A DNA stretch of 49,524 bases, taken from NCBI GenBank assembly GCA_903835265.1, contig CAILMG010000087.1:1-49524 (forward strand), written 5' to 3'. The DNA comes from an uncultured Methylococcus sp. (GTDB lineage: Bacteria; Pseudomonadota; Gammaproteobacteria; Methylococcales; Methylococcaceae). The notes beneath the pieces were generated by a model that did not search any database, was not told the DNA's origin, and saw only the letters and a program-made list of their open reading frames with translations. Numbering within the stretch: position 1 is the first letter of the stretch; each line of letters opens with the position of its first letter. Below are positions 1 through 49,524 of this stretch, one piece after another. A program made the translations under genes and the position numbers.

Positions 1-2132
1 CCATTCAAGTCGACTATGATCCTCGTCGACTGAACGCCACCAGCATCATCGACATCATCGATGACGCCTTGGTTCAGGCCGAACAACAAGAATACCTCGA
101 CAAACTCGATCTTGATCTTGCGATCTGCAGTGCATCGCTGCCCCTCGCTGCTGCGGCCCAATTTGTATTCCCCCCCCTTATGCCGGTGGCCGCTGGGCTT
201 TTCGCCTATACCGCCATCCCCAGCATTCAAGGCGCCTATGAGGTGATCGTCAAGGAGCGACGCCTGGGCGTCGATGTCCTCGACTCCATGGTGGTCCTTG
301 GCTGCCTTGGAACCTTGCAGATCTTCCCAGGAGCGGTGATGGCCTGGTGCCTCTCCTTTGGCCGACTTTTAGTCAAAAAGACGGAAGACAATTCCAAGAA
401 AATGCTCCTCAACGCCTTTGGTAAACAGGCGCGCACCGTCTGGCTGGTCAAAGACGGGGTTGAAATTGAAGTGCCTCTCGACAAGGTCATTCAAGGCGAT
501 GTCGTAGCGGTCCACACCGGCGACATGGTGCCGGTCGATGGTCATGTGGTCGAAGGGATGGCCATGATCGACCAGCACGCCCTGACCGGCGAATCGACCC
601 CAGCTGAAAAGGGCATCGGTGATCGTGTATATGCCTCCACGATCTTGGTCGCTGGCAAGATTTTTGTGTCGGTCGAACAAGCCGGCAGTGAAACCGCTTC
701 GGCCAAAATCAGTCAGATTCTGAACGATACGGCAGGTTACAAACTGACTTCGCAACATAAGGGCGAAAGGCTCGCTGATCGTGCCGTCATCCCGACCCTC
801 GCGGTCAGCGGTTTAGCGTTCTCGACCCTGGGCCCCTTTGCTGGGGTTGCGGTCCTCAATAGTGATCTTGGCACAGGCATTCGAATGGCGGCTCCCCTTG
901 CGATGCTGTCTTCGCTCACGCTTTGCGCTCAAAAAGGGATCCTGGTCAAGGATGGCAGAGCGTTGGAGCTGATGAACGAGATCGATACGGTCCTGTTTGA
1001 TAAAACCGGCACCCTGACCCGAGAGCGCCCAGAAGTGGGTGATATCGTGACGGCCAATGCCTATCAGCCGGAGGATATTCTCCGTTATGCCGCCGCTGCT
1101 GAGAGGAAATTCCATCACCCGATTGCGCTCGCCATTCTCCACAAGGCCGAGGAACTGAACCTCGAGCTGCCGCCGACTGATGAAACGCAATATAAAGTAG
1201 GTTTCGGGATCAGCGTCGGGGTAGATGGCAAAAACATCCGGGTAGGCAGTCGTCGCTATCTTGAAATGGAAGGCATCGCCATTCCGCCTGAGATCGATAA
1301 AAAACTGGATGCGGTCCATCAAGATGGCGACACCATGGTGATGGTCGCGATTGATCAACAGTTTGGCGGGGCCCTTGAACTTCGTTCTGCCCTGAGGCCC
1401 GAGGTCAAAGACATCATCAAAGGACTTCGACAACGCGGCATCCAACATCTCGCCATTATTTCAGGCGATCACGAAGCGCCAACCCGAAAACTGGCGGAAG
1501 AACTCGGTATGGATCGCTATTTTGCTCAGGTCCTTCCAGCCGACAAGGCCGCCTATGTTGAACAACTGCAGGCGGAAGGCAAGAAGGTCTGCTTCGTGGG
1601 GGATGGGATTAACGATTCCATTGCCCTCAAAAAAGCCAACGTGTCCATTTCACTTCGCGGTGCAACCACCATCGCGACGGATACGGCCCATATTGTGTTC
1701 ATGGAACAAGGCCTTGGGAAGCTGTGTGATCTCCGCGACATCGCTCGGAGCCTCGATAGGAATATTCAACGCAGCTGGGGCATGATCCTCGTCCCTAACA
1801 TTGCCTGTGTCGCCGGGGTCTTTACTCTCGGATTTGGTGTCGGCGCTTCCGTCTTGACCAATAACGTCGCCGCCATTGGCGCCCTCGCAAATGGGGTGTG
1901 GCCACTGCGAGAGGTAACGAAGCTCGAGGCCCAGCGCCGCCATCTCCTTGATCTCGAACTGAGCGCACATCAAGACGATAGGCCGCTGTCTGAAGGAGAT
2001 CCCGAGGAGACCCAAACCGTTACGGAGGCATCGGCACCGATCGAAAACGCCACCAGCAGCCGCCGCGAGCCTCGAAAAATTGGAACTCGGGCGAAGGCTC
2101 AGCCGTCGAATAACAAGAAAATGGCGGGCTAG
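1..2132 (+). CDS. P1B-like (CtpC-type) metal P-type ATPase, catalytically intact, lacking CPC; 5' end outside window
   Basis: Probable ATP-driven metal-ion exporter of the inner membrane. The frame is open to the left edge from base 3, and its first ~23 codons resemble the end of a ferredoxin-like HMA domain, so the internal TTG at 69 is not the true start. About eight hydrophobic segments are visible. Catalytic motifs are intact: TGES (585-596), DKTGTLT with the phosphorylated Asp at 999-1001, a K-F-H-H-P-I version of the HP motif, and GDGIND (1599-1616). In the membrane helix before DKTG, the CPC metal motif of typical P1B pumps is replaced by D-L-G-T-G-I-R-M-A-A-P (about 864-896). This resembles the CtpC-like orphan subgroup, so the ion cannot be inferred. 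After the last helix comes a polar tail of ~50 residues ending N-N-K-K-M-A-G. It is first in a same-strand cluster with a degenerate paralogue at 3012-5384. Confidence 0.88.
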   Translation, partial: IQVDYDPRRLNATSIIDIIDDALVQAEQQEYLDKLDLDLAICSASLPLAAAAQFVFPPLMPVAAGLFAYTAIPSIQGAYEVIVKERRLGVDVLDSMVVLGCLGTLQIFPGAVMAWCLSFGRLLVKKTEDNSKKMLLNAFGKQARTVWLVKDGVEIEVPLDKVIQGDVVAVHTGDMVPVDGHVVEGMAMIDQHALTGESTPAEKGIGDRVYASTILVAGKIFVSVEQAGSETASAKISQILNDTAGYKLTSQHKGERLADRAVIPTLAVSGLAFSTLGPFAGVAVLNSDLGTGIRMAAPLAMLSSLTLCAQKGILVKDGRALELMNEIDTVLFDKTGTLTRERPEVGDIVTANAYQPEDILRYAAAAERKFHHPIALAILHKAEELNLELPPTDETQYKVGFGISVGVDGKNIRVGSRRYLEMEGIAIPPEIDKKLDAVHQDGDTMVMVAIDQQFGGALELRSALRPEVKDIIKGLRQRGIQHLAIISGDHEAPTRKLAEELGMDRYFAQVLPADKAAYVEQLQAEGKKVCFVGDGINDSIALKKANVSISLRGATTIATDTAHIVFMEQGLGKLCDLRDIARSLDRNIQRSWGMILVPNIACVAGVFTLGFGVGASVLTNNVAAIGALANGVWPLREVTKLEAQRRHLLDLELSAHQDDRPLSEGDPEETQTVTEASAPIENATSSRREPRKIGTRAKAQPSNNKKMAG

Positions 2133-2189
2133 GCGTTACCGAAACCTTCCAAGTGATGACCGGCACACCTGAAAAGCGACAGAACTGAT

Positions 2190-2768
2190 ATGACTCAAAA
2201 AAGCATCCCGCCATCATCGACAAAGACCAAAAAGCCTTTGGAGATTAATGCCATTAAACCAAGACCAGCGAGCAAGAATCCATCAAATCCTGTCGCTGCC
2301 GAGATGGAAGCACCGACCATAAGTTATTCCGTCAAAGAACTACCGCGGTTTCAATTCTTTCTGATCGATAGTGGATGGATTGGCCCGGTACCCGAACTCA
2401 TTCGCCAAAACCTTGGGATGATCACGCATCTCCATGATAACGATCCGTTCTATATTCTTTCATCCGAGCAATCAAATCAGATCCTAAAAAAACACCCGCA
2501 TCTCATCGGTAAGGACCCTATCCTGTTGGCTCGTGATCTCCACAGCAGCCGAACGACAGGTGCGACGGAGTACCACGGCTTCCACCTCAACCTTGGCATT
2601 ATCAAAGATCCTGAGAAGGCCTTTGATGTCTTACAGCATTTCCTGAATTTTCTAGCGGTCCATCGGAAGAGCCGATCGATCGAGAGCAAGATACGCCAGC
2701 AGCTGCATCGTGACGGTTTTGAAGGCGCCATCGAGGTCCTTCGCGGTGGCGCTGAAAACCTCATCTGA
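2190..2768 (+). CDS. Conserved-looking soluble protein of unknown function in the P-ATPase cluster
   Basis: 192 residues, not recognised. The first ~40 residues are rich in Lys, Pro, Ser and Thr and probably disordered. An ordered domain follows from about residue 45, beginning S-Y-S-V-K-E-L-P-R-F, with short motifs L-I-G-K-D-P and Y-H-G-F-H-L-N-L-G and a helical, basic C-terminus (H-R-K-S-R-S..R-Q-Q-L-H-R-D-G-F). There is no signal peptide or membrane segment, so it should be cytosolic. It lies 57 bases after the intact ATPase and 40 bases before the small membrane protein, all on one strand. That suggests a cytosolic partner or regulator of the pumps, but this is inference from position only. 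A later ATG (2304-2306) just before the folded part is an alternative start. Confidence 0.72.
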   Translation: MTQKSIPPSSTKTKKPLEINAIKPRPASKNPSNPVAAEMEAPTISYSVKELPRFQFFLIDSGWIGPVPELIRQNLGMITHLHDNDPFYILSSEQSNQILKKHPHLIGKDPILLARDLHSSRTTGATEYHGFHLNLGIIKDPEKAFDVLQHFLNFLAVHRKSRSIESKIRQQLHRDGFEGAIEVLRGGAENLI

Positions 2769-2808
2769 TCCCTATCTGCCTGCTGACATTTAGAAGGAGC
2801 CTCCAACC

Positions 2809-3003
2809 ATGAACAGTGTGTCTGACATTATTACCTCGGCGTTTGGGATGATTCTGCTGGCCGCTTTGGCCTATGAATTGAAGCAACGCCGTAAACGCCT
2901 TCGGGAGCTTTATAACGTTCTCGATGCCGAAGATAAGCAGGTGGTCGCCGATCTTGATGAGATGGTGAAGCACGGTCTGATTATGCCTTACAGCGCTCAC
3001 TAA
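2809..3003 (+). CDS. Small single-span membrane protein between two P-ATPase genes
   Basis: 64 residues. One hydrophobic segment (about residues 5-22, T-S-A-F-G-M-I-L-L-A-A-L-A-Y-E-L) is followed by a strongly basic patch K-Q-R-R-K-R-L-R and an acidic helical tail ending Y-S-A-H. The basic patch predicts a cytosolic C-terminus. A strong ribosome site (AGAAGGAG, 9 bases before ATG) supports expression. Its position directly upstream of a CtpC-like paralogue recalls mycobacterial DUF1490/PacL proteins, small one-span scaffolds encoded beside CtpC. I see no clear sequence identity to PacL and no His/Asp-rich metal tail beyond the final His, so the parallel is architectural only. Confidence 0.75.
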   Translation: MNSVSDIITSAFGMILLAALAYELKQRRKRLRELYNVLDAEDKQVVADLDEMVKHGLIMPYSAH

Positions 3004-3011
3004 CCTTATTG

Positions 3012-5384
3012 ATGACCTTCATGAAACCCCTTATTCATGTTCTACCTGGTGAATTAATGATCGAGCACCCTGACTTTCTGAGGAGCCAGGGAACTCACTT
3101 AGGCTACGCATTGGCTCGCCGCGCACTCGCCGTTCCGGGGGTTGAAGCGGTTGCCATCGATACCTTGAAAGGTCATGCGCGCATCGCGCTCAGTCAGGAT
3201 CAAAGCGATCAAAAGGGATTACTGAATCGGGTCATGCAAGCCATCGCCTCCGAGTCAGAGGCCCTCAGTGAAGATCAAGTTCCAAACCCTGGGACATTAA
3301 CGACCATGCATTGGGTCCGAACCGGCGCCCAGATTCAAATGCTCACCATCAGCGTCCCAAAACCAGGCCACCTGATCCTCGATGATGCGGCGCTCAAAAG
3401 TCCAAAACCGCCCCTTTTTGAATCCATCAAGGACCGCGTCAAGACGCTTTCTGGCATCCAATCGGTTTTACTGGACCCCCATGGCCTGCTTCACATTCAC
3501 TACAATAGCCGGCGCATTACCCCTGAAAAACTGACCGCTGTGATGGAGAGGGCGTATACCCGCCACTTCGCTATCACCGGACTCAAGGACCCCAAGGCAG
3601 TCCCCATGAAGGTCTCAGGGGCAACGGTGGGACTGGGTACGGTCGGTGAATTCATGCTTCCGGTGGTCACACCGCTTGCCGCGGGCGTTCTGGTGGCGAC
3701 CAATTTCGGGATTATCAAGGATGCCGCTAACCAATTAACTCAAGGCAAGGTCGGGGTTCCTCTCTTCCATACGGCGCTCCTGACCTGCTCGATCGTCACT
3801 GGACAGGTTCTCGCCTTCGCGCTGACCGATTTCTCTCTGCGCTACTGGCAGCGCCGCTGGCGCCAGCGACTCGCTGATGAAACGCAGGCAACGATCAATC
3901 AGACGCTCCCCCTCATCAAGGAATCGCGTCGCATCGATAGCGAGGCCCTGGAACACCGAGTGGACACCCATTTACTGCAAACGGGTGACACCCTCCGCCT
4001 TTCTGCGGGCGAAATCGCTCCCGCCGACGGCGTGATTCTGACGGGGTGTGCTTTGGTTGACGAAACCCTCATCAAAGGGACTCCCGATCCCATTTTTAAA
4101 TCTGCTGGGGCCACCCTCTATCAAGGCTCCCGAGTGATCGGCGGAGAGGCCGATCTAGAAATCAAGGCGGTCGGCCTCAATACTCGAGCAGCCGAGATTG
4201 CACAGCGGCTTACCCAGGCGGCCATCGTCATCCCGAAGGACAAAGCCCTGAACGCAAAGGTGGAGTCGATGGGGGATAAAACAGCCCTGCCGACCCTCGC
4301 AACGGCGGGTGTTGGCTGGGTGGCCGGCGACCTGATCACCGTCGGTGCCATCTTGCATCAGGATTGGGTCAGTGGTCCTTTCCTCGCGGTTCCTTTGATG
4401 ACCCTCCATCACATGCGCAGTGCGCTGAGACTCGGTGCCGTTGTTCAACGCCCAGGCGCTCTGATGAACATATCAGAATGTCAATTTATCGTCATCGATG
4501 GAGATGATCCAAAACTGGCTGAAGCGGGGCTAGAGGTTCAACACATCGAGTCTCGAATAAGCGATATCGATAACCTGCTCCGCCACGTGGCCGGGGCTGG
4601 ACTCTACTTGGGTGATGCCCGCAGCGCGGCCCTCGCAAAAGCCGCCAAAGAAAAAGACATGATTGTTCGTCAGGCAGAGCTGATTCGCCTCGATGATCAG
4701 GGAATCCTGACCCGTCAAGGGGATCATCAGTTGCTCTTGAAGCAGAGTCCAGAAAGCGACAAGGGGATCCTTGAGGTCGTCATCGATGACCAACCCGTGG
4801 CCACAATCCACTTTGGTCCCTCAAAAGAACTGGCCCAAAAGGAGACGATGGCACACCTCATGACTGAGGGCTATGAGATCTTCCTCATGTCCTCCAAACC
4901 TGAAAAAGAGACCCAGGCACTGGCCCAGCGCCTCGGCATCAAAATGGCCGGAGGGGACCTTGATCAGGAAGGCAAACGTCGGTTCTTTGAAGGACTTCAA
5001 AAGCGAGGGGTTAAGGCCCTTTTCGCAGGACAGGTTAGCCAGAATCCTCTCCTGTTGGTTGCCGCCCATGCGACCATTGCCGTCGAAGACGTCTCGGATG
5101 CAACCCAAGCGGCTGATGTGGTCCTGATGGGGGGGTGCTATGAAACGCTCGATGAACTGCTGAGCGTCACCCTCTCCTATGCCCCTGATATTAAGAAAAG
5201 TGCCGGGATGGCTACGATTCCCAATCTTCTTTGTATCGCAGGCGCCTTCGGCGGCGTCCTTAACGGCATTACATCAGGGATTATTGCCAACATGGGGGTT
5301 CTCAACGTGGATCGCCAGATCGAGAAGAAACTCAAGGAGTCAGGTCGCGGTAAGCGGCGACTTTTACCCCGCATGACCGGTTAA
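3012..5384 (+). CDS. Catalytically dead P-type ATPase paralogue (pseudo-ATPase)
   Basis: About 790 residues with the P1B layout: two ferredoxin-like HMA-type regions in the first ~200 residues, a membrane block, an actuator-like domain, a membrane pair and a C-terminal P/N-like region ending in two helices. It aligns with the neighbouring intact ATPase, yet each catalytic motif is changed. TGES becomes K-G-T-P-D-P (4074-4091); D-K-T-G-T becomes D-G-D-D-P with only the Asp (4497-4499) kept; the HP motif becomes L-G-D; and GDGIND becomes A-G-Q-V-S-Q-N (5025-5045). The membrane motif also lacks CPC. No frameshift or internal stop interrupts it. It therefore should not cycle through a phosphoenzyme and more likely acts as a structural or regulatory partner. 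ATG 3012 is preferred over TTG 3009; ATG 3021 is also possible. It begins 8 bases after the small membrane protein. Confidence 0.87.
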   Translation: MTFMKPLIHVLPGELMIEHPDFLRSQGTHLGYALARRALAVPGVEAVAIDTLKGHARIALSQDQSDQKGLLNRVMQAIASESEALSEDQVPNPGTLTTMHWVRTGAQIQMLTISVPKPGHLILDDAALKSPKPPLFESIKDRVKTLSGIQSVLLDPHGLLHIHYNSRRITPEKLTAVMERAYTRHFAITGLKDPKAVPMKVSGATVGLGTVGEFMLPVVTPLAAGVLVATNFGIIKDAANQLTQGKVGVPLFHTALLTCSIVTGQVLAFALTDFSLRYWQRRWRQRLADETQATINQTLPLIKESRRIDSEALEHRVDTHLLQTGDTLRLSAGEIAPADGVILTGCALVDETLIKGTPDPIFKSAGATLYQGSRVIGGEADLEIKAVGLNTRAAEIAQRLTQAAIVIPKDKALNAKVESMGDKTALPTLATAGVGWVAGDLITVGAILHQDWVSGPFLAVPLMTLHHMRSALRLGAVVQRPGALMNISECQFIVIDGDDPKLAEAGLEVQHIESRISDIDNLLRHVAGAGLYLGDARSAALAKAAKEKDMIVRQAELIRLDDQGILTRQGDHQLLLKQSPESDKGILEVVIDDQPVATIHFGPSKELAQKETMAHLMTEGYEIFLMSSKPEKETQALAQRLGIKMAGGDLDQEGKRRFFEGLQKRGVKALFAGQVSQNPLLLVAAHATIAVEDVSDATQAADVVLMGGCYETLDELLSVTLSYAPDIKKSAGMATIPNLLCIAGAFGGVLNGITSGIIANMGVLNVDRQIEKKLKESGRGKRRLLPRMTG

Positions 5385-5412
5385 GGAACCCTTCATTCCA
5401 TCGAACACATTC

Positions 5413-5853
5413 ATGACCAAACCACCGGTAAAGAAACCCATCCAACGGCTAAAGAGGAACCTCGACATCGGTTCGACCGCCGCCTTCCCCGCTAGCCCGT
5501 CGAGGGAAGATCAGTCGTCCGAGGAAGACATGCTGGCTCTTGAAAAGAATCTGGTTGCGCTCAACATCGATGCGGTCACTATCGAACGGATTGAAAAACT
5601 GCCCCACGACATCGGCTGGCTTTTGTTTACCGCAGGTGTCTTCGGGATTATTCTGCCTGGGATCATTGGAACCCCCTTTTTGGTCCTTGGTACCCTGATC
5701 ATCTGGCCCGGCACCAATCAGCGGGCGGAGCGCTGGCTGAAGGGACAATCGCCCAAGATGTTCAAAGGCAGCATTCGTCAGGTGAACCGTTTCCTCGATG
5801 ATCTCGAACGCCGCTACCCGGCCCCTCGGAAACGATCACGCACAACGCCTTGA
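5413..5853 (+). CDS. PGPGW-like small membrane protein, end of P-ATPase cluster
   Basis: 146 residues. The N-terminal ~60 residues are polar and basic with a helical stretch rich in Leu/Glu. Two closely spaced hydrophobic segments follow (about residues 75-97), reading I-G-W-L-L-F-T-A-G-V-F-G-I-I-L-P-G and then P-F-L-V-L-G-T-L-I-I-W-P-G. The short loop with L-P-G and W-P-G resembles the PGPGW putative transmembrane family, although the diagnostic P-G-P-G-W is not exact. The C-terminus is Arg/Lys rich. It starts 28 bases after the pseudo-ATPase on the same strand and faces a convergent gene, so it probably ends the transcription unit. Function is unknown; a membrane subunit or assembly factor for the ATPase pair is an inference. 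Confidence 0.7.
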   Translation: MTKPPVKKPIQRLKRNLDIGSTAAFPASPSREDQSSEEDMLALEKNLVALNIDAVTIERIEKLPHDIGWLLFTAGVFGIILPGIIGTPFLVLGTLIIWPGTNQRAERWLKGQSPKMFKGSIRQVNRFLDDLERRYPAPRKRSRTTP

Positions 5854-5929
5854 ACCCCTTGAAATACCGTGCTACTTCGCTCGGTCAATCAGGGGAATCG
5901 TTTCCTTGGGCACCCCATGATGCTCTCTC

Positions 5930-6496
5930 CTAATGATCAGGCATGAATTGGGTAATCTTTGATCCTTGAATACCCAAGCCCGCCATCAGGCCTCTCTGGT
6001 TTGAAATGAACGCGTAGACATCGTCTTTTGCTGTCGTGGTCGTCAGCGTTCGAGCAACGCCAGCGTCCACCACCACAATGCTTGGTCCAACACCGACTTC
6101 CCAGCCTGCGCTGGAGCTGAGGTAATCCAGTGCGCTGCTTTTCATAAAAAACATGACATAGTCAAAAGACTGCGCCCCCGCCTGAAGGCCATAAGAACCC
6201 GCTGCGATCTGGTAATAACCGACGGTTCCCCCTCGTTTTTTCAAGGCACCAACACCAAACTGTCCGCCACCGATAAAGCCCGCCTTTACCACACGGGGGA
6301 ACACCAAGATCCCCTTTGCATTTTTAGCCAGTGCTCTGGCTTCAGGCGTGGTTGCATAAAGATGAGCGAGTGCTGTCTCGACATCCCGATTAATTTGCCC
6401 TCTGTCGTCATAGTGCGCGTTGTCGCCAAACATTTGACAGCCGGAGAGAGATAAAAACGTGGCCAAGGCCATCCCGGCCCATTGTTTGATAGTCAT
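5930..6496 (-). CDS. SYLF-domain (YSC84/DUF500) lipoprotein
   Basis: 188 residues. A lipoprotein signal is visible (M-T-I-K-Q-W..F-L-S-L-S-G-C), so Cys20 would be lipidated and the protein held in the envelope. The rest is a SYLF (Ysc84 actin-binding) domain: A-K-G-I-L-V-F-P-R-V-V-K-A-G-F-I-G-G-G near the start, then G-L-Q-A-G-A-Q and W-E-V-G-V-G-P-S-I-V-V-V. Bacterial members are envelope lipoproteins with lipid-binding folds of poorly defined role. ATG 6496 is preferred to the upstream ATG 6517 because AGGAAAAG stands just before it and the signal then begins with a normal Lys-containing n-region. It converges on the P-ATPase cluster and lies 98 bases downstream of lnt on the same strand. 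Confidence 0.88.
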   Translation of the reverse strand: MTIKQWAGMALATFLSLSGCQMFGDNAHYDDRGQINRDVETALAHLYATTPEARALAKNAKGILVFPRVVKAGFIGGGQFGVGALKKRGGTVGYYQIAAGSYGLQAGAQSFDYVMFFMKSSALDYLSSSAGWEVGVGPSIVVVDAGVARTLTTTTAKDDVYAFISNQRGLMAGLGIQGSKITQFMPDH

Positions 6497-6594
6497 GATC
6501 TTTTCCTGATGTGTCATTGTGGTTTAAATCTGCCCCCCTAGGGCCTAGCGTGCGAGCGTGCACCCAAAATGATGGAAGCGCAAGGCTTTCAAAT

Positions 6595-8169
6595 TTAGGT
6601 CTTAGCGCTCTCTCGCCGACGGCGTTCGCCATGAAGGATTAAGACAAACAGTGCGCTCCAGAATAACGTTTGGACCAGGTAGGGGGCCTTTTGATAGAAG
6701 GTCACCTTCGGATTTTGAAGGTAGGGCACATCGAAAATCCCCGCCCAAATCTCATGAACCGGTGACTCCCCAATCCGGTCGCCTGAAGCAAGCCCCACGG
6801 TTGAAATGCCGGTATTAGTGACTCGAAGGACGGGACGACGGAATTCCACGCCACGCGCCAGGGTCATCACCATATGCTGCCAAGGCTCCTGCCAGTCGCC
6901 ATACCAAGAATCGTTGGTGACATTGACAATAAACTGGGCCCCTCTGTTGGATAGCTCCCGGCTGAACCAGGGGAAAAGGCTCTCATAACAGATCTGCGGT
7001 CCCATTTTGAATCCGTGCCATTCAAGCAATGTCGTGGGGCCCTGACCCCGAGCAAACAAACCGGTCTGCGGGAGCCATTCGCGAATGATCGGAAACCAGT
7101 CCTCACCAGGAATATACTCCCCGAGCGCCAGAAGGATGGTCTTACTGTAATGGGGCTCAACCACCTGCCCTTCGGGATTGACGATAAAGAGCGAGTTGGT
7201 CAATCGACCACTGGGAAGGTCTACGCCATAGGCGCCGGTGAGGAGCGTGAGGTGACGTTGACGAAGGAAATCCGTCAGCGCTATCCGGTGCCGATCCGGC
7301 CGAAGACCTTCACCCAAAATCGCTGGAAACGCAGTTTCTGGCCACATTGCAAAATCGACCGGTTGCGTATTCGTCTTTAGCGCCTGATCCGTTGCCGCCA
7401 TAAACGCCTGCAGGATACCGTCTTGGTAGCCGCGCCCCAATTCAGCCGCCATTTTTTCGGCATTCCCGACGTTACCCTGCGCCATGAGCACCCTGACATG
7501 GGCATCCGGTTCTGGCAGACGTCCTAAAAGCCAGAGGCCACTCAGATTCAATACCAAGAACCCCAGCGCGAACCCCACCACGGCCCATCCCGTCCGCCTC
7601 GAAGGGGGCATGGTGAGAAGCCGCGTCGCAAGGACATTGGTGAGGATGGTGAAAGCACTCAAACCCTGAAAACCTAAAACCTCAGCCCAGTGATAAATAG
7701 GGAGACCCGCGCCATACCACGCATAACCAAAATTCCAATCAAACAGCATCGGCATCGTCGCTTCGAGGAGGATCGTTAAAACCGCCATCAACAACAACGA
7801 GACCTGAGGCTTGAACCGATAGCGATCCTGAAGCAGCCACCAGAACATCCCCGCAAGGGGCACAAAAAGGTGTGCCAAGAGGGAAAATAAGAGCATCCCA
7901 ATCCCCGCCACCCACCAGTCAAGATGGGCGAACTCATGGAGCACATAGGTCACCCAATTGAACCCGATCAGGGTGAACACCACCGAGGTCACGACCCCGC
8001 CGAGAAAAACCGTCAAGAGCGAGGGCTGATGGCGCCAGAAGAACCATAATGGGACGAAGGCAAACAAAGAGGCCCAGGGCGGAAAGGGAATATAGCTGGT
8101 CCCAATGAGGACCCCAGAGAGCACCGGGAGCCCCCATGCGAGGCGTTGCCAAGCGGCGTGGCGGGTCAT
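6595..8169 (-). CDS. lnt: Apolipoprotein N-acyltransferase
   Basis: 524 residues, normal for the family. It transfers an acyl chain from phospholipid to the alpha-amino group of the lipidated Cys of apolipoproteins at the inner membrane, the last step of lipoprotein maturation. N-terminal membrane helices (about residues 10-215) precede a periplasmic nitrilase-like domain. The catalytic triad is visible as Glu278 in W-P-E-T, Lys343 in Y-S-K-T and Cys394 in Q-I-C-Y-E-S, followed by a last membrane helix near the C-terminus. The ATG at 8169 overlaps the stop of the upstream alcohol dehydrogenase (ATGA), so this start is better than TTG 8172 and translation is probably coupled. Usually lnt sits with corC/ybeX; its place in a dehydrogenase operon is unusual. 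Confidence 0.96.
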   Translation of the reverse strand: MTRHAAWQRLAWGLPVLSGVLIGTSYIPFPPWASLFAFVPLWFFWRHQPSLLTVFLGGVVTSVVFTLIGFNWVTYVLHEFAHLDWWVAGIGMLLFSLLAHLFVPLAGMFWWLLQDRYRFKPQVSLLLMAVLTILLEATMPMLFDWNFGYAWYGAGLPIYHWAEVLGFQGLSAFTILTNVLATRLLTMPPSRRTGWAVVGFALGFLVLNLSGLWLLGRLPEPDAHVRVLMAQGNVGNAEKMAAELGRGYQDGILQAFMAATDQALKTNTQPVDFAMWPETAFPAILGEGLRPDRHRIALTDFLRQRHLTLLTGAYGVDLPSGRLTNSLFIVNPEGQVVEPHYSKTILLALGEYIPGEDWFPIIREWLPQTGLFARGQGPTTLLEWHGFKMGPQICYESLFPWFSRELSNRGAQFIVNVTNDSWYGDWQEPWQHMVMTLARGVEFRRPVLRVTNTGISTVGLASGDRIGESPVHEIWAGIFDVPYLQNPKVTFYQKAPYLVQTLFWSALFVLILHGERRRRESAKT

Positions 8170-9365
8170 CAAAGCCGACTCCTTAGAATCTGGGCAATCT
8201 CCGCATCGCTTAAAAGGACTGGGTTGGTTTTCATGCTGGATCCTCGAGAATGAAGGACGATGCGCTCCATATCGGATTCAAGAACCCCAAGCTGTGTGAG
8301 GTTCGGAAGTTCGAGTCGGTGGGTCAAGGCCTTGAGCTCGGCCACCAAACCGTCCTGCGCCGCCCCCGCACACAGCCCGGGCTGACCCAGAAGATCCCGA
8401 CCAATATCGGCATACTTTTGGAGTTGGGAAGCATTGGGGGCCCGCTGCCGGAGGGCTTCAATATTGACTTCTGTCGCACTCGCGAGCAAGGTTCCGCAAA
8501 CGACCCCATGCGGGATCGGAAAGAAGGAACCCAGCGGCTGGGCAAGACCGTGCACCGACCCCAATCCAGCTTGAGCCAGACAGATGCCTGAAAGGAGCGC
8601 CGCATAGGCCATTAATGAACGGCCCTCCTCGGCGGAGTCGCCGCCCTCATACCAGGGCAATAAGCCCTTGAAGGCCGCCTGGAGTCCGCTCCGCGCCAAG
8701 GCATCGGTCAACGGGTTGGCCCTAAGGGAAACAAACGATTCGAGGAGCTGAGTCACCGCATCCATGCCATTGGCGGCAATCAAGGGCTTCGGGCAAGAAG
8801 CAAGGAGATCTGGATCAATGATGGCCACTGCCGCTACCAGACGATCATCCCGAAACGACTTTTTAAAGCCATCGGGTCCAAGACGGGTGATGACCGCATT
8901 CTTCGTGGCTTCAGATCCTGTGCCTGCCGTGGTTGGAACCGCAATCAAGGGCGTTGCGGGGCCTCCATAGGGTCGCTCAGGCCCGACCCCTTCAAGATGG
9001 TCGATGACGCTATTGCCCGGCTTCAAAAGCCCCGCAATGGCCTTCGCGGCATCCAGCACGCTGCCACCACCCACCCCAACAACCACCTCGATCCCACGGC
9101 CCTGGTGAAGCTGAACCGCCTCATCAATATCGGAAGGTGAAGGTTCTCCCCCGATCTTCAATATCTTGAGGCCGACACCCAGAGCCTTAAGATCGCTTTC
9201 AAGGGCGAGAAAGGGGCTAGACCCTAAGAAAGATTGGGCACCAGTGACCAAGAGACAATGGGATCCAAAGGCTTGAATATGGGTGGGAAGATCGCGGATC
9301 GAACCGGCTCCAAAAAAGATTTTGGGCAGCCGGCCGATGGCAAAGGCTTCGATGGCGTTGATCAC
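8169..9365 (-). CDS. Iron-containing (group III) alcohol dehydrogenase
   Basis: 398 residues, typical length. The family oxidises alcohols or reduces aldehydes with NAD(P), using Fe or another divalent metal. The nucleotide-binding glycine run G-V-G-G-G-S-V-L-D-A-A-K and the family signature P-T-T-A-G-T-G-S-E-A-T are clear. Metal ligands are expected at the Asp of N-G-M-D-A-V-T and the His residues of S-V-H-G-L-A-Q-P-L-G and I-P-H-G-V-V. The GTG at 9365 is chosen because it overlaps the TGA of the upstream gene (GTGA) and gives a normal N-terminus (V-I-N-A-I-E-A-F); the longer frame would run deep into that gene. The substrate is not readable. Pairing with an LsrG-like protein suggests handling of a small carbonyl compound (inference). 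Confidence 0.93.
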   Translation of the reverse strand: MINAIEAFAIGRLPKIFFGAGSIRDLPTHIQAFGSHCLLVTGAQSFLGSSPFLALESDLKALGVGLKILKIGGEPSPSDIDEAVQLHQGRGIEVVVGVGGGSVLDAAKAIAGLLKPGNSVIDHLEGVGPERPYGGPATPLIAVPTTAGTGSEATKNAVITRLGPDGFKKSFRDDRLVAAVAIIDPDLLASCPKPLIAANGMDAVTQLLESFVSLRANPLTDALARSGLQAAFKGLLPWYEGGDSAEEGRSLMAYAALLSGICLAQAGLGSVHGLAQPLGSFFPIPHGVVCGTLLASATEVNIEALRQRAPNASQLQKYADIGRDLLGQPGLCAGAAQDGLVAELKALTHRLELPNLTQLGVLESDMERIVLHSRGSSMKTNPVLLSDAEIAQILRSRL

Positions 9366-9658
9366 GCCGGATACAGCCAGTCCATGGCGATGCCCTGCCG
9401 GGGTTTGGCCATCATCCCTTCGACCCGAAGCCGCCATCGAAGGTAATGATCGGTGGTCTTGTGATGGGCCGCATCCTCTGGCGATTGATACACTTCATAG
9501 AGCATGAAATGCTGAGGATCCTCGGGATCTTGCAGCACATCGAAGCGCACATTGCCGACTTCTTCGATTGATGCTTCATGATTCTCTCGGGTCGCTTCGA
9601 TGAAGCCAGCGATCGATGGTGGAAGAACATAAACGTGGACGAGGGTCACATGCATCAT
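9362..9658 (-). CDS. LsrG-like ABM-domain protein (AI-2 phosphate isomerase / putative monooxygenase family)
   Basis: 98 residues forming one antibiotic-biosynthesis-monooxygenase (dimeric alpha+beta barrel) domain. As I recall E. coli LsrG, the match is close over the whole length: M-H-V-T-L-V at the start, R-F-D-V-L-Q-D-P in the middle and H-K-T-T-x-H-Y later. LsrG isomerises phosphorylated autoinducer-2 (P-DPD). No other lsr genes (kinase, receptor, transporter) are in the window, so AI-2 turnover is not established and a general small-carbonyl role is equally possible. The ATG at 9655, one codon inside, is an alternative start. It is first in an operon with the iron alcohol dehydrogenase (GTGA overlap) and lnt. 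Confidence 0.87.
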   Translation of the reverse strand: MMHVTLVHVYVLPPSIAGFIEATRENHEASIEEVGNVRFDVLQDPEDPQHFMLYEVYQSPEDAAHHKTTDHYLRWRLRVEGMMAKPRQGIAMDWLYPA

Positions 9659-9840
9659 GGATCGGGGAGGTCAGAGGGTTTAGACCCCAGGCCACTAAAA
9701 ATGGCGAAGGGACCTTAGCTCCTCATTTTGGCATAAATCCAAATCCAGCTAAACACCCAGCTTCTCCTCAAGACCCTTGCAGGGAGTATGCTCATGCAGT
9801 ACTGTCAATGGAGATGTATTGACTGATAGAGACAACACCG

Positions 9841-11676
9841 ATGCTGGTATCAAAACCTACGTTGATCGTCCGAATGTTAGCGACGACCCTGATCCTCATG
9901 GGGGTGGCCACCCGAACCACTGCCGGGATGGTGCCTGATCTTATGGTGATGATGAAAAAGGATGTCGATACCGATTCGCCGCGTGCCATCGATCCCGCCC
10001 TTCTAAAACAGCTTGAACTGATCGCCGGCGTGTCTCTGACCTCGCTAGGTCAGACTCGAACCCATGCCCAGATTCTTTCCATCACCGGCTGGGTGACCCT
10101 CGAGCAGGCCGAAGCGGCCGCCCATCGACTGAGTCTTCTGGAGGGTGTCCTCTGGGCAGAACTTGCAGCGGAACCGATCAGAAAACCCGCCGCCCAATCC
10201 ATAACCCAAGAGCCTCCGGTCATTTTGGAGTTTTTGGTCAAATTAAAGGACGATCGGTTAGAGGTTCCCCCGAATCATGGCCTTCTAGAAAAGCTTTCCG
10301 CGGCCATCGGCCAGCCCCTGTCTTATTCAAGGAATACGACCGTTGCAAGGGTCCTGACGCTCGATAAAGCGGTCACCCAATCTCAAGCGGCTGTGATCGA
10401 ACAAACCCTCGAATCCTTATCGGAGGTCCTCTACGCAGACCCCGTTCAATGGGCCAAGCAACAATCAATCGTTCCTAATGATCCTCACTTTTATGGTCAA
10501 TTGCACCTTTACGATGCGTTGACCTCCGCCGGTGGCGCCAATGTGCAAGCCGCCTGGAATATCACCCAAGGAACACCGAATATTGGCGTTGCGGTTATTG
10601 ATACCGGCGCCCTTTTTAGCCATCCAGACCTCGAACGGGCCTTGGGATCCAATCGGCCAAGAGTGAAAGAGCGCGGCTGGGACCTGATCTCCGACCCGAC
10701 CATTGCCCGGGACGGCGATGGCCGGGATGCCTATGCCGGGGATGAAGGCGATTGGACACCCGCGGTTTGCAATGGCAGCATCAGCACCGATACGAGGCCC
10801 AGTAGCTGGCATGGCAGCCATATGACGGGGATAGTCGCTGCAACCACCAACAACCATCAGGGTGTTGCCGGCATCAATTTCAAGGCTAAGGTCGTCCCGG
10901 TCCGGGTCTTGGGTGCCTGTGGTGGCAGGTCCGACGACACCAATGATGGGATCTATTGGGCCGCAGGCCACAAAGATGTCCCCGGCACGAAGCCTAACCG
11001 CAACAAAGTACAGGTTCTCAGTATGAGCCTGGGTGCCGATGTTCCTTGCTCTGACAGTGACCAAGCAGCCATCGACTATGCCCTATCAAGGGGGATCACC
11101 GTGGTGGTGGCTGGCGGCAATGGGTCGATCGATATGAAGTTCTCTAGCCCCGCAGGATGCCGGGGGGTGATCGCCGTGTCTGCCGTTGGCCCGACCGGTG
11201 ATCTCGCCTATTACAGTAATTTCGGGAAGATTGTCTCCATCGCCTCGCCCGGAGGCCAAACCTTTTGGAGCATTATGAATGAGGCTGGAACGGTCATTGA
11301 TTTTAAAGAAATCCTTTCATTTGGGATCTATGCACCGGTTAATCTAAGCCTTGAACGCCCCGATCCCAAAGCCATGGGCTATGCCTGGTATCAAGGCACC
11401 AGCATTGCAACCCCTGTGGTTTCTGGGATTGTATCGCTGATGCTGTCTCTCGACCGGCAGCATCGATTAACCCCTCAAAAAATCAAGGACATCATCCAAG
11501 AAACCGCGCGGCCATTTCCGCTGACCACCATCCAGTTGGTGCAGAATGCTGAGACGCAAGTCGTCGAGGAGACGGAAGTCCCTTCAAGGTGCGAGAGCAG
11601 CCTCAAGGGACTCTGCGGACCCGGCATCATTGATGCAGAAGCCGCTCTGAAAGCCGTTCTTGATATGAAACGGTGA
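9841..11676 (+). CDS. Secreted subtilisin-like serine protease (S8) with duplicated propeptide
   Basis: 611 residues. A signal peptide (residues 1-29, ending T-T-A-G) predicts export. Two similar segments follow (about 51-113 and 140-205), each running from L-L-x-K/Q-L through a central threonine stretch to a Leu-rich helix and W/Y-A-E/D; they look like tandem I9-type propeptide/inhibitor domains. The catalytic domain begins near 225 with Asp254 (V-I-D-T-G), His324 (W-H-G-S-H-M-T-G), oxyanion Asn427 (A-G-G-N-G) and Ser521 (G-T-S-I-A-T-P). Several Cys (310, 360, 403, 440) suggest disulphides. There is no autotransporter barrel. It is divergent from the lsrG-like operon across about 180 bases and precedes a PfkB gene by 28 bases. 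Confidence 0.93.
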   Translation: MLVSKPTLIVRMLATTLILMGVATRTTAGMVPDLMVMMKKDVDTDSPRAIDPALLKQLELIAGVSLTSLGQTRTHAQILSITGWVTLEQAEAAAHRLSLLEGVLWAELAAEPIRKPAAQSITQEPPVILEFLVKLKDDRLEVPPNHGLLEKLSAAIGQPLSYSRNTTVARVLTLDKAVTQSQAAVIEQTLESLSEVLYADPVQWAKQQSIVPNDPHFYGQLHLYDALTSAGGANVQAAWNITQGTPNIGVAVIDTGALFSHPDLERALGSNRPRVKERGWDLISDPTIARDGDGRDAYAGDEGDWTPAVCNGSISTDTRPSSWHGSHMTGIVAATTNNHQGVAGINFKAKVVPVRVLGACGGRSDDTNDGIYWAAGHKDVPGTKPNRNKVQVLSMSLGADVPCSDSDQAAIDYALSRGITVVVAGGNGSIDMKFSSPAGCRGVIAVSAVGPTGDLAYYSNFGKIVSIASPGGQTFWSIMNEAGTVIDFKEILSFGIYAPVNLSLERPDPKAMGYAWYQGTSIATPVVSGIVSLMLSLDRQHRLTPQKIKDIIQETARPFPLTTIQLVQNAETQVVEETEVPSRCESSLKGLCGPGIIDAEAALKAVLDMKR

Positions 11677-11704
11677 TGCTCCACTTGTTTGTCTGAGAAC
11701 GCCC

Positions 11705-12613
11705 ATGGCTGCTGATATCCTGATCGTCAATACCAACCCCCTCCTCAATTTGGTCCATCAGGACGTCTTTAAGCCAGCAGCGATCCATCGCGTTCAGGGA
11801 CTCAAGGTTCATGCCGAAGGCAAAGGCGTCAACGTGGCGAGGCTCCTGGTCCGACTCGGCCATCGAGTGAATCTCACCGGGTTTGCAGGCGGACATCCAG
11901 GTGCCTGGCTCAGGGAGATCATCAAAGCCGATGGCATTGAGGATTCCTTTATCCCGACGAAGGCTCCGATGCGAATGGGGTTTATGGCCTCAGCCCCGGA
12001 AGAGTCGCATCCCACCACGTTCCTTCCGGATGGTTTTGAGGTCCTTGAGGAGGAGATCACCCAGCTGCTCGAAAGGGTCCGGGTGTTGATCCAAAGGGCG
12101 GGCCTAGTGATCATCAGTGGCTCGGTCCCAGACCCCTTGGTGGCAACTGCCTATCCTAAGATGATCGCCATGGGGGTGTCGCTCGGGGTTCCCATCTGGC
12201 TTGATGCTCATGGCAAAGGCCTTGAGGCAGCCCTTCGTGGCCCCTTGCTCCCGCAATTAGCTAAACCCAATCGCGACGAATTTAAGGAGATCAACCACTG
12301 GGAAGGAGTGCCTGAACTTCATATCACCGATGGACCTCTTCCGATTGAAGTCCGCACTAAAACGGAGGGTCACTGGCGGGTTACCCCACCAGCACTTCGA
12401 GAAGTCAATCCGGTCGGCTGTGGCGACTGTTACGTCGCAGGCCTCGCTCACGGCACCCTCAAGGGCTGGTCGTTTCAAGAACGCCTACGATTTGCCGCCG
12501 CCGCTGGTTCCGCCAATGCCCAGCGCCCCGACGTGGCCATGATCACACCGAATGAGATCGATCAGCTTCTTGATCAGGTCGAGGTCAAGATGGAACCGCG
12601 GGATCCCCCCTAA
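11705..12613 (+). CDS. PfkB-family sugar kinase, 1-phosphofructokinase/tagatose-6-P kinase (FruK/LacC) type
   Basis: 302 residues. It should phosphorylate a sugar phosphate with ATP in the cytosol. The N-terminal N-T-N-P-L-L-N-L is the counterpart of the FruK/LacC T-L-N-P-A-x-D motif, with Asn where the substrate-binding Asp normally sits. G-K-G-V-N-V-A-R matches the first PfkB signature, and N-P-V-G-C-G-D-C-Y-V-A-G matches the second. There the catalytic Asp is kept but the usual G-A-G-D reads G-C-G-D. These two changes make the exact substrate uncertain. It follows the protease by 28 bases, possibly in one transcript, and its last 29 bases overlap the convergent yheT gene. Confidence 0.87.
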   Translation: MAADILIVNTNPLLNLVHQDVFKPAAIHRVQGLKVHAEGKGVNVARLLVRLGHRVNLTGFAGGHPGAWLREIIKADGIEDSFIPTKAPMRMGFMASAPEESHPTTFLPDGFEVLEEEITQLLERVRVLIQRAGLVIISGSVPDPLVATAYPKMIAMGVSLGVPIWLDAHGKGLEAALRGPLLPQLAKPNRDEFKEINHWEGVPELHITDGPLPIEVRTKTEGHWRVTPPALREVNPVGCGDCYVAGLAHGTLKGWSFQERLRFAAAAGSANAQRPDVAMITPNEIDQLLDQVEVKMEPRDPP

Positions 12614-13586
12614 GAGCATTCAAGACCTTGCTGAAATAATCGGGAACCATGCGCTCCAACCAATACCCTTGGGACCAGGGAAACGCTCCATCGACAAAGC
12701 CCACATGGCCACCCGAGCCGCTAACGATCATCTCGACCAAGGGCGACAGTTCATCGTCCAAAGGCAAAACCTCAGGGGTCATAAAAGGATCATCAAGCGC
12801 GTGCACAATGCGTGTTGGCCGTTTGATACCCGCGAGGTAGCGGCGACTACTCGAGGCATCATAGTAGGCTTTGGCGCTCTCAAAACCATAAAGCCCCCCA
12901 ACAACGCGGGCATCATAGTCCCAAAAGGTCTTGATCGGCCGAAGATCCCCAAGCATCCTCAGTTTCTGTGCTTCCTCCTCAAGACCCAGCACCTCAAGCC
13001 GTGAAAGCTTAACGGCCACATACTCTTTCAACTCCTCAAGGAGCCGATTGCGGTAAACCCTCGACCACCCCTGATCAAGTCGGGTGGCACAAAGATCCAG
13101 TCGAAGCGGGACCGAAACCGCCACCGCCCCCTCGATAGCGGCGTTACTGCCGGTCTCGCCAAGCCATTTCAGCAAGACATTGCCACCCAGCGAGTAGCCA
13201 ATCGCTAGGAAAGGGGTTTGAGGCTCTCGCTGCCTCAACTGATGGAGTAGGAATGAAAAATCGGACGTCTCCCCGGAGTGATAGCCCAAGGCCGTGTGAT
13301 TAGGCTCCCCGCTGCAGCCTCTAAAGTTGAGGGCAACCGTTCGGAACCCTTTCAGGGCCAACGCCACCTGCATACCCCGAATGTAGGGGGACTTCGACGA
13401 ACCCGACAAACCATGCAATAAGACGACTAAGGGGCCATCGGGGCGAGGCTCAAACCAATCGATATCGATGAAGTCCCCATCGGGCGTCATGAGCCGCTCC
13501 CGATGCGTTGAAGGGACCGGACGATCTCTAAAGAGGGGTTGCCACAGCGTCTGGAGATGAGGACCCGGTAACCACCAAGGAGGCAT
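12585..13586 (-). CDS. yheT: YheT-family alpha/beta hydrolase
   Basis: 333 residues. It is a cytosolic serine hydrolase of the AB-hydrolase YheT family, whose physiological substrate is unknown (esterase activity is assumed). The N-terminal P-P-W-W-L-P-G-P-H-L-Q-T-L-W is the family hallmark. The oxyanion region is L-L-H-G-L-S-G-S, the nucleophile is the Ser of G-Y-S-L-G-G-N, and Asp and His are expected in H-A-L-D-D-P-F and G-G-H-V-G-F. ATG 13586 is chosen because it starts exactly at this hallmark and lies 8 bases after the stop of the upstream outer-membrane gene; the longer frame would overlap that gene. Its 3' end overlaps the convergent kinase by 29 bases. Confidence 0.93.
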   Translation of the reverse strand: MPPWWLPGPHLQTLWQPLFRDRPVPSTHRERLMTPDGDFIDIDWFEPRPDGPLVVLLHGLSGSSKSPYIRGMQVALALKGFRTVALNFRGCSGEPNHTALGYHSGETSDFSFLLHQLRQREPQTPFLAIGYSLGGNVLLKWLGETGSNAAIEGAVAVSVPLRLDLCATRLDQGWSRVYRNRLLEELKEYVAVKLSRLEVLGLEEEAQKLRMLGDLRPIKTFWDYDARVVGGLYGFESAKAYYDASSSRRYLAGIKRPTRIVHALDDPFMTPEVLPLDDELSPLVEMIVSGSGGHVGFVDGAFPWSQGYWLERMVPDYFSKVLNALRGDPAVPS

Positions 13587-13594
13587 AAAATGGT

Positions 13595-14527
13595 TCAAGG
13601 TTGAGACTCCCCAGGGGCTAAAGCCAACACCGACCAACTCACGACGAGGACCTGCCCTTCAAGCCTTGAGCGCGACCACAGGTCCCATTCATAGCGCGCG
13701 GTGACCTTACTTCGAAGGTCCGGAATCATGATCCCGATTTCGGGCCCAAGACCCGCTGCGCGCTCCCGCTGACCATAGGCGACTGCCGGCAAGGCGCTTC
13801 CTTCATCTTTGGCGACCTGCCAAAGGCCATATCCAGTGACACCCAAATCAAACAAGGAAAAGACGCGGGCCCCAAGCCCCCCTTGAATCTGAACGCTGTC
13901 ACCTCGGGTGATATCAATGTGTTCTTTGCGCTGATAGATGTTGTAGCTGGTGAGCGCTGAAAGTCTGAACGAGCGGGCATCATCAAAGAAGACGGTTCCC
14001 CCTAAGGAGACCTGCTCTGACCACTGAGGTTGCGCTAAGCCCTTTCGGTTCAACTGTCCGGTCGGAGCGTAAAGGCTGAAGGACGTGGTGATATCAAGAC
14101 GCGGTAAGCGCCAACCAAGCTTCAGTGGTTCGAAATAGAGATCCCCAAGACCGACCTGGTCCATGTCCTTTAACGGCTGTGTGCTCCTAAGATGAAGACC
14201 CGCAATGGGTGCTGCAAGGCTCGCACTGTAATAGGGTCCCTCATCAGACCATCGCGTGGTGGCAGATAAGCCAAAAACATTGGCAAAGGCTCTCACCGAG
14301 AGATCACCGACCGGGGCAGTTTGGCCATTCCCAAGAATGTAACGATCCGCGTCAAATTGAATGTAGCGATCGCCCGCGTAGACCCCTTCTGGCTGTTGCG
14401 ATCCGGCATCAAGCCCCACGGTTCCGAGTATTTTATGCCCGAAATCGCCATCCGCCACAGCCCCATTGCCAAGGGTGGCTAGGGCCAGACATATGCCCCA
14501 CCACGCCTTTAAGCCTCGCCGGCCCAT
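13595..14527 (-). CDS. Outer-membrane beta-barrel protein, phenol-degradation meta-pathway (MetA) transporter-like
   Basis: 310 residues with a signal peptide (about 1-25, ending A-V-A-D). The mature part is rich in alternating aromatic and polar strands typical of an outer-membrane barrel. The order of motifs (G-L-G-D-L-Y-F-E-P, L-Y-A-P-T-G, then R-L-S-A-L-T-S-Y-N-I-Y near the middle) matches the Phenol_MetA_deg/SphA-type family of channel-like proteins. The family name does not prove that phenols are transported. It lies 18 bases after the peroxiredoxin gene and 8 bases before yheT, so the four genes from the Cys-rich lipoprotein to yheT may form one transcript. The assignment is from pattern, not alignment. 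Confidence 0.78.
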   Translation of the reverse strand: MGRRGLKAWWGICLALATLGNGAVADGDFGHKILGTVGLDAGSQQPEGVYAGDRYIQFDADRYILGNGQTAPVGDLSVRAFANVFGLSATTRWSDEGPYYSASLAAPIAGLHLRSTQPLKDMDQVGLGDLYFEPLKLGWRLPRLDITTSFSLYAPTGQLNRKGLAQPQWSEQVSLGGTVFFDDARSFRLSALTSYNIYQRKEHIDITRGDSVQIQGGLGARVFSLFDLGVTGYGLWQVAKDEGSALPAVAYGQRERAAGLGPEIGIMIPDLRSKVTARYEWDLWSRSRLEGQVLVVSWSVLALAPGESQP

Positions 14528-14545
14528 GAATCTTTGCCAAAACCC

Positions 14546-15067
14546 TTAATGAGCCGCCTGCAGCCTCTCAAGCCGCTGAGCGACCACTTTCGCATCCAAA
14601 GCAGGATCGACATCATCATTAATATCTCGGATGTTGAGATCGGGGTCGATAATGAAGGTCCAGCGTTTGGCCATGTTAACGACCGGCATCTTCACTCCAT
14701 AAGCATCCGTGACGCGGGCATCCGCATCAGAAAATAAGGTGAAATTAAGGTGATGTTCATCATGGAAGGTCTTTAGGGCCGATACGGTATCGGTACTGAC
14801 CCCATACACCTCCGCATGAAGATCCCTCACCGCCTTCAAGGCATCACGGAAGGCACACGCCTGCGTTGTGCATCCAGGGGTTCCCGCCTTGGGATAAAAA
14901 TAAAGGACGGTCCAGCCCACCCCGCGGCGAGATTCTAAAGAAAACGTCGCACCATTCTGGTCCTTCAGTTCAAACAGAGGCGCCTTTTCACCCACCTTCA
15001 CTCCTTGTGAAAACGCCATCGGTGAATAGGAAAGCATCAGGGCTAAGAGAACAATAAGGGGTTTCAT
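14546..15067 (-). CDS. Exported Bcp/PrxQ-type peroxiredoxin
   Basis: 173 residues. The thioredoxin-fold peroxidase reduces H2O2 and organic hydroperoxides. The peroxidatic Cys66 and resolving Cys71 lie in G-T-P-G-C-T-T-Q-A-C, the five-residue spacing of the PrxQ/Bcp class. Unlike cytosolic Bcp, it starts with a clear signal peptide (residues 1-20, M-K-P-L-I-V-L-L-A-L..M-A-F-S), so it should act in the periplasm and needs an envelope thiol donor that is not encoded here. The start overlaps the stop of the Cys-rich lipoprotein gene (ATGA), implying coupled translation. Confidence 0.94.
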   Translation of the reverse strand: MKPLIVLLALMLSYSPMAFSQGVKVGEKAPLFELKDQNGATFSLESRRGVGWTVLYFYPKAGTPGCTTQACAFRDALKAVRDLHAEVYGVSTDTVSALKTFHDEHHLNFTLFSDADARVTDAYGVKMPVVNMAKRWTFIIDPDLNIRDINDDVDPALDAKVVAQRLERLQAAH

Positions 15068-15597
15068 GGGGCTTTCTCCTGGTTATCTTGGGGTGCCTCT
15101 CGGACCACATTAAAGCTCGGTGGTTCCATGGGCTTCTGATTCAACGCCGGCTTTTTAGTGGGCGCTAGTCTCTGAAAATCTTCAAGCTCCTGAAGATCGG
15201 TCCCACACTGTTCAAGGCAAGCATCAAGATCAGGGCCACATTGATCAAATTGGTGTTCTTTGGCTAAAGGCGTAATGCAGGGACCTTGGCCAACGGCTGC
15301 CCCCGGGTACTTTCGAAGACAAATCCAATAGTTTTCCTTCGCCTGCTCATAATCAAGGCGTTGGGCTTCATTGAAACGGGCATAGAACTGGCTGCACGAT
15401 TGCCCATTATTAAGGCATTGAAGACCGCAGGCTCGGCGCTGGTCTTCATCAGGGCCCTGAAATGGGAGCCCGCCGGCGCAGCCTCCAAAGGCCAAAGCCA
15501 CAAAAACGAGGAGGCTTGCTAGAATCGGCTGCAATGAAAGGCACGCAAATACTTTTATAATCAGCTCAAAAAGTTGACGGCCACCGCCAGTTGGCAT
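15064..15597 (-). CDS. Cysteine-rich lipoprotein, unknown function
   Basis: About 177 residues from the ATG at 15597. A hydrophobic run ends in a lipobox L-A-F-G-G-C, so the mature protein should be a lipoprotein. At least eight further cysteines follow in pairs (C-G-L-Q-C, G-Q-S-C, W-I-C, G-P-C, D-Q-C, D-A-C-L-E-Q-C), suggesting several disulphides, then a Pro-rich tail. I do not recognise the family. The start is uncertain: no ribosome site is evident, and the TTG at 15534 would give a shorter signal peptide of more usual length. Coupling by ATGA overlap to an exported peroxiredoxin suggests a role in envelope thiol chemistry (inference). Confidence 0.68.
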   Translation of the reverse strand: MPTGGGRQLFELIIKVFACLSLQPILASLLVFVALAFGGCAGGLPFQGPDEDQRRACGLQCLNNGQSCSQFYARFNEAQRLDYEQAKENYWICLRKYPGAAVGQGPCITPLAKEHQFDQCGPDLDACLEQCGTDLQELEDFQRLAPTKKPALNQKPMEPPSFNVVREAPQDNQEKAP

Positions 15598-15685
15598 AGC
15601 GTTACACCCAAGAACCTCCGGTTGAAATGATTTTGCTAAACTCATCGCGAATGCACCGATAACAATGAGAACAGGAGCTGATCGA

Positions 15686-15991
15686 TTGAAAAAATATTGC
15701 TTTCATTGTGCCATGCTCACTCTGATCGTGGTGACGATGAGCGGTTGCAGCAGCATCAGGAGCCGGACCGAAACACAGCCTGAAGATTGGACAGTCTATC
15801 CAGGGGTTCAGCAAGATGGGTCTGACCTTCTCAAGGCGTTCGAGGGACATCTTAAAGGGCCCCAGTGGACCATGGCCGTGGTAGTCCCCTTCTTGATTGC
15901 AGATACACCCTTTTCGGTTCTCCTTGATACCGTTGCCCTCCCCTACGACGCTTACCTCGTATCGCAAAATCAAGGCAAAGAAAACGACTGA
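15686..15991 (+). CDS. YceK/YidQ-type small lipoprotein (DUF1375-like)
   Basis: 101 residues from TTG 15686, which has AGGAG 8 bases upstream; the in-frame ATG at 15665 lacks this. The signal ends M-S-G-C, a lipobox. The mature part shows Y-P-G-V-Q-Q-D and D-T-P-F-S-V-L-L-D-T-V-A-L-P-Y-D, the motif typical of YceK/YidQ lipoproteins. Their role is not established. It is divergent from the Cys-rich lipoprotein gene and convergent with the multicopper oxidase. Confidence 0.82.
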   Translation: MKKYCFHCAMLTLIVVTMSGCSSIRSRTETQPEDWTVYPGVQQDGSDLLKAFEGHLKGPQWTMAVVVPFLIADTPFSVLLDTVALPYDAYLVSQNQGKEND

Positions 15992-16027
15992 GTCACCCCA
16001 GCGACGGATTCAGCAGAGGCCGACTCG

Positions 16028-16055
16028 CCCTCGTTTTCTAACGATTGAACGAGGG
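16028..16055. terminator. Inverted repeat between convergent genes, possible terminator
   Basis: CCCTCGTT (16028-16035) and AACGAGGG (16048-16055) form an 8-bp perfect stem with a 12-base loop. It lies between the stops of the YceK-like and multicopper oxidase genes. No T-run follows on either strand, so intrinsic termination is weakly supported. Confidence 0.35.
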
Positions 16056-16079
16056 TGGCCTAATGGCCGAGAAGAATGG

Positions 16080-17798
16080 CTAGTAAACCTCAAACTCCCG
16101 CATCATCCCCATATCCTCATGCTCGAGATTATGGCAGTGGTACATAAAGACCCCTTTAAAGTCATTGAATGGCTTGATCAGCCTGACTCTTTCCCCAGGC
16201 ATCACCAGGACGGTGTCTTTGTAACCCGAGCTCATAAGTCCATCCTTAACGGTCCCATAGCTCTCCTCTTCGCCCATCCCAATCGTTCGGCTGATCACCT
16301 GAAACTGTTGGCCATGAAGATGAATCGGGTGGGCCATTGACATCATCATGCCGCCATCCATCATCCCCATAGCGCCCTCTCGACCTCCCCCCTCATGGTT
16401 CATGCCCCCCATACCCATCATCTGGTGTCCCATTCCGCCCATGCCAGATGGTTTTTTCAGGGCCTCCTTAGATTCTCCATGCTCCATCGCCGCAGCATGA
16501 TCATGAAAGATCTCGAGAAGCTGTAGGGAATTGACCGGAACCCGTTCAAATCGCTGAAAGCCACCCTGCCCATAGGGCTGGCCGTTCAGGAGCATGGCCA
16601 TGGGGGACTCCTTGATCGCAATCGGAATCGGTCGGTCCTTGTTCATCACCTGATCCAGACGGTAATGGGGATATCGGGAGAGATGCGTGGGCAGGGTCGG
16701 GCTATCACTCCTCTTCTGGGTGACTTTGAAGGTCACAATAGGATACGCACTCCCGATGGGAAGCTTCGAAGCGCCCATCCGCCCCCCGCCCATCGACGTC
16801 GCCATCCTGGGGAGGACGCCTTTAAAGGGAAGGCTTCCAAGAGTCAGCACCGTCCCAAGGCTCTGACCATTGAAATCAGCCCACACATCAAGCCGCTCCC
16901 CAGGGGCTAGCATGACGTAAGGATAACGCTCAGGAGTCTCCAGCAAGCCGCCATCGACCCCGATGACGATGACGTTGCTCCCATCACTCCAGCCAAGCTT
17001 GTAGATCCTGGCGTTTGACCCATTCATGATCCGAAGGCGATAAGCCCTACTCGCGACCTCAATAGCCCCCCCAATACGCCCATTGACCAGGATTTGATCG
17101 CCTGCAAATCCCAACATGCGCTCGTGCATGTTCGAGGCATACACCAGCTGGTTATTGCGATCAAAGCTTCGATCCTGAAGGACTAGAGGGATCTCGTAAT
17201 CCCCCGAAGGAAGGCCCAACTGGGCTTCTTCTGGATCATGGATGATCAAGCCACCCGCAAGGCCCATATAGACCTGGGAGGCGGTGGCGCCGTGAGGGTG
17301 TGGATGATAAATATGAAAACCAGCCCGATTGAGGACCTCAAACTCATAGACGCGGGTTTCCCCTTTTGAGATCGCCTGCTGCGGGTGACCGTCCATCTCG
17401 GCCGGAACATGAAGGCCATGCCAATGGGTGATGGTCGGCTCTGATAATTCATGTCGGAACTGAATCCTGACCTTCTGCCCTTGCTGAAGCCTTATCAAAG
17501 GACCCAGATAGCTCCCCGGGAGCGCCGTTAAAACCTCTTTAGGACCCGTGATCAAGCGCGCGGTATAGCGCAATACCCGGGTCTTAGGCCCGTCGAGAAT
17601 CGACACCGCCTCTTCGCGGGCGATCAACTCCCATTCGACATCGGGCTTAAAGTGGGGATTCGGCGGGTTACCGCCGCCACCCTTCGAGGATGGCATGTCC
17701 ATGGCACTCAACCAGGATGGCGCACTGGCCAAACCTAATAGCCCCAACGCACTGTGTTCTAGGAAACGGCGGCGTCCTCGTCGTGGTTTTTGGTCCAT
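16080..17798 (-). CDS. TAT-exported multicopper oxidase, CueO-like with Met-rich insert
   Basis: 572 residues. A twin-arginine signal (R-R-G-R-R-R-F-L-E followed by a hydrophobic run) predicts folded export to the periplasm. Copper motifs are T-H-W-H-G-L-H (about 124-130), Y-H-P-H-P-H-G (164-170), H-P-I-H-L-H-G-Q and the terminal Y-H-C-H-N-L-E-H-E-D-M holding the type 1 and type 3 ligands, so all four copper sites are likely present. A Met/His/Gly-rich stretch (nt ~16340-16480) sits just before the C-terminal copper motifs, as in CueO-type cuprous oxidases. The likely role is oxidation of Cu(I) or other metals or phenols in copper tolerance. The start has AAAAGGAG 6 bases upstream, and a promoter is visible at 17844-17871. 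Bilirubin-oxidase or laccase-like activity cannot be excluded. Confidence 0.93.
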   Translation of the reverse strand: MDQKPRRGRRRFLEHSALGLLGLASAPSWLSAMDMPSSKGGGGNPPNPHFKPDVEWELIAREEAVSILDGPKTRVLRYTARLITGPKEVLTALPGSYLGPLIRLQQGQKVRIQFRHELSEPTITHWHGLHVPAEMDGHPQQAISKGETRVYEFEVLNRAGFHIYHPHPHGATASQVYMGLAGGLIIHDPEEAQLGLPSGDYEIPLVLQDRSFDRNNQLVYASNMHERMLGFAGDQILVNGRIGGAIEVASRAYRLRIMNGSNARIYKLGWSDGSNVIVIGVDGGLLETPERYPYVMLAPGERLDVWADFNGQSLGTVLTLGSLPFKGVLPRMATSMGGGRMGASKLPIGSAYPIVTFKVTQKRSDSPTLPTHLSRYPHYRLDQVMNKDRPIPIAIKESPMAMLLNGQPYGQGGFQRFERVPVNSLQLLEIFHDHAAAMEHGESKEALKKPSGMGGMGHQMMGMGGMNHEGGGREGAMGMMDGGMMMSMAHPIHLHGQQFQVISRTIGMGEEESYGTVKDGLMSSGYKDTVLVMPGERVRLIKPFNDFKGVFMYHCHNLEHEDMGMMREFEVY

Positions 17799-17843
17799 GG
17801 TGTTCTCCTTTTTGGACCGTCAAAGGGCGATCCCTTAAGGCTC

Positions 17844-17871
17844 AATATAAGTTCTTTCTAATAAAATACAA
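17844..17871 (-). promoter_or_regulatory. Sigma-70-like promoter of the multicopper oxidase
   Basis: On the minus strand, TTGTAT (17871-17866) and TATATT (17849-17844) are separated by 16 bases, about 45 bases before the start codon. The flanking sequence is locally AT-rich compared with the surroundings. No copper-regulator dyad was identified with confidence. Confidence 0.5.
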
Positions 17872-17917
17872 TCCCCCCACCTTTTGTAAGGAAATCGAAG
17901 ACGCTTAAGGCGGTGTT

Positions 17918-18967
17918 TTATCCGGTCAGATGCTGATCCAGAGCCCAAGCGACATGCTCCCTCACCAGGGGCGAAGGATCATCGAAACGGCTCTTGAGGG
18001 CGTTGATGACCTCGGGTGAGGTCGGCGCATTCCCCAAGGCCACGGCAATATTCCGGAGCCAGCGCTCATAACCGATCCGGCGGATCGCAGAACCCTCCAT
18101 CAGCGCTAGGAATTGTGACTCCGTCAAGGCAAAGAGATCGTCAAGCTTCCGGGCATCCAGACCATGCCGCGGCAGAAAGTCCTTCTCTTTCGTGAGCGCC
18201 GCATACCGATTCCAGGGACAGACGATCTGACAGTCATCACAGCCATAGATCCTATGCCCCAAGGCCTTTCTGAAAACGATCGGGATAGGGCCTGGATGCT
18301 CGATGGTGAGGTAGGAAATACAGCGACGCGCATCGAGGACATAAGGCGCGATAATGGCCTTGGTCGGGCAAACATCGATACAGGCCGTGCAACTCCCACA
18401 ATGATTTTGGACCGGCTCATCGATGGGTAGCGGAAGATCGGTCAGGATTTCCCCAATAAAGAAATAAGAACCCGCGTGACGCTGGATCAGATTGGTGTGC
18501 TTCCCCATCCAACCGAGCCCCCCTTGGGCGGCCAGGGGTTTTTCAAGAATCGGCGCACTGTCTGAAAAAACGCGGTAGCCAAAAGGGCCAATCAAAGCCT
18601 CCACCTGATCGGCCAAGGCCTTCAGTCGTTGCCGGATGAGTTTATGATAATCACGTCCCAGGGCATAACGGGAGATAAAACCGATCTCAGGATCCAACAG
18701 TCGCTCTTGGGTCGTTTCAAGGTCCTCCGGAAGATAATCAAGACGGACACTGATCACCCGAATCGTGTTCTTCACTAAGAGGGCAGGATCCGCCCGAAGA
18801 TGCTGATAACGAGCCATGAAGGCCATCTCGCCATGGTAACCGGCCTCAAGCCATGCCATGAGCCGATCGGCCGCTTCTCCAGGATCCGAACTTGAGACTC
18901 TGACATCATTAAACCCAAGGGTTTGTCCGATCGTAACGATTTGCTGTTTAATGCCGTCCACACGCAT
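17918..18967 (-). CDS. queG: Epoxyqueuosine reductase
   Basis: 349 residues. It catalyses the final reduction of epoxyqueuosine to queuosine in tRNA using cobalamin and two [4Fe-4S] clusters. Cluster motifs are C-G-S-C-T-A-C-I-D-V-C-P and, further on, C-D-D-C-Q-I-V-C-P-W-N. The cobalamin-binding N-terminal half has the family segment S-D-S-A-P-I-L-E-K. The C-terminal ~80 residues form HEAT-like helices (S-P-L-V-R-E-H-V-A-W-A-L) that bind tRNA. ATG 18967 is preferred to TTG 18973. It is divergent from nnr with about 46 bases between the starts, an arrangement common in Gammaproteobacteria. Confidence 0.96.
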   Translation of the reverse strand: MRVDGIKQQIVTIGQTLGFNDVRVSSSDPGEAADRLMAWLEAGYHGEMAFMARYQHLRADPALLVKNTIRVISVRLDYLPEDLETTQERLLDPEIGFISRYALGRDYHKLIRQRLKALADQVEALIGPFGYRVFSDSAPILEKPLAAQGGLGWMGKHTNLIQRHAGSYFFIGEILTDLPLPIDEPVQNHCGSCTACIDVCPTKAIIAPYVLDARRCISYLTIEHPGPIPIVFRKALGHRIYGCDDCQIVCPWNRYAALTKEKDFLPRHGLDARKLDDLFALTESQFLALMEGSAIRRIGYERWLRNIAVALGNAPTSPEVINALKSRFDDPSPLVREHVAWALDQHLTG

Positions 18968-19013
18968 GATCAACCCATTTTGAGCCTTGATATTCCCTGT
19001 GCGATTCTCATCG

Positions 19014-20516
19014 ATGACTCCTGACTTTCCAACCGAACTCTACACCGCCGAAGGCATTGCGAGCATTGAACGACTCGCCATCGATGAAGGCGGCATCACC
19101 GGGATGGAGCTCATGGAACGCGCCGGCCTTCAGGCCTTTAGAGCGATCCAGGCTAAACGCCCTGATGCACGAACGCTGTCTGCGGTCACCGGTTCCGGCC
19201 ATAATGGCGGTGATGCCTTCATTGTCGCCCGACTGGCCCATCAGATGGGCTTTGATGTCAGAGTCTACCCGGTCGCGCCGCTAGAATCTCTGAAGGGTGA
19301 TGCGCTTATCGCCTATCAACGGTTTAAGGAAGCCGGCGGTGAAACACTCGCCTTCATCCCAGAGGACTTTGAAGCGACCGAGATTCTAGTTGATGGTCTT
19401 TTTGGGACCGGGCTCAAACGGGCCATCGAAAGCCCCTATCGGGAGGTCATCGAGGCCATTAATCGATACCGCGCCCGCGGCGAAAAGCATACGGTTAGAG
19501 AGCGTCTCGTCGTCGCCCTCGATCTCCCCTCAGGCATCGCTGCCGACACCGGGGAGGTGCTCGGGATCGCCGTCGAAGCGGATCTCACGATCACCTTCAT
19601 CGGCCTTAAACAGGGCCTCTTTACTGGCGCCGCCCCATCCTTCACCGGCGAAATCTTGTTTGAAGATCTGAAGGTCGATCCCCTGATCCGCCACCAGATC
19701 CCTTTAAACGCTCGACTGCTGCCGACTAAAACATCCATCCCGCGCCGCGCCCAAGCCACGCATAAAGGTCATTATGGTCATGTCCTGATCATTGGCGGCG
19801 ATCAGGGCACGCTTGGCGCCGCAAGGCTCGCCGCTGAAGCGTCGGCCCGCGTTGGCGCAGGCCTCGTCACGATCGCCACCAGGGTGCAGCATGCAGGGCT
19901 CATGGCCGTGATGCGCCCCGAACTGATGAGCCACGGCATTGAGGATCCGAAGGAGATTGGCGCATTGATCGAGAGAGCAACAGTCATCGCCATCGGCCCA
20001 GGACTGGGTCAATCGCCCTGGGCACAAGGTTTGTTTCAGCAAGCTCTCGCCTGTGATCTACCCCTGATCATCGATGCCGATGCCCTCCATCTTTTAGCGG
20101 AGACCCCTCATCGGCGAGATTCATGGGTGCTCACCCCGCACCCCGGTGAAGCGGGCCATCTGCTCCAATGCTCCTCAAAAGCGATTCAGCAAGACCGTTT
20201 TCATGCGATCAACGCCCTTCAGGCCCGCTACGGCGGCACCATCGTCCTCAAAGGGGCCGGCACCTTAATCAAGGAAGACACGGGATGGACGTCGCTGTGC
20301 CGACTTGGAAATCCCGGTATGGCCACGGGCGGTATGGGCGATGTCCTCACTGGGGTGATCACCGGTCTGATCGCCCAGGGAATCGCCTTGGGTGAAGCCG
20401 CAAGGCTTGGGGTCCACCTTCATGCACGTGCCGGCGATCTTGCTGCCCATCGAGGAGAACGGGGCCTTTTAGCCAGCGACCTGATGCCTCACCTTAGACG
20501 CTTGGTGAATGCATGA
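19014..20516 (+). CDS. nnr: Bifunctional NAD(P)H-hydrate epimerase / ADP-dependent dehydratase
   Basis: 500 residues. It repairs hydrated NADH and NADPH: the N-terminal YjeF_N domain (about 1-215) epimerises the R form, and the C-terminal ribokinase-like domain (about 230-500) dehydrates the S form using ADP. The epimerase has G-S-G-H-N-G-G-D-A-F and the dehydratase has G-P-G-L-G-Q and N-P-G-M-A-T-G-G-M-G-D-V-L-T-G. ATG 19014 is chosen over the upstream TTG 18987, which would add nine residues not typical of the family. It heads a coupled operon with tsaE, the amidase and a SUI1-family gene. Confidence 0.96.
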   Translation: MTPDFPTELYTAEGIASIERLAIDEGGITGMELMERAGLQAFRAIQAKRPDARTLSAVTGSGHNGGDAFIVARLAHQMGFDVRVYPVAPLESLKGDALIAYQRFKEAGGETLAFIPEDFEATEILVDGLFGTGLKRAIESPYREVIEAINRYRARGEKHTVRERLVVALDLPSGIAADTGEVLGIAVEADLTITFIGLKQGLFTGAAPSFTGEILFEDLKVDPLIRHQIPLNARLLPTKTSIPRRAQATHKGHYGHVLIIGGDQGTLGAARLAAEASARVGAGLVTIATRVQHAGLMAVMRPELMSHGIEDPKEIGALIERATVIAIGPGLGQSPWAQGLFQQALACDLPLIIDADALHLLAETPHRRDSWVLTPHPGEAGHLLQCSSKAIQQDRFHAINALQARYGGTIVLKGAGTLIKEDTGWTSLCRLGNPGMATGGMGDVLTGVITGLIAQGIALGEAARLGVHLHARAGDLAAHRGERGLLASDLMPHLRRLVNA

Positions 20517-21007
20517 ATCGCCGCGAGCATCTTGATGAACAATTACTCACCTTGATGCTTCCCGATGAAGCCGCAACCATGGCCTTTGGCGCTCGCTTAC
20601 TTTGGGCGAGCCTTGGCTATGGTTTGATGACACTGTCTGGGCCTCTTGGGGCCGGTAAAACGACCCTGGTTCGAGGCCTCCTTCGGGCAACCGGCTACCA
20701 AGGCCCGGTCAAAAGCCCGACCTTTACCTTGGTCGAATCCTACGAATCCCCTGAGCGATCGATTTACCACTTTGATCTTTATCGCTTGGCCGACCCTGAG
20801 GACCTCGAATGGATGGGATTTAGGGACTACCTCCGTCCCGAAGCCCTCTGTCTCATTGAGTGGCCTCAAAGGGGCGAAGGATTTCTGCCAAGTCCCGACC
20901 TTGAGATCACCCTCGCTCCCTGCCCCGAAGGTCGAAGGCTTCAATTGTCTGCCAGCACCCTCAACGGCGATAAGATGTTGGAGCGCCTTCGAGGAGGCGA
21001 CCCATGA
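20513..21007 (+). CDS. tsaE: tRNA threonylcarbamoyladenosine biosynthesis ATPase TsaE
   Basis: 164 residues. It is the P-loop ATPase of the TsaB-TsaD-TsaE complex that makes t6A37 in tRNAs reading ANN codons. Walker A is G-P-L-G-A-G-K-T-T (Lys49). K-S-P-T-F-T-L-V-E and H-F-D-L-Y-R-L are family motifs, and L-I-E-W-P is the conserved C-terminal one. The start overlaps the nnr stop (ATGA) and the stop overlaps the amidase start (ATGA). Confidence 0.96.
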   Translation: MNRREHLDEQLLTLMLPDEAATMAFGARLLWASLGYGLMTLSGPLGAGKTTLVRGLLRATGYQGPVKSPTFTLVESYESPERSIYHFDLYRLADPEDLEWMGFRDYLRPEALCLIEWPQRGEGFLPSPDLEITLAPCPEGRRLQLSASTLNGDKMLERLRGGDP

Positions 21008-21807
21008 CGACCTCCTCGAAGGCTCAGAAGAGAGGGCTGGGCGCTTATTGGAGATGGCTTTTGATGCTGCTTTGGGTCTCAGAAGCCTTCGGCGTGACGC
21101 CAGCGAAGATGCCCCCCGATGGTCATCGAGGGACGTCCTTCGTGGTGGTCATTGATGCGGGTCATGGCGGCAAAGACAGTGGTGCCCTGGGGCCTCGGGG
21201 AACCCAAGAAAAAACGGTGGTCCTAGCGATTGCAAAGCGCCTTAACGACTATCTCCACCATGAAGCCGGGATACACCCGGTGATGGTTCGTCAAAATGAC
21301 CTTTACGTTAGCCTTTCAGAGCGGGCGAAATTGGCCCGGCGCGTTCATGCCGACCTTTTCATCTCCCTGCATGCCGATGCGTATGAGGGCCCAGAGGCGC
21401 GCGGCTCATCCGTTTATACCCTTTCTCAACATGGCGCCAGTTCGGAAGCTGCAAGGACCCTGGCTGATCGCGAGAATGCCGGAGAGGTCGGTGGGGTTGA
21501 TCTTCGAACAGAAGATGCCGTCCTTGCGGGGGTTCTCGTGGACCTTTCAAAAAATGCGAGCCTTGAAGCCAGTGAAGTCGCCGCAACGAGGATGCTGAAA
21601 GTCCTTCGACAGCATCTGAAGGTTCACCATGAGGCGGTTCAAAAAGCGGGCTTTAAGGTCCTGAAGTCCCTGGATGTTCCCTCGATGCTCATCGAGACCG
21701 GGTTTATCTCGAATCCCGACGAGGAGAGTACTCTCATGGATCCAAAGCAACAGGATAAAATCGCAAGGGCCCTGCTTCGAGGGATTAAGGCCTACGCACA
21801 CCCATGA
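21004..21807 (+). CDS. N-acetylmuramoyl-L-alanine amidase (Amidase_3), short form
   Basis: 267 residues. It cleaves the amide bond between MurNAc and the peptide stem in the periplasm, assisting daughter-cell separation. A hydrophobic N-terminal segment (about 16-30) acts as signal or anchor. The catalytic domain has zinc ligands His54 (D-A-G-H-G-G), Glu69 and His123 (S-L-H-A-D-A), and the catalytic Glu230 (L-I-E-T-G-F). Unlike AmiB/AmiC of enterics, it has no AMIN domain and no LysM repeats. It is coupled to tsaE and to the SUI1 gene by ATGA overlaps. Usually mutL follows this gene in Gammaproteobacteria; here it does not. Confidence 0.94.
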   Translation: MTTSSKAQKRGLGAYWRWLLMLLWVSEAFGVTPAKMPPDGHRGTSFVVVIDAGHGGKDSGALGPRGTQEKTVVLAIAKRLNDYLHHEAGIHPVMVRQNDLYVSLSERAKLARRVHADLFISLHADAYEGPEARGSSVYTLSQHGASSEAARTLADRENAGEVGGVDLRTEDAVLAGVLVDLSKNASLEASEVAATRMLKVLRQHLKVHHEAVQKAGFKVLKSLDVPSMLIETGFISNPDEESTLMDPKQQDKIARALLRGIKAYAHP

Positions 21808-22163
21808 ATAAATTACCGCCGACCCGTCTGGTCTATTCCACCGAACAGGGCCGTCTGTGTCCTGGCTGTCAGCAACCGATAAAGGCCTGCCGCTGCACAA
21901 AAAATAAGCCAAGGCCTCCTAGCGATGGCATCGTTCGAATTCGTCTTGAAACCAAGGGGAGAAAAGGCAAGGGAGTGACCGTGATCGGGGGAATCCCTCT
22001 AGGGGATGAAGCCCTCGAACAACTCGGAAAAGAGTTGAAACAGCGCTGTGGAACCGGCGGCACGGTCAGGGACGGTATGATCGAAATTCAAGGGGACCAT
22101 CTCGAAAAGCTCATGATGGAACTCAAAGCCAAAGGCTTTACCGTCAAAAAATCCGGCGGCTAA
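21804..22163 (+). CDS. yciH: SUI1/YciH-family translation initiation factor-like protein
   Basis: 119 residues. The N-terminal part has a compact Cys motif (C-P-G-C..C-R-C), and the C-terminal half is an eIF1/SUI1 domain: R-K-G-K-G-V-T-V-I, L-G-K-E-L-K-Q-R-C-G-T-G-G-T-V and I-Q-G-D-H. Bacterial YciH affects initiation fidelity and is not essential. ATG 21804 overlaps the amidase stop. A hairpin at 22167 follows the stop directly, so this gene ends the nnr operon. Confidence 0.94.
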   Translation: MNKLPPTRLVYSTEQGRLCPGCQQPIKACRCTKNKPRPPSDGIVRIRLETKGRKGKGVTVIGGIPLGDEALEQLGKELKQRCGTGGTVRDGMIEIQGDHLEKLMMELKAKGFTVKKSGG

Positions 22164-22166
22164 GAA

Positions 22167-22193
22167 GACCATGGGGCTCTCGTCCCCATGGTC
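22167..22193. terminator. Perfect 10-bp hairpin between convergent genes
   Basis: GACCATGGGG (22167-22176) pairs with CCCCATGGTC (22184-22193) around a 7-base loop. It starts 3 bases after the yciH stop and ends 14 bases before the stop of the convergent gene, fitting a bidirectional terminator. The T-rich tail (TTCTT) is present only on the minus strand. Confidence 0.68.
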
Positions 22194-22207
22194 GCCGAGG
22201 GAAAGCC

Positions 22208-22495
22208 TTAGTTGGCCGGATAGATCAGCGTCGGATTGAAATAGGCCGCGGGATACTTCGCATCGGCTTCGTGCTGAGGCGCTGCCGCCGCTTGCTGTGG
22301 AACCTGAGCCACCGTCCCTGCGGAAGGGGTCGTTGCGAGGGCTCCTGAGGTTTTCTCGATCAACTCTGGATTTGAAAAAATCACTGAAGGCTGGAAGTTC
22401 CAGGCCGGATACTTTTCTTCCGTGGCCATGGCCGTTGAAGCCATCAGGCTGATTCCTGCGAGCGATGCGACCGCCAACGTTTGGATCGTGTTCAT
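22208..22495 (-). CDS. Small exported protein with two KYPA-x-x-F-x-P repeats
   Basis: 95 residues. A signal peptide (about 1-25, ending T-A-M-A) is followed at once by K-Y-P-A-W-N-F-Q-P-S-V-I-F. A second copy, K-Y-P-A-A-Y-F-N-P-T-L-I-Y, stands at the very C-terminus. The linker is Ala/Gln/Pro-rich. I do not recognise a named family. ATG 22495 has GGAG 7 bases upstream and starts a normal signal peptide; the frame upstream is not supported. It is monocistronic: a hairpin follows, and about 220 bases with no gene lie between it and fhs. That gap contains A/T runs but no convincing promoter pair. Confidence 0.75.
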   Translation of the reverse strand: MNTIQTLAVASLAGISLMASTAMATEEKYPAWNFQPSVIFSNPELIEKTSGALATTPSAGTVAQVPQQAAAAPQHEADAKYPAAYFNPTLIYPAN

Positions 22496-22715
22496 TCTTA
22501 ATCTCCAATCAATCATTTTTTTAATGTACAGCGGCCCTTCAATATGACCGCAACCCCTTGTTGACTTTAAGGGCATAGGATTCCAGTTTTAGGACCCTTG
22601 GGGCCCTTCAGAGGTTCCTTGCCACCCTTTTTTCAGCACGACGAAGACTTATACTTTATCCCAAAATGACCCGCTGAGGAATTTTCAAAGGCAAAGGACC
22701 CCGCCTTTATCGTGC

Positions 22716-24389
22716 TCAGAAAAGACCGGTGATATTCCCATCATCATCCACGTCAATGGCTTCGGCGGCCGGGATCTTGGGTAAACCGGGCATGGTCATG
22801 ATATCGCCCGCAATCGCCACCACAAAGCCTGCCCCATTGGCCAGACGGACTTCACGAATGTGAACCTGATGATCCTTTGGAGCACCGAGCTTCAGGGGAT
22901 CCGTTGAAAAGGACATCTGGGTCTTGGCCATACAAACAGGGTACAAAGGATACTGTGAAGACCATAGATTCAGCTGCTTCTTGACCTTAACCTCCGCCGT
23001 AATGCTGCTGGCCCCGTAGATCTTGGTCGCAATCGCATGGATCTTATCCCACAAAGGGAGGTTTTCATCATAAACGTAGCGGTGCTGTCCTGGTGCGGCA
23101 TCCACTTGGCTCGCGACCACTTTGGCGAGTTCGAGGGCTCCCTGCCCTCCTTCAGCCCAATGCTTGGCGACGACGACCTTGACGCCAAGGGCTTCACAGG
23201 CTTGAAACAGCCAGTCAATTTCAGCCGCTGTATCGAAGGTGAAGTGATTAATCGCCACAGTACAGGGCAGACCGTAGTGCTCCTTGATATTGAAAACATG
23301 CTTTTCAAGGTTCGAAAAACCCGCCTTAAGCGCTTTGAGATCTTCCTGATTGAGTTGATCCTTCGCGACACCGCCATGGTATTTGAGGGCACGGATGGTC
23401 GCTACCAACACCACAGCCGCCGGCTCAAGACCCGCCATCCGCGTTTTAATGTCGATAAACTTCTCAGCGCCAAGATCCGCGCCAAAACCGGCCTCCGTCA
23501 CGACGTAGTCGGCGAGTTTAAGTGCCGTCCGGGTCGCCATGACGGTATTACAACCATGTGCAATATTCGCAAAGGGACCGCCATGAATGAGGGCTAGATT
23601 TTTTTCAAGGGTCTGCACCAAATTTGGCTTGATCGCATCTTTGAGAAGGGCCGCCATAGCCCCATGTGCGTTGAGGTCACGGGCATAGATGGGGGTCTTA
23701 CCATCGACCTGATAGCCAATGATAATGCGCCCAAGACGCTCTTTAAGATCCTTAAGGCCCTTGGCGAGACAAAGAATGGCCATAACTTCAGAGGCGACCA
23801 CAATATCAAAACCATCTTCCCTAAGATAACCATTCGGGGTGCCGCCGAGTCCGATGACGATCTTTCGAAGCGCCCGGTCATTCATGTCAACCACCCGCTT
23901 CCATTGGATCTGACGAGGATCAATTTGAAGCGCGTTACCCTGCGTGATGTGGTTATCAATCAGCGCAGCCAGAAGATTATGGGCGACGCCGATGGCATGA
24001 AAATCACCGGTAAAGTGGAGATTAATGTCCTCCATCGGCACCACTTGAGCATAGCCCCCCCCGGCCGCACCCCCCTTCATCCCAAAGCAGGGTCCAAGGG
24101 ACGGCTCCCTCAGACAGATGACCGTTTTTTTACCGATCAGGTTCAGGGCATCTCCCAGCCCGACCGTGGTGGTGGTCTTCCCTTCCCCCGCCGGAGTCGG
24201 GCTGATCGCCGTCACCAGGATCAGTTTGCCATCGGGCCGGTCCTCCAAGGCGTGGATATAATCCAGCGACAGTTTCGCCTTGTAGTGACCATAGGGGTCC
24301 ATGGCGCTGGCGGGAATACCCAACCGCTCACCGGCCAGTGTCGTGATGGGTTCAAGAGAAGCGGCTCGGGCGATATCAATATCCGACAT
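22716..24389 (-). CDS. fhs: Formate-tetrahydrofolate ligase
   Basis: 557 residues, the usual length. It joins formate to tetrahydrofolate with ATP to give 10-formyl-THF, feeding C1 units to purines, fMet and serine. The N-terminus has I-T-P-T-P-type phosphate loop residues ([14 protein letters not shown]) and the family segment [20 protein letters not shown]. Later motifs include [13 protein letters not shown]. It stands alone between the KYPA gene and ychJ-like. The enzyme is patchy in Gammaproteobacteria and common where formate is a C1 source, which fits the hint of methylotrophy but does not prove it. Confidence 0.97.
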
Positions 24390-24451
24390 GCTGGTTCCTT
24401 AAAGGGGCGCACAAGGGGCTTGAGCGCTGCAATTCATGGGGTTTACGGTGT

Positions 24452-24943
24452 TTAGAGACCACAACATTTCTTGTATTTTTTGTCACTGCCACAGGGACAG
24501 GGTGCATTCTTAAGCGGCTGCCCTAGATGGGCAATCTTGCCGTGGAAAGGGAATGTCGCATCGAGATACACCCACTGACCCCTGGATCGATGAAAGCGGC
24601 TGATCTCATGAAAAAGATAGGTATCCTCGCCGAGTTCGTAACGCGCCTTGAATTCGACCACGCCGCGTTCATCGGTTTCACCGCCGCCGATGGTGTTGAC
24701 GATGTCAAGGCTCGACCAGCGCCGCTCATCCTTGTCAAACCCGAGCTGCTTAGGACGTGTCGTCAAATCCCAAGATTGTAGAATATAGTCCGATTGATGC
24801 AGCTGGAATGCCGCAAAGCGGGACCGCATCAAGATCTCAGCGGTGGGGGGTACGGAAGCCGCTAGGAGATAAGGCCCGCAGCAGGTCCCAAAGGTCTCAC
24901 CAGAAAAACAGGCACACGGGAGGAAAGGATCCAACATGGTCAT
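24452..24943 (-). CDS. ychJ: YchJ/UPF0225-family protein with SEC-C zinc motifs
   Basis: 163 residues. An N-terminal partial Cys motif (C-A-C-F-S-G..C-C-G-P-Y) and a C-terminal SEC-C motif (C-P-C-G-S-D-K-K-Y-K-K-C-C) flank an NTF2-like domain with M-R-S-R-F-A-A-F and Y-I-L-Q-S-W. The function is unknown; SEC-C motifs bind zinc and occur in SecA. The start may be ATG 24943 or ATG 24937, and neither has a strong ribosome site. It is divergent from mutY across about 100 bases. Confidence 0.93.
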   Translation of the reverse strand: MTMLDPFLPCACFSGETFGTCCGPYLLAASVPPTAEILMRSRFAAFQLHQSDYILQSWDLTTRPKQLGFDKDERRWSSLDIVNTIGGGETDERGVVEFKARYELGEDTYLFHEISRFHRSRGQWVYLDATFPFHGKIAHLGQPLKNAPCPCGSDKKYKKCCGL

Positions 24944-25047
24944 CAAAGAGGTAAAAAAATGATTTTAGCATCGAGACCCCTCGCTTGGCGCCTAGATCCT
25001 TGGCCTCTCACCCGCACCATATCCCAAGACGAAGGCCACCTAGCGTT

Positions 25048-26118
25048 ATGACCCTAGCGCGCTTTGCAGCGGACGTCCTTCACTGGTTCGATCACCATGG
25101 GCGGAAACACCTCCCCTGGCAAATCCGCCGGGAGCCCTACACCGTGTGGATCTCCGAAATCATGTTGCAGCAAACGCAGGTGCAAACGGTCATCCCCTAC
25201 TATGAGCGATTCATGGCCCGTTTTCCGACCATTGAACACCTGGCCAAGGCGCCACGGGACGACGTCATGGCCCATTGGGCGGGTCTTGGCTATTACGCCA
25301 GAGCCAGGCATCTTAAGACCACCGCCGAAAAGATCCTTATGCACTATGAGGGCCGCTTTCCTTCGGATCCGGGGACCATTGAATCGCTGCCGGGGATTGG
25401 TCGATCGACGGCTGGAGCGATTTTGAGTTTAGGGTTCAGGCAACGCGCCGCCATTCTCGATGGCAACGTCAAGCGCGTTCTCGCTCGTCATGCCGGCATC
25501 GAGGGATGGCCGGGGCATTCAGGCGTCCTCAAGACGCTCTGGGAGGTGAGTGAGGCGAGAACTCCCATAGCCCGGTTTGACGATTACAATCAAGCCATGA
25601 TGGATCTGGGTGCTCTGATCTGCACCCATCGCCGGCCCGCCTGCGACCTATGTCCCATCATGGGGGATTGCTCTGCCCATCAATCGGGACGTCAAGACAC
25701 CCTGCCGGCCCCCAAACCAAAGCGTCAGCAACCCATCCGGAACCTTTGGATGTTGATCTTAGTTCATCCACACCGTGGTCTTTATTTGGTGCAGCGACCG
25801 GATGCTGGGATCTGGGGAGGATTGATGAGCCTCCCTGAGTTTGAATCGATCAAAGCCTTGGAGGACTGGTATGAGCGGCACAATCAGGGCAAAATTGAAG
25901 ATGCGTGGATCGCGCCTATACGGCGGCACACCTTCAGCCACTATCATCTGGACTTTACCCCGGTGATCGCCCCATGGATCGGGGATGAGGAGGTGCCAGG
26001 CCTTCAAGGGTGTTGGGTTTTGCCGGACGATCTCCAAGCGCTTCCGGCACCCATTGAAAAGCTGCTGAAGGATCCTAAGACCTTAAAACCATTATCCAAG
26101 GAGGACCTGATCTCATGA
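25048..26118 (+). CDS. mutY: A/G-specific adenine glycosylase
   Basis: 356 residues. It removes adenine mispaired with 8-oxoguanine. The HhH-GPD domain carries S-E-I-M-L-Q-Q-T-Q-V with the catalytic Glu, the hairpin L-P-G-I-G-R-S-T-A-G-A-I and the following Asp of A-I-L-D-G-N-V-K-R. A [4Fe-4S] site follows with the exact C-x6-C-x2-C-x5-C spacing (C-T-H-R-R-P-A-C-D-L-C). The C-terminal ~110 residues are the NUDIX-like domain that reads 8-oxoG. ATG 25048 starts at the usual N-terminus; the longer upstream frame is Pro/His-rich and unlike the family. yggX follows by ATGA overlap, as in enteric bacteria. Confidence 0.97.
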   Translation: MTLARFAADVLHWFDHHGRKHLPWQIRREPYTVWISEIMLQQTQVQTVIPYYERFMARFPTIEHLAKAPRDDVMAHWAGLGYYARARHLKTTAEKILMHYEGRFPSDPGTIESLPGIGRSTAGAILSLGFRQRAAILDGNVKRVLARHAGIEGWPGHSGVLKTLWEVSEARTPIARFDDYNQAMMDLGALICTHRRPACDLCPIMGDCSAHQSGRQDTLPAPKPKRQQPIRNLWMLILVHPHRGLYLVQRPDAGIWGGLMSLPEFESIKALEDWYERHNQGKIEDAWIAPIRRHTFSHYHLDFTPVIAPWIGDEEVPGLQGCWVLPDDLQALPAPIEKLLKDPKTLKPLSKEDLIS

Positions 26119-26384
26119 CCCGCATGATTCATTGCCTTCGCCTCGACAAAGAGGCTGAAGCCATGACCAAAGCCCCGTTTCCAGGCCCTGAGGGGCAGCG
26201 CATTGTTGATCACATCTCGAAAGACGCCTGGGCCGAATGGCTGAAGCTCCAGACGATGTTGATTAATGAACACCGCTTGACGCCCTTTGAACCCGAACAC
26301 AAGAAATATCTCGCCAAAGAACGAGAGAAATTTCTCTTCGGGGGAGGCAGCGAAATGCCCGAAGGCTATCGCCCGCCCGAGTGA
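26115..26384 (+). CDS. yggX: Probable Fe(2+)-trafficking / oxidative protection protein YggX
   Basis: 89 residues, normal length. It binds iron and protects Fe-S clusters from oxidation, in keeping with its coupling to mutY, an Fe-S enzyme. The conserved Cys lies near the N-terminus (M-I-H-C-L-R-L), and A-W-A-E-W-L-K-L-Q-T-M-L-I-N-E is the family core. Its start overlaps the mutY stop (ATGA), and it ends 5 bases from the convergent L,D-transpeptidase. Confidence 0.96.
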   Translation: MTRMIHCLRLDKEAEAMTKAPFPGPEGQRIVDHISKDAWAEWLKLQTMLINEHRLTPFEPEHKKYLAKEREKFLFGGGSEMPEGYRPPE

Positions 26385-26389
26385 AGCGC

Positions 26390-27961
26390 CTACTCCTCCT
26401 CGGGATCAGGCTCGCTGGTCTCCAGCGGAACCGTTTTGACTCTTGAGCCTGAGGAGCGGCTCGGTGACGGCCTTGACGCCCTCAAAGGTGGTGGATCGAT
26501 CTCCGTCGTCGAATCACTTTGAGGCTGGTAAGGATTGGATGGCGAATAAACAGGGTCCTGATCGAGGCTGCCATCTGGCATGTTAGGGTCATAAGGGACG
26601 GGTTCGTAAGGGCTTGAACTTGCTCCTGGTGGCGCGCTGCGATGAGAGGCGGCTGGAAGCCGCTCCCGGGGCGCTAGGTTAGGATCTTCCTCGGCAGCAT
26701 GCGGAGGAGGGGCGAGGCCTTCATCGGAAGCTGCACTCTGCTCCCAGCCACTCCCGACCCCACCAATCACGACAGGAATGCCCGTTGGCTTTTCAACCGC
26801 CCGGTGAACCTTCTCCATGCTGATCTCGGCGCCGGTCTTTTCCCGTTCTTTTTCAATCTCGCTTTGGGCCAAGCGCAACAGGAATCGCGAGCGCTTGTCG
26901 TCCTCCCGCTGCAGCTGTTCCTTCGAGATATTGTCATCCGGATCATGGGGTGAAATACCGACATCTTCATCGAGAGGCTGGCTGACTTCCATATAAAGCT
27001 TGCCGTCTTTGTAGCCGAGCTTGATCGGTTGATTCACCAAGTAGACCGGGGAGCCGACCGGAATCAAGGGAAACAACTTGGCAATATCCTCGTTATACAT
27101 GCGCATGCAACCATGGGTTACCCGCATCCCGATGCCATCGGCCTTGGCCGCATCGGTTCCATGAATCAGATAACCCGCAACACCCAGCCGCATGGCAAAT
27201 TTCCCTAAGGGATTATCAGGACCCGGCGGCACCACATCCGGCAACGGATCCCCCTTTGCTGCATGCTCTCGCTTGATCGATGCCGGGGGGGTCCAGGAGG
27301 GATCCTTCTGCTTATGGACGACGGAGGTCTTGCCGATGGGGGTCCGCCAATCCATCCGTCCCATACTGACGGGATAAGTGATGACCTCGTTTAATGACGC
27401 CGACTCAAACTGAGGCTCTTTGGGCACTGGAGGTGCCTGGGGTTTAGGTGGCGGCGCGGGTGTTTTTGAAGCGACCTTGGCCCCAGGCTTCAGGCCAGAA
27501 GGCGATCCTGGCTTCCCGGCCACCGAGGGCTTCTTGGGGTCAAGCTTTGGCTTTGGGGGGGCGACCGGCTTTCGAGCCGGGATGGGGGCCGGCTTGATTG
27601 GGAAATAGTAGAGCCTCATCTCCGGAATATTGACCACAATCCCTGCCCTTGGCGCATTGGGCAGAATGTATTGCTGTGGAATCAAAACCTGCGTGCCCTC
27701 CTTGGGCAACCAACGATCCACCGTCGGATTGGCCATGGTCATCTCTTCCTGACCGACACTAAAGCGGCGGGCAATATCGATCAGCGTATCTTCCTGATGG
27801 GCTCGGGTATGCCGGATGACCCCAATCAAGTCATCCCCAGGAGCTGGCGCATGAAACGACTCAGCCTCGGCCGGCGCCGTATAGGTGAAGACCATGACAG
27901 AGGCGATGACCAAGCTCTGGAGGGAACTGAATAAAGCGGGGGAATGAAGGATGAATCGCAT
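26390..27961 (-). CDS. L,D-transpeptidase (YkuD) with LysM and a Pro/Lys-rich insert inside the catalytic domain
   Basis: 523 residues, much longer than the ~300-330 of YbiS/YcfS/ErfK relatives. A signal peptide (1-33) precedes a LysM-like domain (about 50-95). The YkuD domain starts at A-P-R-A-G-I-V-V-N-I-P-E-M-R-L-Y-Y-F-P and is interrupted at ~121-187 by low-complexity Pro/Lys/Ala sequence. It resumes at Y-P-V-S-M-G-R-M and carries the catalytic motif H-G-C-M-R-M with Cys285. After the family's C-terminal V-Y-L-V-N-Q-P-I-K comes a further ~200-residue polar, Pro/Ser-rich tail. Known members attach Braun-type lipoprotein or form 3-3 crosslinks in peptidoglycan. It is 15 bases after rdgC on the same strand. 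Confidence 0.93.
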   Translation of the reverse strand: MRFILHSPALFSSLQSLVIASVMVFTYTAPAEAESFHAPAPGDDLIGVIRHTRAHQEDTLIDIARRFSVGQEEMTMANPTVDRWLPKEGTQVLIPQQYILPNAPRAGIVVNIPEMRLYYFPIKPAPIPARKPVAPPKPKLDPKKPSVAGKPGSPSGLKPGAKVASKTPAPPPKPQAPPVPKEPQFESASLNEVITYPVSMGRMDWRTPIGKTSVVHKQKDPSWTPPASIKREHAAKGDPLPDVVPPGPDNPLGKFAMRLGVAGYLIHGTDAAKADGIGMRVTHGCMRMYNEDIAKLFPLIPVGSPVYLVNQPIKLGYKDGKLYMEVSQPLDEDVGISPHDPDDNISKEQLQREDDKRSRFLLRLAQSEIEKEREKTGAEISMEKVHRAVEKPTGIPVVIGGVGSGWEQSAASDEGLAPPPHAAEEDPNLAPRERLPAASHRSAPPGASSSPYEPVPYDPNMPDGSLDQDPVYSPSNPYQPQSDSTTEIDPPPLRASRPSPSRSSGSRVKTVPLETSEPDPEEE

Positions 27962-27976
27962 AACTAAAACCTGATC

Positions 27977-28894
27977 TTAGGCGGCCTGCGGTGTTTTTTC
28001 TCCGCCGAACCAATTCAACAAAACCGGAATGAAAGCGGCAATTTCGAGCCGCATGATGGCAAAATCTCCATCGAATTGGGCGGCCACATCGTCCGAGGCC
28101 ACCTCGGCCCGAGCCTCCTGGAGCGTATCGAGGAAACGGAGCCGCCGAATAGTGAGGTGTTCATCGAGGACCAAAGAGAAACGATCATTCCAGCTAAAGG
28201 CCAGCTTGATGACTTCTTTGCCCGCCTCGATGTGATGACGAATCTCAGGGGCATCAAGATCCTGTCGACGGCATCGGACGATGCCGCCATCCTCTTCAGG
28301 CGATTTCAGCTCACATTCGCTTTCAAGGAGGACCTCCTCTGGCATGAGCCCCCCCGCGACCCAGCGCGTCATGACGCCGGGTGGCGGCTCAACCGGAGCA
28401 ATCGGACGCACCGGAAAACCATCGAGCGTCTGCCGAAGCACCGCGACAAAGTCCTCCGCCTTCTTAGGACTCGCGGCATCCACCACCAGCCAGCCATTAC
28501 GGGTATCGAGATAGCCGTAGGTCCTTCTGCTCTGAGTAAAAGCGCGGGGCATCATGTCCTGAAGCACCTCGTCACGAACCGCCTCGCGTTCCTTCTTCCG
28601 AAGGGAGCGGGCTTCTCGAGATTCCACCTCAGCAATCCGCTCTTGGACCTGTTCACTGACCGCACCGCTTGGAAGAATCCGCTCTTCCCGCTTGAGGCAG
28701 AAAAGAAAGTCGGTACCCCCCTGATGCACTAAAGGCGCATGCTCGAGGGGAATGGGCGAACACCACCCATCACTAAAGGATTCGAGTACGCCGCAGGAAT
28801 TGAAGGCGCGCGCTTTAAGACGTTCTTCAAAGGCCGCTGCATCGAGCGTGAAGGGTTCTTGAAGACGAAGCAAAACGAGGTTTTTAAACCACAT
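27977..28894 (-). CDS. rdgC: Recombination-associated protein RdgC
   Basis: 305 residues, usual length. It forms a ring-shaped dimer that binds DNA and tempers RecA activity. Recognised by its N-terminus (M-W-F-K-N-L-V-L-L-R-L), K-R-E-E-R-I-L-P-S-G-A-V and the family segment T-Y-G-Y-L-D-T-R-N-G-W-L-V-V-D-A-A-S. Its ATG lies 27 bases downstream of a visible -10 element. The ribosome site is weak. The L,D-transpeptidase follows closely and may share the transcript. Confidence 0.96.
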   Translation of the reverse strand: MWFKNLVLLRLQEPFTLDAAAFEERLKARAFNSCGVLESFSDGWCSPIPLEHAPLVHQGGTDFLFCLKREERILPSGAVSEQVQERIAEVESREARSLRKKEREAVRDEVLQDMMPRAFTQSRRTYGYLDTRNGWLVVDAASPKKAEDFVAVLRQTLDGFPVRPIAPVEPPPGVMTRWVAGGLMPEEVLLESECELKSPEEDGGIVRCRRQDLDAPEIRHHIEAGKEVIKLAFSWNDRFSLVLDEHLTIRRLRFLDTLQEARAEVASDDVAAQFDGDFAIMRLEIAAFIPVLLNWFGGEKTPQAA

Positions 28895-28921
28895 GATTCA
28901 AAAGATAAGGCAAAGACTGTG

Positions 28922-28950
28922 ATTATGGCGATCGCGCTGCTTTTTGTCAC
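28922..28950 (-). promoter_or_regulatory. Sigma-70-like promoter of rdgC
   Basis: On the minus strand, GTGACA (28950-28945) and CATAAT (28927-28922) are separated by 17 bases, ending 27 bases before the rdgC ATG. It lies in the 175-base divergent gap shared with the beta-propeller gene. Confidence 0.45.
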
Positions 28951-29069
28951 TCAAAACCCCTGGTTTTACGTGGTTTGTTTCGTGATCAACAACAATCAAT
29001 CCCAAAGGTTTGGCCTTTGGCCCCATCATCGGGATAATGAGCGTTCCGTCCTTCTAAAGTGCTGAGCCC

Positions 29070-30035
29070 ATGAACGTTCGTGTCTTCTCCATGGTGATAC
29101 TCCTCGCGAGTGATCAGCGGGCGGCTCTGGCCGAAACCGCCTTTGTGAGCCTTGAAAAGGACCACGCCGTCGCCATGGTTCAACTGCCTGAAGGAAAACT
29201 CGAGGGCACCTTCAAGGTGGGGCAAAGACCCCGCGGCATCGCTTTAAGCCCCGATCAGCAATCGCTCTTTGTGGCGGTATCGGATGAGGATGTGATCAAG
29301 GTCTTTGATACCAAGACCCATCAACTCAAGGGCCGGCTTACTTCCGGTAAAGACCCCGAGACCTTTGTGGTTGATCCTCGCGGCGAATGGCTGTTCGCTT
29401 CCAATGAGAACGATAACCAAATCACCGTGATCGATCTCAAAACCTTCAAAAAGGTCAAATCCATCGCGGTCGGGATTGAACCTGAGGGCATCGCCATCAG
29501 CTCCGATGGCGCCCTGATCGCGAGCACCAGTGAAACCACCAATATGGTGCACTGGATCGATCGGAAATCGCTGTCGATCTTAGATAATACGCTGGTGGAC
29601 CCCCGGCCACGGGCTTGTGCCTTTACTGAAGATCGTCAGGAACTTTGGGTCAGTTCCGAAATGGCGGGAACCGTCACCGTGCTGGATACCACCACCCACC
29701 AGATGATCACCAAAATCCATTTTAAGATCCCCGGGGTGACCATGGAAAAAATCCAGCCGGTCGGCATCCAGATCGATCGGAAGCGCCAGCGCGCCTATGT
29801 GGCCTTAGGCCCCTCGAACCGGGTGGCCGTGATTGACGCCAAAACCTACCAAGTCCTTGACTATCTTCTGGTCGGCCAAAGGGTCTGGCAACTGGCTTTT
29901 ACGCCCGACCAGCATTTTCTATCCACCACCAACGGGATCAGCAACGACATCTCGATCATTGACCTTGAAAAACGCAAGGTCACCAAGTCGATTGCCGTTG
30001 GCCAATACCCCTGGGGCATCGCCATCGCACCATGA
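29070..30035 (+). CDS. PQQ-dependent catabolism-associated YVTN beta-propeller protein
   Basis: 321 residues. A signal peptide (about 1-21, ending A-A-L-A) predicts a periplasmic protein. Seven-bladed YVTN-type repeats are evident: R-P-R-G-I-A-L-S-P-D, E-P-E-G-I-A-I-S-S-D, Q-P-V-G-I-Q-I-D and a closing Y-P-W-G-I-A-I-A-P. The size, repeats and position directly before an ABC ATPase and a permease match the protein set described next to PQQ-dependent alcohol dehydrogenases (TIGR03866-like). Its precise role there is unknown. The next gene starts within its stop (ATGA). Confidence 0.9.
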   Translation: MNVRVFSMVILLASDQRAALAETAFVSLEKDHAVAMVQLPEGKLEGTFKVGQRPRGIALSPDQQSLFVAVSDEDVIKVFDTKTHQLKGRLTSGKDPETFVVDPRGEWLFASNENDNQITVIDLKTFKKVKSIAVGIEPEGIAISSDGALIASTSETTNMVHWIDRKSLSILDNTLVDPRPRACAFTEDRQELWVSSEMAGTVTVLDTTTHQMITKIHFKIPGVTMEKIQPVGIQIDRKRQRAYVALGPSNRVAVIDAKTYQVLDYLLVGQRVWQLAFTPDQHFLSTTNGISNDISIIDLEKRKVTKSIAVGQYPWGIAIAP

Positions 30036-30775
30036 GTCACAACGCCATTCTCAGCATTGCCAACATCAGCTATACCTATGGCCCCAAAAAGGCGCTGGAT
30101 CGGGTTTCATTTTCTGTCAAGGAAGGTCAGTGCGCCATCCTTCTAGGACCTAACGGCGCCGGTAAATCGACCCTCTTTTCGCTGATCACTCATCTTTACG
30201 ATGCGCCCTCAGGGACCATCTGCATCGATGGACACGATGTCCGTCTAAAACCTCTCAAGGCGCTGAAGGCCCTGGGTGTGGTGTTCCAGCAATCAACGCT
30301 GGATCTCGATCTCACTGTTCGCCAAAACCTCCTCTATCACGCCGCACTGCACGGCATTAAACGCCGAGAGGCCGAGCATCGAATCGAAGAGGAGCTGACC
30401 CGTTTTGGGATGCTCGAACGGGCGGATGAAAAGACAAGACAACTCAACGGTGGCCACCGAAGACGCGTGGAGATCGCCAGAGCCTTGCTCCACCGCCCAA
30501 GGCTGCTGCTCCTCGATGAACCAACCGTAGGCCTTGATGTTCCCAGCCGAAAAGCGCTGGTCGATCATCTCCACGCCCTTTGCCGAGACCGTCAATTGGC
30601 GGTCCTCTGGGCCACCCATCTCATCGATGAAATCGCCTCCGAGGATCACCTGATCGTTCTCCACCAGGGCCAACTGAAGGCCTCAGGAGCGGTGAGTGAC
30701 GTCCTCGATGAAACCGGCCACGAAACCATCGAGGCGGCTTTTGCTCAACTCACTGGACGTCAGGAGCGCACATGA
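30032..30775 (+). CDS. ABC transporter ATP-binding protein of the PQQ alcohol-oxidation-associated exporter
   Basis: 247 residues. It is a complete ATPase: Walker A G-P-N-G-A-G-K-S-T (39-47), Q-loop V-F-Q-Q-S, signature L-N-G-G-H-R-R-R-V-E-I-A-R-A, Walker B L-L-L-L-D-E-P-T and the switch His in W-A-T-H-L. The altered signature (L-N-G-G-H instead of L-S-G-G-Q) is, from memory, usual in this PQQ-associated subfamily. It couples ATP hydrolysis to the permease encoded next and is joined to both neighbours by ATGA overlaps. The substrate is unknown. Confidence 0.94.
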   Translation: MSHNAILSIANISYTYGPKKALDRVSFSVKEGQCAILLGPNGAGKSTLFSLITHLYDAPSGTICIDGHDVRLKPLKALKALGVVFQQSTLDLDLTVRQNLLYHAALHGIKRREAEHRIEEELTRFGMLERADEKTRQLNGGHRRRVEIARALLHRPRLLLLDEPTVGLDVPSRKALVDHLHALCRDRQLAVLWATHLIDEIASEDHLIVLHQGQLKASGAVSDVLDETGHETIEAAFAQLTGRQERT

Positions 30776-31566
30776 TGATGCATGCACTCAGAGCCTTGAT
30801 CGGCATCATGAGCCGTGAATGCCTCCGTTTCGTTCATCAGCGCGAGCGTTTCATTTCGGCCTTGGTCCGCCCGCTCCTGTGGCTCTTTATTTTCGCTGCT
30901 GGCTTTAGATCCACCCTTGGGGTCGCCATCATCCCTCCCTATGAAACCTACATTCTTTATGAGGTTTACATTACCCCGGGGCTTTTAGGGATGGTGCAAT
31001 TATTCAACGGCATGCAAAGTTCCCTATCGATGGTCTATGACCGTGAAATGGGCAGTATGAAAACCTTGCTGGTCAGTCCCTTGCCACGAAGCTTTCTTCT
31101 GACCAGTAAACTTTTAGCCGGGGTTCTCATTTCGGTGATTCAGGCCATCGTGTTTCTCCTGATCGCCGCCGCCTACGGCATCGAAATACCCGCCATCGGT
31201 TTCCTCACCGTCCTCCCAGCACTCATCCTCTCAGGCCTCATGCTAGGCGCCCTTGGGCTGCTGCTGTCGTCCTTCATTAAGCAATTGGAAAACTTCGCAG
31301 GGGTGATGAATTTCGTGATCTTCCCGATGTTTTTCTTATCGAGCGCCCTTTATCCTCTCTGGCGGATCAAGGAATCGAACCCAACACTCGCCCTGATCGC
31401 GGGTTATAACCCCTTTACCGCCGCCGTAGAACTGATTCGCTTTGCCCTTTATGGACAATTTAACCTCGAAGCGGCGCTGATCACCCTCTTCAGTCTTCTG
31501 TTTTTTTTAGGGATGGCCATTTGGGGCTATAACCCATCCAAAGGCATGATGAGCCGTCGCTCCTAA
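30772..31566 (+). CDS. ABC-2 type permease of the PQQ-associated exporter (PedC-like)
   Basis: 264 residues with about six membrane segments and the ABC-2 pattern Y-D-R-E-M-G-S-M-K-T-L-L-V-S-P-L-P between segments 2 and 3. F-F-L-S-S-A-L-Y-P-L and G-Y-N-P-F-T-A-A-V-E-L-I-R are typical of the drug/polysaccharide/alcohol-associated ABC-2 exporters. It is coupled by ATGA overlap to its ATPase. The gene ends the three-gene set; the next gene (rfbB) is 103 bases on. Confidence 0.92.
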   Translation: MMMHALRALIGIMSRECLRFVHQRERFISALVRPLLWLFIFAAGFRSTLGVAIIPPYETYILYEVYITPGLLGMVQLFNGMQSSLSMVYDREMGSMKTLLVSPLPRSFLLTSKLLAGVLISVIQAIVFLLIAAAYGIEIPAIGFLTVLPALILSGLMLGALGLLLSSFIKQLENFAGVMNFVIFPMFFLSSALYPLWRIKESNPTLALIAGYNPFTAAVELIRFALYGQFNLEAALITLFSLLFFLGMAIWGYNPSKGMMSRRS

Positions 31567-31669
31567 GCCGAGGAGAGAACGCCAACCAGGGACTAAGGAC
31601 CCCGCGCAGTGACGACAATGTCGGGTAGAATGGCCCCTGATAAAAGAGAGGTCTTGGGAGATTCATTCG

Positions 31670-32752
31670 GTGCTGAACCACAACCATAAAACCATTTTGG
31701 TGACCGGCGGAGCCGGCTTCATTGGTGGTAACTTCGTGATCCGTCAGATCACCCAAGGGGGCGTCCACGTCATCAATCTCGACGCCCTAACCTACGCGGG
31801 CAATCTCGATACCCTCGATGCCGTCGAAGATGATCCAAAGCTTGAATTTGTCTTAGGATCGATCGGTGATAGCGCCCTAGTGGATTATCTTCTTAATCGC
31901 CACCAGCCCTCCGCCATCATCAATTTTGCCGCCGAAAGTCACGTCGATCGCTCCATCGATTCTCCTGAGGCCTTCATTCAGACCAACGTCCTTGGCACCT
32001 TTTATCTGCTGGAGTCGGCCCGGAAGTACTGGCGCGGCCTTGATGAAGCCCAGCAAAAAGAATTTCGTTTCCTTCATGTGTCCACCGATGAGGTCTATGG
32101 GAGCCTCGGGGCGACTGGACAATTTACCGAGACGACCGCCTATCAGCCCAATTCGCCCTACTCTGCGTCTAAAGCCAGTTCAGACCATCTCGTTAGGGCC
32201 TATTTCCATACCTATGGTTTACCGGTCTTAACGACGAACTGCTCCAACAACTACGGACCCTTCCAATTCCCTGAAAAGCTGATCCCGCTGATCATTCATA
32301 ATGCCCTCGCTGGAAAACCCCTGCCGATTTATGGCCATGGTCTTAACGTTCGGGATTGGCTCTATGTGGAAGACCATTGCAAGGCCATTGAGCGCGTTCT
32401 TGAAGCCGGAATCCCTGGGGAGGTTTACAACATCGGCGGCAACAATGAAAAAACCAATCTTGAAGTGGTTCACACCTTATGTGACCTCCTCGATGAACTC
32501 CGCCCCAATGCCACCCATAAACCCCACCGAAGCCTCATCACTTATGTCAGCGATCGCCCAGGCCATGATCTTCGCTATGCCATTGATGCCAGCAAAATCA
32601 AAACGGAACTGGGCTTTAGGCCTCAGGAGACCTTTGAAACAGGTCTTCGGAAAACCGTCACTTGGTACCTTGAAAACCAAGTCTGGTGCCAACGGGTGAT
32701 GGATGGCAGCTACCGAGGCGAAAGGCTGGGTAGCGATGGGGAACCCCTCTAA
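31670..32752 (+). CDS. rfbB: dTDP-glucose 4,6-dehydratase
   Basis: 360 residues. It is the second step of dTDP-L-rhamnose synthesis, converting dTDP-glucose to the 4-keto-6-deoxy sugar with bound NAD. The Rossmann motif is [10 protein letters not shown]. The catalytic region has S-T-D-E-V-Y-G, and Y-S-A-S-K carries the active Tyr and Lys. The GTG at 31670 is chosen because GGGAG stands 9 bases upstream and it gives a normal N-terminus; there is no suitable ATG. It is first of rfbBACD. Confidence 0.96.
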
Positions 32753-32797
32753 AAAACCTGTTATCCCCTCAACTTATATCGGCGATCGAAGCGCTTT

Positions 32798-33685
32798 ATG
32801 CAAAAAACCAAAGGCATCATCCTCGCGGGAGGATCTGGAACAAGGCTGCATCCCTTGACCCATGTGACCAGCAAACAGTTGCTGCCGATCTATGACAAGC
32901 CGATGATCTATTACCCCCTCTCGGTCCTCATGTTGGCTGGGATTCGGGAGGTTCTGATCATCACCACACCGCATGAAGCGCCGATGTTTGAGCGTCTATT
33001 GGGTGATGGCAGCCAGTGGGGGATGTCACTCCACTATGCCCAACAACCGAAACCCGAAGGCCTGGCTCAAGCGTTTGTTATCGGCAGTGATTTTATCGGT
33101 GGAGACCCCTCCTGCCTGATCTTGGGTGACAATATTTTCTATGGCCACGGCCTGCCGGAAAACCTTAAACAGGCCGCCTTAAGAACCGAAGGCGCGACGG
33201 TCTTCGGCTACTGGGTCCATGATCCCGAGCGCTACGGGGTTGCAGAGTTTGATGCCGAAGGCCGCGTCATCGGGCTCGTTGAAAAACCCAAAGAACCCAA
33301 ATCCAACTATGCGGTCACGGGCCTTTATTTTTATGACAACCAGGTCATCGATATGGCACGCGACCTAAAACCAGGCATCCGTGGCGAACTTGAAATCACC
33401 GATATCAATAAGCTCTATCTTCAAATGGATCAGCTCCGAGTCGAAAAGCTAGGCCGCGGCATTGCCTGGCTTGATACCGGGACCCATGATTCGCTCTTAC
33501 AGGCCTCAAACTTCATTCAGACCATTGAAGAGCGACAAGGCCTTAAGATCAGTTGTCCTGAAGAAATTGCCTGGAGTCAGGGCTGGATCTCCTCTGAACA
33601 ATTGGCGGCGCAAGCCGAACCGCTCAAGAAGAGTCATTACGGCGCCTATCTTCTGAGGCTTCTGGTCATGGGGCGGCCCCATTGA
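32798..33685 (+). CDS. rfbA: Glucose-1-phosphate thymidylyltransferase
   Basis: 295 residues. It makes dTDP-glucose from glucose-1-phosphate and dTTP, the first pathway step. The nucleotide-binding motif [11 protein letters not shown] is at the N-terminus. [18 protein letters not shown] and [10 protein letters not shown] are diagnostic of RmlA. The gap from rfbB is 45 bases, and its stop overlaps the rfbC start (TTGA). Confidence 0.97.
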
Positions 33686-34233
33686 ATATTGAGACGACCC
33701 CTCTTTCAGGACTGCTCCTGATCAAACCGGATGTCTTTGGCGATAGCCGAGGGTTCTTTCAGGAAACCTGGAATCTTAGACGCTACACCGAAGAAGGCCT
33801 TGATCGTCATTTTGTTCAAGACAACCTCTCTTGGTCCCGGAAAGGGATTCTAAGGGGACTTCATTTTCAAAACCCGCGACCTCAAGGGAAACTGGTTTAC
33901 GTCCTTCAAGGGGAAGTCTTTGATGTGGCCGTCGATGTCCGCAGCGATTCTCCGACCTTTGGTCAATGGTATGGCGCCACCCTCTCCAGCGAAAACCATC
34001 ACCAGCTCTTTGTTCCAGAAGGATTTGCGCATGGTTTTTGCGTGACCAGCGACATGGCCTTATTCGCTTACAAGTGCACCGATTTCTATCATCCAGAGTC
34101 TGAACACTGTATCCAGTGGAATGATCCGGACCTCGCTATCGCTTGGCCGATCAAGGACCCTGAACTGTCCTCAAAGGACCTCAAAGGACAGCCCCTCAAA
34201 ACCTTTTCCCCCTCATCGCTCGGCCTCTGGTGA
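33682..34233 (+). CDS. rfbC: dTDP-4-dehydrorhamnose 3,5-epimerase
   Basis: 183 residues, cupin fold. It epimerises C3 and C5 of the 4-keto sugar. Motifs are [17 protein letters not shown] with the catalytic His, and V-P-E-G-F-A-H-G-F. The TTG start at 33682 overlaps the rfbA stop (TTGA) and yields the expected N-terminus; no ATG lies nearby. Confidence 0.96.
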
Positions 34234-35138
34234 CGATGGAGATTCTCCTCATTGGCCAGGAAGGGCAACTCGCCTTCGAACTGGAAAGGACACTCGCATG
34301 TCTTGGCTCAGTGACTGCACTTGGACGCCAGAGCCCTATCCCCCTTGACCTTCAAGACCTCAAAGGCGTCAGCGCCATCGTTCGCGCCCTAAAACCAGAC
34401 CTCATCGTCAATGCCGCGGCTTATACCGCCGTCGACAACGCGGAATCTCACCAGGATCTCGCCTATCGCATCAATGCCGAGGCCGTCGCGCAGCTGGCAA
34501 AAGAGGCTCAGGGGCTCAAAATCCCCATCGTCCACTATTCAACCGACTATGTGTTTGATGGCCAATCGACTCATGCCTATCTCGAAGACGATCCCACCGG
34601 ACCTCTGAGTGTCTATGGCCACAGTAAGCTTCAGGGTGAAATCGCCTTAAGAGAGGCCGGGATTCCTCATCTTATTTTTAGGACCGCCTGGGTCTATGGC
34701 ATGAGAGGTCAAAACTTTCTCCAGACCATGCTGCGGCTGATGAAAGAAAGGGAGGTTCTATCGATTGTGGATGATCAGAGGGGCGCCCCGACCTGGTGCC
34801 GCCTCATCGCAGAAGCGACCACCCTCGCCCTCTCAAAATGCATCCATGAAGGACGCCTTCAATTGGGCCATCGCCAAGGAACCTATCATTTGACCGCCGG
34901 CGGTGAGACCACTTGGTACGGTTTTGCAGAAGCCATCCGTAAGCTTGGGATTGAAAGAGGATATTTACCCGAGGCGTGCGCCACGTTAAACGCCATTACC
35001 ACCGCACAATATCCAACGGCCGCCAGGCGTCCCCCTCATGCGGTCCTTGGAACTCAGAAATTGAGCGCGGCGTTCGGCATCCAACTGCCCACCTGGGATA
35101 AGGGCCTCGATCTCTGTCTCACGGCGATCGGGGGTTGA
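34230..35138 (+). CDS. rfbD: dTDP-4-dehydrorhamnose reductase
   Basis: About 302 residues. It is the last step, reducing the 4-keto group to give dTDP-L-rhamnose with NAD(P)H. The N-terminus reads I-L-L-I-G-Q-E-G-Q-L-A, a G-x-x-G-Q-L-G variant. N-A-A-A-Y-T-A-V-D-N-A-E, S-T-D-Y-V-F-D-G and Y-G-H-S-K-L-Q-G-E are family motifs. GTG 34230 overlaps the rfbC stop; ATG 34236 two codons later is equally likely. dnaE follows 10 bases after the stop. Confidence 0.95.
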   Translation: MTMEILLIGQEGQLAFELERTLACLGSVTALGRQSPIPLDLQDLKGVSAIVRALKPDLIVNAAAYTAVDNAESHQDLAYRINAEAVAQLAKEAQGLKIPIVHYSTDYVFDGQSTHAYLEDDPTGPLSVYGHSKLQGEIALREAGIPHLIFRTAWVYGMRGQNFLQTMLRLMKEREVLSIVDDQRGAPTWCRLIAEATTLALSKCIHEGRLQLGHRQGTYHLTAGGETTWYGFAEAIRKLGIERGYLPEACATLNAITTAQYPTAARRPPHAVLGTQKLSAAFGIQLPTWDKGLDLCLTAIGG

Positions 35139-35148
35139 GAGAAGACCG

Positions 35149-38100
35149 ATGGCTACCCCACGCTTTGTGCATCTTCGGCTCCATACGGAATATTCCCTGA
35201 TCGATGGCCTCATTGACGTCAAAGCGCTGACGAAGGCCACCGCCGCCATGGGGGCACCAGCCGTCGCCGTCACCGATCACGTCAATCTTTTTGCGCTCGT
35301 TAAGTTCTATAGCGCGGCCCAAGCTTCAGGCATCAAACCGATTGCAGGCGCTGATGTCATGATCATGAATCCCCTTGATCATGGCCAACCGACAACAGCA
35401 ACCCTCTTGGTTCAAAACCATCAGGGATATACCACCTTGACCCGGCTCATCTCGAGAGCCTACCGCGAAAATCAGCATCAGGGCATCCCCCAGATCATGA
35501 CCGAATGGCTGGAGCAGGAAAATGAAGGGCTACTGCTCCTTTCTGGCGCTCGTCAGGGTCAGATTGGAAGGGCCCTTCTTAGTGGCAAATTGCAGGAAGC
35601 CGAACGGCTGACGCAATACTGGCAAGGGCTTTTAGGTGACCGTTTTTATCTCGACATCCAACGCACCGGGAGACCCCAAGAAGAAGCCTATATTGCAGGT
35701 GCCCTTCATCTGTCATTGACCTTTGGGGTGCCTCTGGTCGCCACTCATGATGTCCGCTTTTTGACCCCGGATGAATTTGAGGCGCATGAGGCAAGAGTCT
35801 GTATCCATCAAGGTCGGGTGCTTGATGATCCAAGACGCCCAAAGGACTATACCGACCAACAATACCTTAAAACCCCTGAACAAATGGAAGTGCTTTTTAA
35901 AGACCTTCCTGAGGCCCTTGAAAACAGTGTCGAGATCGCTAAAAGGTGCAATCTTAAACTGACCCTTGGAGAAAACTTTCTACCGCAATTCCCGATTCCA
36001 GAGGGGATGACGACCCACCATTATTTTGCAAAGGTCTCAAGGGAGGGGCTTCAAGAGCGGCTGAAGATCCGCCCACCGGTCGGGTCAGGAAGCCCTCTTG
36101 AGCGGCTGACCGCTTATCAAGACCGCCTTGAGCTTGAAATCGACGTCATCAACCAGATGGGGTTTCCTGGCTACTTTCTCATTGTGGCCGACTTTATCCA
36201 GTGGGCGAAGCAGCAAGGCATTCCAGTCGGTCCAGGCCGAGGCTCGGGAGCTGGATCACTGGTCGCCTACGCCCTCAAAATCACCGATCTGGACCCCATT
36301 GAATTTGAGCTTCTGTTTGAACGATTCTTGAATCCAGAACGGGTCTCGATGCCCGACTTCGACGTTGATTTCTGCATGGAGCGTCGAGACGAAGTCATCG
36401 ATTATGTCGCGCGAACCTATGGCCGCGATCGGGTCTCCCAGATCATCACCTATGGCAGCATGGCGGCTAAGGCCGTGGTGCGCGATGTCGGGCGAGTCCT
36501 TGGGCATCCTTATGGATTTGTGGACCGCATCGCAAAACTCATCCCCTTTGAACTCGGCATGACCCTCGATAAGGCGCTCAAAGAAAGCGAGGATCTCAAA
36601 AAGCTCTATGAGGCGGATGAAGAGGTGCACGCACTCATCGACCTCGCTCAATCCCTCGAAGGCTTGGTCCGAAACGCTGGAAAACATGCGGGCGGCGTGG
36701 TCATCGCCCCCTCCGATCTGACCGATTTCAGCCCACTTTATTGCGAAGCGGGCGGCGCTAATCTTGTCACCCAATTCGACAAAGATGATGTCGAGGCCGT
36801 GGGTCTCGTGAAATTCGACTTTTTGGGGCTTCGCACCCTGACGATTATTGACTGGGCGCTTGAAACCATTAACCGAGAGCGAGCGATCAAGGGGGAGCCT
36901 CCCGTTGATATCAGTCTGATCCCGCTTGATGATGAACCCACCTTTGAACTTCTAAGAAGCTGTCAAACCACGGCTGTCTTTCAGCTGGAATCTCGAGGGA
37001 TGAAAGACCTCATCAAACGTCTCAGGCCCGATTCTTTTGAGGACGTCATCGCTCTCGTCGCGCTCTTTAGACCCGGTCCCCTCCAATCCGGCATGGTCGA
37101 TGACTATATCAACGTCAAACACGGGAAGCAGAAGGCTGAGTTTCCTCATCCCATTCTGGAACCGATCCTGAGGCCGACCAATGGGGTCATCGTCTATCAG
37201 GAGCAGGTCATGAAGATCGCCCAAGACATGGCTGGCTATACCCTCGGTGGTGCGGACCTTTTGCGTCGGGCGATGGGTAAACAGAAGCCTGAAGAAATGG
37301 CGAAGCAGCGAGAGATCTTTATCGAAGGCGCCACGGGTCTTGGCATTGCAGAAAAGATCTCAGGCTATATCTTCGACCTGATGGAAAAGTTCGCAGGCTA
37401 CGGCTTCAATAAATCCCATTCCGCCGCCTACGCCCTCGTCTCTTATCAGACGGCTTGGCTCAAGACCCACTTCCCATCCGATTTTATGGCCGCGGTGTTG
37501 TCCTCAGATATGGATAAGACCGACAAGGTCGTGGTCTTCATCGAGGAATGCCGCCAAATGAAGATCGACCTTCATCCACCCGACATCAACCGCTCGGTGT
37601 ATCGCTTTTCATCGCTTGAAGATCGTTCGATTCAGTACGGATTGGGGGCGATTAAAGGGGTGGGTGAAAACGCCATCAGCGAGATTCTTGAGGAGAGAAA
37701 GCGTCAGGGACCTTTTAGAGATCTCCATGATCTTTGTCGGAGGATCGATACCCGGAAGGCTAATCGACGGGTGCTTGAAGCGCTCATTAGAGCCGGCGCC
37801 CTCGATAGTATTGATCCCAATCGGGCCTATCACATGACTCAACTCAGTGAAGCCTTGAAGGCGGCTGAACAGCATGGCGTCATGACTCAAACAGGTCAAG
37901 GCGATCTCTTTGGGCTCCATGAAGAACCGTCCATAGCGCCCTCAAAGAGCGCCCCCCGAGAAGTCCCCCCGTGGTCAGAAGAGGAGCGGCTTGCGCAAGA
38001 AAAAGTGACGCTGGGTCTTTACTTGACCGGGCACCCGATTACTCAATTTGAGAACGATATCGCGGCCTTTATCACTGATCGTTTAGGGCCTCTTGTTGAA

Positions 38101-38661
38101 AAGCACGATCGATCAGGATCACAGGAAGCTTCCTTTGGCCGTCGCCAGGAAACCAAGGTCATCGTGGCAGGCCTGATCGTCGAACTTCGAACGAGGCAAA
38201 GCAAAACCGGTAAAAGGATGGCCTTTCTAACCCTTGATGACCGGACCGGCCGAATGGAAGTCGCGGTTTTTTCAGAAGCCCTTCAAAGAAACCGCGAACA
38301 CCTCATCAAAGATGCCCTTTTGGTGGTTGAAGGCAACCTCGGCTGGGATGACTTCCAGGGCCAATTACGATTAAGCGCTGAAACCCTAATGAGCATCGGG
38401 GAGGCCAGGGCTCAGTTTGCCCGGCGGCTTTTGATTCAGTGGCCGGAAGGAGATGTCGATCCCAAACGCGTTGAATCTTTAAAGGAAGCCCTTAAGCCCC
38501 ATCTCGGCGGCCACTGCCCGGTGTTCATTGATGTCAGAACCCAGGGGGCTATGTCGCGGGTGCAATTAGGTGATGATTGGCGCATACGCCCTGAGGAGCC
38601 TCTGATTTCAGAGCTCCATGCGCTTTTTGATGCCCCAAGGGTTCGTCTTCACTACCAGTGA
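35149..38661 (+). CDS. dnaE: DNA polymerase III alpha subunit
   Basis: 1170 residues, normal for the replicative enzyme. A PHP domain (about 1-275, starting L-R-L-H-T-E-Y-S-L-I-D-G) leads into the polymerase core. Catalytic aspartates lie in M-P-D-F-D-V-D-F-C (nt ~36352-36375), and G-R-G-S-G-A-G-S-L-V and N-K-S-H-S-A-A-Y are conserved palm/fingers segments. A helix-hairpin-helix region and an OB-fold (I-V-A-G-L-I-V-E, about 1004-1085) lie near the C-terminus. It is joined to the rhamnose operon by a 10-base gap, so it may be co-transcribed, although dnaE is normally with lpxB/rnhB or accA in Gammaproteobacteria. Confidence 0.97.
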   Translation: MATPRFVHLRLHTEYSLIDGLIDVKALTKATAAMGAPAVAVTDHVNLFALVKFYSAAQASGIKPIAGADVMIMNPLDHGQPTTATLLVQNHQGYTTLTRLISRAYRENQHQGIPQIMTEWLEQENEGLLLLSGARQGQIGRALLSGKLQEAERLTQYWQGLLGDRFYLDIQRTGRPQEEAYIAGALHLSLTFGVPLVATHDVRFLTPDEFEAHEARVCIHQGRVLDDPRRPKDYTDQQYLKTPEQMEVLFKDLPEALENSVEIAKRCNLKLTLGENFLPQFPIPEGMTTHHYFAKVSREGLQERLKIRPPVGSGSPLERLTAYQDRLELEIDVINQMGFPGYFLIVADFIQWAKQQGIPVGPGRGSGAGSLVAYALKITDLDPIEFELLFERFLNPERVSMPDFDVDFCMERRDEVIDYVARTYGRDRVSQIITYGSMAAKAVVRDVGRVLGHPYGFVDRIAKLIPFELGMTLDKALKESEDLKKLYEADEEVHALIDLAQSLEGLVRNAGKHAGGVVIAPSDLTDFSPLYCEAGGANLVTQFDKDDVEAVGLVKFDFLGLRTLTIIDWALETINRERAIKGEPPVDISLIPLDDEPTFELLRSCQTTAVFQLESRGMKDLIKRLRPDSFEDVIALVALFRPGPLQSGMVDDYINVKHGKQKAEFPHPILEPILRPTNGVIVYQEQVMKIAQDMAGYTLGGADLLRRAMGKQKPEEMAKQREIFIEGATGLGIAEKISGYIFDLMEKFAGYGFNKSHSAAYALVSYQTAWLKTHFPSDFMAAVLSSDMDKTDKVVVFIEECRQMKIDLHPPDINRSVYRFSSLEDRSIQYGLGAIKGVGENAISEILEERKRQGPFRDLHDLCRRIDTRKANRRVLEALIRAGALDSIDPNRAYHMTQLSEALKAAEQHGVMTQTGQGDLFGLHEEPSIAPSKSAPREVPPWSEEERLAQEKVTLGLYLTGHPITQFENDIAAFITDRLGPLVEKHDRSGSQEASFGRRQETKVIVAGLIVELRTRQSKTGKRMAFLTLDDRTGRMEVAVFSEALQRNREHLIKDALLVVEGNLGWDDFQGQLRLSAETLMSIGEARAQFARRLLIQWPEGDVDPKRVESLKEALKPHLGGHCPVFIDVRTQGAMSRVQLGDDWRIRPEEPLISELHALFDAPRVRLHYQ

Positions 38662-38666
38662 CAGGC

Positions 38667-38685
38667 CGCTAAAAACCCTTTAGCG
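38667..38685. terminator. Small hairpin at the dnaE end
   Basis: CGCTAAA (38667-38673) and TTTAGCG (38679-38685) pair around a 5-base loop, 5 bases after the dnaE stop and overlapping the end of the convergent small gene. The stem is short and no T-run follows, so termination is only possible. Confidence 0.3.
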
Positions 38686-38973
38686 ATCCGCTTTAGAATC
38701 ACGAGACTTTTTCGCCCACGAAGAACGTCCGTAGGCATAGCCCACAAACGTCCAGGTCAAAAGCGCCGCTATAAAACGAAGCTTCCAGTTCCCTTCAAGG
38801 CTGAAAGGATGCCCGAAATGGGCGTACTGGAAAACGCCAAGAGAAAAGAACAACATGAACCCGCCCCACCTCAAAACGCCATGCGACCAAATATAGGCGT
38901 TCCTGCCGCGGGCTCGAATCGACTCCCATTCAGCCTCCTGGTCGCTTGAGCCTCTTGCTCTGTGATCGGTCAT
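38680..38973 (-). CDS. Small two-span membrane protein of unknown function
   Basis: 97 residues. Two hydrophobic segments are visible ([16 protein letters not shown] and [15 protein letters not shown]), with a charged N-terminus and a Lys/Arg-rich C-terminus. I do not recognise a family. Its ATG overlaps the ugd stop (ATGA), which supports real expression and suggests an envelope-polysaccharide context (inference). Confidence 0.7.
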
Positions 38974-40319
38974 CCGTTCAGGGGAACCCGAACGGAATCG
39001 CCGCGGCCAATTCCGAAATATTCAAAGCCCATCGTCTTCAGGGAGACCGGATCATAGAGATTACGACCATCAAAGATCGCAGGATGGGTCAGCGTCGCCT
39101 TGATGAGATCGAAATCGGGACTCCTAAAGACATTCCATTCGGTCACAATCACTAACGCATCCGCTCCTTGCAGCGCCTCTTCAGGGCCTTTGACCAGCTG
39201 GAGTTCAGGCTGATCGACAAAAATCCGCCGAGCCTCCTCCATCGCCACCGGATCAAAGGCCCTGACCCTTGCACCCTTTCCAAGGAGCTGCTCAATCAGG
39301 GTCCGACTGGAGGCCTCTCGCATGTCATCGGTATTCGGCTTGAACGCCAAACCCCAGATAGCAAAGGTTTTTCCTTCAAGATCCCCGTTGAAATAATCAA
39401 CGACTTTCTCAAAGAGCCTGAGTTTCTGTCGCTGATTGACATCCTCCACGGCTTTCAACAGTTGCGCAGAATACTGAACATCGCGCGCGGTTCTTTCTAA
39501 GGCCTTGACGTCCTTAGGGAAACAGGAACCCCCATAACCACAACCGGGGTAGATGAAGTGATAGCCGATCCTTGGGTCTGAGCCGATACCGACCCTCACC
39601 TTCTCGATATCAGCCCCCAAACGTTCTGCCAGATTCGCCAACTCATTCATAAAGCTAATTTTCGTTGCCAGCATCGCATTGGCCGCGTATTTGGTGAGTT
39701 CTGCTGAACGGATGTCCATGCAGACCAGACGATCATGATTACGGTTGAAGGGGGCGTAAAGGGCCCTCAACAGTTCGGTCGTCCTTGGATTATCGGTTCC
39801 AATCACGATACGATCGGGTTTCATGAAATCTTCGATCGCCGCGCCTTCTTTTAGAAACTCAGGATTAGAGACGACATCGAATTCCATCTTGGCCTGACGT
39901 TCCGACAGCGCAGATTCGATCGTTGATCGGACGCGATCTGCAGTCCCCACGGGCACCGTCGATTTATTAACGACAATCCGGTAATCGTTCATTCTTTCAC
40001 CGATACTCCGGGCCACGGCCGTCACATACTGAAGATCGGCCGAGCCATCTTCATCCGGGGGCGTCCCCACCGCAATAAATTGAAAAAGGCCATGGCGAAC
40101 GCCTTCATCGATATCGGTGGTGAAATGAAGGCGACCGGCCTCCCGGTTGCCGGCAATCATGAGATCAAGGCCCGGTTCGTGGATTGGGATTTCTCCCCCG
40201 TTCAATCGATCGATCTTCGCCTGATCGATGTCCACACACACCACGTCATTGCCGACTTCGGCAAGACAAGCCCCCGTCACCAGGCCTACATAGCCGGATC
40301 CAAAAATCGTGACTTTCAT
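38970..40319 (-). CDS. ugd: UDP-glucose 6-dehydrogenase
   Basis: 449 residues. It oxidises UDP-glucose to UDP-glucuronate with two NAD, supplying envelope polysaccharides. [12 protein letters not shown] is the NAD-binding loop. N-P-E-F-L-K-E-G and the catalytic Cys in Y-G-G-S-C-F-P-K-D are unmistakable. It follows metZ by about 45 bases on the same strand and faces the dnaE end beyond the coupled small membrane gene. A GDP-mannose dehydrogenase is less likely because of the family-specific C-terminal [11 protein letters not shown]. Confidence 0.96.
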
Positions 40320-40364
40320 AACGTCTTATTGTTGGTTAAAACCTGTTCGCGAAAGGCTTAGCGG

Positions 40365-41546
40365 CTAAAGCCCACGCAACAAATCATTTTTAATATCATC
40401 CATGTGCTCGAGACCTACTGCAATCCGAATCAGTCCTTCGGTGATGCCTGCGGCCTGTCGCTCTAGATCGGTGAGACGACCGTGGGTGGTCGTTGCTGGG
40501 TGCGTGATCGTGGTTTTAACGTCACCCAGATTGGCCGTAATCGAGAGCATCTTGGTCTGATCGATCATCGCCCACGCAGCTTCCCGTCCGCCCTCCACTT
40601 CAAAACTCACGATCCCCCCGCCAGAGGACTGTTGGCTTCTTGCCAAGGCCACCTGGGGGTGGCTATCAAGCCCCGGATAATGGACTTCGCGGACAAAGGA
40701 TTGCTCTTTAAGCCATTCTGCCAGTTTTTGGGCGTTTTCGCTGTGAGCGCGCATCCTAAGGTTCAAGGTTTCAAGCCCTTTTAGAAAAACCCAGGCATTA
40801 AAGGGGCTCATAGCAGGACCCCCGGTTCTTAGGAAGGGATAAATCCCCTTTTCCAGCAATTCGTGACTGCCCACCAAGGCCCCGCCTACACAGCGTCCTT
40901 GACCATCGAGGTATTTGGTGGCTGAGTGGATGATGAGGTCGGCGCCCATCTCCAGGGGCCGCTGGAGGGCGGGTGTGCAAAAACAATTATCAACCGCGAG
41001 GAGCGCCCCATGGTCATGGGCCAAGGTCGCCAACTGCCGAATATCCGCAATCTCGGTCAGGGGATTCGAGGGTGTTTCAAGGACTAAAAGTCTCGTATTG
41101 GGCCGCATCGCAGCCTCCCAGGCCGAGAGCTCGGTCAACTTGACGAAGGTCGTCTCAACACCGAACTTCCCAAGGAAGTTCTGAAAAAGAAGGACGGTAT
41201 TACCAAAGACGCTCCTCGAGCAGACCACATGATCGCCGGCTTTTAGAAGGCCAAAGGCCATGCTCGCTATGGCCGCCATCCCAGAAGCCATGGCGAGACA
41301 ACGCTCGCCTCCTTCAAGCGCCGCGAGGCGCTCCTCGAAGGTCCTGACCGTGGGGTTAGTGAATCTTGAATAGATATTGCCGGGAGTTTTTCCAGAGAAC
41401 CTCAGCGCAGCTTCCTCGGCAGAATGAAAAACATAGCTTGAGGTCGGGAAAATCGGCTCGGCATGCTCCCCTTCCGGCGTCCTGTGTTGTCCAGCCCGAA
41501 TCGCTCTCGTTTCAGGGTGATAATCGCTCCAATCAATGTCGTCCAT
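40365..41546 (-). CDS. metZ: O-succinylhomoserine sulfhydrylase
   Basis: 393 residues. It is a PLP enzyme making homocysteine directly from O-succinylhomoserine and sulfide. The PLP lysine is in H-S-A-T-K-Y-L-D-G, followed by G-Q-G-R-C-V-G-G-A, typical of MetZ rather than MetB. The N-terminus (Y-H-P-E-T-R-A-I-R-A-G) also fits. Its position 11 bases after purF is the standard pseudomonad-type arrangement, which supports MetZ over other members of the Cys/Met PLP family. Confidence 0.95.
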   Translation of the reverse strand: MDDIDWSDYHPETRAIRAGQHRTPEGEHAEPIFPTSSYVFHSAEEAALRFSGKTPGNIYSRFTNPTVRTFEERLAALEGGERCLAMASGMAAIASMAFGLLKAGDHVVCSRSVFGNTVLLFQNFLGKFGVETTFVKLTELSAWEAAMRPNTRLLVLETPSNPLTEIADIRQLATLAHDHGALLAVDNCFCTPALQRPLEMGADLIIHSATKYLDGQGRCVGGALVGSHELLEKGIYPFLRTGGPAMSPFNAWVFLKGLETLNLRMRAHSENAQKLAEWLKEQSFVREVHYPGLDSHPQVALARSQQSSGGGIVSFEVEGGREAAWAMIDQTKMLSITANLGDVKTTITHPATTTHGRLTDLERQAAGITEGLIRIAVGLEHMDDIKNDLLRGL

Positions 41547-41557
41547 GGCTATCGTTC

Positions 41558-43066
41558 CTATCCCGCGTTGTGGAGCCCGATCGTGCTATCAGAGCCTTCT
41601 CGCTTCAACTTCGCCCGATCATTACGGTGGTCACTCAAGCGATCGAGATAGGCCTGATTCACATCACCGGTGACATAGCGCCCATCAAAACAGGACGTAT
41701 CAAACTGCTTGATATCAGGATTGCCGCGCTGAACCGCCGCAATCAGGTCATTGAGATCTTGATAGATCAGCCAATCACAGCCCAAGGCCTTCTCGACTTC
41801 GGCCTCGGAGCGGTCATGCGCAATCAATTCCTCGGCGGCCGGCATGTCGATGCCGTAAACATTGGGGTAACGGACCGGTGGCGCCGCCGAGGCGAAATAG
41901 ACTTTGTTAGCCCCCGCATCTCGAGCCATCTGGATGATCTGCTCGGAGGTGGTCCCCCGAACAATCGAATCATCCACCAACAGCACATTGCGCCCCTTAA
42001 ATTCCATGCCGATGGCATTTAGCTTCTGGCGAACCGATTTCTTCCTTAAGAGCTGCCCGGGCATGATGAACGTCCGGCCGATATAGCGGTTCTTAATAAA
42101 ACCTTCCCGAAATTTGATACCCAATTTGTTGGCTAACTGAAGGGCTGAGGTCCGACTGGTATCGGGAATCGGGATGACGACATCAATGTCATGATCGGGT
42201 CTTAGCTTTTGAATCTTGTCAGCCAGTTTGTCGCCCATCCGGCGCCGCGCCTTGTAGACCGAGATATTGTCAAGAATCGAATCGGGCCTTGCAAAATAGA
42301 CGTACTCGAAAATACAGGGTGACAAGCGGGTGTCCTTGGCGCACTGCTGATGGTGGAGGGTCCCATTCCGCTCGATAAAAATAGCCTCCCCAGGAGCGAC
42401 GTTACGAACCGTGGTAAATCCAAGGACATCAAGCGCCACACTCTCAGAAGCGAACATGTAATCAGTCCCCTGATCGGTCTTCCTCTCGCCATAGACTAAG
42501 GGCCTAATCCCGTGGGGATCGCGGAAGGCGAGAACGCCAAAACCGGTGATCATCGCCACCACGGAATAGGCCCCCCGACAGCGCTGGTGGACAGCAGAGA
42601 CGGCTCTGAACACATCACTTGGCGTGATGCGAAGCTTCCCAATCTCATGCAGTTCATGGGCAAAAACATTCAACAGGACTTCAGAATCCGAATCCGTATT
42701 GAGATGCCGCTGATCTTGCAGGAAGAGCTCCTTCTTGAGGACTTCCGCATTGGTCAGATTGCCATTGTGCGCCAGCGTGATGCCATAGGGTGAATTGACG
42801 TAAAAGGGTTGTGCCTCTGCCGTACTGGTACAGCCCGCCGTGGGGTAACGAACATGGGCAATCCCCATGCTGCCTCTAAGATTCACCATGTGTCGGGTGT
42901 GAAAGACATCCCGAACCAGACCACTGCCTTTCCTCAAATGAAACCGGTCACCTTCACAGGTCACAATACCCGCGGCGTCCTGGCCCCGGTGCTGAAGAAC
43001 GGTCAGGGCCTCATAGAGTTCCTGATTCACATCCCTTGAAGAGACAATCCCTGCAATTCCACACAT
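41558..43066 (-). CDS. purF: Amidophosphoribosyltransferase
   Basis: 502 residues. It is the first committed step of purine synthesis: glutamine amide nitrogen is added to PRPP. The N-terminal M-C-G-I-A-G-I-V has the nucleophile Cys2 after Met removal, so there is no propeptide. The PRPP loop is [12 protein letters not shown] in the C-terminal half. It lies between cvpA (20 bases) and metZ (11 bases), the usual order. Confidence 0.97.
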
Positions 43067-43086
43067 ATCAATCGTCGCTCGTTGGT

Positions 43087-43599
43087 TCAGTGAGAAGAAG
43101 TTCGTTGTTCAAGCTTAGGAACGAATCCTGGAGGAAGATGGGATTCAAGCCACAGCGCCATACTCTGGAACAAGGGGATCAGCTGTGATGACTGCCAAAG
43201 CGGCTCCTTAGGGAGTGGGGTCGTCCGAGCGAGGAAGACCAATACGGTGATCAAAAGAGCCCCGCGTGCGATCCCAAAGAGGAGACCTGCGAGCCGATCA
43301 ATCCCTGAAAGCCCGGTCGATTCAAGGAGTCTAGTCAGTAAAAAACCAAGCATCCCGGAGAGAACCAAGGTCAAGATAAAGAGAAGACCAAAGGCTGCTG
43401 CAACCCGTGCGGTCGGCGAGGGAATGATGGATTCAAGCGACACCGCCAACGCTGGACTGAAACGAATCCCTGCCCAGATCGCAAGGCCCCAGGCCATCAA
43501 AGACACCACTTCCTTCACCAAACCCCTGAACAGCCCCACGAGGCCCGAGATCCCCATCACGGCGACCATCACCACATCCACCCAATTAAACGGGATCAT
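43087..43599 (-). CDS. cvpA: Colicin V production / CvpA-family membrane protein
   Basis: 170 residues with four membrane segments. Start M-I-P-F-N-W-V-D and the early motif G-L-F-R-G-L-V-K-E are typical. It is an inner-membrane protein upstream of purF in most Gammaproteobacteria; its biochemical role is unclear. It follows dedD by about 50 bases. Confidence 0.95.
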
Positions 43600-43648
43600 C
43601 GGACCTTTTTTCCTTGGTTTTTGATGCCTCGACCATGCCTTAAGATCT

Positions 43649-44557
43649 TCAATGGGTCTGGAGAATCATTCCCTTCACGCCATCTTGCTCCGAGAGTTGC
43701 TTTTGGACCTGCTCCGCTTTTTGATGGTCAAAACCAGGGCCGACCGTCACCCGGTAAATCTTCCCATTGGAGGTCTCAATCGTCTGGACCCTCACCGGGA
43801 GATTTCGCTTTTTAATCTTCTCCGCAAGGGTTCGTGCATTATTTTCATCGCTGAAGGTTCCCGCTTGAACCAGATAGGCCGAGGGGTGAGAGGCAGCTGC
43901 TGGGGTCGGGCTGGTCACCAAAGGTTTTTTGACTGGGTCTTGGGCGGCCGGAGCGACCTTCTTCTGGGCCTTGGTCACCGTTTCAGGGGAATGTGTGGCC
44001 GTTTTGCTTCCCTCGGAAGGCTCGGGCTTTTTCGGCGCCGGCTTCTCACGATCCTTTGGGGTGGATGGCTTTGATTTGCTGACCGTCGCCGAATGGTCAC
44101 TTGGAAGCTGCGCGGCTTTAGCTGCCGGCGGTTTCGATTTCTTGGGGGCTTCCAGCGAGGTCGACACGCCGGTTGGGAGCTCCTGAGGCATCGGCTTCAA
44201 AGGGACTTCTGATTCGTCCTCCGCATCCACAGCAGCTGGTATGTCCTTTTTCAAAGACGGCTCCGCCTTTGGGGCCTTGGCGGGAGTTTCATCCGTCAAC
44301 GGCACCATCTCGTATTTTCTCTTCTTGGGCGGTTTCGGCGCCTGGGTTGCTGCTGGTTCATCGGCTTCAGGCTCCAAAACCACGTCTGCCGATCGCTCCA
44401 TCGCACCCGGCAGCGCCAGCGGCTGAGGCATCATGGCCTCCGGCAGGGCCCCGTCTTTCTTGCCATCCTTATCTTCGAAGAAGTAAGGAACAATCATGAT
44501 CAGAAGGACCGATACGATGGCCGCACCGATGAGTCGTCGTTTTAAATCTTCATCCAT
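43649..44557 (-). CDS. dedD: SPOR-domain cell-division protein, DedD-like
   Basis: 302 residues. A short cytosolic start (M-D-E-D-L-K-R-R-L-I-G-A) leads to one membrane helix (about 13-28). A Pro/Lys/Ala-rich periplasmic linker of ~190 residues follows, and a C-terminal SPOR domain (about 225-302, Y-L-V-Q-A-G-T-F then V-T-V-G-P-G-F) binds glycan strands lacking peptides at the septum. ATG 44557 has GGGAGAGG upstream and gives the classic DedD N-terminus; the upstream part of the frame overlaps folC and is rejected. Eight bases overlap the folC end. Confidence 0.93.
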   Translation of the reverse strand: MDEDLKRRLIGAAIVSVLLIMIVPYFFEDKDGKKDGALPEAMMPQPLALPGAMERSADVVLEPEADEPAATQAPKPPKKRKYEMVPLTDETPAKAPKAEPSLKKDIPAAVDAEDESEVPLKPMPQELPTGVSTSLEAPKKSKPPAAKAAQLPSDHSATVSKSKPSTPKDREKPAPKKPEPSEGSKTATHSPETVTKAQKKVAPAAQDPVKKPLVTSPTPAAASHPSAYLVQAGTFSDENNARTLAEKIKKRNLPVRVQTIETSNGKIYRVTVGPGFDHQKAEQVQKQLSEQDGVKGMILQTH

Positions 44558-45839
44558 TACCCTCTCCCCCCTGTCCGGCGACCAGCGCCAAGTAGTCAGA
44601 AACCAGAAAAAAAGACCCGAACACCAGCACCATATCACCGGGTGATGAAGCCTTCTGTGCCGCCTGAGTGGCCAGAGGAACATCATCGAATCCCGTCATG
44701 ACCTTCTCCACACCGGCATTATGGAGGATTTCAGCAATTTCTTCAGGGGTCGCCGCTCGCTGCATCCTCAGGGGTGCGAGATACCAGGCTTCAATCAGAC
44801 CCCCGATAATACCCACCATCTGCTGGATATCCTTATCCCGCATGACAGCAAAGACCGCACGAACCCTAACCGTTGGATAGTACTTGAGGAGATGCTTTTT
44901 AAGGGTCGCCACGGCTTCCGGGTTATGAGCGACATCGAGGAGCACTGGGATGGTCCCGTCAAAGCGCTGAAAACGCCCAGGGAGCAGGACCGCCTGTAGC
45001 CCCTGAGCGATGACCTCGGTAGAGATGGGAAAAGGGTCTTTGATCAATCTCAGGCATTGCAGCACGGCTGCCGCGTTGAGGATCTGATGATCACCCGGAA
45101 TCGAAGGCCATGGTAGCCGGTCCTCAATCCCCCCATCCCGGTCTTCAAACCGCCACCCATCGGGTTCCGGCCGCCCATGGAAGTCGACGCCTTGTCGATA
45201 AACCAAGGCGCCAAGAGCCTTCAAATAATCAAGGACGGCCGAAGGGACATTGGGGTCTCCAAGGACCACAGGACGATCCTTTCTCGCGATACCTGCTTTC
45301 TCAAGCCCAATCGCTTCGCGGGTATGGCCGAGCCACTCGCTATGATCGATATCGATGCTGGCCATCAGGGCCACATCGGCATCAACGATATTGACGGCAT
45401 CAAGCCGCCCACCCAAACCCACTTCAAGGATTCTGACATCGAGGTTTTCCTCTCTAAAGAGGTCCAGCGCCGCCAAGGTTCCGAATTCGAAAAAACTTAA
45501 CGATACCCCCTCACGAGCTTTCTCGATCCGGGTAAAGGCTGCCATGATGCGCTCGTCGCTGACCGGCTCACCATCGATACGGATCCGTTCGTTGTATTTG
45601 AGGAGATGGGGTGAGGTGTAGATACCCACCCGATAACCGCCGGCCCTTAAGATCGCATCGAGCATCGCCACACACGATCCCTTGCCATTGGTGCCGGCCA
45701 CACTGATGGTCAGCTTCGATGCATCAGTAAGATGCATCCGCTCCAGTACCGCCCTCACCCTCTTCAGACCGAGATCAATGGTCTGAGGGTGGAGCGTCTC
45801 CTGCCAGGCCAACCAGTCGGCCAGGGTTTGAAAGCCCAT
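44550..45839 (-). CDS. folC: Bifunctional folylpolyglutamate synthase / dihydrofolate synthase
   Basis: 429 residues. It ligates glutamate to dihydropteroate and folates with ATP. The P-loop G-T-N-G-K-G-S is near the N-terminus (about 49-55). Y-T-S-P-H-L-L-K-Y-N-E-R-I and L-E-V-G-L-G-G-R-L-D-A-V-N are diagnostic. It starts 3 bases after accD and overlaps dedD, in the usual accD-folC-dedD-cvpA-purF order. Confidence 0.97.
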   Translation of the reverse strand: MGFQTLADWLAWQETLHPQTIDLGLKRVRAVLERMHLTDASKLTISVAGTNGKGSCVAMLDAILRAGGYRVGIYTSPHLLKYNERIRIDGEPVSDERIMAAFTRIEKAREGVSLSFFEFGTLAALDLFREENLDVRILEVGLGGRLDAVNIVDADVALMASIDIDHSEWLGHTREAIGLEKAGIARKDRPVVLGDPNVPSAVLDYLKALGALVYRQGVDFHGRPEPDGWRFEDRDGGIEDRLPWPSIPGDHQILNAAAVLQCLRLIKDPFPISTEVIAQGLQAVLLPGRFQRFDGTIPVLLDVAHNPEAVATLKKHLLKYYPTVRVRAVFAVMRDKDIQQMVGIIGGLIEAWYLAPLRMQRAATPEEIAEILHNAGVEKVMTGFDDVPLATQAAQKASSPGDMVLVFGSFFLVSDYLALVAGQGGEGNG

Positions 45840-45842
45840 GGA

Positions 45843-46763
45843 TCAGTGGGCGTTTTGAGAGTCTTCGGCCGGACTCAGCATGAGGCGCTGATCATCGGTA
45901 TGAGCGGCCCCGGCATCGGCCATGAGGTGGGCCAACAAGGAGGCGATCGTGGTCCGCATTTCTCGGCGATCAACAATCATGTCGATGGCCCCATGATCTA
46001 AGAGAAACTCGCTGCGCTGAAACCCTTCTGGGAGCTTTTCGCGAACGGTCTGCTCAATCACCCTCGGACCTGCAAAACCAATCAGGGCACCCGGCTCACC
46101 AATATTGATATCACCCAGCATCGCAAGGCTCGCTGAAACGCCGCCCATCGTCGGATCGGTCATCACCGAGATAAAGGGGACCCCCGCTTTGGCCATGCGG
46201 GCCAGGGCGGCACTGGTCTTGGCCATCTGAAACAGGGATAAGAGGGATTCCTGCATTCTGGCGCCACCGCTGGCAGAAAAGACCACCAGAGGCACCCGAT
46301 GGTCCACGCAGTGGTTAACGCCGCGGACAAATCGCTCGCCAACCACAGAGCCCATCGACCCGCCCATAAATTCGAAATTAAACGCGGCGGCGACCAAAGG
46401 ACGACCCTCAAGATGGCCGGCAACAACGATCAATGCGTCTTTTTCACCGGAGGACTTCTGAGCCTGCAAGAGACGATCTTTATATTTTTTGCTGTCCTTG
46501 AATTTCAGTACATCGACCGAGACCAAGGATTCCGCAAGCTCCATCCGATTGCCAGGATCAAGGAAAGCATGCAGCCGCTTCCTCGCGCTGAGGCGCATGT
46601 GGTGGCCACACTTTGCACAGACCGACTGATGGCGATCTACCTCAGAACGGTAAAGAATAGCATTGCAACTCGGGCACTTACTCCACAGACCCTCAGGAAT
46701 CGTTCCTTTGGTCGAAGCCTCGGTCCGAATCTTCGAGGGGACCAGTTTATGAAACCAGCTCAC
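45843..46763 (-). CDS. accD: Acetyl-CoA carboxylase carboxyltransferase beta subunit
   Basis: 306 residues. It forms the carboxyltransferase half with AccA, making malonyl-CoA. The N-terminal zinc ribbon has C-P-S-C-N and C-A-K-C-G. Later come R-M-Q-E-S and the Gly-rich oxyanion segments G-G-V-S-A-S-L. The GTG at 46763 is chosen: it yields M-S-W-F-H-K-L, matching the start of known AccD, and GGAG lies 9 bases upstream. The longer frame from TTG 46778 has no ribosome site. Confidence 0.95.
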
Positions 46764-46781
46764 AATCAACTTCTCCAATAA

Positions 46782-47603
46782 TCAGACAAGAGAACCAGGC
46801 GCCGCATCCAAAGCATGGCGCATAGAAGAAATCAGGTCTGTCATGCCCAAGAGCGCGGCTGAGGGGTCTTCTTGGGCCGCCTCAATTTGACTGACCAGCG
46901 CGCTACCGACCACGACCCCTTCCGAGAGCTGGCCAATAGCGGCCGCTGTTTCAGCATTCTTGACCCCAAAGCCGACGGCCAGCGGCAAAGCGGTCCACTG
47001 CCGGATCTCCTTCAATTTCTTCTCAACATTGGCGAGGTCCAAGTGACCGGCACCGGTCACTCCTTTGAGGGCAACATAGTAAAGATAACCGTGACCCAAT
47101 GCGCCCATCTTCTGGATACGGGCTTCGGTGCTATTGGGCGCCAAAAGGAAAATAGGATCAATGTCCGAAGCCTTCAGAAGCTCCAAAAATTCGCTCGCCT
47201 CTTCAGGCGGCATATCAACGGTCAAGACCCCATCAACCCCTGAAGCCACCGCCTGATCCCGAAAGGCTTCATAGCCCATGGCCTCAATCGGATTCAAATA
47301 GCCCATTAAGACGACCGGTGTCTCGTGATCTTCCATTCGAAACTGCTTGACCAGTTCGAGGGTCTTTCGAAGGCTCATCTTATGGGCCAAAGCACGTTCG
47401 CTGGCCCTTTGAATCACCGGGCCATCGGCCATCGGGTCCGAGAAGGGAACGCCGACCTCGATAATGTCAGCACCCGCTTTGACCAAGGCATGCAGCGCCG
47501 GGACGGTAAACGAGGGATCAGGATCCCCCGCCGTGATGAAGGGAATGAGTGCGGTGCGTCCCCGTTGACGGAGATCATTGAAGCGTTGGGTGAGTCGGCT
47601 CAC
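46782..47603 (-). CDS. trpA: Tryptophan synthase alpha subunit
   Basis: 273 residues. It cleaves indole-3-glycerol phosphate to indole and glyceraldehyde-3-phosphate. The catalytic Glu is in [11 protein letters not shown], and the phosphate-binding site is G-V-T-G-A and G-F-G-V-K. The GTG start at 47603 overlaps the trpB stop (GTGA), ensuring near-equal synthesis of both subunits. Confidence 0.97.
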
Positions 47604-48826
47604 AGCGTAATGCCCTCTCTGGCAGCAATGGTATTGATATCCTTGTCACCGCGCCCTGACAGATTAATCAGGATCTGCTGGTCCCGATCAAGGGTCGGCG
47701 CTAGTTTCATCGCATAAGCGACCGCATGACTCGATTCGAGGGCGGGAATAATCCCCTCCATCCGGGTCAGGGCATGAAATCCTTCCATCGCCTCAGTGTC
47801 AGTGATCGCCACATAGTGGGCCCGCCCAATGTCTTTTAGCCAAGCGTGTTCAGGACCCACACCCGGGTAGTCAAGACCTGCCGAAATGGAATGCGTCTCG
47901 ATAATTTCGCCATCATCGTCTTCGATCAAATACGTCCGGTTACCATGGAGAACCCCGGGACGTCCGGCCGACAGCGGGGCCGAATGACGTCCGGTCTCGA
48001 TCCCATCACCGGCAGCCTCAACCCCATACATGGCAACTTCGGTATCGCCGATGAAAGGATGAAACAGCCCAATGGCATTCGATCCACCGCCCACACAGGC
48101 GACCAAAGCATCCGGCAGTCGCCCGGTCTGAGCCATCATTTGTTCCCGCGATTCGCGGCCGATGACCGACTGAAAGTCACGGACCATCGCCGGATAGGGA
48201 TGAGGGCCTGCCACCGTCCCGATGATATAGAACGTATTATCGACGTGGGTGACCCAATCCCGCATGGCCTCATTGAGGGCATCCTTCAGGGTTTTGGAGC
48301 CCGAAGAAACCGGAACCACCGTCGCTCCTAAAAGGCGCATCCGAAGGACATTTGGAGCCTGCCGGGCTACATCCACCTCACCCATGTAGACCACGCATTC
48401 AAGGCCTAAGCGAGCGGCGACCGTCGCCGTCGCCACCCCATGCTGGCCAGCCCCGGTTTCAGCGATGATGCGGGTCTTCCCCATCCGTTGCGCTAAGAGC
48501 GCCTGACCAATGGTGTTGTTGACCTTATGGGCGCCGGTATGGTTAAGGTCCTCCCGTTTCAGGAGGATCTGAGCGCCACCAAAATGGCGGCTCATCCTTT
48601 CGGCATGATAAATCGGGGAGGGTCGCCCGACGTAGTATTGGAGATCCCGATCGAGTTCTTTGAGAAACTCAGGATCCTTCATGTAGCGCTCGTAAGCCGT
48701 CCGCAGCTCATCGATCGGCTCCATGAGGGTCTCGGCAACAAAGACGCCACCATAGGGTCCAAAGTGGCCCCTTTCATCGGGGAGGTTATAAGGTTCTATC
48801 GTGTTGAAGTCGGTAGTCAAAGTCAT
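47600..48826 (-). CDS. trpB: Tryptophan synthase beta subunit
   Basis: 408 residues. The PLP enzyme condenses indole and serine. The PLP lysine lies in [10 protein letters not shown], and G-G-G-S-N-A-I-G binds phosphate. ATG 48826 (GAGG just upstream) yields M-T-L-T-T-D-F-N and then G-H-F-G-P-Y-G-G; longer frames run further into trpF. With this start it overlaps the trpF 3' end by 41 bases, an unusually long same-strand overlap. Confidence 0.95.
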
Positions 48827-49454
48827 GCACCTCACTGAGGAATGCGGCCATCTTGGCCTCATCCTTGATTCCTTTTTGAGCCTCGACACCACTGGAGACA
48901 TCGAGTGCGTAGGGCCTCAGGGCTGTTAAGGCCGCGGCCACATTGTCAGGCCGTAATCCCCCAGCCACAATCAGTTGTCGCGCCAACAACGGGGTCAACC
49001 GACCCCAGTCAAAAGCGCACCCGGTTCCCCCCATCGCATCGGCCTCAAAGGCATCGACCAAAAAGCCGCTGGCGCCGGGATAGCGTGCCATGGTGGCCGG
49101 TAGATCGAGATCAGACCGCATCCTAATGGCCTTGATGAACGGTCTGCCAAACCCTTGGCAATCCGCTTCCGCCTCATCCCCATGAAACTGCAAAAGATCC
49201 AATCGAACGTTCGACAGGATGTCAGCGATGGTCCCTTTATTCTCATTGACGAAAAGGCCGACGATCGTCACGAAGGGCGGCACCCTCTCAATGATCGATC
49301 GGGCCACCTCGATCGAAACCACTCGAGGGCTCTTAGGGTAAAACACGAGGCCCAGGGCATCAGCCCCGAGTCGAACCGCCGCCAGAGCATCCTCGATCCG
49401 CGTCAAGCCGCAGATTTTAACGCGAGTTCGATGTGAGGGATACGGATAATTCAT
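48786..49454 (-). CDS. trpF: Phosphoribosylanthranilate isomerase
   Basis: 222 residues, TIM barrel. It isomerises N-(5-phosphoribosyl)anthranilate in tryptophan synthesis. V-K-I-C-G-L-T with the catalytic Cys is at the N-terminus, F-Y-P-K-S-P-R follows, and D-V-S-S-G-V-E is the phosphate-binding end. ATG 49454 is chosen because it is 10 codons before the K-I-C-G motif, as usual. The last ~15 residues extend beyond the normal end into the trpB start. About 70 bases to the window edge hold no assignable gene. Confidence 0.95.
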
Positions 49455-49524
49455 GGGCAGCTGACGGCATGAAACGCCGCGCATCAGCGGGCAATAAATC
49501 GAAGATGGGTGCCCTTTCAAAACC

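Follow-up and report, generated by a model that had tools for sequence, protein, structure and literature searches.

P-type ATPases are defined by a phosphorylated aspartate, and the locus described here raises the question of what a protein of this fold might do once its catalytic motifs have gone. The 49,524-nucleotide stretch of DNA that was analysed, hereafter the window, comes from a methane-oxidising Methylococcus sp. and carries a frame open for 791 codons (3009/3012–5384, + strand). The product, a pseudo P-type ATPase (PSI; 3012–5384, + strand), has all four catalytic motifs replaced, with the membrane residues D452, N739, C742, and N761 kept, and its gene lies near that of an intact P1B-like ATPase (ACT). 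The original prediction was that PSI is a maintained pseudo-ATPase, possibly a regulatory or structural partner of this pump.

Sequence and predicted fold of PSI

The start of PSI at the ATG at 3012 is supported by its homologues, which begin at the same residue (MTFMKP/MTPMKP). The proposal that the full-length protein lacks all four catalytic motifs also holds, with the replacements now read in alignment to ACT: TGES is replaced by KGTP, DKTGT by DGDDP, in which the first Asp is retained and K-T-G-T lost, and GDGIND by GQVSQN, with the HP position falling within LGDA. SGD is replaced by SSK. The motifs expected of a functional P-type ATPase (DKTGT, TGES, and GDGxND) are each present in 0/38 members of the PSI family, as is the HP motif of classic P1B metal pumps (0/38), and the CPC, SPC, or TPC motif that such pumps carry in TM4 is absent from the family, an HQDW/RPDY-type motif standing there instead.

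Despite the loss of its catalytic residues, PSI is predicted to retain the fold, with the AlphaFold model, Foldseek, and Pfam all agreeing with the P1B-like architecture originally proposed. The AlphaFold model, generated with 19 sequences as input (mean pLDDT of 85.5), comprises two N-terminal ferredoxin-like (HMA-like) domains, the membrane helices, the A domain, the P/N domain, and C-terminal helices; a family of basic HMA-like domains has reportedly been published under the name CoBaHMA. The top Foldseek match is CopA of Legionella (4bbj, E = 6.9e-31), with CopA, ATP7B, and a zinc pump making up the top PDB matches, and the sole strong Pfam domain is E1-E2_ATPase (PF00122, the actuator domain; E = 7e-18). 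The curated P1B model TIGR01525 scores 101.7 bits on PSI against a cut-off of 346, and no Rfam match was found. On this modelled fold and inferred ancestry PSI qualifies as a P1B-type ATPase, sharing the overall fold and domain order of the heavy-metal pumps CopA and ZntA (TIGR01525), from which it differs in lacking the catalytic motifs and CPC.

Retention of the first Asp of motif I in 30/38 PSI sequences, and of the GD of GDGxND in 16/38, leaves room for the idea that PSI is still an enzyme of non-standard chemistry, such as a HAD-like phosphatase acting through the remaining Asp, and the DGDDP of the window copy is superficially like the HAD DxD motif. However, the motif I Asp is Glu, Gln, Phe, or a gap in the other PSI sequences, and the GD is gone in the window's own clade (GQVSQN). 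With TGES, HP, and the ND pair absent from every PSI, and with the P/N domain less constrained than the membrane part, an activity of this kind appears very improbable.

Distribution and phylogeny

Whole-genome and public-contig searches place the relatives of PSI in Methylococcaceae (Methylococcus, Methylolobus, Methylotetracoccus, Candidatus Methylumidiphilus, and further MAGs) and in Planctomycetota. None of the 38 aligned PSI sequences keeps any of the four catalytic motifs, and all four are kept in 30/30 ACT sequences. Homologues retaining DKTG, which would have meant local decay, were accordingly not encountered (0/38). In a tree including other active pumps, PSI forms a clade of 38 tips with a support of 1.0 and no intruder, and ACT a clade with a support of 0.979, the simplest reading of these sequences being one ancient loss of the motifs followed by long maintenance, with no regain. 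Local decay or an assembly error is excluded by the identical motif losses in all 38 homologues; since these include the single-contig genomes G003, G021, G041, and G049, PSI is not a product of chance or misassembly.

A phage origin was rejected, with no relatives of PSI in viral contigs, as was a plasmid origin, with only ordinary pumps (21–24% identity) among the best plasmid matches. Among the matches examined from 398 Pseudomonadota genomes, only ordinary or non-CPC active pumps were seen outside the genome of the window; few candidates were scored per genome, and the absence of PSI from this sample is not proven. The frequency of PSI outside the sampled families is likewise uncertain, since phylum-wide planctomycete samples missed the family, which searches at the family level found. 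Three planctomycete PSI genes (L081 10635–12989, L168 7893–10073, and L169 6624–8816) encode a P/N domain that is further shortened or diverged.

Selection and conserved membrane residues

Relaxed selection, which would have counted against a maintained pseudo-ATPase, was not seen. Whole-gene dN/dS is 0.09–0.36 for PSI and 0.03–0.14 for ACT, indicating purifying selection on PSI that has not relaxed to neutrality; these values, and those by domain below, are simple pairwise counts over few pairs, without likelihood tests. Between the window and its two nearest relatives, dN/dS of the membrane helices is 0.024/0.056 in PSI and 0.028/0.033 in ACT, compared with 0.114/0.155 and 0.045/0.030 respectively for the P/N domain, and 0.152/0.086 and 0.033/0.028 for the A domain. 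The membrane helices of the window PSI are constrained like those of ACT, and its cytosolic engine is about 3–5 fold looser.

By the median ratio of tree distances, the evolution of PSI is about 3.9 fold faster than that of ACT, as that of a pseudogene decaying in the lineage of the window might be, however this explanation is scarcely tenable and already contradicted: nearly all members have an open frame, the motifs appear to have been lost once and long ago, dN/dS lies well below 1 with the membrane part constrained like that of a live pump, and the gene has been retained across two phyla. Catalytic loss fixed in a clade, together with dN/dS well below 1, is what would be expected of a pseudoenzyme under selection, and on sequence grounds PSI meets both. 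The clade support, the complete absence of the motifs, and the dN/dS range bear out the original view of PSI as a maintained pseudo-ATPase.

The Asp of TM4 (D452) is present in 38/38 PSI and 30/30 ACT sequences, whilst N739 and C742 of TM5 and N761 of TM6, each present in 36/38 PSI sequences, are also found in nearly all ACT. In CPC-type pumps the TM4 position reads ACPC, and the set of four residues is missing. The surrounding TM4 motif is of the HQDW/RPDY type in PSI and NSDxGTG in ACT. With its catalytic motifs all gone and its membrane part held as tightly as that of a working pump, PSI implies that the membrane half can by itself be the target of selection, and cells appear to need PSI for a purpose other than burning ATP. 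PSI is in this respect a natural separation-of-function system for the role of the membrane half, and its presence in Methylococcus, a genus with culturable strains, makes it directly testable.

Gene neighbourhood and co-occurrence

The gene order ACT, o192, s64, PSI, DUF454 protein is conserved in Methylococcaceae and Planctomycetota, with stop-to-start gaps of about 57, 40, 8, and 28 bases in the window. ACT (3–2132, + strand), which the contig end truncates at its N-terminus (relatives of full length have about 860–1120 aa), carries TGES, DKTGT, HP, and GDGIND, with NSDLGTGIRMAAPL in TM4 replacing the CPC region. An intact pump had been predicted next to PSI; it is indeed close by, but does not directly adjoin it, as o192 and s64 lie between the two. 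The conserved o192 (192 aa; 2190–2768, + strand) has a disordered N-terminus followed by a domain, and its family has no Pfam match above cut-off; the domain is weakly thioredoxin-fold-like (best Foldseek E = 0.04), a resemblance between predicted structures that is only suggestive. s64 (64 aa; 2809–3003, + strand) has a single hydrophobic helix at the N-terminus and ends in a conserved tail (RLRELYNVLDxEDKxVVAxLDxMVxxGxLxPY); nothing in Pfam or NCBIfam matches it above cut-off. The last gene of the conserved cassette (5413–5853, + strand) encodes a DUF454-like membrane protein, the window copy of which has a Pfam score below the family cut-off.

Several further genes are found around the cassettes. 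A family of proteins of about 110 aa, of which the single member scanned matched nothing in Pfam, is usually encoded just upstream of ACT (L065 3–428, L072 4993–5334, and others), and genes in which the HMA-like N-terminal region appears fused to DUF454 lie near the cassette at L065 7112–8203, L068 3460–4458, and L074 14890–16029. EcsC-family genes adjoin many cassettes.

PSI is almost always found with ACT, in the same operon. Across 38 Methylococcaceae genomes, 17 carry both genes, 1 ACT only, 4 PSI only, and 16 neither, with PSI present in 17 of the 18 genomes that have ACT, and the four PSI-only genomes all being fragmented assemblies with contigs stopping at or near the position of ACT. 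The exceptions are PSI copies lying away from ACT (L053–L058), one of them beside conjugation genes in the genome of the window, and ACT cassettes without PSI (G000:C28 and G085:C116). Distances in the PSI and ACT trees are correlated (r = 0.84, 0/2000 permutations), as is expected of co-inherited genes, and the correlation partly reflects shared species history.

The unlinked copies in several genomes, together with the single-contig genome G061, where two PSI copies lie away from the sole ACT cassette, lend some support to the alternative that PSI acts alone and reuses the pump fold as a channel for passive ion flow, a sensor of cations, or an organiser of the membrane, its link to ACT being a shared pathway and not a complex. 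Whilst the conservation of ion-site residues in the membrane without the engine would also suit such a role, all Methylococcaceae genomes with PSI in an unbroken locus have ACT, and the usual position of PSI is within the ACT operon, and we regard this explanation as credible but unlikely.

The unlinked copy in the genome of the window (L057; G000:C250, 5014–7353) is a second, diverged PSI, neighboured by the F-type conjugation genes TraG (TraG_N), TraH, and TraF and an FlhC-like regulator, and similar copies occur in two related MAGs.

Relation between PSI and ACT

A regulatory or structural partner of ACT is the reading of PSI that fits best, although it remains an inference, without complex, transcript, or activity data. 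It is drawn from the motif loss, the kept fold, the co-occurrence in operon and genome, and the membrane-focused purifying selection with residues common to ACT, with a subunit relation between the two inferred from operon and co-occurrence evidence only. We think it probable, though by no means assured, that PSI, a pseudo P-type ATPase of ancient origin, does not hydrolyse ATP but serves ACT as a membrane subunit or regulator, both the association and the activity being inferred. PSI, ACT, s64, and the DUF454 protein would on this inference share one membrane complex, in which phosphorylation, and with it the driving of transport, would fall to ACT alone. The membrane half of PSI could form an ion site, an ion path, or a dimer interface, and may bind, conduct, or gate the ion, or set the assembly and activity of ACT, with its passive cytosolic half following or restraining the ACT cycle, and s64 and the DUF454 protein as putative accessory membrane subunits. 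Against a partnership, the separate PSI copies may point to a role of PSI's own, and the cassettes without PSI may mean that ACT works without it.

More tentatively, and with somewhat less than even confidence, the pair may be a two-subunit pump in which PSI never uses ATP yet supplies a conserved membrane ion site. This would be an asymmetric P-type ATPase, akin to the ABC transporters in which one of the ATP sites is degenerate. The existence of the PSI family suggests that unequal pairs may be the working form of some P-type pumps.

Comparison with known systems

No description of a conserved pseudo- or inactive P-type ATPase family was found in the open-access literature, though prior notice is not excluded. 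In a large survey, 99.77% of the identified P-type sequences carry the DKTGT motif, with 22 of 9634 lacking it in intact form; these 22 are single point changes, which the authors took to be possible errors of sequencing, or possibly pumps that are non-functional or specialised (PMC3896382). While also P-type sequences with an altered motif, they do not, unlike PSI, form a conserved family in which every motif is replaced.

By analogy, the nearest precedents for the ACT–PSI model are KdpFABC and the PacL–Ctp effluxosomes, in neither of which do we know of a dead P-type ATPase. KdpFABC is a hetero-oligomer in which a P-type ATPase is joined by a distinct subunit that conducts the ion and by a very small subunit of one helix, the P-type subunit driving transport through another subunit. 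KdpA is a channel-type protein and, unlike PSI, not a relative of P-type ATPases, and the KdpB structures among the Foldseek matches of PSI are distant fold matches only. In the PacL–Ctp effluxosomes of Mycobacterium tuberculosis, several P-type pumps are brought together on one membrane platform by small membrane proteins, and a P1B-ATPase is likewise encoded alongside a small membrane protein of one helix, however the Ctp pumps described in the accessible parts of these reports work, none being dead (PMC9374683, PMC13043812). DUF1490/DUF6110, the domains expected of a PacL platform, have no match in s64.

Likely cargo

A hard divalent cation, Ca2+ or Mn2+ for instance, is the probable cargo. 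This is inferred, in the absence of transport data, from the TM4 Asp, which occupies the place of CPC in copper and zinc pumps, and from the Ca2+/H+ exchanger genes that adjoin many cassettes. Exchanger-like (Na_Ca_ex) genes lie beside the cassette at 12 Methylococcaceae and 8 planctomycete loci (L065 8293–9393, L070, L078, and others; Na_Ca_ex E = 6e-37 for one member), a hint of a hard cation such as Ca2+, but no exchanger gene is present in the 49.5 kb of the window. The second ACT cassettes that lack PSI (L059, G000:C28, in the genome of the window; L060, G085:C116) have genes for a polyphosphate kinase and for a PHO4-type phosphate transporter as neighbours, and CHAD-domain genes occur near several Methylococcus cassettes, a context suggestive of a connection with stores of polyphosphate or cations. 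Active P-type ATPases related to ACT, at L084–L093, also have unusual TM4 motifs (e.g. NAGFGYNMRLIAPL and VDYSCALKLSTP) replacing CPC.
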